From Desulfovibrionaceae bacterium (GTDB taxonomy: Bacteria; Desulfobacterota; Desulfovibrionia; Desulfovibrionales; Desulfovibrionaceae): a stretch of DNA of 36,069 nucleotides. The first letter of the stretch is position 1, and every line of letters begins with the position of its first letter. Positions 1 to 36,069 of the stretch are shown here, in pieces. Under the pieces are notes generated by a model. The model was given only the letters and a program-made list of their open reading frames with translations. It was not told the DNA's origin and did not search any database. Location of the stretch: assembly GCA_031082225.1 (NCBI GenBank), contig JAVHLG010000038.1:1-36069 (forward strand), given 5' to 3'. Both the position numbers and the translations under genes were made by a program.

Positions 1-314
1 GCGTCGGCGGTCAGGGTGCCGCGGCCCCACCACTGGTTGTTCACGCGGATGCCCAGGCGGAACTTCAGGGTCTCGTTGGCCACGAAGTCGGTGCGCAGGC
101 GGAAGCGCTGGTTGACGCCGAAATTGTCTTCAGTCTGGGTGCCGGCGGCGGAACCGCCATTGAACTGATTGGACCAGCCCGTGAAGTTGCGGCCGCTCCA
201 CCAGTTGCCGTAGACACGAAAGTCACCGGTCATCTTCACTTCGGTGGCCGCCTGGGCGCTGGCGAAGCAACCCAGGACCAAAATGGCCGCCAAAGCAAGA
301 GTCAAACGTTTCAT
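1..314 (-). CDS. Outer-membrane porin, N-terminal part (runs off the window)
   Basis: This is the first ~104 codons of a gene reading leftward out of the window. The start ATG at 314-312 follows a GGAGG Shine-Dalgarno with about 8 nt spacing. Residues 1-22 form a signal peptide (MKRLTLALAAILVLGC, then FASAQA, with likely cleavage after AQA). The mature start, TEVKMTGDFRVYGNWWSGRNF, continues with alternating polar/aromatic strands such as FRLRTDFVANETLKFRLGIR and NNQWWGRG. This pattern is typical of the trimeric outer-membrane porins that dominate the Desulfovibrio outer membrane (family knowledge). A Cys at residue 16 is not in a convincing lipobox. The C-terminal barrel and final aromatic residue lie outside the window, so the family call is an inference from the N-terminus only. 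Confidence 0.7.
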   Translation of the reverse strand, partial: MKRLTLALAAILVLGCFASAQAATEVKMTGDFRVYGNWWSGRNFTGWSNQFNGGSAAGTQTEDNFGVNQRFRLRTDFVANETLKFRLGIRVNNQWWGRGTLTAD

Positions 315-636
315 TTTTCCTTCCTCCGTTTTGTACATAAGAACCAGTTGCCGATGCCTGCCATCCGCTGCGTCGGTTCTCCATAAAAAAAACGGAGCCC
401 TCCGCGCAGATGCGTGAGGCCTTTCTACCTCTGGCCCATGTCGTTGGCAAGGGGAAAACGGTGGTTTTTTGACGCGGGTAAAAATTTTTTTACGGTTAAA
501 AAAATTGAACTGACTGTTTCACAAAGTAAAACCCATGGCGCGTTCCACCATGGGCATGTCAGTGATTATTTCATAAAAACTAGGATATTAACATCTTACA
601 CTCGAAATCCGCACTCCGGACCCCAAGGGCGCGACG
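315..636. other. Porin upstream region, AT-rich, no gene
   Basis: This 322-bp gap between recJ and the porin is clearly more AT-rich than its surroundings, especially 470-610. It holds the minus-strand hairpin plus T-run at 385-404. It also holds an inverted repeat GTAAAAA/TTTTTAC at 478-493 and another, CCCATGG-(9 nt)-CCATGGG, at 532-554. A strong porin promoter probably lies here on the minus strand, but I could not fix a -35/-10 pair. Short ORFs in the region have no ribosome-binding site or recognisable sequence. Confidence 0.5.
385..404 (-). terminator. Short intrinsic terminator or attenuator ahead of the porin
   Basis: Read on the minus strand, a CGGAG-(2 nt)-CTCCG hairpin (404-393) is followed directly by eight T residues (392-385). 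It lies about 230 nt after the recJ stop and about 70 nt before the porin start. It could end recJ transcripts. If the porin promoter lies upstream in the AT-rich block, it would instead be a leader attenuator. The stem is short, so its strength is uncertain. Confidence 0.5.
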
Positions 637-2346
637 TCAGAGGTTTGCTGTCTTGATGTCCTTCAGGCGCAGTTCGATCCTGGGCAGCCCGTCATAGCTG
701 TCCAGGCGGGGCGTGAAGGCCACCCGCACGGCCCGGCCCACCACGGCCTCGGCGATCTCGCCCGCCATGCGCCAGCCCTTGCCGCGCAGGGTCATCCGGG
801 CCGATTCGTCGCGCAAAGACACCACCACATGGTCGTCGCCGCCCCCGAACGTTCGCCGCGACAGGGCCGTCACCGGCGGCGAGGCAAAAAGCGGCTCGGG
901 GTTGCCCGGGCCAAAGGGCTGCAAAAGCTCGATCTCCCGCACCAGCCCGGCATCGATGCGGGAAAAGCCCAGTTCGCCGTCCAGGGTCAGCACGGGCGGG
1001 ACGGGATCGGCCCCGATGCGCCGCACCACCGCCGCCTCGAATCGCTCCCGAAGCGCCGCCACGTCGTCCCCGGCCATGGAAAAGCCCGCCGCCTGCCGAT
1101 GTCCGCCGAATTTCGCGAACAGATCCGACACCTCGGTCAGGGCCTCGTGCAGATCCAAAACCGAGATGCTGCGGCCCGACCCTTTGAGAACGCCGCCCTC
1201 GTTGGTCACGATCAGCGTGGGTTTGTGCGCGGCGTCCACGATGCGCGAGGCCACGATGCCGATGACTCCCGAATGCCAGCCCGCCCCGTGCAGGGTCAGG
1301 GAGGCCCGATCCGCAAAGGCCTCGGCCTGGGCCAGGGCCTGGACGAGAATGCCCTCCTCCTCCTTGCGGCGCTCGGCGTTTTCCTTATCCAGAAAGGCCG
1401 CCAGGGGCCTGGCCGTGTCCATGTCCCCGGCCAAAAGCAGGTCCAGGGCCGCATCCGCCCGACCCATGCGCCCGGCGGCGTTGATGCGCGGCGCAAGCCC
1501 GAATCCCACCTGTCCGGCGCCAATGGGCGTCCCCGGCGTCTGCCCGCAAACCTCCCGCAGGGCGCGGACCCCGGGGCGGGCCGCCTCCGCCAGGAGCAAA
1601 AGCCCGTTTTTGACCAATATCCGGTTCTGGCCCCGCAGGGGCACCACGTCGGCCACCGTCCCCATGGCCACCAGATCAAGGAGCCCGCGCACGTCGCACG
1701 GCTGGCCCGGCAGCATCCGGTTCAGCGCCGCCGCCAAAAAAAACGCCACCCCCACCCCGGCCAGATCATTCCCGGCGTTGTCCGACAACTTGGGGTCGCA
1801 GACCGCGTCCGCAGGCGGCAGTTCCGGCCCGGGCAGATGGTGGTCCGTGACCACCACCGTCATCCCCAGTTCCCTGGCCCGGGCCACCTCGGCCACGTTG
1901 GTGATGCCGCAGTCCACGGTCACCAGCAGGGAGATCCCGTCCCGGGCCAGGGCCTCGATTCCGGCCATGTTCAGGCCGTAGCCCTCCTTGAGCCGGTTCG
2001 GGATGTACCATGCCGCAGCAATGCCCCGCTGCCGCAAAAAATCCAGCAAAAGCGTCGTGCCCGTCACCCCGTCCACATCGTAATCGCCCCACACGGCCAG
2101 CCGCTTCCCGGCGGCCAGACCGGCGGCCACGACCTCGGCCCCGGGCGTCAGCCCCGGTATCTCCCCGGGGCGCATCAGATGCCGCAGGCCCGGAGACAAA
2201 AAGACGTCCATCTCCTCCACGCAGGCCAGCCCCCGGCCGCGCAACAGACCCACCACCAGATCGGAGACGCCCAGGCGGTCCCCCATCCCTTCAACGCCGC
2301 CTTCCTGGCTGCGTACCCTCCACGTTCTCTCCAGGCTTATGCTCAT
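637..2346 (-). CDS. recJ: Single-stranded-DNA-specific exonuclease RecJ
   Basis: RecJ is a 5'-3' single-strand exonuclease acting in recombination and mismatch/base-excision repair. DHH-superfamily motifs are in order: GDYDVDGVTG (motif I, metal-binding Asp residues), VTVDCGI (II), VVTDHH (III, the DHH signature) and the GTVADVVPL region. These are followed by the DHHA1 domain with GSGRS and FGGHRQAAGFSM, and a C-terminal OB-like domain (ELLQPFGPGNPEPLF). About 569 residues, which is normal for the family. I chose the ATG at 2346-2344 (MSISLERTWRVR) because it starts the conserved part. An in-frame ATG lies at 2358 and the frame stays open to 2400. No start has a clear Shine-Dalgarno, so the start is uncertain by a few codons. 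The gene follows a small membrane-protein gene on the same strand after about 63 bp and may share its transcript. Confidence 0.93.
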   Translation of the reverse strand: MSISLERTWRVRSQEGGVEGMGDRLGVSDLVVGLLRGRGLACVEEMDVFLSPGLRHLMRPGEIPGLTPGAEVVAAGLAAGKRLAVWGDYDVDGVTGTTLLLDFLRQRGIAAAWYIPNRLKEGYGLNMAGIEALARDGISLLVTVDCGITNVAEVARARELGMTVVVTDHHLPGPELPPADAVCDPKLSDNAGNDLAGVGVAFFLAAALNRMLPGQPCDVRGLLDLVAMGTVADVVPLRGQNRILVKNGLLLLAEAARPGVRALREVCGQTPGTPIGAGQVGFGLAPRINAAGRMGRADAALDLLLAGDMDTARPLAAFLDKENAERRKEEEGILVQALAQAEAFADRASLTLHGAGWHSGVIGIVASRIVDAAHKPTLIVTNEGGVLKGSGRSISVLDLHEALTEVSDLFAKFGGHRQAAGFSMAGDDVAALRERFEAAVVRRIGADPVPPVLTLDGELGFSRIDAGLVREIELLQPFGPGNPEPLFASPPVTALSRRTFGGGDDHVVVSLRDESARMTLRGKGWRMAGEIAEAVVGRAVRVAFTPRLDSYDGLPRIELRLKDIKTANL

Positions 2347-2409
2347 GGCGACCACCATCGCCAACCCCGGCCCGAATTGCAACCCCGGCCCCCCCCGCAC
2401 GCTTCATCA

Positions 2410-2730
2410 TTATTGTCCCAGGGCCTTGCCTCCACCTGGAAGTCTCCCCGACTCGGGCAGGGGGCCGTCGGAAGCCTTGCCCACGGGGCCCGTAGGGCTG
2501 ACGCGCAGGGGCTCAGAAGCGGGACGCCGGGGTTCTCCGGGAGTGGCCGTGACGGGCGGCGGCGAGGCAGACGGCGCTCCATGTTCCAGCACGGCAGGAG
2601 GCGGCGCGGCAGGGGACTGGCCCGTATCCCGGAAGGACAGGGCGGTCAGCAGGGCGGCATACAGGACGAGCACCCCGACGAGGATCACCGCGACAAGCCC
2701 CCGAATGGATGGTTGCGGCATCTTTTCCAT
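2410..2730 (-). CDS. Small single-pass membrane protein, Pro/Ala-rich tail
   Basis: Not recognised as a named family. The start at ATG 2730-2728 is chosen for an AAAGGAGAT Shine-Dalgarno just upstream; the frame stays open further upstream but without coding character. It encodes about 106 residues: a short basic N-terminus (MEKMPQPSIRG), one transmembrane helix at about residues 11-31 (LVAVILVGVLVLYAALLTAL), then a disordered tail rich in Pro, Ala, Gly and Ser. The topology suggests an anchor with a periplasmic tail. It lies immediately upstream of recJ on the same strand, so co-transcription is likely. No functional link to RecJ is visible. Confidence 0.6.
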   Translation of the reverse strand: MEKMPQPSIRGLVAVILVGVLVLYAALLTALSFRDTGQSPAAPPPAVLEHGAPSASPPPVTATPGEPRRPASEPLRVSPTGPVGKASDGPLPESGRLPGGGKALGQ

Positions 2731-2776
2731 TGGATCTCCTTTTGGCGTATGTGGGTAAGGAGCGGCCTGCTCCGTC

Positions 2777-2817
2777 CAGCCTTGGCCAGCCTTGGCCAGC
2801 CTGGGCCAGCCTGGGCC
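2777..2817. repeat. Tandem 10-bp repeat, about four units
   Basis: Four consecutive copies of a 10-mer (CAGCCTTGGC, the later two as CAGCCTGGGC) lie in the 226-bp gap between the divergent small membrane-protein gene and the M15 peptidase gene. Copy number may vary between strains through replication slippage. Confidence 0.75.
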
Positions 2818-2956
2818 TGCCGGGACGGGACCGGGTTGGCGGGAGGGACGGATCGATGGCAAAATAGCGTTGATCGCCGGGCTTGGGAAGTCACAAGGCC
2901 ATATCGTGCGGCGACATGCCCCGGACGGAACCGGGCGTAGGAGAAGAGACCGATCC

Positions 2957-3886
2957 ATGTTCATTCCTCCGTATTCTTGCGCTCACCGGATATGGGCATA
3001 TATCTTGACTGTATCGCTATGGTTTATCGGCAACGCCCCGCTCGAGGTTCGCGCCGAGGAGAGACCATTGCCGCCTTTTCCCGGCCTCGTGGGAGCTGGG
3101 CCGGAAAAACGGCGTGATATCGCGGTCCTGATGGCCGCCTATCCCGGGGTGATCGTGGATGTCGTGGACGAGGACGGACGGATTTTCGTGGTCACCCGAT
3201 CCGGAAGGCGATTCATCTATGATGATGGACGCGCCAAGTCGGCGCAGGAAGCCCTGGACGACCCGGACCTGCAGGACATGCTGGCCCAACCGTACCAGCC
3301 CGGTCCGATGGACGGGGATCCCCGGGCCGGTGAGCACCCGGGCCGACGCCGGGTGACGGACTTTTTGACCGAGGTCTACGGACGAAACGCGGCCGAGGTG
3401 TCGTCTGCCTGCCGCCCGGTGCGTTTCCTGGACCGCACGGTGCCGTTTAATTCCCGCAACGGCGCGGCGGATGCCCTGGGACGCGTGGCGGCCCGGCTTA
3501 CGGAACTGGTGTCGCGGGATCCCGGGTTGCGGGACGTGCTCTATCCCGTGGTGGGCACGTTCAACTGGAGGACCATTGCCGGGACCAACCGCCTGAGCAT
3601 GCACGCCCTGGGCATCGCCATTGACATCAATCCGGGCCGCAATCCCTACTGGCGACACCACCGGCGACCCTCTGACAGGCTGGCCCGGAGGCAGTCCTTC
3701 CCCAAGGAGGTGATGGAGGCCTTTGAGGCCGAGGGGTTCATCTGGGGCGGCAAGTGGGCGGAATACGACATCATGCATTTCGAATATCGGCCCGAGCTAT
3801 TGATGAAAGCCCGGGCTCTCAAGGGCGATCGATCCATTTTGGACATGGCTTCGGAAACTGACAAAAATGGACATGACGCACAATAA
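2957..3886 (+). CDS. Exported M15-family peptidase (VanY / L-Ala-D-Glu endopeptidase-like)
   Basis: A predicted peptidoglycan peptidase of 309 residues. Residues 1-34 are an N-terminal signal sequence with hydrophobic core IWAYILTVSLWFIG and likely cleavage near VRA-EE. The zinc site is visible near the C-terminus: SMHALGIAIDIN supplies H216 and D223, and the block WGGKWAEYDIMHFEY supplies H274 with D271 as a possible catalytic acid. This SxHxxGxAxD plus MHFE layout matches the M15_4/CwlK-like branch, which cuts D-containing peptide bonds in cell-wall stems (family knowledge). The ATG at 2957 follows AGGAGAAGAG; the frame extends upstream through the tandem repeat but that part is not protein-like. 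The ~150 residues between the signal peptide and the peptidase domain are not recognised. The gene is divergent from the recJ-side genes and monocistronic by layout. Confidence 0.82.
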   Translation: MFIPPYSCAHRIWAYILTVSLWFIGNAPLEVRAEERPLPPFPGLVGAGPEKRRDIAVLMAAYPGVIVDVVDEDGRIFVVTRSGRRFIYDDGRAKSAQEALDDPDLQDMLAQPYQPGPMDGDPRAGEHPGRRRVTDFLTEVYGRNAAEVSSACRPVRFLDRTVPFNSRNGAADALGRVAARLTELVSRDPGLRDVLYPVVGTFNWRTIAGTNRLSMHALGIAIDINPGRNPYWRHHRRPSDRLARRQSFPKEVMEAFEAEGFIWGGKWAEYDIMHFEYRPELLMKARALKGDRSILDMASETDKNGHDAQ

Positions 3887-3931
3887 AAAAGACGTCTCCC
3901 CCTTGTGCATAAAAAATCAAAAAACGTAATA

Positions 3932-3948
3932 CAGTCTCGACCAGACTG
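3932..3948. promoter_or_regulatory. Inverted repeat upstream of hynB
   Basis: CAGTCT-(5 nt)-AGACTG is a perfect 6-bp inverted repeat. There is no T-run after it, so it is more likely a protein-binding site than a terminator for the M15 gene. The regulator is unknown. Confidence 0.35.
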
Positions 3949-4040
3949 CACATTTACATGCTATGATTGCGTCTTTGCTTGTTTTTTTGAAAACCCCATT
4001 GACCTTTCATTGTAAAAGTGCTTCATGGAAGGAAGTATAT

Positions 4041-4056
4041 CGTGATGTTTTTCACG
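4041..4056. promoter_or_regulatory. CRP/FNR-family-like palindrome upstream of hynB
   Basis: CGTGA-(6 nt)-TCACG is a perfect dyad with the 5-6-5 geometry of CRP/FNR/HcpR-type operators (consensus TGTGA-N6-TCACA); each half-site differs from consensus at its outer base. It lies 135 nt before the hynB start. If the tentative promoter at 3987-4016 is right, the site falls just downstream of it, which would suit repression. This is inferred from shape only. Confidence 0.4.
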
Positions 4057-4190
4057 TTGGCGGCCGTGTTTCAGTCCCGCAACGAGGGACAAGCTACCGG
4101 TCGCCGTCGGCAACGGCACAACCAGTGCGCCGGAATCCCGAGGGTGGCGATACAGCCGGCGCGTTGGCCCTAACTGAAAGGAGGAGTTTT

Positions 4191-5132
4191 ATGAAATTCT
4201 CTGTGGGTCTTGGCAGGGAAAATGCTGAACAGCGGCTGGAAAATCGGGGAGTCACGCGCCGTGATTTCATGAAGTTCTGCGCGTCCGTGGCCGCCGCCAT
4301 GGGCATGGGACCGGCGTTCGCGCCCAAGGTCGCCCAGGCGCTCACCGCGACCAAGCGTCCCTCCGTCGTCTGGCTGCACAACGCTGAATGCACGGGTTGC
4401 TCCGAGGCCATCCTGCGCACGGTGAAACCGTTTATCGATGAGCTGATCCTGGACACCATCTCCCTGGACTACCATGAGACCATCATGGCCGCCGCAGGCG
4501 AGGCCGCCGAGGAGGCCCTGCACAAGGCCGTTGCCGCGCCGGACGGATTCTTCCTGGTGGTCGAGGGCGGCATTCCCATGATCGAAAACGGCGCCTGGGG
4601 CAAGGTTTCCGGCAAAACCATGCTTGAAACCACCAAGGAACTGGCCCCCAAGGCCAAGGGCGTCATCTGCATGGGCACCTGCTCCTGCTTCGGCGGCGTC
4701 CAGAAGGCCAAGCCCAATCCCAGCCAGGCCGTCAGCGTCAAGGAAGCCACCGGCGTGACCACCATCAACATCGCCGGCTGCCCGCCCAACCCCATCAACT
4801 TCGTGGGCGCCGTGGTGCATGTGCTGACCAAGGGCATTCCCGAACTCGACAAGGACGGCCGTCCGAACATGTTCTTCGGTGAGACCGTTCACGACAACTG
4901 TCCCCGCCTCAAGCATTTCGATGCCTCGGAATTCGCGCCGTCCTTCGACTCCGAGGAAGCCAAGAAAGGTTACTGCCTCTACGAACTGGGCTGCAAGGGA
5001 CCGGTCACCTACAACAACTGCCCCAAGGTGCTCTTCAACCAGACCACCTGGCCGGTTCAGGCCGGGCATCCCTGCATCGGATGCAGCGAGCCCGACTTCT
5101 GGGATTCCATGAGCCCGTTCTACCAGCAGTAG
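4191..5132 (+). CDS. hynB: Periplasmic [NiFe] hydrogenase small subunit
   Basis: The electron-transfer subunit of a group 1 [NiFe] hydrogenase, 313 residues. The Tat signal at residues 23-28 is RRDFMK, with hydrophobic segment [15 protein letters not shown] and likely cleavage after VAQA (~50). Mature motifs bind three Fe-S clusters: [12 protein letters not shown] (proximal), GTCSCFGG and NIAGCPPNP (proximal), then the C-terminal block [26 protein letters not shown] and [14 protein letters not shown] (distal and medial clusters). The overall sequence closely resembles the Desulfovibrio fructosivorans/gigas enzymes. The start is set by AAAGGAGGAG and the N-terminal [10 protein letters not shown] sequence. 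It is followed by the large subunit after 69 bp and is the first gene of the operon. The two subunits have been named in opposite ways in different Desulfovibrio species; here hynB means small. Confidence 0.97.
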
Positions 5133-5201
5133 CCGAGGCCGCCGCCCGAATTTCCGGGTCGGCCGTCACTCACGAATCATCATCGCTTGATGGAGGACAA
5201 T

Positions 5202-6896
5202 ATGGCTGAAAGCAAACCCACTCCGCAGAGCACCTTCACAGGGCCGGTCATCGTCGATCCCATCACCAGGATCGAGGGACACCTGCGGATCATGGTCGAA
5301 GTGGAAAACGGCAAGATCAAGGACGCCTGGAGTTCTTCCCAGCTTTTCCGGGGCCTGGAAATCATCCTCAAGGGCCGCGACCCCCGCGACGCCCAGCACT
5401 TCACCCAGCGCGCCTGCGGCGTGTGCACCTACGTGCACGCCCTGGCCTCCACCCGCTGCGTGGACAACGCCGTCAAGGTCAACATCCCGGCCAACGCCCG
5501 CATGATGCGCAACCTGGTCATGGCCGCCCAGTACCTGCATGACCACATCGTGCACTTCTATCACCTGCACGCCCTGGACTGGGTCGACGTCACCAACGCG
5601 CTCAAGGCCGACCCCCAGAAGGCCGCCAAACTGGCCGCCAATATCGCCCCGGCCCGTCCGGGCAACTCCGCCGAATCCTTGAAGGCCGTGCAGGACCGCC
5701 TGAAAGCCTTCGTGGAGACCGGACAGCTCGGCATCTTCACCAACGCCTACTTCCTGGGCGGACATGCGGCCTACTACCTGCCGCCCGAGGTGGACCTCAT
5801 CGCCACGGCCCACTACCTGGAGGCCCTGCACCTGCAGGTCAAGGCCGCGCGCGGCATGGCCGTGTTCGGCGGCAAGAACCCCCACACCCAGTTCACCATC
5901 GTGGGCGGCTGCACCAACTACGACGCCATGACCCCGGACCGCATCGCCGAGTTCACGGCGCTGTGGAAGGAAACCAAGCAGTTCGTGGACGAGGTCTACA
6001 TCCCGGACCTCCTGGCCGTGGCCGGCTTCTACAAAGACTGGGGCGGCATCGGCGGCACCACCAACTTCATGTCCTTCGGCGAATTCCCGACCAACGTCCA
6101 GGATACCGCCAAATACATGGAGTCCTGCTACTTCCCGGCCGGCGTCATGATGAACCGGGATCTCAAGAAGGTCGACAAGGTGGACCTCAAGGCCATCACC
6201 GAGCACGTCAAGTACTCCTGGTACAAGGGCGACCAGCCCCACCATCCGTACGAGGGCGTCACCGACCCGCAGTACACCAAGCTTGACGACAAGGAACGCT
6301 ATTCCTGGATGAAGGCCCCCCGTTACAACGGCAAGGCCATGGAAGTCGGTCCCCTGGCCCGGGTGCTCATCGCCTACGCCAAGGGACACAAGGAGACCAA
6401 GGGCCTGGTGGACACCGTGCTCAAAAAGCTCGGCATCCCGGCCACGGCGCTGTTCTCCACCCTGGGCCGCACCGCAGCCCGCGGCATCGAGACCGCCATC
6501 ATCGCCGAGAAGATGGACGGCTGGATCAAGGAATACGCCGCCAACATCAAAAAGGGCGACTCGAATCTGGCCGCCAAGTGGGAAATGCCCGCCGAGGCCG
6601 AGGGCGTGGGCCTGGTGGACGCGCCGCGCGGCGCCCTGTCCCACTGGATCAAGATCAAGGACAAGAAAATCGACAACTTCCAGCTCGTGGTGCCCTCCAC
6701 CTGGAACCTGGGACCGCGTTGCGCCGCCGGGGCCGTCAGCCCCGTGGAAGAGGCGCTTATCGGCACCCCCATCGCCGATCCCAAGCGTCCGGTCGAGATC
6801 CTGCGCACTGTGCATGCCTTCGACCCCTGCATCGCCTGCGGCGTGCATGTGATCGAGCCCAACTCCAACGAGGTCTTGAAGTTCCGCATCCGCTAG
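5202..6896 (+). CDS. hynA: Periplasmic [NiFe] hydrogenase large subunit
   Basis: The catalytic subunit, 564 residues, carrying the Ni-Fe(CN)2CO site. The N-terminal ligand pair is in RACGVC (C72, C75) and the C-terminal pair in DPCIACGVH (C543, C546). H549 is followed by a 15-residue tail (VIEPNSNEVLKFRIR), which the maturation protease removes after nickel insertion. It has no signal peptide, as expected, because it is exported with the Tat-bearing small subunit. The start at 5202 is preferred because GGAGG sits 5 nt before it; an in-frame ATG at 5190 and a TTG at 5187 are alternatives. It lies 69 bp after hynB and is followed by a strong terminator. Confidence 0.97.
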   Translation: MAESKPTPQSTFTGPVIVDPITRIEGHLRIMVEVENGKIKDAWSSSQLFRGLEIILKGRDPRDAQHFTQRACGVCTYVHALASTRCVDNAVKVNIPANARMMRNLVMAAQYLHDHIVHFYHLHALDWVDVTNALKADPQKAAKLAANIAPARPGNSAESLKAVQDRLKAFVETGQLGIFTNAYFLGGHAAYYLPPEVDLIATAHYLEALHLQVKAARGMAVFGGKNPHTQFTIVGGCTNYDAMTPDRIAEFTALWKETKQFVDEVYIPDLLAVAGFYKDWGGIGGTTNFMSFGEFPTNVQDTAKYMESCYFPAGVMMNRDLKKVDKVDLKAITEHVKYSWYKGDQPHHPYEGVTDPQYTKLDDKERYSWMKAPRYNGKAMEVGPLARVLIAYAKGHKETKGLVDTVLKKLGIPATALFSTLGRTAARGIETAIIAEKMDGWIKEYAANIKKGDSNLAAKWEMPAEAEGVGLVDAPRGALSHWIKIKDKKIDNFQLVVPSTWNLGPRCAAGAVSPVEEALIGTPIADPKRPVEILRTVHAFDPCIACGVHVIEPNSNEVLKFRIR

Positions 6897-6922
6897 ACTA
6901 TACACGAACAAACGCACTCAGG

Positions 6923-6956
6923 CGGGAACCCGGCGCGTGCCGGGTTCCCGTTTTTT
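6923..6956 (+). terminator. Strong intrinsic terminator after hynA
   Basis: A perfect 12-bp stem (arms CGGGAACCCGGC and GCCGGGTTCCCG) with a 4-nt loop is followed directly by six T residues. It ends the hynBA message and separates hynC, which starts only 12 nt later. Confidence 0.92.
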
Positions 6957-6967
6957 GGCGGTACCTA

Positions 6968-7480
6968 ATGCACGAAACCGTTCCCAAGATTTTGGTCCTT
7001 GGCGTGGGCAACATCCTCTACACCGACGAGGGCGTGGGGGTCCGGGCCGTGGAGACCCTGCTTGCCCGCTACCGTTTCTCCGACAACGTGACGCTCATGG
7101 ATGGCGGCACCCTCGGGATGCGGCTCATGGACCCCATCATGCAATGCGAAAAGCTCATCGTCATCGACGCCGTGTTGGGCGGCGACGAACCCGGCAGCGT
7201 CTACCGCCTGACCGGCGACGACCTGCGCAAGTCCCTGGCCTTCAAAAACTCCATGCATCAGTCGGATCTGGTGGACACCCTGATCTGCTGCGGTCTGGCC
7301 GGAAACCGGCCCGAGGCCATTGTGGTGGGCGTCGAACCCTTCGACTACCAGACCATGGCCGTGGACGTTACGCCGCACATGGCCGAAAAGATGCCGGTCA
7401 TCCTTGAGGTGGCCCTGGACGAAATCACAAAGGCCGGGGGGGACTATGCACCCCTGTCCCCCGATGGCGACGGCGCCTGA
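6968..7480 (+). CDS. hynC: Hydrogenase maturation endopeptidase HynC (HyaD/HybD family, M52)
   Basis: Nickel-dependent protease that removes the C-terminal tail of the hydrogenase large subunit after cofactor assembly; cytoplasmic, 170 residues. The family motif GVGNILYTDEGVG is at residues 12-24, with E21 as first nickel ligand. The second ligand is the Asp in VIDAVLGG (about 59), and the His in NSMHQSDL supplies the third, matching HybD. It starts 12 nt after the hynA terminator T-run. Its Shine-Dalgarno (GGCGG) is weak and only partly placed, so expression probably depends on terminator readthrough or an unseen promoter. Its stop overlaps the start of the next gene (ATGA). Confidence 0.93.
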   Translation: MHETVPKILVLGVGNILYTDEGVGVRAVETLLARYRFSDNVTLMDGGTLGMRLMDPIMQCEKLIVIDAVLGGDEPGSVYRLTGDDLRKSLAFKNSMHQSDLVDTLICCGLAGNRPEAIVVGVEPFDYQTMAVDVTPHMAEKMPVILEVALDEITKAGGDYAPLSPDGDGA

Positions 7481-8271
7481 TGACCACGTTTTTCACCGAC
7501 CCGGCGCTGGTGCGCCTGTTTCCCTGGCTGGCCGGGCTGTTGGGGCTGTTGCTCGGCAGCTTCTACAGCGTCTGCGCCCACCGCTACGTGGCGGGCCAGT
7601 CCATCGTATTGCCCCCGTCCCATTGTCCGGAGTGCGGCCACCGGCTGTCGGCGTGGGAATTGATCCCGCTTGTGGGCTATGTCCTGGCCCGGGGGAGGTG
7701 CGCCTCCTGCGGGGTGCGCATCTCCATCGGCTATCCGTTGCTTGAGATCGTCTCGGCGGCCTGGACCGCGCTTTTGGCCCTGAAATACGGCCCCACGCCG
7801 CTTTTCCTGGTTCTTCTGGCCGTGGGCGGGCTTTTCATCGTCGCCTCGGCCATTGATCTGCGCACCTTTTTATTGCCCAACCGGCTGACCTATCCGGCCG
7901 CCGTGCTGGGTATCGCGGCCGGGTGGCTGACGCCCGGGGTGGGACTTCCTCTGGCGCTGTACGGGGCCGTGGGCGGCTTCGTCGTATTCTGGCTTCTGGC
8001 CTGGGGCTACCGGGCGCTTCGCGGCATCGACGGCCTGGGCGGCGGGGACGTGAAGCTGATGCTGTCCATCGGCGGCATGTGCGGGGCCGTGGGGCTGCCC
8101 ATGGCCATCCTCATGGGCAGCGTGACGGCGCTTGTGTGCAGCCCGTTTTTTCTCTTCAGCGGGAAGGGGAAAAAAAGCGCCATCCCGATTCCCTTCGGGC
8201 CGTTTCTGTGCTTTGGGGCCATGGCCCAGGTGCTTTTGGGCGCAAACGTCCTGGCCCGGCTCCTTTCCTGA
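7480..8271 (+). CDS. Prepilin peptidase (GspO/PilD family)
   Basis: Bifunctional leader peptidase and N-methyltransferase for type IV-like prepilins, in the inner membrane, 263 residues with about eight hydrophobic segments. The N-terminal domain has the zinc tetracysteine pairs CPEC (C49, C52) and CASC (C74, C77). The two aspartyl-protease residues are D126 in SAIDLRTFLLPN and D190 in GLGGGDVKLM. It overlaps hynC by ATGA, so the two are translationally coupled. That is an odd partnership, since the peptidase has no known role in hydrogenase assembly. Its likely substrates are the pseudopilins encoded at 21.1-24.4 kb. It could equally serve type IV pili encoded elsewhere, so I give no symbol choice between gspO and pilD. 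Confidence 0.93.
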   Translation: MTTFFTDPALVRLFPWLAGLLGLLLGSFYSVCAHRYVAGQSIVLPPSHCPECGHRLSAWELIPLVGYVLARGRCASCGVRISIGYPLLEIVSAAWTALLALKYGPTPLFLVLLAVGGLFIVASAIDLRTFLLPNRLTYPAAVLGIAAGWLTPGVGLPLALYGAVGGFVVFWLLAWGYRALRGIDGLGGGDVKLMLSIGGMCGAVGLPMAILMGSVTALVCSPFFLFSGKGKKSAIPIPFGPFLCFGAMAQVLLGANVLARLLS

Positions 8272-8596
8272 ATCCAGGCTACGCGCCGGACTCGTGGGGT
8301 CGCACGTGAGCACCCCGCGCCGATGTCCTGAGGCCCACGATCTGCCGGGCCCGGGGTTCGCGACAAGAGGCCTCGCGCCGGATATCCCGGGTCCGCTGGC
8401 ATGCCGGGCTCGGGGTTTGCGACACGGCGCTTCGGCAGCAACGCTTCGCGCTGCCCGGGCGCGCCCTGCGCCAACCCGTCGCCCGTCCTGGGCATCAGGC
8501 TCATCAGCCATCATACGAGAAGACTCCCGGATTCCGCCCCCCCCGTTCGAGGATTCCAAATGGGCGGCGTTCCTTGGGCCGCCAGAGGCCTCCTCC
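8272..8596. other. Gap between prepilin peptidase and hydrolase genes; repeat-bearing
   Basis: No gene is supported here. The stretch lies between convergent genes. It carries one full copy (8402-8485) and one partial copy (about 8344-8366) of the dispersed repeat described separately. Several short frames cross it, but they only read through the repeat. Confidence 0.5.
8402..8485. repeat. Dispersed ~85-bp repeat, copy A
   Basis: This copy is nearly identical to copy B at about 9635-9719 in the same orientation. Shared blocks include CGCTTCGGCAGCAA, CGCTTCGCGCTGCC and GGGCGCGCCCTGCG. The core can fold: GGCAGC pairs with GCTGCC across a short loop. A partial third copy (GCCGGGCCCGGGGTTCGCGA) lies at about 8344-8366. 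It resembles REP-type extragenic palindromes more than an insertion sequence, as it has no ORF or target-site duplication. Confidence 0.7.
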
Positions 8597-9562
8597 CTAC
8601 CTATCTCCCATGGGTCGCCGGGGGCTTCCCCCCTCCCCTTTCACATGCTTCGCCAAAAACCCGCCGATCTCCTGCATGGCCGCCGTGGCCTCGGGGAAGA
8701 TGGGGGCGCAGGCCGGATAGCAATGGCACAACCCCTCGCCCACCCGAAGCGTCACGTCCACGCCGCTGGCCGCGGCTTTTTGGGCGAACCGTACGGCGTC
8801 GTCGCGTAGCGTCTCTGCCCCGCCAGCGAAGAGGAGCATGGGCGGAAGCCCTGTGAGGTCGCCGCAAAGCGGAGAGAGGTACGGATCGGAGAAATCGCGG
8901 CCCCGGGCGTAGTGATTGCGGCAGGCCAGCCAGGAGCCCGGCGGGGCCAGGCAGGTTTTGGCGTTGGTGGTCAGGGATTCGCCGGAACAGGTCAGATCGG
9001 TAAAAGGCGACAGGGCCACGGCCGCGGCCGGGAGCGGCAATCCCCGGTCCCGCCCGGCCAGAAGCGCGGCCAGAAGGAGCCCCCCGCCTGCCGAGTCCCC
9101 GGCGAAGGCGATGCGCCAGGCCGGGATGCCTTGGCCAAGAAGCCAGGCATAGGCGGCCAGGGCGTCGTCCAGGGCGGCCGGGTAGGGGTTTTCCGGGGCC
9201 AGCCGGTAGCCGAAGAGCAGGGCCGGGATGCCGGACGCCTTGACGAATTTGGCCACGATGCCCCGGTGCTGCTCCACCGTGCCCATGACGTAACCGCCTC
9301 CGTGGAAATAGAGAATGGCCGCATCCAGGACGCCTTCCCCGGCGGGTTTGATCCATTCGGCAGGGATGCCCGGCACATCTGCCGACACGGCCTCAATCCC
9401 ACTGGGAACCCTGCCCAGGAGCCTTGCGGCCTTGGCGGCGCTTTCGCGCACCGTCGGCAGTTGGGTCTCCCAGTCGGCCTGGGTATCGGGTTTCAGGTGA
9501 AACCTGAGCAGATGCCGGTGATGCAGGATGAATAAAAAAAGGCGGCAACGAAGACTGGGCAT
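8597..9562 (-). CDS. Alpha/beta-hydrolase, hormone-sensitive-lipase type esterase
   Basis: A carboxylesterase-like enzyme of 321 residues. The oxyanion-hole motif HGGG is at residues 87-90 (ILYFHGGGYVMGT) and the nucleophile S157 is in GDSAGG. Further on, GGAETLRDDAVRF carries the likely catalytic Asp and GLCHCYPACAP the likely His. YRLAPENPYPAALDD is a strong signature of the HSL (alpha/beta-hydrolase fold-3) family. The substrate is unknown. The start at 9562 is chosen because AAAAGGAT sits about 8 nt upstream; an ATG at 9580 has no Shine-Dalgarno, and the longer open frame reads through repeat copy B. Gene-sized gaps with the repeat lie on both sides, so it stands alone. Confidence 0.85.
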   Translation of the reverse strand: MPSLRCRLFLFILHHRHLLRFHLKPDTQADWETQLPTVRESAAKAARLLGRVPSGIEAVSADVPGIPAEWIKPAGEGVLDAAILYFHGGGYVMGTVEQHRGIVAKFVKASGIPALLFGYRLAPENPYPAALDDALAAYAWLLGQGIPAWRIAFAGDSAGGGLLLAALLAGRDRGLPLPAAAVALSPFTDLTCSGESLTTNAKTCLAPPGSWLACRNHYARGRDFSDPYLSPLCGDLTGLPPMLLFAGGAETLRDDAVRFAQKAAASGVDVTLRVGEGLCHCYPACAPIFPEATAAMQEIGGFLAKHVKGEGGSPRRPMGDR

Positions 9563-9878
9563 GCGGCGATCCTTTTCCATGTGGCGCGGGCGGTGGCGGC
9601 GGCGGGGACAGTTTTCGGGCGAAATCCGCAGGGTTGCCGGGCGAGGGGTTCGCGACACGACGCTTCGGCAGCAAAACGCTTCGCGCTGCCGGGCGCGCCC
9701 TGCGTCACCCCCCCGCCCGGCCAAGACATCCCGGTGCATCAGCTCTCAGTATACGAAATACCCCGCATCCTGCCCATCCCGCTCGGGGATTCCCAGGGGA
9801 GCGTCGCAGCATCAGCGCATCCCCGCCGCCAGGGTCGGGCCCGAGCCCGGCCGGGACAGGACGGGGGGACGCTCCTGC
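9563..9878. other. Gap between hydrolase and LysM genes; repeat-bearing
   Basis: No gene is supported. This 316-bp stretch between two minus-strand genes holds repeat copy B (about 9635-9719) and a GC-rich remainder up to the LysM stop. I found no clear terminator for the LysM gene and no clear promoter for the hydrolase. Confidence 0.45.
9635..9719. repeat. Dispersed ~85-bp repeat, copy B
   Basis: A direct-orientation match to copy A at 8402-8485, differing by a few substitutions and 1-2 nt indels. It lies 70-150 nt upstream of the hydrolase start, so the hydrolase gene is bracketed by the two copies. Confidence 0.7.
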
Positions 9879-11609
9879 TCAAGGGATCTTGATTTTCCGC
9901 CCAGGCTTCAGCTTGCGGGAATCGAGCCCCGGGTTGGCCTTGAGGATGGCCGCCGTGGTCACCCCATAGCGTTTGGCCAGCCCGGACACGGTGTCGTCGA
10001 ATTCCAGCACATGCTCCCGGGGCCTGCCCGCCTGGGCCTTCTGCCCGCCATCAAAAGCGGCCTTGGCCTCCACTTTCGGCTCGGGCTTGGCCTCGGGCTT
10101 GGATTCGGCTTTCGCCTCGGGCTCGGATTTGGGTGCGGACACCGTGATCTCGGAGGCCCCGCTCGCGTCAAGTGTCCCTGTGGTCGCGCCGTGGGGCAGC
10201 CTGATGACCGCACCCAGCTTGAGGTTGCCGGGCTTGAGCCCCGGGTTGGCCTTGAGAATGGCCTTTTCCGTGACCCCGTAGCGCTTGGCCAGGGCCGAAA
10301 TCATGTCCCCCTGGGCGATGACGTGGGTTCCGGGCGCGGCCTTTTTTACCGCTCCAGGCGTCTTCACGGGCTCTGGCTTTTCGGCGCGGACCGGCTCGGC
10401 CTCCCGGCCGTCCACGCTCTGGGATGCCCCGGAGGCGGACGCCGGTTCCCGGACGTTGGGCTTTTCCGGCGCGGCCATACGCGTCGCCTGCGGCTCTCCG
10501 GGAGCGGCCTCGGTGACCACGGGTGCGGGGAGCTTGTCCGGCGCCGGTGCAGCCCGGTCGGCCTGGACCGTGGATGGCTTGGCCTCCGGGCCGGTCTCGC
10601 GTCCGGGTTCGGGGACGGTCCCGGCCGGGGCCTCGGCGGGAGCATTGGCCCGGGCCTTGCCTCCGGCCGGAATGATCACGGTCTGTCCGAGCTTGAGGTT
10701 GTTGGGATTGATGCCCGGGTTGGCGGCCAGGATGTCGCTTCTGGGCACGCCGTAACGTTTGGCCAGGGCCGAGAGCATGTCGCCCTTTTCGACGATATGG
10801 GCGATGCCCCCGCCAGGCGCGGCCGCAACAGGCGGCTGTGGCCGAGGGGAGGCCTGGGCGGCCGGGGATGGCCCGGCCTTTTCCCGGAGGACGTCCGGGG
10901 CGGGCTTTTCCGGCGCGACGGGCTTTTCCGGCGCGACGGGCCTGTCCTTTGACGCCACAGACCCAGGGCGGTCGGCGGGTCCGGATGTCTCCGGCCTGAC
11001 ATCGGGCTCGGGCCGGGGTTTGGGCTGGCTTGCCGAGGTCTTGCCCGCCCCCGGGGCCTGGGGGTCCATGGCCGCCGTGGCCACGGACGAGGCCGCCGCA
11101 GCCTTGGAGGCCTCCACCAGGGGGCTGTAGAAATAAAACACGCGTCCAGCGCTGCCGTCGGTATACCGCCGATGCCCGATGTAGGCGTAGCCCGGCCAGT
11201 TCCAGGCCGCCAGCACATAGGTCCGGCCCGCGTCGGCGGCGCGCTCGGTCATGACGTCCGGGGGGCCGTACTTGAGGCTCAGGTGCTCCTGTACGGCGGC
11301 AAATCCTGTGGCCCCCGCGTAGGCGATGGCTGCGTGGTAGAACTTGCCCTTGTAAAACCCGTAGGTGACCATCTCCACGGGCATGCCGCCCAGATCCGTC
11401 TTGTCGCCTGTGCGGTCATAATCCGTGAAATCCCCGTCGGTCTCCACCAGGGTCATCCCCTTCAGGGACGACACCTCGGTTCCCCAGGCGATGCCGCGAA
11501 ATCCGTCGGGCTTTTTGTCCGGGTCGGCGGCCAGGACGCCCCCGGCCAGCCCAAGGCACAATAAAAACGCGCATATGGCGGCAAGGCCGCCGTGTCGTGT
11601 CGTGTTCAC
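9879..11609 (-). CDS. Exported protein with three LysM domains
   Basis: A predicted peptidoglycan-associated protein of about 576 residues. The GTG start at 11609 is chosen for GGAGG just upstream and because a signal peptide follows (hydrophobic core LAAICAFLLCLGLAGGVLA, cleavage before ADPDKK). Residues ~30-165 form an unnamed globular domain (DGFRGIAWGTEVSSLKGM, then YGFYKGKFYHAAIAY). Low-complexity Pro/Ala/Lys/Glu linkers separate three LysM modules at about 271-313, 429-471 and 533-576. All share the core SALAKRYGV or SGLAKRYGV followed by ILAANPG or ILKANPG. LysM binds N-acetylglucosamine in glycan strands, so the protein probably coats or crosses the cell wall. No peptidase domain is visible, so its role may be structural. 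It stands alone on the minus strand. Confidence 0.85.
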   Translation of the reverse strand: MNTTRHGGLAAICAFLLCLGLAGGVLAADPDKKPDGFRGIAWGTEVSSLKGMTLVETDGDFTDYDRTGDKTDLGGMPVEMVTYGFYKGKFYHAAIAYAGATGFAAVQEHLSLKYGPPDVMTERAADAGRTYVLAAWNWPGYAYIGHRRYTDGSAGRVFYFYSPLVEASKAAAASSVATAAMDPQAPGAGKTSASQPKPRPEPDVRPETSGPADRPGSVASKDRPVAPEKPVAPEKPAPDVLREKAGPSPAAQASPRPQPPVAAAPGGGIAHIVEKGDMLSALAKRYGVPRSDILAANPGINPNNLKLGQTVIIPAGGKARANAPAEAPAGTVPEPGRETGPEAKPSTVQADRAAPAPDKLPAPVVTEAAPGEPQATRMAAPEKPNVREPASASGASQSVDGREAEPVRAEKPEPVKTPGAVKKAAPGTHVIAQGDMISALAKRYGVTEKAILKANPGLKPGNLKLGAVIRLPHGATTGTLDASGASEITVSAPKSEPEAKAESKPEAKPEPKVEAKAAFDGGQKAQAGRPREHVLEFDDTVSGLAKRYGVTTAAILKANPGLDSRKLKPGRKIKIP

Positions 11610-11968
11610 CTGATCCTCCGTGACCGCACGGCATGTGGTTCCGCGCCGGTCAAGGCCCCTATATCCCATGCGCCCCAAAGGGCAAAGCCCCTGTTTCGGC
11701 CTCTGTTTCGGCCCGGTTTCAGGGCGGCGCGGCGAACCGACCCAGCCCGTGGCCCGTCCGCCCGTCTGCCCATCCGCCCGTGTGCCCGTCTGCCCGTCTG
11801 CCCGTCTGACCGTTTGCCCATCTGCCCGGCAGCCTGACGACGCCGTCCCCCGGCGCGGGGCCATGAACGCAGCGCCCTGCCCTCGCCCCGCCTTGGCCCT
11901 GTCCCGGATGACAATTCCCGGCTTCGGCGTTATGAAATCTCGGAAATACGGACGAAAAGAGGCCTGCG
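11610..11968. other. Divergent gap between the LysM gene and metX
   Basis: A 359-bp intergenic region between divergent genes, so it should hold promoters for both. It contains the 8-bp tandem repeat (11753-11828). I could not assign -35/-10 pairs, and no riboswitch signature is visible upstream of metX. Confidence 0.4.
11753..11828. repeat. Tandem 8-bp repeat, roughly nine units
   Basis: Degenerate tandem copies of GCCCGTCT (variants GCCCGTCC, GCCCATCC, GCCCGTGT, GACCGTTT, GCCCATCT) run without spacers. The unit length is not a multiple of 3, so copy changes would shift any frame reading through it. It lies between divergent genes and could affect promoter spacing. Confidence 0.8.
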
Positions 11969-13168
11969 GTGAGCGAATACGTGGACCAAGACTCCCCCGG
12001 CGGCTCCGTGGGACTGGTGGAGAAGAAGTTCTTCACCTTCGCCGCCCCGCCCCATCCCCTGATCGTGGAATCCGGCCTGTCCATCGGTCCGGTGACCCTG
12101 GCCTATGAGACCTACGGCGCGCTCTCGCCGCAAAAAGACAACGCGGTCCTGGTGCTGCACGCCCTAACCGGCGACTCCCACGCCGCCGGATACTACGACG
12201 CCTCCGACCCCAAGCCCGGCTGGTGGGACAGCATGATCGGCCCGGGCAAGGGCATCGACACTGGCGCCCTGTTCGTCATCTGCGCCAATGTGCTCGGCGG
12301 CTGCATGGGCTCGACAGGCCCGGCCTCGATCAATCCGGCCACGGGCGCGCCTTACGGCCTGGAATTTCCCGTGGTGACCATCGGCGACATGGTCGCGGCC
12401 CAAAAGGCCCTGGTGGACCACCTGGGCATCCCCGGGCTTCTGGCCGTGGTGGGCGGCTCCATGGGCGGCATGCAAGTTCTGGAATGGTCCGTGCGCTATC
12501 CGGACATGGTGCGCGGGGCCGTGTCCCTGGCCTCCACCACCAAGCATTCGGCCCTGGCCATCGCCTTTAACGAGGTGGCCCGGCAGGCCATCATGGCCGA
12601 CCCCAACTGGCGCAATGGCGACTATTACAGCCACCCCGAAAAGCCGGACACGGGCCTGGCCGTGGCCCGCATGATCGGGCACATCACGTATCTCTCCGAC
12701 GAGGCCATGCGGGCCAAGTTCGACCGCAGGCTGCAAAACCGCTGCGACATCTCTTTCAACTTCGAGGCGGATTTCCAGGTGGAGAGCTACCTGCGCCACC
12801 AGGGCAAAAAATTCGTGGACCGCTTCGACGCCAACTCCTTCCTCTACGTGACCAAGGCCGCCGACTACTTCAACCTGGAAAACGCCCACGGAGGCGGCTC
12901 GGCCGTGTCGGCCTTCGCCAAGGCGAAATGCGCCTACCTGGTGGTGTCGTTCACCTCGGACTGGCTCTATCCCACCTACCAGTCCAAGGCCATGGTCCAG
13001 GCCATGAAGAAAAACGGCCTGGACGTGAGCTTCGTGGAGATCAAGGCCGACTGGGGGCACGACGCCTTCTTGCTGCAAAATCCCCGGCTTTCGGCCATCC
13101 TGTCCAGGTTTTTGCAGCGTATGCTCACGGCCGCCCGGGGAGACCCCATGGAAACGGACCGTGCGTAA
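11969..13168 (+). CDS. metX: Homoserine O-acetyltransferase
   Basis: Catalyses acetyl transfer from acetyl-CoA to L-homoserine, the first committed step of methionine synthesis. A 399-residue alpha/beta-hydrolase fold enzyme. The catalytic triad is visible: S164 in VVGGSMGGMQVLEW, D331 in FTSDWLYP and H364 in WGHDAFLL. Other family blocks are VLHALTGDSHAAGY, GCMGSTGPASINP and DRFDANSFLYVTKA. The start is GTG at 11969, with AAAAGAGG upstream. In many proteobacteria metX is followed directly by metW; here an unrelated 722-residue gene lies between them. Some MetX-like enzymes use succinyl-CoA, and sequence alone does not settle the acyl donor. Confidence 0.93.
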   Translation: MSEYVDQDSPGGSVGLVEKKFFTFAAPPHPLIVESGLSIGPVTLAYETYGALSPQKDNAVLVLHALTGDSHAAGYYDASDPKPGWWDSMIGPGKGIDTGALFVICANVLGGCMGSTGPASINPATGAPYGLEFPVVTIGDMVAAQKALVDHLGIPGLLAVVGGSMGGMQVLEWSVRYPDMVRGAVSLASTTKHSALAIAFNEVARQAIMADPNWRNGDYYSHPEKPDTGLAVARMIGHITYLSDEAMRAKFDRRLQNRCDISFNFEADFQVESYLRHQGKKFVDRFDANSFLYVTKAADYFNLENAHGGGSAVSAFAKAKCAYLVVSFTSDWLYPTYQSKAMVQAMKKNGLDVSFVEIKADWGHDAFLLQNPRLSAILSRFLQRMLTAARGDPMETDRA

Positions 13169-13223
13169 ACTGCAGTGTTCCCATTTCATTTCCTGATTTT
13201 CTTTACAAGCGGACACAACGGAG

Positions 13224-13252
13224 TTGACATGCGCACATGCGCGTTCTATTTT
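13224..13252 (+). promoter_or_regulatory. Sigma-70 promoter of the metalloprotease gene
   Basis: TTGACA (13224-13229), a 17-nt spacer, then TATTTT (13247-13252): a perfect -35 and a 4/6 -10 at ideal spacing. The spacer contains the dyad GCGCA-(2 nt)-TGCGC at 13231-13242, a possible operator. The start codon of the downstream gene is 41 nt beyond the -10. Confidence 0.72.
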
Positions 13253-13293
13253 TATGGGTAGTGTAGGAGAATAGAAAACAAAAGGCCAAAAAT

Positions 13294-15462
13294 ATGCGTG
13301 GAACGCCCCTGGCTTTCCTGTTGCTTATGACCTTGGTCTTCTTTCCGGCCATTTCGAATGCGCAAACCGATGAGGAAACCCTCCTTCTCTTCGTCTCCGC
13401 TTTCACAAGCCCAAGGGTCTCCGTAACGAAAACCATCCCCCCGGAAGGCGGATCGATCCGGGCGGGGAAGGTCTTTGTCGCCTTTTTGGCGGGCACGTTC
13501 GGGCAACCCACCCCGGTCACCGTCCGCAGCGCCAAACCAGGCAGGGAATTCGGCCCCCAGCCGGACAGCCATTGCTTCGCCATCGACATCAACGGCGCCT
13601 GTTTCGCGCAACCCGTCACCGTGTCCTTCCCCGGCTACGGCGGCCCGGACCGGGACATTCCCCTGGCACTGTCCCAGTCCGAGACGGATGCCGCAGCCCA
13701 GACCCTGGCGATGCCGCCGACCATCGTCATGGGCGCGGTGCGCGGCGGTACCTTGAGCCTCCAGATCCCCCGCGCGGAATGCGTCCCGGAAACAGGCCGC
13801 AAGGGCTATCCCCGGGAAATGCTCTCCAGCGTCGTCTATCCGGTGCACGGGATGTCACCCCGCACCAGCCAGCATTTCCGGGCCAATGTTCCCCAGGACA
13901 TGCTCGCCGCCTATCCCGGTCTGGATCAACTCCTGCTGACTCATGCGGAAAGTGCCTGGTCCATCCTGACGTCGTTCGACTACACCTTCGACGACGCCAT
14001 ACAGTATCCCGTGAACATCAACGTCGTGCATGGCTTAAGCAACGAACTATGGGGATTGACGAGCATCCCCCTGGGCGGCAAGGGCAGCCAGTACATCGAA
14101 ATAAACGCCGACCACTGCACGCCAGCCAACAGCACCGCCTTGCGGGCCACGATCGGGCATGAATTCTTCCATGTGGTCCAGAACATCTACAACCCGTTCA
14201 CCGCCTACGCCATCAACCACCCCGGACTTTTCGGCGCGACCTTCTTCTGGCTCTCGGAGGCCTCGTCCGTGTGGTTCGAATCATATATGCTGGGCAACCT
14301 GGACTACGTGTCCCCCGTGTTCGCGGCGAACGTCGACAACTATCCGCGCGGCCTGGAAAACTATGTCGTGGCCGACGGCAAGGACGCCCAGAACATGGGC
14401 TACTGGGCCTCGGGATTTGTGCGCTGGTTCGTGGGCCACCGGGGGCGGGACGTGGTCCGCGTGATGTGGGAGAAGGCCCGGGCCCAGACCGAAAGCTATT
14501 CGGACCTGTCCGCCATGATCGCCGCAGACGACTCGCCCGCTGTCATGGCCCAGCGCTGGTCCTCCTTCATGCACGCCTTTCTGAGCCGCAACACCGGCTA
14601 TCCCGGATGGAACTTCCCCAACGGCTCTGACCTGACCCATTTCACGGCGTCCGGGGCGACCCGCACCTTTTCCAACGGCATCTTCCCCTTCTCCGGACAA
14701 AAATGGCTGTTCGCCGCCAACAACGGGGAACACGACGTCTCGTACACCCTCACCTCGCTGGACAACGAACCGGGACTTTCCTACCACGTCTACACCGGCT
14801 CCACCTCCACGGGCCCCTTCGCCTACCTGACGACGCTGCAGCTCGTGAAGCCGCAGAGCGTCACCCTGTCGCACGGCAAGGCCCTGCTGGTGACCGCCGT
14901 CAACGCCAGCACGGACTATCCCTACAAGACCGCGACGACTGGCAGGGTGGCCATAAACCTCAGCGGACAGAGCCGCTACTGCCCCGGCGTCCCGAACACG
15001 GCCGTCAAGCACGACACCCACGACGGAAAGGTCTATTTCTTTCATCCGACACAGGGGTTCGAGATCGCCCTGGAAGTGTACGCCGACTCCGGAAGCTCTC
15101 CCAACTACAAGATCCTCGACTACGTGGTCTGCAGCGAAGCGACCACAGGCGCAGGCATCTTTCAATCCGCTTACTACAATACAGGTGTTCTCAAGGCCTA
15201 TGTACCCCTCGATGCCGCCAAGAAGGCGCATGGCGTGTCGACGAGCTATTACGAAGACAGTAAATACAGGTCTACATATACTTTTTCGCACAATATTCTG
15301 AATGGCCCCTGCAAGGAATGGTACGCCAACGGAAACGTCTCGTTGATCTGCGAGTATACGAACGATATCAGGACCGGCGCCTGGCGGTGGTACAACGAGG
15401 ACGGCAGCCTGCGGTTGACCTGCCTCTACACGGGAGGAGAGACGCAGTGCTTTTATCCCTAG
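13294..15462 (+). CDS. Exported gluzincin-like metalloprotease with C-terminal MORN-like tail
   Basis: Not recognised as a named family. 722 residues with a clean signal peptide (MRGTPLAFLLLMTLVFFPAI, then SNA-Q). A zinc-protease core lies mid-protein: HEFFH at residues 289-293 (GHEFFHVVQN), then WLSEASSVWFE with E322 or E329 as the likely third ligand. The HExxH plus downstream Glu spacing of about 30-36 residues is the gluzincin pattern. The N-terminal ~180 residues and the beta-rich region at about 430-640 are unassigned. The last ~50 residues carry two MORN_2/YwqK-like units (GPCKEWYANGNVSLICEY and GAWRWYNEDGSLRLTC). The gene has its own promoter, and its flanks are AT-richer than the surrounding genome. 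It splits metX from metW, which suggests insertion by horizontal transfer. It is likely a secreted or surface protease; its substrate is unknown. Confidence 0.75.
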   Translation: MRGTPLAFLLLMTLVFFPAISNAQTDEETLLLFVSAFTSPRVSVTKTIPPEGGSIRAGKVFVAFLAGTFGQPTPVTVRSAKPGREFGPQPDSHCFAIDINGACFAQPVTVSFPGYGGPDRDIPLALSQSETDAAAQTLAMPPTIVMGAVRGGTLSLQIPRAECVPETGRKGYPREMLSSVVYPVHGMSPRTSQHFRANVPQDMLAAYPGLDQLLLTHAESAWSILTSFDYTFDDAIQYPVNINVVHGLSNELWGLTSIPLGGKGSQYIEINADHCTPANSTALRATIGHEFFHVVQNIYNPFTAYAINHPGLFGATFFWLSEASSVWFESYMLGNLDYVSPVFAANVDNYPRGLENYVVADGKDAQNMGYWASGFVRWFVGHRGRDVVRVMWEKARAQTESYSDLSAMIAADDSPAVMAQRWSSFMHAFLSRNTGYPGWNFPNGSDLTHFTASGATRTFSNGIFPFSGQKWLFAANNGEHDVSYTLTSLDNEPGLSYHVYTGSTSTGPFAYLTTLQLVKPQSVTLSHGKALLVTAVNASTDYPYKTATTGRVAINLSGQSRYCPGVPNTAVKHDTHDGKVYFFHPTQGFEIALEVYADSGSSPNYKILDYVVCSEATTGAGIFQSAYYNTGVLKAYVPLDAAKKAHGVSTSYYEDSKYRSTYTFSHNILNGPCKEWYANGNVSLICEYTNDIRTGAWRWYNEDGSLRLTCLYTGGETQCFYP

Positions 15463-16015
15463 TGTTCTGATTCGCGAATATCTATGCGCTACTTTGCGCC
15501 GAGTGTTATACCGCGACACGTCAGATGGCGAATATCCGCGACGTGAAACGCTTTTTTACGCAACGACACGCTCGTGTAATGCTCCACAAACAAGCATATA
15601 CTTCTTTTGGCCGAAAGCAGTGTTTTTAAGCCATTCTTTGGTAACCATGACCGCAACATGATACCTGGCTATTTGCACAACGCGACACGAGACGGCATGG
15701 CCGCTTTCGTGCCGCAGCCCCTGCGCCGGGCGATGGCCATCCCGCATGGGACGCCAGGCCTGCAGGGGACAGGCAGGCGCATGCCCGACCAACGCGGGTC
15801 GCACGCGGCCTGTGGGCCCCCCCGCCTACCCGCGTTCCCGTGCCCCCGGGATGCCCACACCTTGTCATTTTTCGCCGGGCCTCGTATCCTTGCCGGTGCT
15901 TGAGCCCGACGAAATCCGACGGGGTCGCCTTCAATCCCGCAGGCGCGCACGGCTGACATGCCCGGGGCGTGCCCCCGCGACGCCGCGCAACTGCCTGCTC
16001 CAGGCCACGGGGAAC
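15463..16015. other. 553-bp gap between metalloprotease and metW
   Basis: The first ~220 bp (15463-15680) is visibly AT-richer than the chromosome around it, then GC content returns to normal. Direct repeats of GCGAATATC occur near 15474 and 15528. A loose stem CACGTC/GACGTG near 15517-15545 followed by a run of six T residues could act as a weak terminator for the metalloprotease. The frame of metW stays open back to 15746, but that part is not protein-like. I saw no SAM riboswitch signature. Confidence 0.4.
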
Positions 16016-16630
16016 ATGCGCTACGACCTGCAGATCATCGCCTCATGGATCACCCCCGGCGCCAGGGTGCTGGATCTCGGCTGCGGCGCGGGGGATCTGC
16101 TGTCGCACCTCATCCGGGAAAAGGGCATCGCCGGATCAGGCATCGAGATCGACGAGGCCAAGGTGGCCGAGGGGCTCACGCGCGGGTTGTCCGTGGTGCA
16201 CGGCGACATCAACGAAGAGGTGCGCGACTATCCGGATCAGGCCTTTGACGACGTGATCTTGAGCCAGACCCTGCAGCAGGTCTACGATCCGGCCCGGCTC
16301 ATCCGGGAGATGCTGCGCGTGGGCAGGCGCGGCATCGTGAGCTTTCCCAACTTCGCCCACTACGGCGTCCGGGCCCAGCTATTTTTTCGCGGCCAGGCCC
16401 CGGTCTCCCGGGAACTGCCCTACCAGTGGCACGACACCCCCAACATCCGGGTCATCGCCATCAAGGATTTCCGACGCTTCTGCAAGGCCTCGGGGTTCAC
16501 CATCCTGCGCGAGACGGCCATACGCACCCCGCACCACCAGGAGACCGGCCGGGTGAGCGCCTTTTTGCCCAACCTCCTGGCCACCTACGGCATTTTTCTG
16601 CTGGGCAGGACCGCCCCGCCGCATCCCTGA
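16016..16630 (+). CDS. metW: Methionine biosynthesis protein MetW (class I methyltransferase fold)
   Basis: 204 residues with a class I SAM-binding fold: motif I VLDLGCGAGDLL at about residues 18-29, the acidic end of beta-2 in GSGIEIDE, and DVILSQTLQQVYDP for motif IV. The start MRYDLQIIASWI is the family's typical N-terminus, and the ATG follows GGGGAA at short spacing. MetW partners MetX in methionine synthesis and is needed for full homoserine acyltransferase activity in some bacteria (family knowledge). The usual metXW pair is broken here by the metalloprotease gene, so metW probably relies on its own promoter or on long readthrough. Confidence 0.9.
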   Translation: MRYDLQIIASWITPGARVLDLGCGAGDLLSHLIREKGIAGSGIEIDEAKVAEGLTRGLSVVHGDINEEVRDYPDQAFDDVILSQTLQQVYDPARLIREMLRVGRRGIVSFPNFAHYGVRAQLFFRGQAPVSRELPYQWHDTPNIRVIAIKDFRRFCKASGFTILRETAIRTPHHQETGRVSAFLPNLLATYGIFLLGRTAPPHP

Positions 16631-16800
16631 ACCCGCCCCCCCCGGCGGCGGTCTCCCGGCGGCCAGGCATGGCGACAGCCGCCCAGGCCTGCCGGCCCGG
16701 CATGGCGATCCGGCATGGTTGCCCGGGGTGAGGCAATGATTTAGATTCCACCCGTATCCGTGTCCGTTGACGCGTCACCTCGTCCTTTTCCGGAGCCTCC

Positions 16801-17775
16801 ATGCCCCATGCCCCTGATCGTTCCCGTCCAACCTCCGCCGTCCTGGCGGTCATGGCCGCATGGCTCCTGGCGGTCCTCGCCTGGGGCTGCTCCATGCACG
16901 CCACGCCAAAGGCGGATCCGGCCGAGGCCGACACCCTGGCCATGGCCGGGCAGCTCTATGCCGACAGACGCTACCAGGAGGCCCTGACCGGCTACGACGT
17001 CGTTCTGGCCCGCGACCCGACCTCCGCCAAGGCCCTGCTCGGCCGGGGCGTGACCCTGTACAAGCTTGGCCGCTACGAGGAATCCATCGCGACCCTGACC
17101 GTGCTCCTGGGCCGGGACAAAACCCATGCCTCGGCCTACTACAACCGGGGACTGGCCAAGGCCCGGCTGGAAAAATACCGCGAGGCCGCCGCCGACTTCG
17201 AGATCACCCTGGCCCTTCGGCCCGATTTCTCCCAGGCCGAAAACAATCTGGGGCTGGTCTATTTCTCCATGGACGAAACCGACAACGCCCTGGTCCATTT
17301 CGACCGGGCCGCCTCCCTCATGGGCGACGCCCCCTTCGAGCCGCTTTTCAACAAAGCGGCCGTGCTCCAGGCCCGCCAGGAATATGAAAAGGCCCTGCCC
17401 ATCTACGACTATCTGGTGACCATGCGGCCAAACGACGTGAACTCCCTCAACAATCGCGGCTACATCCGGCTCATGCGCGGCGAGGACGCCGAGGCCGTGG
17501 CCGACTTTTCCCGGGCCTTGGCCGTGGCCGAGGACAAGGAGATCCTGTTTAACAGGGCCATTGCCCTGAACCGCCTGGGACGCAGCCAGGAGGCCCTGGC
17601 CGACTACCGCCGGGCGGTGACCGTGGATCCGAAATTCGTCAAGGGATGGAAAAACATGGGATTTTTGCGCCTGCGTCTGGAGGACAAGGCGGGATGCGCG
17701 GACCTGGAGCGGGCCTGCGAGATGGGATCGTGCGCGGCCATTGAGGACCTGCGCCGCCAGGGAACCTGCCCCTGA
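16801..17775 (+). CDS. TPR-repeat lipoprotein
   Basis: 324 residues. An N-terminal hydrophobic stretch (VLAVMAAWLLAVLAWGC) ends in a lipobox-like LAWGC, so it is probably an outer- or inner-membrane lipoprotein facing the periplasm. After it, about seven tetratricopeptide units span residues ~45-310. Examples are AGQLYADRRYQEALTGYDVV, GRGVTLYKLGRYEESIATL, YYNRGLAKARLEKYREAAAD and ENNLGLVYFSMDETDNAL. TPR arrays form protein-protein docking surfaces. The ATG at 16801 has CCGGAG upstream. It is convergent with gspN with only 3 bp between the stop codons. Such proteins can act as pilotins or assembly helpers for secretion systems, but nothing here proves that. Confidence 0.8.
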   Translation: MPHAPDRSRPTSAVLAVMAAWLLAVLAWGCSMHATPKADPAEADTLAMAGQLYADRRYQEALTGYDVVLARDPTSAKALLGRGVTLYKLGRYEESIATLTVLLGRDKTHASAYYNRGLAKARLEKYREAAADFEITLALRPDFSQAENNLGLVYFSMDETDNALVHFDRAASLMGDAPFEPLFNKAAVLQARQEYEKALPIYDYLVTMRPNDVNSLNNRGYIRLMRGEDAEAVADFSRALAVAEDKEILFNRAIALNRLGRSQEALADYRRAVTVDPKFVKGWKNMGFLRLRLEDKAGCADLERACEMGSCAAIEDLRRQGTCP

Positions 17776-17784
17776 CGGTCAGGG
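17770..17784. terminator. Stop-codon-spanning dyad shared by convergent genes
   Basis: CCCTGA-(3 nt)-TCAGGG is a perfect 6-bp dyad whose arms contain the stop codon of the TPR gene (plus) and of gspN (minus). Neither side has a T-run, so it may protect transcript ends rather than stop polymerase. Confidence 0.35.
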
Positions 17785-18828
17785 CGTTTCGGGGCGGGCC
17801 GGGGACGCCTCGCCGTCGGCCGGAGGGTTCCCGTTTCCGGCCTCCGTCCCCGTCGTCTCCTCCCAGGTCAGCACCGGACCGGCCAGGGTTCCCGACAGGC
17901 GCATCCCGGCCGGACGGGACGCCGTCACCTCGGCCTGGACCTCGTCGGCAAGGGTGCCTGAAAAGTCCAGTCGGCTGGCCCGGATATCCCCGTCCGGCGT
18001 GATCCGCCCGGTCAGGACCCCGCGCAACATGTCCGAGGCCACGGTACATTCCGAAACCTCCAGCCTGCCCTCCCGGACCTCGGCCCGGACCGCCATCCGG
18101 CCCAGTTCCACGCGCACGGGCCGCAGCATCTCCCCCTCGACCTCCACAAAGGCCTCCTCGAACAAAAGGCCCGCCGTGCCCGCCCTGGCCTTGCCAGGGG
18201 CAAACTGCACCTCGCCGGAAACGCGCCCTCCCGCATGCCGGTTCAAAAGCCAGGGCAACCCCGGCGAGCGGCCGAGATCAAGCCCGCGAACCGTGACCCC
18301 CACCTCCCGCCAGCCGCCCCCGAACAGGGAATCCGAGACCGCCGCAACCGTCAGTTCGCCGCCGAGGGTGCGGCCGACGGCGGACACCTCCAGCCGCCCC
18401 AGACAGGCCGCCAAAAGGGAAAGATGCAGCCGGGCCTCAGGCATGTCCGCCAGGGGTTCCGAAGCGCCCTCCAGGCGCAGCCGCAGCCCGCTCAAAACGG
18501 CCCCTGGCGGAAAAAGCGCAGCCCTGGCCTCGCGCACCGAGAGGCTCAGGCCGTGTCCCGGGGACAGGGTGCGCTCCAGCCACAGACGCAGCCGCTCGTC
18601 GGGAAACTTGGCGGCCAGCATGAAAAGGGACAGGCACAGGACAAACGCCGCCAGGATCGCGGCCCCGGCCGCCAGGGCGATCCTGGCCGGACGCTCCCGG
18701 GCGTTGCGGACGGCGGTCGGCGTGGCGTTTTGCACAACGGAAGGCGGGCCGCCCGCCGGGGCGCTGGCCCCAGGGGCTTGCCCAAGACGGCGCCGCAACC
18801 GGGCGAAGAGAGCCCTGGCCGCGTTCAT
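17779..18828 (-). CDS. gspN: Type II secretion system protein GspN
   Basis: Last gene of the secretion block, 349 residues. A cytoplasmic N-terminus (~50 residues) is followed by one transmembrane helix (IALAAGAAILAAFVLCLSLFML, about residues 50-71) and a beta-rich periplasmic domain with repeats such as LSGLRLRLEGASEPLADMPEARLHL and ASRLDFSGTLADEVQAEV. This AsmA-like beta layout and the position after gspM fit GspN, an inner-membrane component present in some type II systems. The start overlaps the gspM stop by ATGA. The Pro/Glu/Thr-rich C-terminus is probably disordered. Sequence identity to GspN is by pattern and context, so the call is good but not certain. Confidence 0.8.
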   Translation of the reverse strand: MNAARALFARLRRRLGQAPGASAPAGGPPSVVQNATPTAVRNARERPARIALAAGAAILAAFVLCLSLFMLAAKFPDERLRLWLERTLSPGHGLSLSVREARAALFPPGAVLSGLRLRLEGASEPLADMPEARLHLSLLAACLGRLEVSAVGRTLGGELTVAAVSDSLFGGGWREVGVTVRGLDLGRSPGLPWLLNRHAGGRVSGEVQFAPGKARAGTAGLLFEEAFVEVEGEMLRPVRVELGRMAVRAEVREGRLEVSECTVASDMLRGVLTGRITPDGDIRASRLDFSGTLADEVQAEVTASRPAGMRLSGTLAGPVLTWEETTGTEAGNGNPPADGEASPARPETP

Positions 18829-19400
18829 GAGGCAGGCCCCCGGGCGCTGTCCCGGGCCGAAACCGGTCCGGGCGGAGACGTTTTCTCGGGCGCGGCCTGT
18901 TCCCGGCCCACAGGCACGGCCACGGACACATCCGCGTTGAGTCCCTGGGCAGGGTCGGCCCGAAACGAAAGCTTGCGCACGGTCAGGGCCTCCGGCGCGG
19001 TTTCGATGCGGCCCAGATAGGCGGCCATATCCCCCAGGGCCACCCGCCGCAGCCGCATGTCCACGACCTCCTCGCGCACCCCCTGCCCCCCGTCCCGGGT
19101 GGACGGCCGCATGTATTCGATGTTCCCGGCCACGCCCGTCTCCCGGGCCATGGTCTGGAGCAGGGCGAACAGGTTCACGGCCTCGCCGGACCCGGCCACC
19201 TCGCTCAGGCGCAAGGCCACTTCCTGGCGGCGCTTCTCCAGGGCCCCGGCCTCGGCCAGGGCCTTTTCCGCCCGCTCGATGCGCACCGCGAGTTTCTGCC
19301 TGGTCTCGGCCACGGGGGACAGCACCCAGCTGTCCAGGGCGAAAAGCGCCAGAAGGGCCGCCACGGCGAAAAGGGCCATCCGGCGCATGGATTCGTTCAC
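18825..19400 (-). CDS. gspM: Type II secretion system protein GspM
   Basis: 191 residues: a short N-terminus, a transmembrane helix at about 8-25 (MALFAVAALLALFALDSWVL), and a coiled-coil-like segment (ETRQKLAVRIERAEKALAEAGALEKRRQE). A periplasmic ferredoxin-like domain follows, containing LFALLQTMARETGVAGNIEYM and VRKLSFRAD. GspM is a small inner-membrane platform protein that pairs with GspL. The gene overlaps gspL at its start and gspN at its end, each by 4 nt, indicating tight translational coupling. Confidence 0.85.
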   Translation of the reverse strand: MNESMRRMALFAVAALLALFALDSWVLSPVAETRQKLAVRIERAEKALAEAGALEKRRQEVALRLSEVAGSGEAVNLFALLQTMARETGVAGNIEYMRPSTRDGGQGVREEVVDMRLRRVALGDMAAYLGRIETAPEALTVRKLSFRADPAQGLNADVSVAVPVGREQAAPEKTSPPGPVSARDSARGPAS

Positions 19401-21049
19401 AGGCCCGCCTCCTCGCCGCTTACGGTCATCTCCAGTTCGAATTCCACCCCGCCGCCTGCGGCCTTGGTCGTGGCCCCCTTGATGTCCACGGCTGCAAATC
19501 CCCCCGATTCCAAAAGCTTGGAGCGCACCGACTCCACCGTCTCATAGGTGTCGGCCGTGGCCGTCAGACGCACCCGTCGCCCGTCCACGGTGAATTCCCC
19601 CACCACCACCGGGGAGCCCTCGGGGATGGCCCGGGAGACCGTGCGTAAAAGCTGGGTCATGCCGCCGCCCACGCCCGTGCGCAACCGGGCGGGCCACGCC
19701 GCCTCCAACTCCCGCAACCGGTCCCGCAGCACGCTGACCTGCTGGCTGGGATCCAGCCCCTGGCGCGTGCCCGGGGCGGCCTGTTGCACAAGGGAGGCCA
19801 TCTCCCCTTCCAGGCGGGCCAGCCAGGCCTTTTTGAACCGGATGTCGAAAAAGGCGTCCGCCCCGTAGGCCGCAACGGCCAGAACCGCTCCCAGGGCCAA
19901 AAGGACGGCCCGGCGGGCGTGTCCGGGACGCCCGTCCAGTCCCAGGGCCTCCCGGACAAGAGATCCCCCGGAAGGATCGTCATCAAGGAAATTGAAGCCC
20001 AGGGATCCTGTGCCGCGCAGGGCCAGGCCGCAGGCCACGGCCATGTCCGGGGTCAGGTTGCGGGCCGTGTCCTGGTCCGGAAACAGGAGCCCCCCCAGAT
20101 CCCCGGCAAGGCGCACCTCCCGGCACAATCCGAACCCCGGGCCGCCTTCCGGGCCGTCCGCCAACCGGTCCGCCAACCGCTCCGCCAGACCCGCGGCAAG
20201 CTCCTCTTTTGCCAGGGCGCCGAAAAGGATGACCCGGGCCGGGCCAAATCCCGTCTCCGCCGCCAGGGTCAAAAGAATCTGCCGGTGAAGCTCCATGGCC
20301 CAGTCCCCGCCGCCCGGCTCCAGCCCGGCCAGGGACGCCTGGCGCGCCCGCCGGGGCTGGCCATGCGCCCCAAAGACCATAAGCGCCCGCTCGGCCGCGA
20401 CGTCCACGGCCAGGATCGGCCCGGACCCAGACCCCGGCGGGGCGCGGAAAAGCAGGCTGCGCACCCGGGCAAGCCCTGCTCCGGACGGGGGCGGCCGGTC
20501 CAGGGCGGCCTCCACGGCCAGGGCCGCGCGCCACAGGCCGGTCAGATCCAGGTCCAGAACCTCAGGGTCCAGGGCCGAAAACGCTTCGCGGCGCAGGCTC
20601 ACCTCGCCCTTTGGCATGGCGGCGGCCAGAAAGGCATGACGGCCCGAGCCGCCAGACAGGCCCGTCAGGCCAAAAAACCCCGGCCGCTCCGGACCGTCCG
20701 GCCCCTCTCTCCCGGCCGGGCAGCAGGACACGGCCTGATCGGAAAGGGTTCCGGGCAAAAGGGATTCGAGCTCAAGGCCGAGCACCCGGGAGATCTTTCC
20801 CGGCGAGGAAAAAGGGAAGCTCACCCGCCGCACCATGGCCGGGCCCGAGTCCATGCCCACAACCGCCGCAATGCCCCCAAGTCCACGCGACAACAGCAAG
20901 TCGCTGACCGCACGCCCCTTCGCGGCGGGATCGGCGTCGGCGGAAACCACGCTCCGGGCCATGTCCGCAAAACGGCTGCGGCCAAGGCTGCGCTCGAGAA
21001 CCACGAGCTTTATCTCGTTCCCGGATACGTCGATTCCCGCTATGCGCAT
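19397..21049 (-). CDS. gspL: Type II secretion system protein GspL
   Basis: 550 residues. The N-terminal ~340 residues form an actin-like/PilM-type cytoplasmic domain beginning MRIAGIDVSGNEIKLVVLER, which in the family binds the GspE ATPase. A transmembrane helix follows (RRAVLLALGAVLAVAAYGADAFF), then a coiled segment and a C-terminal periplasmic ferredoxin-like domain (VVVGEFTVDGRRVRLTATAD). It bridges cytoplasmic motor and periplasmic pseudopilus. The start has AAGGCGGGC upstream. It is separated from gspK by 70 bp, the largest gap inside the block, and overlaps gspM by 4 nt. Confidence 0.88.
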   Translation of the reverse strand: MRIAGIDVSGNEIKLVVLERSLGRSRFADMARSVVSADADPAAKGRAVSDLLLSRGLGGIAAVVGMDSGPAMVRRVSFPFSSPGKISRVLGLELESLLPGTLSDQAVSCCPAGREGPDGPERPGFFGLTGLSGGSGRHAFLAAAMPKGEVSLRREAFSALDPEVLDLDLTGLWRAALAVEAALDRPPPSGAGLARVRSLLFRAPPGSGSGPILAVDVAAERALMVFGAHGQPRRARQASLAGLEPGGGDWAMELHRQILLTLAAETGFGPARVILFGALAKEELAAGLAERLADRLADGPEGGPGFGLCREVRLAGDLGGLLFPDQDTARNLTPDMAVACGLALRGTGSLGFNFLDDDPSGGSLVREALGLDGRPGHARRAVLLALGAVLAVAAYGADAFFDIRFKKAWLARLEGEMASLVQQAAPGTRQGLDPSQQVSVLRDRLRELEAAWPARLRTGVGGGMTQLLRTVSRAIPEGSPVVVGEFTVDGRRVRLTATADTYETVESVRSKLLESGGFAAVDIKGATTKAAGGGVEFELEMTVSGEEAGL

Positions 21050-21119
21050 GCCCGCCTTTTCCTTGCTTGCCTTCAGGTCCGTGACGCCAGAGCCCTGGGG
21101 AACCGCCCCGCAAGGCCGT

Positions 21120-22202
21120 TTACCACGCCCGGCGGGCGACCACCACGACTTTGCCGTCGCCGTCCCGCCTGATCCAGGCCATGAGCCTGGCCCGGGCCGC
21201 GCCCGACATGCCCGTGAGGTCGGCCAGAAAAAACCTGCCCTGGGTGGTCAGGGAGATCCCGCTCAGGACGATGTTCCGGTAGCCCGAAAGGGTGAAACGC
21301 ACCCATTCGGGGTTTTCCAGGGCCGCGGCGTTGCCCCTCTGGGAACGAAACGCCGCCACGTCCCGGGCGAAGGCCAACGCCGTGGATTCCCCATTCTGCC
21401 AGGCCAGGGCCGCCAGAACCGCCTCCGGGGCGGTGTTGACGTTGTAGCCTTCATCGCCGCTGCCGTGCACCGTCAACAGATCCCTCAGCCCAGGCCCCCC
21501 GCCCGTTCCGTCGTATAGCCCGGGGGTCACCCCGCGAACCTGCAACAACTCGCCAAGAGACAGCATGGCGGCGTTGGGCGGCAGACGGTCCCGGCCCAGG
21601 GCGGCGTAATAGGGCGATTCGGCCCCGACGACGCCTTTTTGAAAGCCCTCGCCCAGGGAATCCGAGGTCGAGGCGTCCGTGTCAACGTCCACCCAGTCCC
21701 GGATGGCCAGGACCAGCCGGGTGGCCTCGACCGCAGACATCCGGAAGGCCGGGCCGACCAGGAGGTCGCGCAAAACCCTGGCGTGGACCGGGGCGTTGGC
21801 CCCGGCCAGGGCGTTGACCGGGATCTTTCCGGTCTCGTCCGACACCGTGCCCGAAAGCCCGTCATCGGCAAAAAGATCGGCCACCGCCCGGTCCGTGACC
21901 TCGCCCGCGGCCATGATCCGGGTCCGCTCGGCGTCGCTGGCGAAAAAGGCGGCCCAGGCCTCGCCCGGGTGATCGAACTGGTTTGCCGAGGCGTCCCGGG
22001 CCAGAAGGACGGCGGCCAGAAGCAGACCGGAATCGACCCTGGCCCTGGCCATAACCGATGCCGCCTCGGTGCTCTCCCCGGCCACCTCCAGACGGGCCAG
22101 GGGCAGGGCCCCGGCCAGGGCCAGGGAAAGGGCGGCCACCAGGATGAGCACCAAAAGAAGCGCCGCACCGGCCTGCCCGGGGCGCGGGCAGGGCCGCCTC
22201 AC
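21120..22202 (-). CDS. gspK: Type II secretion system minor pseudopilin GspK
   Basis: About 360 residues. A short positive leader ends in GQAG before the hydrophobic N-helix AALLLVLILVAALSLALAG; GspK typically lacks the F+1/E+5 features of the other pseudopilins. The large globular domain has the helical insertion typical of GspK (VNALAGANAPVHARVLRDLL, then MSAVEATRLVLAIRDWVDVD) and the NVNTAPEAVLAALAW helix-hairpin signature. It caps the pseudopilus tip with I and J. The start is a GTG at 22202, overlapping the gspJ stop; another in-frame GTG at 22211 is an equal alternative. Confidence 0.88.
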   Translation of the reverse strand: MRRPCPRPGQAGAALLLVLILVAALSLALAGALPLARLEVAGESTEAASVMARARVDSGLLLAAVLLARDASANQFDHPGEAWAAFFASDAERTRIMAAGEVTDRAVADLFADDGLSGTVSDETGKIPVNALAGANAPVHARVLRDLLVGPAFRMSAVEATRLVLAIRDWVDVDTDASTSDSLGEGFQKGVVGAESPYYAALGRDRLPPNAAMLSLGELLQVRGVTPGLYDGTGGGPGLRDLLTVHGSGDEGYNVNTAPEAVLAALAWQNGESTALAFARDVAAFRSQRGNAAALENPEWVRFTLSGYRNIVLSGISLTTQGRFFLADLTGMSGAARARLMAWIRRDGDGKVVVVARRAW

Positions 22203-22978
22203 TGCACCCACCCGTTGGTGATGCTCCCGAAGGGCAGGGCCAGGCGGACCGTAAACGAACCGGCCGGGCCGTCCCCGCCAGCTGGCGACGTGTCCCCGGC
22301 CTCGCGCACCGGCTCGTAGGCGGCCACCAGCATGCGGGGCAGGGCCTCCTCCCCCCGGCTCTCCTGTACGGCGCTATCCCAGTATTCCCGCCCGGCCCGC
22401 CGCTCGTCCAGGGCGGTCACCGTGAACCGGGCCACGTCCCGGGCCAGGACCACCTCGCGCCAGGGAAGGCTGGACAGGGACGAAGCCAACAGTTGGGGGT
22501 CCGTCAGTTCGGCCCGCACAAGGGAAAACGCCGTCTCGGCGTTGTTTGTCGGTCGCAGCAGATAGCGCACCCGGGTCATGCCCGCCGCAGGCTCGTCGCG
22601 GTCGAAATCGAGCCGGGAGAGGGTGATCATGTCCAGCACCACCCGGTCCCCGTCGTTGGTCCGGGAACCGGACCCCGAGGAACCGGGGACCAGGAACCGG
22701 AACCCCTTGCGCCCGGCCCGGTCGATGACGGCAGGATGAAACACCGAGTCCAGATCCCTGGCCAGCAGCACCCGGATCACCCGGCCCGTCTCCCGGGCCG
22801 CGCCCTGCACCCGGGCGCTGACGGCCACGTCCGAGGCGGCCCGAAACACCGCAAAGATGCCCACGAAGGCCCCGGACAGGATGGCCAGGGCGGTGAGCAC
22901 CTCGAAAAGCGTGAACCCCGTCGGCGACACGGGCCAGCCCGGCCCGCGCCGGGTTCGTCTCGCGGCCCCCGGGGTCAT
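22199..22978 (-). CDS. gspJ: Type II secretion system minor pseudopilin GspJ
   Basis: 259 residues. The prepilin cleavage motif is PTG|FTLFEVLTALAIL, with Glu at +5, followed by the hydrophobic stalk GAFVGIFAVFRAAS. The globular part includes VIRVLLARDLDSVFHPA and MTRVRYLLRP, typical of GspJ. The ATG at 22978 is preferred over far-upstream frames because it overlaps the gspI stop (ATGA). It is part of the I-J-K tip complex. Confidence 0.88.
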   Translation of the reverse strand: MTPGAARRTRRGPGWPVSPTGFTLFEVLTALAILSGAFVGIFAVFRAASDVAVSARVQGAARETGRVIRVLLARDLDSVFHPAVIDRAGRKGFRFLVPGSSGSGSRTNDGDRVVLDMITLSRLDFDRDEPAAGMTRVRYLLRPTNNAETAFSLVRAELTDPQLLASSLSSLPWREVVLARDVARFTVTALDERRAGREYWDSAVQESRGEEALPRMLVAAYEPVREAGDTSPAGGDGPAGSFTVRLALPFGSITNGWVQ

Positions 22979-23400
22979 CGCCGCCCCGACAGGACCGTGG
23001 CCCGCACGGCGGCCTCGGCCGTCGCCCCGGGGTCCGCCGCCGCGTCGGCCTCCACGGTGACCGTGGCCAGGCTCAGCCCAGGCAGATCCGAGGCGGCCAC
23101 ATCCACGCGCCAGCGCCAGTCGCCGGACGCCGTTTCCCGGACGCCCTGGCGGGACTCCAGACGGTTGACCCCGAAGGCGGCCATGTCGGCCAGGCGGTCG
23201 CGCAGGGTCAGGGCCGCAGCCTGGGTCCGGGAGGCCCGCAGCCGGGCGTTTTGGATGTTGACGCAGACGGAAAGCACCGCCAGCATGGCCGTGGCCAGGA
23301 CCACCACGGCCACCATGGTCTCCAGCAGGGTGAACCCGGCCCGGCCCGGACGGCCGGAAACGGCCATGGGACGCCGAAAGATCACGGATGACGGTCTCAT
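22975..23400 (-). CDS. gspI: Type II secretion system minor pseudopilin GspI
   Basis: 141 residues. The cleavage motif is GRAG|FTLLETMVAVVVLA with Glu at +5. A compact C-terminal domain follows (WRWRVDVAASDLPGLSLATVTV), whose size and WRW motif match GspI. The start ATG at 23400 overlaps the gspH stop (ATGA); an internal ATG (MAVSGRPGRAG) is possible and would give the shorter leader usual for the family. Confidence 0.87.
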   Translation of the reverse strand: MRPSSVIFRRPMAVSGRPGRAGFTLLETMVAVVVLATAMLAVLSVCVNIQNARLRASRTQAAALTLRDRLADMAAFGVNRLESRQGVRETASGDWRWRVDVAASDLPGLSLATVTVEADAAADPGATAEAAVRATVLSGRR

Positions 23401-23978
23401 GGTCCGGCCCGCACAACCGTGGCGTCGCCTGCGGCTTCCCGCCAGGAAGGCGCGCCCGTGGCCGGAACGTCCAGTCGGCGTTCCGTTTCGCCCTTGTCCG
23501 CAAGGACCACGGAGCACGGTTCGGAAAGTCCCAGGGGCAGCACCCGGACGGACACCCGGCCGGAGGTGACCGGGTCGCCGTCGAACACCGTCACCTCGAC
23601 CAGACGCAGGCCGTCGGGAAGGGAGCGTTTGACAGGGGGCGGCAGGGAGGGATCCTGCTCCCGGGCGTCCTGGACCGAAACGGCCCCGGTTCCGGAGTCG
23701 GCCCGGGGCACGTGGTCCACCCAGAAGCGGCCCTCGTCCAGGTCGAGCACCACCCGGCGGCGCGTGCCGTCCACAACCGCGTCGAGCCTGGCCCGGGAGA
23801 AGGCTTCGGCCAGCCGCCCGGCCGCCGTGCGGAAATCCTCGCCGCCCAGAAGGGGCGTGATCCCGGGCAGGACCAGGACGGCCAGGGCGCTCACGATCAA
23901 AAGCACCACCAATATCTCGGCCAGGGTGAAGCCGACGGGCCCGTATCTATTGGAGCTCCCAGCTCTTGATGTCGGCAT
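23397..23978 (-). CDS. gspH: Type II secretion system pseudopilin GspH
   Basis: 193 residues. The cleavage motif is [20 protein letters not shown] with Glu at +5. The globular part begins [19 protein letters not shown] and [14 protein letters not shown], as in GspH/FimT proteins. It sits between the major pseudopilin and the I-J-K tip. The gene overlaps the gspG 3' end by 32 bp and the gspI start by 4 nt. Confidence 0.87.
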
Positions 23979-24405
23979 CGGCCTTTTCCCCGCCTTCCTC
24001 GCCGTCCGCGCCGCGCGAGATGATGTCGAAATCGCCGTGGTCGCCAGGACTTATATAGATGTAGGCGTTGTCCCAGGGGTCGGTGGGCAGTTTCTGGATG
24101 TAGCCGCCTTCGGGATAGTTCTTGGGGATCCTGCCGATGGTAGGCTTGGTGGCCAGGGCCTCCAGGCCCTGCTCCGTGGTGGGATAGACGCCGTTGTCGA
24201 TCTTGTATTGCTTCAGCGCCGTGGACAGGCTCTCGATCTGCATCTTGGCCTTGACCACCTTGGCCTTGTCGGGCTGGTCCATGATCCGGGGGATCACCAG
24301 ACCGGCCAGGATGCCCAGGATCACGATGACCACCATGATTTCGATGAGCGTCATGCCGGCCTGCCCGAGGGCGGCGAGGCGGCGAACGCGGAGGGCTTGG
24401 CGCAT
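23947..24405 (-). CDS. gspG: Type II secretion system major pseudopilin GspG
   Basis: 152 residues, the main pseudopilus subunit. The leader ends GQAG before [20 protein letters not shown], with Glu at +5. The +1 residue is Met, as in many GspG. Hallmarks follow: [40 protein letters not shown] and the C-terminal calcium-loop region [12 protein letters not shown], then [14 protein letters not shown]. The Shine-Dalgarno is GGAG about 10 nt upstream. It lies 29 bp after gspF. Confidence 0.95.
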
Positions 24406-24434
24406 GTCGTGTCGCTCCGTTTTTTGCGTCCGTT

Positions 24435-25673
24435 TTATCCGATGAGGCTGCTGATTTCAAATATGGGAAGCAGCACGGCCACTACGATAAATCCCACCAC
24501 GACCCCCAGGGCCAGGATCAATATCGGCTCGAACAGGGCCTGGGCCATGGCCAGACGGCTATTGACCCCGTTCTCCATGATGTCCGCCGCCTTTTTGAGC
24601 ATGCGGTCCAGCGCCCCGCTCTGCTCCCCGGCGGAGGCCATCTGGACCAAAAGCCCGGGAAAGCGGGGTTTGCCGCCGAGGGCGGCGGCCAAGCTCATGC
24701 CCTCGCCCACCTCCCGGCGCACGTCCTCCAGGTCGCGCTCCACCAGGACGCTGCCCGTGGCCTTGGACACCACGTCCAGGGCCCGGATGATGGGCAGCCC
24801 GTTCTCCAGCACGGACCCCAGGGTGCGGGCGAAGCGGACCATGGCGTAGCCCGACATGATGCCCCCGACGACGGGAAAACGGAACAGGGCGGCCTCGCAC
24901 GCCGGACGCCCCCTCTCGGACCGCCAGGCCCGCCACAGGCCGAACCAGCAAAGGGCCGCCCCGGCCAGGACAATGGGCCAGTAGGATTCGATAAACGAGC
25001 TCACGGCCATGAGGATCACCGTGGCCTGGGGCAGATCGTGCTTCAAGTCGGTGAAGATGCGGGCCACGTTGGGGATGACGTAGGCCATGAGGAACCCCAC
25101 CACGCCCACCCCGACCACCAGCATCAGCCCCGGATAGGCCAGGGAGGCCATGATCCTGCGCCGCAGGGCCTGCTGCTGCTCCATGAGGTCGGCCATGCCG
25201 GACATGACCGTGTCCAGGGCCCCCGAGGCCTCGGCCGCCCGGACCATCCCGGCCTGGGCCGGGGTGAAGGCCCCGGGCGCCTCCAGCATGGCCGCCGACA
25301 GGCTGGCGCCTTCCTTGATGCGCTCGCACACCTGGGAAAGCACCCGGAGAAGGGCCTTGGAGGTGGTCTGGCCGCACATGAGCTCCAGGGCCCGCAAAAG
25401 GGGAAACCCCGCCCCGAGCAGTCCCGAGAGCTGGCGCATGGCCACGGACATGTCCTCTCCGGACACCCGGCGGCGAAAAAGGGGCGCGGACGCGGCACGC
25501 CCGCCGACAGACGCCCCGGCCCCGGCATCGGCGGATGCGCCCTCGCGCAGGCCCGTGGGATACAGCCCCCCGGCGCGCAGTTTGCGCTGGGCCTCCTGGC
25601 GGCTGTCGGCGCTGACGATGCCCCGGCGCGCCTTGCCCTGGGCATCGATGGCCGTATAATCGTAGACCGGCAC
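24435..25673 (-). CDS. gspF: Type II secretion system inner-membrane protein GspF
   Basis: 412 residues, the polytopic platform protein and first gene of the block. The N-terminus [20 protein letters not shown] is diagnostic. Two GspF domains follow: the first around [22 protein letters not shown], the second around [21 protein letters not shown]. Three transmembrane helices are present, including [20 protein letters not shown] and the C-terminal [20 protein letters not shown]. The start codon is GTG with a weak Shine-Dalgarno. A 40-residue Gly/Ala/Ser-rich insertion separates the N-terminus from the first domain. gspE, usually just upstream of gspF, is absent. Confidence 0.95.
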
Positions 25674-25841
25674 ACCCGGGTTCTATCCGTTTCCCCCGCA
25701 GGCGGCAACATCCCCCGGCCTTCCACGGGCCGTCACAGGCCAACCCGGAAGGCGTCAGCCCTGGCCTGCCTTCCCCCCCCGGCGGGCGCGAAAGTCCCTT
25801 TCCCGCTTGTTTTTGGGCGGCTTCGGGGCTAGGGTCGGGAC

Positions 25842-28292
25842 ATGCGCAGGCAATGGGAACTTCTCGACCTGGACCGGACGAAACTCGTTCGTCAGGATCT
25901 CATCACCTTCGAACATTTCCTCAAGGACGCCCTGTCCCCGTTTTTGCCGTTTCGAACCTACAGCCTGTACTTTCCGCAATCCCTGTCTGCGGAAACGGCT
26001 GCGTCCTTCGGGCCGGGCCTCGACCAGGCCGCGCACCTGCCCGAGGAGGGCCGGGTGCTTCTGCCCCTGGCCTTCGAGGGCGAGCTGTTGGGCATCTTCG
26101 TGGCCAAGGGGGTGCGCATGGCCGCCCCGCGCACCCAACTGGCCGCGCTCCCGGCGGCGGCGTCCATGTGCCTGGAGCAGATCCGCCTGTACAAGGCGGC
26201 CGTGACCGACCACATCACGGGCCTTTTCACCCTCACCGGGCTGACGGCGGCCATGGAGCGGGAGATCGACCTGGTGCAGGACCGCATCCTGCCCGGCTCG
26301 GCCAGCTATTTCGACCCCAACCTGACCGGCGTGCGCGGCTGCTTCGGGCTCATCCTGGCGGATGTGGATTTTTTCAGCTGGGTGAGCCAGCGCTACGGAT
26401 TCGTCTTCGCCGAGTCCGTGCTGGCCCGCATCGGCCGGGACATCGGCCGGGAATGCCCCGGGGAGGGGCTTTGCGCCCGCATCGCCGACGACGTGTTCGC
26501 GGTCTTTCTGCCCGGGGCCACCCCGGCCAGGACCAGGGAGACGGCCGAGGCCGTGCGCGCCGCCGTGAAACGCCTGCGCCTGGAATACGGGGTCACGGGC
26601 GAGGCCGTCAGCCTGACGGCCAGCGCCGGGTTCGCCAACTATCCCCAGGACGTGCGCGGCGGGCAGTTCGTGGCCCCGGTGGCCGAACAGGCCCGGATCA
26701 TGCTCAAAAAGGCCAAAAAGGCCCTGTCCGCGGCCAAAGACCTGGGCCGGGACCAGACCATGCCCTTTTCCCGGGTGCTGGCCGAGGGCGGCATGGTCCT
26801 GGAGACCCTGCCCCTTAGCCGGGTGACCGTGAGCCTGGGCAAGTCCGTGGACGCCGAGGGCGGCCAGCGTTTCCTGGTCTGGTCGCCGCGCTACGAAAAG
26901 ACGGCCGAGATCAAAAAATCCGACGACCGCCGCCTGCTGGGCCACTATCCGACCATGATCAAGGGCGAGGTGGCGCTCATGGACGTGCGCGAGGACATGG
27001 CCTTCGCCGAGATCCTGCACGTCAGCGATCCGTCCTGGACCATCGACCCCGGCGACCGCCTCATCCTGGCCCCGGACGCGGCCGCAGCCGACGATCCGTG
27101 CGCCCCGGGAAACGACGCCGCCCGGCCGCCGCGCAAGGAGGCCGTGAGCGGGCTTTACGGCCATCGGGATTTTCCGCGCTTTTTCAGCGCCGCGCGCGAG
27201 GCCGTGCCGCGCTTCTGCCTGGTCCTGGCCCATCTGCCCGAGGCCCCGCCGGACGGGGCCTCGCGGCCCGGCCGCCATGTGGAGTCGGACATCCGGGAGG
27301 TGGCGGCGGTCATCAAAGGCCTGTTCGGTCCCGGGGCCGAGGGCGGCCGCTACAGCACCACCCGGCTGGCCTTCTATCTGCCCGGGCGGGAACCGGCCGG
27401 GGTCATGGAGCCTTTGGCCGACGCCCTGCGCCAGGTCCGGGAGCGGCTGGGCATCGAGATGGCCGCCGGGGTGGCCGGATATCCGTTTCTGACCTTTTCC
27501 AAGGCCGACGCCCTGGAAAACTGCCGCAAGGCCCTGGACCACGCCCTGCTTCTGCCCGCCCCGCCGCGCATCGCCGTGTTCGACTCCATCTCCCTGACCA
27601 TCAGCGCCGACCGGCTCTTCGCCCTGGGCGACATCTATGCGGCCGTTGAGGAATACAAGCTGGCGCTTTTGGCCGACGAGGCCAACACCCTGGCCCGAAA
27701 TTCCCTGGGCATCTGCCTGGCCAAGCTTGGCAGCCTGCCCCAGGCCAAGGCGGAGTTCGAGCGGGTCATCGCCCGGGACCAGAAAAACGCCATGGCCCTG
27801 TACAACTACGGCTGCCTGTGCCGCCGCCTGGGGGAGAACGCCCTGGCCCGCAAGGCCTTCAAGCGCTGTCTGGCCCTTAACCCCGGCGACGTGTTCAGCC
27901 TTTTGCGCCTGGGCCGCATGGCCGAGGAGGGCAAGCGCCTGGCCGACGCCCTGAAATATTACCGGCGGGCCGAAGGCCTTTCGCCCGGGGTGGGCATGCG
28001 GCACATGGCCCGGCTGGCCATCAAGCGCAAGGAGCCCGAGACGGCCCGGGAATACCTGCACCAGGCCCTGGTGCACGATCCCAAGGACGCCTTTTCCTTA
28101 AGCCTCATGGCCCGCCTGTACCTGGACGGCGGCGAGGATCCGGCCATCGCCGAGGCCATGGCCCGGCAAAGCGTGGCGCTCCGGCCGGAACGCAAGGAGT
28201 TCTGGGGAATTTTATCCCGGGCCCTGACGGCCCAGGGCCGGGACGAGGAGGCCAAGGAGGCCCTGTCCCGGGCGGGGGGCGAGGCGTCGTAG
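25842..28292 (+). CDS. GAF-like / double degenerate GGDEF / TPR protein
   Basis: 816 residues, cytoplasmic, no signal or membrane segment. Residues 1-115 resemble a GAF-like sensor. Residues ~120-275 have a GGDEF-like fold (LTGLTAAMEREIDLVQD, LILADVDFFSWVSQRYGF), but the signature is ADDVF in place of GGDEF, so cyclase activity is unlikely. A second such domain at about 440-600 has a further degraded site (GRYSTTRLAFYLPG). Residues ~610-810 hold about six TPR units (GDIYAAVEEYKLALLADEAN, NSLGICLAKLGSLPQAKAEF, LYNYGCLCRRLGENALARKA). It probably senses a ligand or nucleotide and docks partners through TPRs. It is divergent from gspF across 168 bp, so it could be co-regulated with the secretion block, but this is inference. 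Confidence 0.8.
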   Translation: MRRQWELLDLDRTKLVRQDLITFEHFLKDALSPFLPFRTYSLYFPQSLSAETAASFGPGLDQAAHLPEEGRVLLPLAFEGELLGIFVAKGVRMAAPRTQLAALPAAASMCLEQIRLYKAAVTDHITGLFTLTGLTAAMEREIDLVQDRILPGSASYFDPNLTGVRGCFGLILADVDFFSWVSQRYGFVFAESVLARIGRDIGRECPGEGLCARIADDVFAVFLPGATPARTRETAEAVRAAVKRLRLEYGVTGEAVSLTASAGFANYPQDVRGGQFVAPVAEQARIMLKKAKKALSAAKDLGRDQTMPFSRVLAEGGMVLETLPLSRVTVSLGKSVDAEGGQRFLVWSPRYEKTAEIKKSDDRRLLGHYPTMIKGEVALMDVREDMAFAEILHVSDPSWTIDPGDRLILAPDAAAADDPCAPGNDAARPPRKEAVSGLYGHRDFPRFFSAAREAVPRFCLVLAHLPEAPPDGASRPGRHVESDIREVAAVIKGLFGPGAEGGRYSTTRLAFYLPGREPAGVMEPLADALRQVRERLGIEMAAGVAGYPFLTFSKADALENCRKALDHALLLPAPPRIAVFDSISLTISADRLFALGDIYAAVEEYKLALLADEANTLARNSLGICLAKLGSLPQAKAEFERVIARDQKNAMALYNYGCLCRRLGENALARKAFKRCLALNPGDVFSLLRLGRMAEEGKRLADALKYYRRAEGLSPGVGMRHMARLAIKRKEPETAREYLHQALVHDPKDAFSLSLMARLYLDGGEDPAIAEAMARQSVALRPERKEFWGILSRALTAQGRDEEAKEALSRAGGEAS

Positions 28293-28336
28293 CAGGCGGG
28301 GAAACGAATCCGGGATGATTCCGGGCGCGCCTCCCC

Positions 28337-28702
28337 TTATGCCTTCAGGATGCGTCCGTCTGCCGCCGCCCCTGTCCCGGGCGGGTCGGGACGATGTCCG
28401 CAGAGCCCCGGTTTCGCACCCATCCAGGCCCGCGACGTCCCTTCGCAAAGCGCGACAAGACCGTAGACAAGGGCGAAAGCCAGGCAGCCTGCGGCCCCGA
28501 GCACGGCCAGCACGACCATCTCCCACAGGCTGACGGCCCTGGCCCGGCCAAAACCGCCCCCGGCCCCCACGGCGCCGCCGCCCGGGCGGTCCTCCCCTGC
28601 GGCCCGGAGCCACACGGCCATGACCCCGCCCACGCACAACGACGCAGCCAGCATGTGCGCCCCCTGCAACCACGCCGACCACGTTCCCTTCACCATGTCC
28701 AT
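28337..28702 (-). CDS. Small two-helix membrane protein
   Basis: 121 residues, family not recognised. Two hydrophobic helices are predicted, about 8-30 (AWLQGAHMLAASLCVGGVMAV) and 58-85 (LWEMVVLAVLGAAGCLAFAL, then VYGLVAL). A Gly-rich loop lies between them, and the tail contains two Cys (CEGTSRAWMGAKPGLCGH). The first helix faintly resembles the LHxLAAxxWVGG helix of copper-resistance/DUF-type membrane proteins, too weakly to name. The ATG at 28702 has GGGAGC just upstream. It is convergent with the GGDEF-like/TPR gene (44-bp gap) and divergent from the cyclase gene. Confidence 0.5.
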   Translation of the reverse strand: MDMVKGTWSAWLQGAHMLAASLCVGGVMAVWLRAAGEDRPGGGAVGAGGGFGRARAVSLWEMVVLAVLGAAGCLAFALVYGLVALCEGTSRAWMGAKPGLCGHRPDPPGTGAAADGRILKA

Positions 28703-28802
28703 GCTCCCGTTCCTCCTTCGCCCCCTCCGTCACGCGGCCAGACCGCGCCTGGACCACGGAGGTCGGCGTCCCAAACCGGCGGATCATTGTCCCCGCACGC
28801 AT

Positions 28803-28840
28803 GCCTTGCTCATTGTTGATAGAGCAACAATTGTCAAGGC
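28803..28840. promoter_or_regulatory. 38-bp interrupted dyad, probable operator
   Basis: The outer arms GCCTTG/CAAGGC and the inner arms ATTGTTG/CAACAAT share one centre (28821/28822), separated by a 3-nt mismatch on each side and a 6-nt centre: 13 of 16 positions per arm pair. There is no T-run on either side, so it is not a normal terminator. The 20-bp inner dyad is the size of a MarR- or TetR-type site. It lies about 100 nt upstream of the membrane-protein gene. Confidence 0.5.
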
Positions 28841-28939
28841 ACAAGTTACCGACCTCTCCCGGCCCAACCGCCCCGTCCGGCCACAGGGCAAGACCGCCCG
28901 GCGGGGGGGCCGAGTCCTTCAACTCGGCGAACCTGAAGA

Positions 28940-28969
28940 TTGACAACAACAATTTGAAATGACTATTAT
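28940..28969 (+). promoter_or_regulatory. Sigma-70 promoter for the cyclase gene
   Basis: TTGACA (28940-28945), an 18-nt spacer, then TATTAT (28964-28969). This is a near-consensus pair in an AT-rich patch, reading toward the cyclase gene at 29180. The -35 overlaps AACAACAAT, which partly repeats the inner arm of the dyad at 28803-28840, so one regulator could bind both. Confidence 0.65.
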
Positions 28970-29179
28970 TTTTCGCAACACGAGCGGCGTGTCCCACGGG
29001 GCGCGGCCACACGGCCCTGGCGTTTCGCGGCAGGCCGCGCACGGTCCAGGCGGCCTCTGCCTGGCCGGACGGCCCTGTGGGCGTCCCCACACGCAGGGAT
29101 CAGCGGCCGTCATGCCGTCACAATCCGTCCTGCTCCCGGCGGCTGCGAACGTGCACACACGCACGGACTGGAGGCCCCC

Positions 29180-29971
29180 ATGCCCGCCCCCTTCATCGAC
29201 ATCTCCCGGCCCGTGCACCCGGGCATGGCCGTGTGGCCCGGCGATCCGGAAACCTCCTTCGAGCGGGTGCTCGATCTCTCCCGGGGCGACCTCTGCACCG
29301 TGACCAGGCTCACCCTGTGCGCCCATGCCGGAACCCACCTGGACGCGCCGTCGCACTACCTGCCGGGCGCGCCGGACATCTCGGCCATGCCGCTTTCTGC
29401 CGGGATCGGCCGGGCCAGGGTCATCGGCATCCACAACCCCGTGGCGATCACCGCCGACGAACTTTCCGGACACGGCATCCGCCGGGGCGAACGCCTGCTT
29501 TTCAGGACCGCCAATTCGACGCGGCGTCCGGCCGATCCGGCAGGTCCGGTCGATCCGGCCCCGTTCACGGCGGATTTCGTGGCCGTCGCCATGGACGCGG
29601 CGAGGTATCTGGCTGAAAAACAGGTGCGGCTGGTGGGTGTGGACGGACCATCCGTGGGGGCGTTTCCGGACCCGTCGGCAGGCCCGGCGGAAACGGTAGG
29701 ACCGGAGGAACCACAGGAAGCAACGGGACCACTGGGACCAATGGCAGAGGACGGGCAGGCCGGGGGCGATGCCGTGCACCGCCTCCTGCTGGCCGCCGGG
29801 GTCTGGCTTTTGGAGGGACTCGACCTGTCCGGGCTGTCTCCCGGGCCGGTGGAACTGGTGTGCCTGCCGCTTCGCCTGGTCGGCGCGGAGGGCGCACCGG
29901 CCAGGGCCGTGGCCCGGCAGTTGGCCCGGCCCCTGGCACGTGCTGTCGCGCGGCGCAGGGCGAGGGTCTGA
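29180..29971 (+). CDS. Cyclase-family metal-dependent hydrolase (KynB-like)
   Basis: 263 residues. The family signature HAGTHLDAPSH (H49, H53, D55, H59) supplies the metal ligands shared by arylformamidases (KynB), isatin hydrolase and related cyclase-family enzymes. The N-terminus FIDISRPVHPGMAVWPGDPE and the block VRLVGVDGPSVG are also typical. The usual family length is about 205-230 residues. Here a Gly/Pro/Glu-rich insert at about 163-195 (PSAGPAETVGPEEPQEATG) sits between VDGPSVG and the conserved VHRLLLAAGVWLLEGLDLSG, where the family normally has a short loop. The C-terminus is Arg/Ala-rich. The substrate is unknown; no kynurenine-pathway neighbour is present, so no symbol is given. 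Confidence 0.82.
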   Translation: MPAPFIDISRPVHPGMAVWPGDPETSFERVLDLSRGDLCTVTRLTLCAHAGTHLDAPSHYLPGAPDISAMPLSAGIGRARVIGIHNPVAITADELSGHGIRRGERLLFRTANSTRRPADPAGPVDPAPFTADFVAVAMDAARYLAEKQVRLVGVDGPSVGAFPDPSAGPAETVGPEEPQEATGPLGPMAEDGQAGGDAVHRLLLAAGVWLLEGLDLSGLSPGPVELVCLPLRLVGAEGAPARAVARQLARPLARAVARRRARV

Positions 29972-30038
29972 CCGGTCGTCCGGCCAGACGTCCGGTCAGG
30001 CGTCCGGACAGGCTAGGTCCGCATGGGCGTCCCGTCCC

Positions 30039-30983
30039 TCAGGCCTTTTCCCTGGCCCCAGGCGGCGCATAAAACCCGGAACAGTCGCGGCACAGTTCGA
30101 TCCCGGCCTTGCGCCCTTCCCGGAAGAGCCGCAGCATGCCCTGCCGCACGGGATGCCCCGCCAGGGCGATGAAATCCTCCGTCAGGATTGAGCCGAAGAC
30201 CCCCCGGGCATTCAGGTCGTTGCAGCACGCCGTCACCGCCCCGTCCGGCAGCACCACCAGATTGCGCGCCAGAAGAAAGCAGGCCTCGCCCGGCCGACTG
30301 GCGGCCGTGGCCCGGTAGCTGGCGTCGTCGATGCCAAGCTCCCGGCTGCCGTCCCAGTTGTGGGGCGGGCGCAGGCTGACCTTGTCGAAGGTCTCGGCCA
30401 GGGCCACGAACGGCGGCGCGAACGGTCCATCCGGCAGAAGCGTTGGCGGCATGACGCAGACGGCCTCGGTGCGCACCGGATGGCCGTGTTTGTCGTTTAG
30501 ACGCCCAAACGCGGCCACGTTTTTAGCCACCACGTCCCATCGCGCCCCCTGCCGCATGGCCTCGAAGGCTTCCGGGCTGCCGCCGTCCAGGCTGACGCGC
30601 ACCTGGTCCACGGCCCGGCTTCGGATGATGGCCAGGGATTTTTCCGGGGTCAAAAGCATGGCGTTGGTCAAAAGCCCCACCACGGCCCCGGCCGGAAGAC
30701 GCTCCCGAGTTTCGGCGATGATCGCCAGCATCCCGGGCAGGTCGGGATGCAACAGCGTTTCGCCGCCGTTATGCAGATCCAGGCGGCGAAGATTCGGCAA
30801 CTGCCCGGCGGCCAGCAGTCCCATGACCCGCGACAGGGTGGCCGGTTCCATGATGCGGCGTTTCTTGCGATGATCCAGGGCGCAGTGGCGGCAGTGCAGG
30901 TTGCAAGTGGAATTGAATTCCAGGTTGAGCAGGGTGACGCCCGCCGCTGCGTGGGACATGCCGTCCGCCTCCGTATGGCCCAT
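30039..30983 (-). CDS. Radical SAM/SPASM-like protein
   Basis: 314 residues. The radical SAM motif CNLHCRHC (C27, C31, C34) binds the [4Fe-4S]-SAM cluster. GGETLLHPDL is the SAM-binding GGE motif, and VRVSLDGGSPEAFEAMRQGA is the typical mid-barrel block. The C-terminal half has a SPASM/Twitch-like Cys set: ACFLLARNLVVLPDGAVTACCND, then LCRDCSGFY, for an auxiliary cluster. Such enzymes modify peptides, enzymes or cofactors; the substrate here is unknown. The start ATG at 30983 has GAGGAGG upstream; a second ATG at 30959 also has GGAGG. A possible short ORF and a minus-strand promoter lie just upstream. Confidence 0.88.
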   Translation of the reverse strand: MGHTEADGMSHAAAGVTLLNLEFNSTCNLHCRHCALDHRKKRRIMEPATLSRVMGLLAAGQLPNLRRLDLHNGGETLLHPDLPGMLAIIAETRERLPAGAVVGLLTNAMLLTPEKSLAIIRSRAVDQVRVSLDGGSPEAFEAMRQGARWDVVAKNVAAFGRLNDKHGHPVRTEAVCVMPPTLLPDGPFAPPFVALAETFDKVSLRPPHNWDGSRELGIDDASYRATAASRPGEACFLLARNLVVLPDGAVTACCNDLNARGVFGSILTEDFIALAGHPVRQGMLRLFREGRKAGIELCRDCSGFYAPPGAREKA

Positions 30984-31028
30984 GCCTGGCCTCCTCGTGT
31001 ACGGGCGACATCCGCAGCGCCCCCTGCG

Positions 31029-31127
31029 TCAGAAGCAATATTGCCGAGCCTTCATGGCGGTCGCGCCCGCTGCTGCCAATGGCCTGCACAGGGCGAAAAC
31101 GGCATGCACAATACGGTATTTTCCCAT
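31029..31127 (-). CDS. Possible 32-residue peptide upstream of the radical SAM gene
   Basis: A short frame with ATG at 31127, AGAGGA about 9 nt upstream, and a TGA at 31029. The product begins MGKYRIVHAVFALCRP and ends KARQYCF. An in-frame ATG at 31151 would give 40 residues. It lies 45 nt before the radical SAM/SPASM start on the same strand, the position where peptide substrates of such enzymes are often encoded. No known precursor family is recognised and the coding evidence is weak, so this is only a candidate. Confidence 0.2.
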   Translation of the reverse strand: MGKYRIVHAVFALCRPLAAAGATAMKARQYCF

Positions 31128-31300
31128 GAAAAGCGTCCTCTTGCCTTTCATGGCGCACGCCGCCTGTCAAGACAGCACGGTCGGAACCGGTCGGTCCTTC
31201 TTCTGATGGCCACGCCCTGGGCCAGGCCGCATCGTGTCCTGCCTCGTTACAAAATGCACAGAGTCCGTTCCTCCCTGCCTGTCAGCATATACTTTCCCAT

Positions 31301-31329
31301 ATCATAACACGCAAAATACACGTTTCACA
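31301..31329 (-). promoter_or_regulatory. Extended -10 promoter toward the radical SAM gene
   Basis: On the minus strand, TATGAT (31306-31301) is preceded by TGT, giving the TGn extended -10. The -35 position 17 nt upstream reads TGTGAA (31329-31324), a weak match. The leader to the radical SAM start would be about 310 nt and would include the short ORF. Confidence 0.4.
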
Positions 31330-31358
31330 TTCAGCTTCGCCAGGTAGAAATTCCCTCA

Positions 31359-31387
31359 TTGACCCCGCCACGTCCAGGGGATAGCTT
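31359..31387 (+). promoter_or_regulatory. Candidate promoter of the coo operon
   Basis: TTGACC (31359-31364), a 17-nt spacer, then TAGCTT (31382-31387), about 50 nt before cooC. A 7-bp inverted repeat GTAGAAA (31344-31350)/TTTCTAC (31386-31392) encloses it, overlapping the -10, which would suit an operator pair or looped site. Confidence 0.5.
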
Positions 31388-31435
31388 TCTACAGTCGGTA
31401 AAAACCCTTTTGCCCGCATGAGGCCGGAGGCGTGT

Positions 31436-32230
31436 ATGAAGCTGGCCGTAGCCGGAAAGGGCGGCGTGGGCAAGACCACCATCGCCGCCTGGCTTGGCGA
31501 CCATCTGGCCCGGCAGGGCCGCGAGGTCTGGCTGGTGGACGCAGACACGGCCCTGTCCCTGGGCGCGGCCATGGGACTTGCCCCAGGAGACATCCCCGCC
31601 CCGCTCATCGCCGACGCCGACCTGATCCGGAGCCGCGTGGGCACGGGCATGATCAGCCTGACCCCCGAGGTGGCCGACCTGCCCGAGCGCTTAAGCGTCC
31701 GGGCGGGCCTGGCCCGGCTTCTGGTCATGGGCTCCGTGGCCGGGGCCGGGGGCGGCTGCGCCTGCGAGGCCAACGCCCTCTTGAAGGCCCTGTTGGCCCA
31801 TCTGGTGCTCACCCGCGACCAGTGGCTGGTGGTGGACCTGGAGGCCGGGGTGGAGCACCTGGGCCGGGGCACCGTGGCTGGCGTGGACGGGCTGGTGGTG
31901 GTCAGCGAACCAAGCTTCCGGGGCCTGTCCGTGGCCGCCCGGGTGGCGGCCATGGCCGCCGAACTGGGGCTTGACCGCCAGGTGCTGGTGCTCAACCGGG
32001 CGCTCCCCGGGCAGGCCCTGCCGGACATCCCCGGGCTGCCGCCCCTGGCCGCAGCCATCCCGCCCTTGCCCGGTCTCGTCGCCCGCCAACTGGGCGACCC
32101 GTCGGTCTTGGGGCTTCCCGAGCAAGGCGACATCGACGCGGCCATGGACGCGGTCCTGACCGCCCTGGCCGCCCAGTCACAGGATCAACCGCAACACCCG
32201 AGGTATGCGCCATGCGCTATGTCGTCGTAG
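31436..32230 (+). CDS. cooC: CO dehydrogenase nickel-insertion ATPase CooC
   Basis: 264 residues, a MinD/ParA-type (SIMIBI) ATPase that helps load nickel into the C-cluster of CO dehydrogenase. The N-terminus MKLAVAGKGGVGKTTIAAWL carries the deviant Walker A with the signature Lys, VDADTALSLGAAMG follows as the switch region, and WLVVDLEAGVEHLGRG is Walker B. The CxC motif in GGCACEANALL (C108, C110) is the metal-binding dimer site of CooC proteins. The ATG at 31436 has GGAGG upstream; the frame extends six codons further. The 3' end overlaps the next gene by 19 bp. First gene of a cooC-flavoprotein-cooF-cooS operon. Confidence 0.95.
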   Translation: MKLAVAGKGGVGKTTIAAWLGDHLARQGREVWLVDADTALSLGAAMGLAPGDIPAPLIADADLIRSRVGTGMISLTPEVADLPERLSVRAGLARLLVMGSVAGAGGGCACEANALLKALLAHLVLTRDQWLVVDLEAGVEHLGRGTVAGVDGLVVVSEPSFRGLSVAARVAAMAAELGLDRQVLVLNRALPGQALPDIPGLPPLAAAIPPLPGLVARQLGDPSVLGLPEQGDIDAAMDAVLTALAAQSQDQPQHPRYAPCAMSS

Positions 32231-33477
32231 GACTGCATGCGGCCGGACGCAGGGCCTGCGCCTTTTTGCGCCGGGCCGATCCCGCCGCCGAGATCGTGGG
32301 CGTGGACCCAGCCCCCCTGCCGGTCTATTCCCGGCCGCTGATCAGCTACGCCCTGGCCGGGGAGATGCCCCCCGAGGCCATGACCGTGGCTGACGACGCC
32401 TTTTTCCAGTCCCTCGGGGTCACCCTGGCCCGCGAACGGGCCGTGGCCCTGGACGTCGGCCGGGGCCGCGTGGGGCTGGCCTCGGGCCGCGAGATCGCCT
32501 TCGACCGCCTGCTTCTGGCCTGCGGGGCCGGGCCGCGTCCGGCCGGGGTGGAAGGGCCCCTTTGCCATGAGGTCTGCTTTTTCCGGGGCCGCACCGATCT
32601 GGCCCGGATCATGGACCGGGTGCAGCCCGGGGGCGTGGCCGCCGTCCTGGGCGGAGGGCTGGTGGGATTCAAGCTGACCATGGGTCTTCTGGCCCGGGGC
32701 ATGTCCGTGCATCTCATCGTGGCCTCCCCGCGCCCCCTGGCCCTGAACGTGGACGAATACGTGGGCGACTGGGTGGGGCGGCGTCTGGCCGAGGCCCCGG
32801 GCGTGACCCTGCACACATCCACCTCGGTGCACGAGGTGGAGGCGGGCGTGGCCCGGCCCCTGGGGCTTCTCCTCAACACCGGGGAGCGTCTGGAGGTTGA
32901 TCTGGCGGCGGCCGGCAAGGGCGTCGTCCCCCGCATCCAGTGGCTGGCGGACAGCGGCCTGGACCTGGACCAGGGCGTTTTGGCCGACGGATATTTACGC
33001 ACCGCCGACGAACGCATCTACGCCGCCGGGGACGTGGCCCAGGTTCCGGACATGGTGCACGGCGACGCGCGCATCAACGCCGTGTGGCCCGTGGCCGTGG
33101 AGCAGGGCCGCGTGGCGGCCCTGAACATGGCCGGGGTGCGGGCCGCCTATCCCGGGACCCTGGCCCAAAACGCCATCCCGGTGTTCGGCTCGCGCCTGAT
33201 CTCCGTGGGCGCGGTCAACCCGGCCTTCACGGCCGGGGCCGAGTCCGTCGAGGCGGACGGCCCCCGGGGATCGTACCTCAAACTGGTCTTTCGCGACCAC
33301 CGGCTCATCGGCGCGGTGGGCCTGGACGCCCCGCCCCGGCTGGGGGAGCTGGCCTTCGCCATCAGACGTGGCCTCGTGCGGCGGGACATCCCGGACTGGT
33401 GGCTCCATAACCCGAAAAACGCCGCCCCCCTGGCCGCGCCGGGCGGCGCCCTGACCGGAAACGCGCGGCTTGGCTGA
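32212..33477 (+). CDS. FAD/NAD(P)-dependent oxidoreductase of the coo operon
   Basis: 421 residues, a two-dinucleotide-domain flavoprotein like those often found in CODH operons (FNOR type). FAD binding: MRYVVVGLHAAGRRACAFLR at the N-terminus, where the usual GxGxxG reads GLHAAG, and YAAGDVAQVPDMV for the second FAD contact. NAD(P) binding: AAVLGGGLVGFKLTMGLLARG. The PLPVYSRPLISYALAGE block and the C-terminal domain fit the nitrite reductase/rubredoxin reductase-like group. It probably moves electrons between CooF and NAD(P)H, or reduces another carrier. It overlaps cooC by 19 bp, so it is translationally coupled. No redox-active CxxC is seen, ruling out a thioredoxin-reductase-type disulfide site. 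Confidence 0.88.
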   Translation: MRYVVVGLHAAGRRACAFLRRADPAAEIVGVDPAPLPVYSRPLISYALAGEMPPEAMTVADDAFFQSLGVTLARERAVALDVGRGRVGLASGREIAFDRLLLACGAGPRPAGVEGPLCHEVCFFRGRTDLARIMDRVQPGGVAAVLGGGLVGFKLTMGLLARGMSVHLIVASPRPLALNVDEYVGDWVGRRLAEAPGVTLHTSTSVHEVEAGVARPLGLLLNTGERLEVDLAAAGKGVVPRIQWLADSGLDLDQGVLADGYLRTADERIYAAGDVAQVPDMVHGDARINAVWPVAVEQGRVAALNMAGVRAAYPGTLAQNAIPVFGSRLISVGAVNPAFTAGAESVEADGPRGSYLKLVFRDHRLIGAVGLDAPPRLGELAFAIRRGLVRRDIPDWWLHNPKNAAPLAAPGGALTGNARLG

Positions 33478-33520
33478 ATCCGGGCCGCCTTTCCGGCCCG
33501 TGGCACGTAAAGGAGGATCC

Positions 33521-34054
33521 ATGCTGAAAAAGACCGTCATCGTCCGGCCGGAGCTGTGCGTGGGCTGCATGCAGTGCATGATCCGCTGCGCCGAGGCCCA
33601 CTCGCACACCAAGGCCCTGGCCTCGGCCATCCGCGAGGACATCCTGGCCAAACCGCGCATCCACATCGGCGTGGGGCCGCAAAACAAACCCTTTCCCAAC
33701 AAGTGCCGCCACTGCGAACCCGCCCCCTGCCAGGAGGCGTGCATGCCTGCGGCCATCCGTTCGGACATCGCCGAGGGCCTGAAAATCGTGGACCCGGCCC
33801 GGTGCATCGGCTGCGGCATGTGCGCCATGGCCTGTCCCTACTACGTGATCCGCTTCTACCGGGACAAAAACGCCCCCGAGCGTCCGGGCGTGGCCGTCAA
33901 GTGCGACGGCTGCCATGACCGGGTGGCGGCCGGGGACGTTCCGGCCTGCGTGGAGGCCTGCAAGACCGGGGCCCTGACCTTCGAGGACGTGAACCTGTAT
34001 CTCAAGGAAGGAACCAACCGTCTGGCCCACGCCGCCTACGGCGTCCGGTCCTGA
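33521..34054 (+). CDS. cooF: Ferredoxin-like electron carrier CooF
   Basis: 177 residues with Cys sets for four [4Fe-4S] clusters: CVGCMQCMIRC, CRHCEPAPCQEAC, CIGCGMCAMACP, and CDGCHDR with CVEACKTGA. This is the HycB/CooF/DMSO-reductase-subunit-like architecture. In the family, CooF takes electrons from CooS and passes them to a hydrogenase or another acceptor. It has AAAGGAGG upstream, an excellent Shine-Dalgarno. It lies between the flavoprotein and cooS (17 bp before cooS), so the three are probably made together. Confidence 0.94.
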   Translation: MLKKTVIVRPELCVGCMQCMIRCAEAHSHTKALASAIREDILAKPRIHIGVGPQNKPFPNKCRHCEPAPCQEACMPAAIRSDIAEGLKIVDPARCIGCGMCAMACPYYVIRFYRDKNAPERPGVAVKCDGCHDRVAAGDVPACVEACKTGALTFEDVNLYLKEGTNRLAHAAYGVRS

Positions 34055-34071
34055 CCGAAACGGGAGAAACC

Positions 34072-35952
34072 ATGGCCAAAAAAGACCTCACCGAATATTC
34101 CATCTGTAGCGACGCCCGGGCCATGATCCAAAAGGCCCGGGAGGACGGGGTGGAAACCGTCTGGGACCGCCTCACGGAACAACTGCCCCAGTGCGGCTTC
34201 TGCGAACTGGGCCTGTCCTGCCGCAACTGCATCATGGGCCCCTGCCGCATCGACCCCTTCGGCAACGGCCCCACGCACGGGGTGTGCGGGGCCGACGCCG
34301 ACGTCATCGTGGCCCGCAACTTCGGCCGCATGGTGGCCGCCGGGGCGGCATCCCATTCCGACCACGGCCGCGACCTGGTGGAGACCCTGCACGCCGTGGC
34401 CCAAGGCGAGACCACGGACTACGCCGTGCGCGACGAGGCCAAGCTCAGGCGCATCGCCGCCGAGGTGGGCCTTGCGGTCGAGGGGAAGGATGTCAAGGCC
34501 GTGGCCCTGGCCCTGGCCGACCAGTTCTATGAGGACTACGGATTTAAGCGTGGCGCCATGTCGTTTATCGGCCGGGTTCCGGCCAAGCGCCAGGAGGTGT
34601 GGAAAAAGTACGGCATCACCCCCCGGGGCATCGACCGCGACGTGGTGGAGATGATGCATCGCACCCATATGGGCGTGGACAACGACGCCGTGAGCCTGTG
34701 CCTGCACGCCGCGCGCCTGTCCCTGGCCGACGGCTGGGGCGGCTCCATGATCGCCACGGAACTGTCCGACATCATCTTCGGCACACCCGCCCCTGCAACC
34801 TCCAAGGTCAACCTGGGGGTGCTCAAGGCCGACCATGTGAACATCCTGGTGCACGGCCACAGCCCCATCGTCTCGGAGATGATCCTGGCCGCCGTGCGCG
34901 ACCCGGGGCTTGCGGCCAAGGCCAAGGCCGCCGGGGCCGCCGGGATCAACCTGGCGGGGCTGTGCTGCACGGGCAACGAACTGCTCATGCGCCAGGGCAT
35001 CCCCATGGCCGGAAACCACCTCATGACCGAACTGGCCATCGTCACCGGGGCCGTGGAAGTCGTGGTCGTGGACTACCAGTGCATCATGCCCAGCCTGGTC
35101 ACCGTGGCCGGATGCTACCACAGCCGCATCGTCACCACCTCGCCCAAGGCCCATTTCACCGGGGCCACGCATGTGGAATTCGACATGCATAACGCCCGGC
35201 AAAAGGCCATCGAGGTCGTGGAACTGGCCATCGAGCGCTTCACGGCCAGGGATCAGTCCCGGGTGGACATTCCGGGCGAACCCGTGGACATCATGACCGG
35301 GTTTTCCAACGAGGCGATTCTCACGGCCCTGGGCGGCACGGCCGGGCCGCTTCTGGACGCGATAAAGGCCGGACAGATTCGCGGGGCCGTGGCCGTGGTG
35401 GGCTGCAACAACCCCAAGGTGAAGCACGACTACCAGAATTCCAACCTGATACGGGAATGCATCAAGCGCGACCTGCTGGTTTTGGTCACGGGCTGCGTCA
35501 CGGTCTCGGCCGGCAAGCAGGGCCTGCTCATGCCTGCGGCCGCTGATCTGGCCGGGCCCGGGCTGTCGGCCGTGTGCAAGGCCCTGGGCATCCCGCCGGT
35601 CCTGCACATGGGAAGCTGCGTGGACAACTCCCGCATCATCCAACTGTGCGGCATGCTGGCCAGCGCCCTGGGCGTGGACATCTCGGATCTGCCCGTGGCC
35701 GCCGCCGCGCCGGAATGGTATTCGGAAAAGGCCGCCACCATCGGCCTGTACGCCGTGGCCAGCGGGGTGTTCACGGTGCTGGGGCTGGCCCCGCCGATCC
35801 TGGGCAGCAAGACCGTGACCGATCTGGCCGTGTCGGGGCTGGAGGGCGTGGTCGGGGCGACGTTCGCCGTGGAGGGCGACCCGGTCAAGGCAGCGGAACT
35901 GATCGACGCCCGGGTGCGGGCCAAGCGTACGGCCCTGGGGCTTACTCCGTAG
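34072..35952 (+). CDS. cooS: Anaerobic Ni-Fe carbon monoxide dehydrogenase CooS
   Basis: 626 residues, the homodimeric CO-oxidising enzyme (CO + H2O to CO2 + 2e- + 2H+). The N-terminal cluster region reads CGFCELGLSCRNCIMGPC (C41, C44, C50, C53, C58) with C72 in HGVCGADAD. C-cluster ligands match in order: H261 in VHGHSP, C298/C299 in GLCCTGNE, C337 in YQCIMPS, C445 in GCNNPK, C475 in VTGCVTVSAGKQG and C516 in GSCVDNSRI. The D-cluster spacing is CX2C (C41, C44), with Ser at the position where most CooS have the second Cys of CX7C. The Shine-Dalgarno is GGGAGA. No acetyl-CoA synthase gene is adjacent, so the operon looks geared to CO oxidation rather than carbon fixation. Confidence 0.97.
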   Translation: MAKKDLTEYSICSDARAMIQKAREDGVETVWDRLTEQLPQCGFCELGLSCRNCIMGPCRIDPFGNGPTHGVCGADADVIVARNFGRMVAAGAASHSDHGRDLVETLHAVAQGETTDYAVRDEAKLRRIAAEVGLAVEGKDVKAVALALADQFYEDYGFKRGAMSFIGRVPAKRQEVWKKYGITPRGIDRDVVEMMHRTHMGVDNDAVSLCLHAARLSLADGWGGSMIATELSDIIFGTPAPATSKVNLGVLKADHVNILVHGHSPIVSEMILAAVRDPGLAAKAKAAGAAGINLAGLCCTGNELLMRQGIPMAGNHLMTELAIVTGAVEVVVVDYQCIMPSLVTVAGCYHSRIVTTSPKAHFTGATHVEFDMHNARQKAIEVVELAIERFTARDQSRVDIPGEPVDIMTGFSNEAILTALGGTAGPLLDAIKAGQIRGAVAVVGCNNPKVKHDYQNSNLIRECIKRDLLVLVTGCVTVSAGKQGLLMPAAADLAGPGLSAVCKALGIPPVLHMGSCVDNSRIIQLCGMLASALGVDISDLPVAAAAPEWYSEKAATIGLYAVASGVFTVLGLAPPILGSKTVTDLAVSGLEGVVGATFAVEGDPVKAAELIDARVRAKRTALGLTP

Positions 35953-36069
35953 CGTGGCGTTCACAAAAAACATGTATGTTTTTTGTGAATAAAAATCATA
36001 AATTCAAAGTGTTGCTGCTTGCTAAACCATAACGGGAAGTACCGGACGCAACACAAAAAAGACGTGCGG
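35953..36069. other. Right-edge intergenic sequence, AT-rich
   Basis: Apart from the dyad at 35960-35989, this 117-bp stretch shows no gene. It is much AT-richer than the coo operon, as expected for a promoter or boundary region. Confidence 0.5.
35960..35989. promoter_or_regulatory. 30-bp perfect AT-rich dyad after cooS
   Basis: The arms TTCACAAAAAACAT and ATGTTTTTTGTGAA are perfectly complementary over 14 bp with a 2-nt centre. It starts 8 nt after the cooS stop and is followed by TAAAAATC. The stem has only 3 G-C pairs, so it is a weak terminator; it may be a bidirectional one or an operator for a gene beyond the window. Confidence 0.55.

What the first reader, a model, noticed from the sequence alone, without database searches (positions are those of the whole stretch)
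13224..15462. Secreted gluzincin-like protease with MORN-like tail inserted between metX and metW
The usual metX-metW pair is split by a 722-residue exported protein with HEFFH, a downstream WLSE glutamate motif and a C-terminal YwqK/MORN_2-like repeat. The combination of zinc protease and MORN-like tail is one I do not recognise. The gene has its own TTGACA-N17-TATTTT promoter and AT-richer flanks, which fits acquisition by transfer. A MORN-like tail could bind a membrane or a partner or immunity protein. The gene context and motifs are seen directly; the function is inference.
Basis: partly seen in the sequence, partly recalled or inferred. Interest (0 to 1): 0.7.

Follow-up and report, generated by a model that had tools for sequence, protein, structure and literature searches.

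The report
Inserted secreted protease gene, multicopy family
A bacterium carries a stray gene for a predicted exported zinc protease with an unusual repeat tail, wedged into a normally unbroken pair of methionine-synthesis genes; it is one of five very different copies, in this genome, of a rare gene family.

Summary
ORF 13294-15462 (722 aa) lies between metX and metW with HEFFH (289-293), a ligand-type Glu (322), a conserved Tyr (370) and a MORN_2 tail. It is a real insertion: in 29 of 29 other delivered metX loci, two congeners included, metW follows directly; the insert is about 13169-16015. The modelled core looks like a gluzincin, first to M30 lugdulysin (Z 15.3), M1 tied; Foldseek alone is weak. 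The genome holds five copies, 32-42% identical over the core; four are missing from both congeners. The core was found in 8 of 348 held genomes of the order. Best reading: a laterally acquired exported zinc protease whose beta and MORN parts anchor or aim it. Export, activity and target are inferred; two relatives lost the catalytic Glu.

The parts
11969..13168 (+). metX, left flank of the insertion
   Evidence: NF001209 E 2.9e-160; 94% identical to the congener G002
13169..16015 (+). inserted segment, 2847 bp counted from the metX stop to the metW start; exact ends not resolved, because alignment to G002 stops at 13099 inside the variable metX tail
   Evidence: 11903-13099 and 16016-20660 match neighbouring stretches of G002; metX-metW adjacent in 29 of 29 other loci; length
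13224..13252 (+). promoter-like string that overlaps a terminator-like hairpin; role ambiguous
13294..15462 (+). 722-aa predicted exported zinc metalloprotease
13294..13365 (+). Sec-type signal peptide, about residues 1-24
   Evidence: by eye from the sequence; no predictor run
13390..13848 (+). N-terminal region with a conserved GGxxxxG motif; resemblance to ZU5 is recalled, without a Pfam match
   Evidence: conservation; no Pfam hit
13849..14628 (+). gluzincin-like peptidase core, residues 186-445
   Evidence: AlphaFold2 pLDDT 74, pTM 0.81; lugdulysin Z 15.3; NF045524 44.4 bits, below cut-off
14158..14172 (+). HEFFH, residues 289-293
14257..14259 (+). Glu322, predicted third zinc ligand
   Evidence: invariant in the 9 rows of A2; Asp in one of 15 rows
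14401..14403 (+). Tyr370, predicted transition-state residue
   Evidence: invariant in the 9 rows and the 15; compare the Y315F mutant in the title of 7bb9
15298..15363 (+). MORN_2 repeat, residues 669-690; a weaker unit follows, by eye
   Evidence: the A1 profile matches the SET7/9 MORN region, E 3.1e-5
15571..15691 (.). 121-bp dispersed repeat with imperfect terminal inverted repeats (MITE-like)
   Evidence: 23 rows in this genome, itself included, none in 7 relatives; sharp ends in 21 aligned copies; 17 of 22 end bases match
16016..16630 (+). metW, right flank; start set by homology to relatives
   Evidence: TIGR02081 E 2.5e-67; alignments to relatives start at 16016-16017

Best explanation
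The gene encodes an exported zinc metalloprotease of the gluzincin type. His289, His293 and Glu322 would hold the zinc, Glu290 would activate water and Tyr370 would steady the transition state. The N-terminal region, the region after the core and the MORN_2 tail would hold the enzyme at a surface or bring it to its substrate. The gene reached the metX-metW spot as a lone segment after the split from congener G002, one of several separate arrivals of divergent members of the family. Shown: the insertion, the family, the motif and its conservation. Predicted: the fold. Inferred: export, activity, substrate, role of the tail, lateral arrival.
For: Empty site in 29 of 29 other delivered metX loci including both congeners. 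Core model pTM 0.81; lugdulysin (M30) first at Z 15.3, M1 chains tied, and the 50 rows shown are gluzincins by title, families recalled. E322, W327, E329 and Y370 are invariant in 9 rows that include eight distant relatives; all eight carry the search pattern HEFFHVVQ, none the pattern that spans Y370, so these four were not selected for. The peptidase quarter has the lowest dN of the four quarters in both intact pairs (0.021, C87 against G002; 0.176, C106 against G704) but not in the pair that lost the Glu (0.092; lowest 0.082). Patchy: 8 of 348 genomes, 4 of 59 genera. No own copy groups with another own copy with support. C106 and its 68%-identical partner in G704 match over the gene only, within 20-kb stretches.
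Against: No assay, and no sequence match above a curated peptidase cut-off. Foldseek alone is weak: best E 0.082, an M1 enzyme, and lugdulysin is not in the 50 rows it shows. The whole-protein model is poor outside the core (mean pLDDT 45.3). Two orthologous relatives read HGLFH and lack the catalytic Glu; another has Asp at the third ligand. In the tandem pair G051_a/G051_b the peptidase quarter is not the most constrained (dN 0.362, lowest 0.312). GC3 of this copy is near that of its neighbours, so transfer is old or came from a similar genome. No transfer machinery was seen beside it.
Confidence: 0.68

Rival explanations
1. A surface adhesin or binding protein built on a peptidase scaffold, with catalysis weak or absent; the tail and the other non-catalytic regions do the work.
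For: Two orthologous members lost the catalytic Glu yet keep dN/dS about 0.37 (0.110/0.294); weak match of the tail to an adhesin model, LIC20035, 15.9 bits against a cut-off of 250.
Against: HExxH is kept in 13 of 15 core rows; dN is lowest in the peptidase quarter of both intact pairs.
Confidence: 0.17
2. A weapon against other bacteria: a polymorphic secreted protease, its copies diverging under conflict, with the tail held by a partner or immunity protein.
For: Five divergent copies in one genome, patchy occurrence, zincin toxins described in polymorphic toxin systems (PMC3482391, passages seen), a YwqK domain among putative T6SS effectors (PMC7970981, passages seen).
Against: No recognised delivery domain in Pfam or NCBIfam; no PADLOC match for the 4 copies scanned; no shared small gene stood out in the ORF lists, which was not a systematic search.
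Confidence: 0.12
3. Old family of paralogues inherited vertically and lost many times, so that the metX-metW location is ancestral.
For: The paralogues are deeply diverged; one copy (C87) is shared in place with G002.
Against: metX-metW is unbroken in 29 of 29 other delivered loci; 340 of 348 genomes of the order gave no match to the core at E 1e-15 with up to 4 candidates scored each, so many losses would be needed.
Confidence: 0.12

Closest known systems
MEROPS M30 (hyicolysin family), lugdulysin, PDB 7bb8 and 7bb9
   Same: Top row for the core (Z 15.3, rmsd 4.0, 231 aligned) and for the whole model (Z 16.9); the title of 7bb9 names E242Q and Y315F mutants, which fits an HExxH Glu and a downstream Tyr
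   Different: 14% identity; no Pfam M30 match at E up to 1; M1 chains tied within 1 Z; different terminal parts
NCBIfam NF045524, MXAN_6640 family putative metalloprotease
   Same: Matches residues 278-445 at 44.4 bits, and all five own copies
   Different: Below the 140-bit cut-off in 5 of 5
Pfam MORN_2 / YwqK-type proteins
   Same: MORN_2 match in 8 of 10 family members scanned
   Different: Here behind a peptidase core; most other hits of the family profile in the phylum draw match the tail only
PVC-metallopeptidase of polymorphic toxins (PMC3482391, passages seen)
   Same: HExxHxxQ...E signature
   Different: No such Pfam family at E up to 1; delivery genes not surveyed

Membership tests
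Gluzincins (clan MA(E)) | HExxH | tested here: met
   residues 289-293
Gluzincins (clan MA(E)) | Downstream Glu as third zinc ligand | tested here: met
   E322, 28 residues between, invariant in the 9 rows of A2; zinc binding itself not tested
Gluzincins (clan MA(E)) | Fold | tested here: met
   predicted core, Z 13.3-15.3 to M30, M1, M4 and M36 chains; Foldseek E only 0.082
Gluzincins (clan MA(E)) | Proteolytic activity | not testable with these tools
   needs purified protein
MEROPS M30 | Sequence match to the Pfam M30 model (PF10460, accession recalled) | tested here: not met
   not among the matches at E up to 1
MEROPS M30 | Fold nearer to M30 than to other gluzincins | tested here: inconclusive
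   15.3 against 14.6 for M1, tied
NF045524 MXAN_6640 family | Score above the curated cut-off | tested here: not met
   44.4 of 140 bits; 0 of 5 own copies over it
MORN_2 repeat proteins | MORN_2 repeat above the gathering score | tested here: met
   35.4 against 29.6 bits
PVC-metallopeptidase (polymorphic toxins) | Family model match and PVC-type gene neighbours | tested here: inconclusive
   no such Pfam match; neighbours not surveyed for PVC genes

The most novel reading that the evidence does not exclude
A family of polymorphic exported proteases that enters genomes one gene at a time, each arrival joining the chromosome together with a piece of the neighbouring gene and so leaving long direct repeats around the newcomer, with divergent copies piling up in a single genome because each acts on a different target or rival.
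Probability: 0.15. Interest if true: 0.65.

Novelty: new variant of a known kind. Interest (0 to 1): 0.42.

Why it matters
A predicted gluzincin with a MORN_2 tail has no model of its own in the libraries searched here. A five-copy genome beside congeners with one copy and none is a clean system to ask how single genes enter chromosomes without visible mobile machinery, and what a repeat tail does for an exported protease. The catalytic-Glu losses offer natural variants to compare.

Tried and rejected
Plasmid, phage and IMG/VR searches gave no relative. PADLOC (4 copies) and PHROGs (this protein) gave no family. No tRNA, and no Rfam family at gathering score, in the window. Direct repeats around the window copy were sought with BLAST and with local alignment against 30 shuffles: none; the same holds for L035, L037, L039, L041 and L136. 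L134 and L135 gave short direct matches (40 and 25 bp), L135 also a score slightly over its shuffles (42 against 36), and L043 inverted matches only. The 121-bp element was not found in L035, L037 and L038 nor in the part of the L036 insert left of its gene. A common RNA structure for that element shows no clear covariation. ZU5 membership of the N-terminal region is recalled resemblance, with no Pfam or PDB-sequence support. PDB sequence searches found no metallopeptidase; the significant hits were SET7/9 MORN chains with the family profile. Sub-threshold Pfam hits in A1 included SprT-like (3 of 10 members, best E 0.018) and DUF5700, a putative zinc peptidase (1 of 10, E 0.003). Families absent from the VIA rows are not thereby excluded. 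Paper searches for MXAN_6640 (0 papers), Desulfovibrio + MORN + peptidase (0 papers) and MORN with metalloprotease or metallopeptidase terms (listings of 15 of 280 and 10 of 53) showed no account of this protein in what was listed; most subscription papers are not held.

Counts per genome are lower bounds where only 2-4 candidates were scored; the own genome shows 4 of its 5 copies. The order and class searches covered the same 348 genomes. Of the matches (11 of 119; 36 of 395; 13 of 288), many are to the MORN tail only; core matches are 7 of the 13. The own genome is counted in these tallies. The direct-repeat null uses random segments, not random insertions, and some loci share descent (L038 with L042; L039 with L041), so the binomial figure (4 of 13, P about 1.6e-5) is only a guide.

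Full report
What is there. The ORF at 13294-15462 encodes 722 residues and stands between metX (11969-13168) and metW (16016-16630), all on the + strand. HEFFH is at 289-293, WLSE at 319-322 and GYWASGF starts at 369. Pfam finds one family above its cut-off, MORN_2 at 669-690 (E 6.6e-9); NCBIfam gives a sub-threshold match of residues 278-445 to the MXAN_6640 putative metalloprotease family (44.4 of 140 bits). The signal peptide is judged by eye.

It is an insertion. Of 59 genomes searched with MetX (own included), 33 matched at E 1e-80; 30 loci were delivered, one of them the window's, and three matched genomes were not delivered. In all 29 other delivered loci metW follows metX, the gap between the two matches being -7 to 334 bp. 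In the congener G002 (MetX 94% identical) one alignment ends at 13099 in the variable metX tail and the next starts at 16016, 94 bp apart in G002. Counted from the metX stop to the metW start the insert is 13169-16015, 2847 bp, 60% GC.

It is one of five. The genome holds four more copies, 33-34% identical over the matched lengths; the five are 32-42% identical to each other over the core. In the order, 8 of 348 held genomes match the core at E 1e-15, in 4 of 59 genera (one search covered the same genomes). In a draw of 395 genomes of the phylum 36 matched the full profile at E 1e-10; in the listed rows only four of them match the core (G000, G002, G139, G292), the others the tail. G139 has the same order of parts (MORN_2 above cut-off; Peptidase_MA_2 at E 7.3e-5 but 23.1 of 32.4 bits); G292 has the core behind a beta-propeller. 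G084 has the core followed by other modules (by eye). In a 15-row tree no copy of this genome groups with another copy of this genome with support; C87 pairs with G002 (89%), C106 with G704 of another genus (68%), and the window copy weakly with G011_C29 (37%, support 87/83). Four of the five copies are missing from both congeners: G002 has one match, which is C87 in place, and G001 none. C106 lies beyond a tRNA-Ser gene and next to a subtilase gene, C73 beyond a molybdopterin-type oxidoreductase (name by eye), C57 where two stretches that are far apart in G002 meet. The C106 and G704 loci match over the gene only, within 20-kb stretches.

The core. AlphaFold2 on residues 186-445 with eight distant relatives gives pLDDT 74 and pTM 0.81. 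VIA-align ranks M30 lugdulysin first (Z 15.3, rmsd 4.0, 231 aligned), tied with M1 aminopeptidases (14.6); the 50 rows shown are gluzincins by their titles, family names recalled. Foldseek alone is weak: best E 0.082, an M1 enzyme, none at 0.001, and lugdulysin is not in its 50 rows. The whole-protein model is good only in the core (mean pLDDT 45.3). HEFFHVVQ was the pattern shared by all eight relatives, so its conservation there is not independent. Another search pattern, DAQNMGYW, spans Y370, but none of the eight carries it (by eye); E322, W327, E329 and Y370 are invariant in all 9 rows without having been selected for. In 15 core rows HExxH is kept in 13; an orthologous pair in G011 and G051 reads HGLFH, and G011_C29 has Asp for Glu322.

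Constraint. By a simple counting method dN and dS are 0.077 and 0.319 for C87 against G002, and 0.252 and 0.728 for C106 against G704; in both the peptidase quarter has the lowest dN (0.021 and 0.176; dS 0.173 and 0.625). The HGLFH pair has 0.110 and 0.294 overall and 0.092 and 0.207 in that quarter, which is not its lowest. The tandem pair of G051, one intact and one HGLFH, has 0.362 there, also not its lowest. This fits selection on catalysis in intact copies and continued use of the others for something else, but rests on few pairs without a significance test.

How copies arrive. Direct repeats of 50 bp or more bracket 5 of 14 family loci: C73 (126 bp, 92%, around the 3' end of the neighbour), C87 (402 bp, 93.5%, a glyA-like 5' end with a ZTP riboswitch; glyA by eye, riboswitch) and its G002 ortholog (102 bp, 82%), G011_C29 (58 bp, 84%, the 3' end of the neighbour) and G139 (588 bp, 86%). 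Nine loci, the window's among them, have none. Controls: 0 of 123 random segments, and 50 of 4000 from three repeat pairs in 400 kb. A survey of small variable segments found repeats at 10-18% of them in four alignments (E. coli, E. coli B2, S. aureus, S. pyogenes), 66-94% of the repeats being under 30 bp (PMC2884548, passages seen); bracketing repeats as such are thus not rare, but long ones are. Homology-facilitated illegitimate recombination, named in that paper, or the merodiploid route of natural transformation (PMC3784515, abstract seen) could leave such brackets; this is inference.

The spacer before metW carries a 121-bp element (15571-15691). The search gave 23 rows in this genome, itself included, with 40 of 87 candidates scored, and none in seven relatives, where 39 or 40 candidates each were scored. 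I fetched 20 of the 22 others. The 21 aligned copies share sharp ends in unrelated surroundings; mean pairwise identity is 78%, and 17 of 22 end bases match as inverted repeats. It looks like a MITE. It was not found in three paralogue loci or in the checked part of the fourth, so it is probably an independent arrival.

Verdict. The gene is best read as a laterally acquired, exported zinc protease of gluzincin type from a rare family with several copies in some genomes. Export, substrate and the tail's role stay inferred.

Noticed in passing
window 15571-15691: A 121-bp dispersed element with imperfect terminal inverted repeats; 23 rows in this genome and none in seven relatives at E up to 1e-3.
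   Followed up: partly
L036 7495-7620 and 11402-11526; L038 8207-8608 and 11474-11875; L040 8289-8346 and 10981-11038; L137 7600-8182 and 11345-11923: Long direct repeats of neighbouring DNA bracket family copies.
   Followed up: partly
L036 about 8770-8850: In the C73 copy the signal-peptide part and the body lie in different frames across a run of T: broken gene, sequencing error or slippage. Its GC3 is 0.43, far below 0.88 for metX.
   Followed up: no
L038 8475-8557 and 11742-11824: Two ZMP/ZTP riboswitches on the same strand, one on each side of the family gene; both lie in the duplicated stretch.
   Followed up: no
L036 7848-8050: Two short repeats with many copies in both congeners, unlike the window element.
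   Followed up: no
window 11752-11828: Tandem array, period 8, 9.6 copies, at the upstream end of a LysM-like ORF on the - strand (LysM by eye).
   Followed up: no
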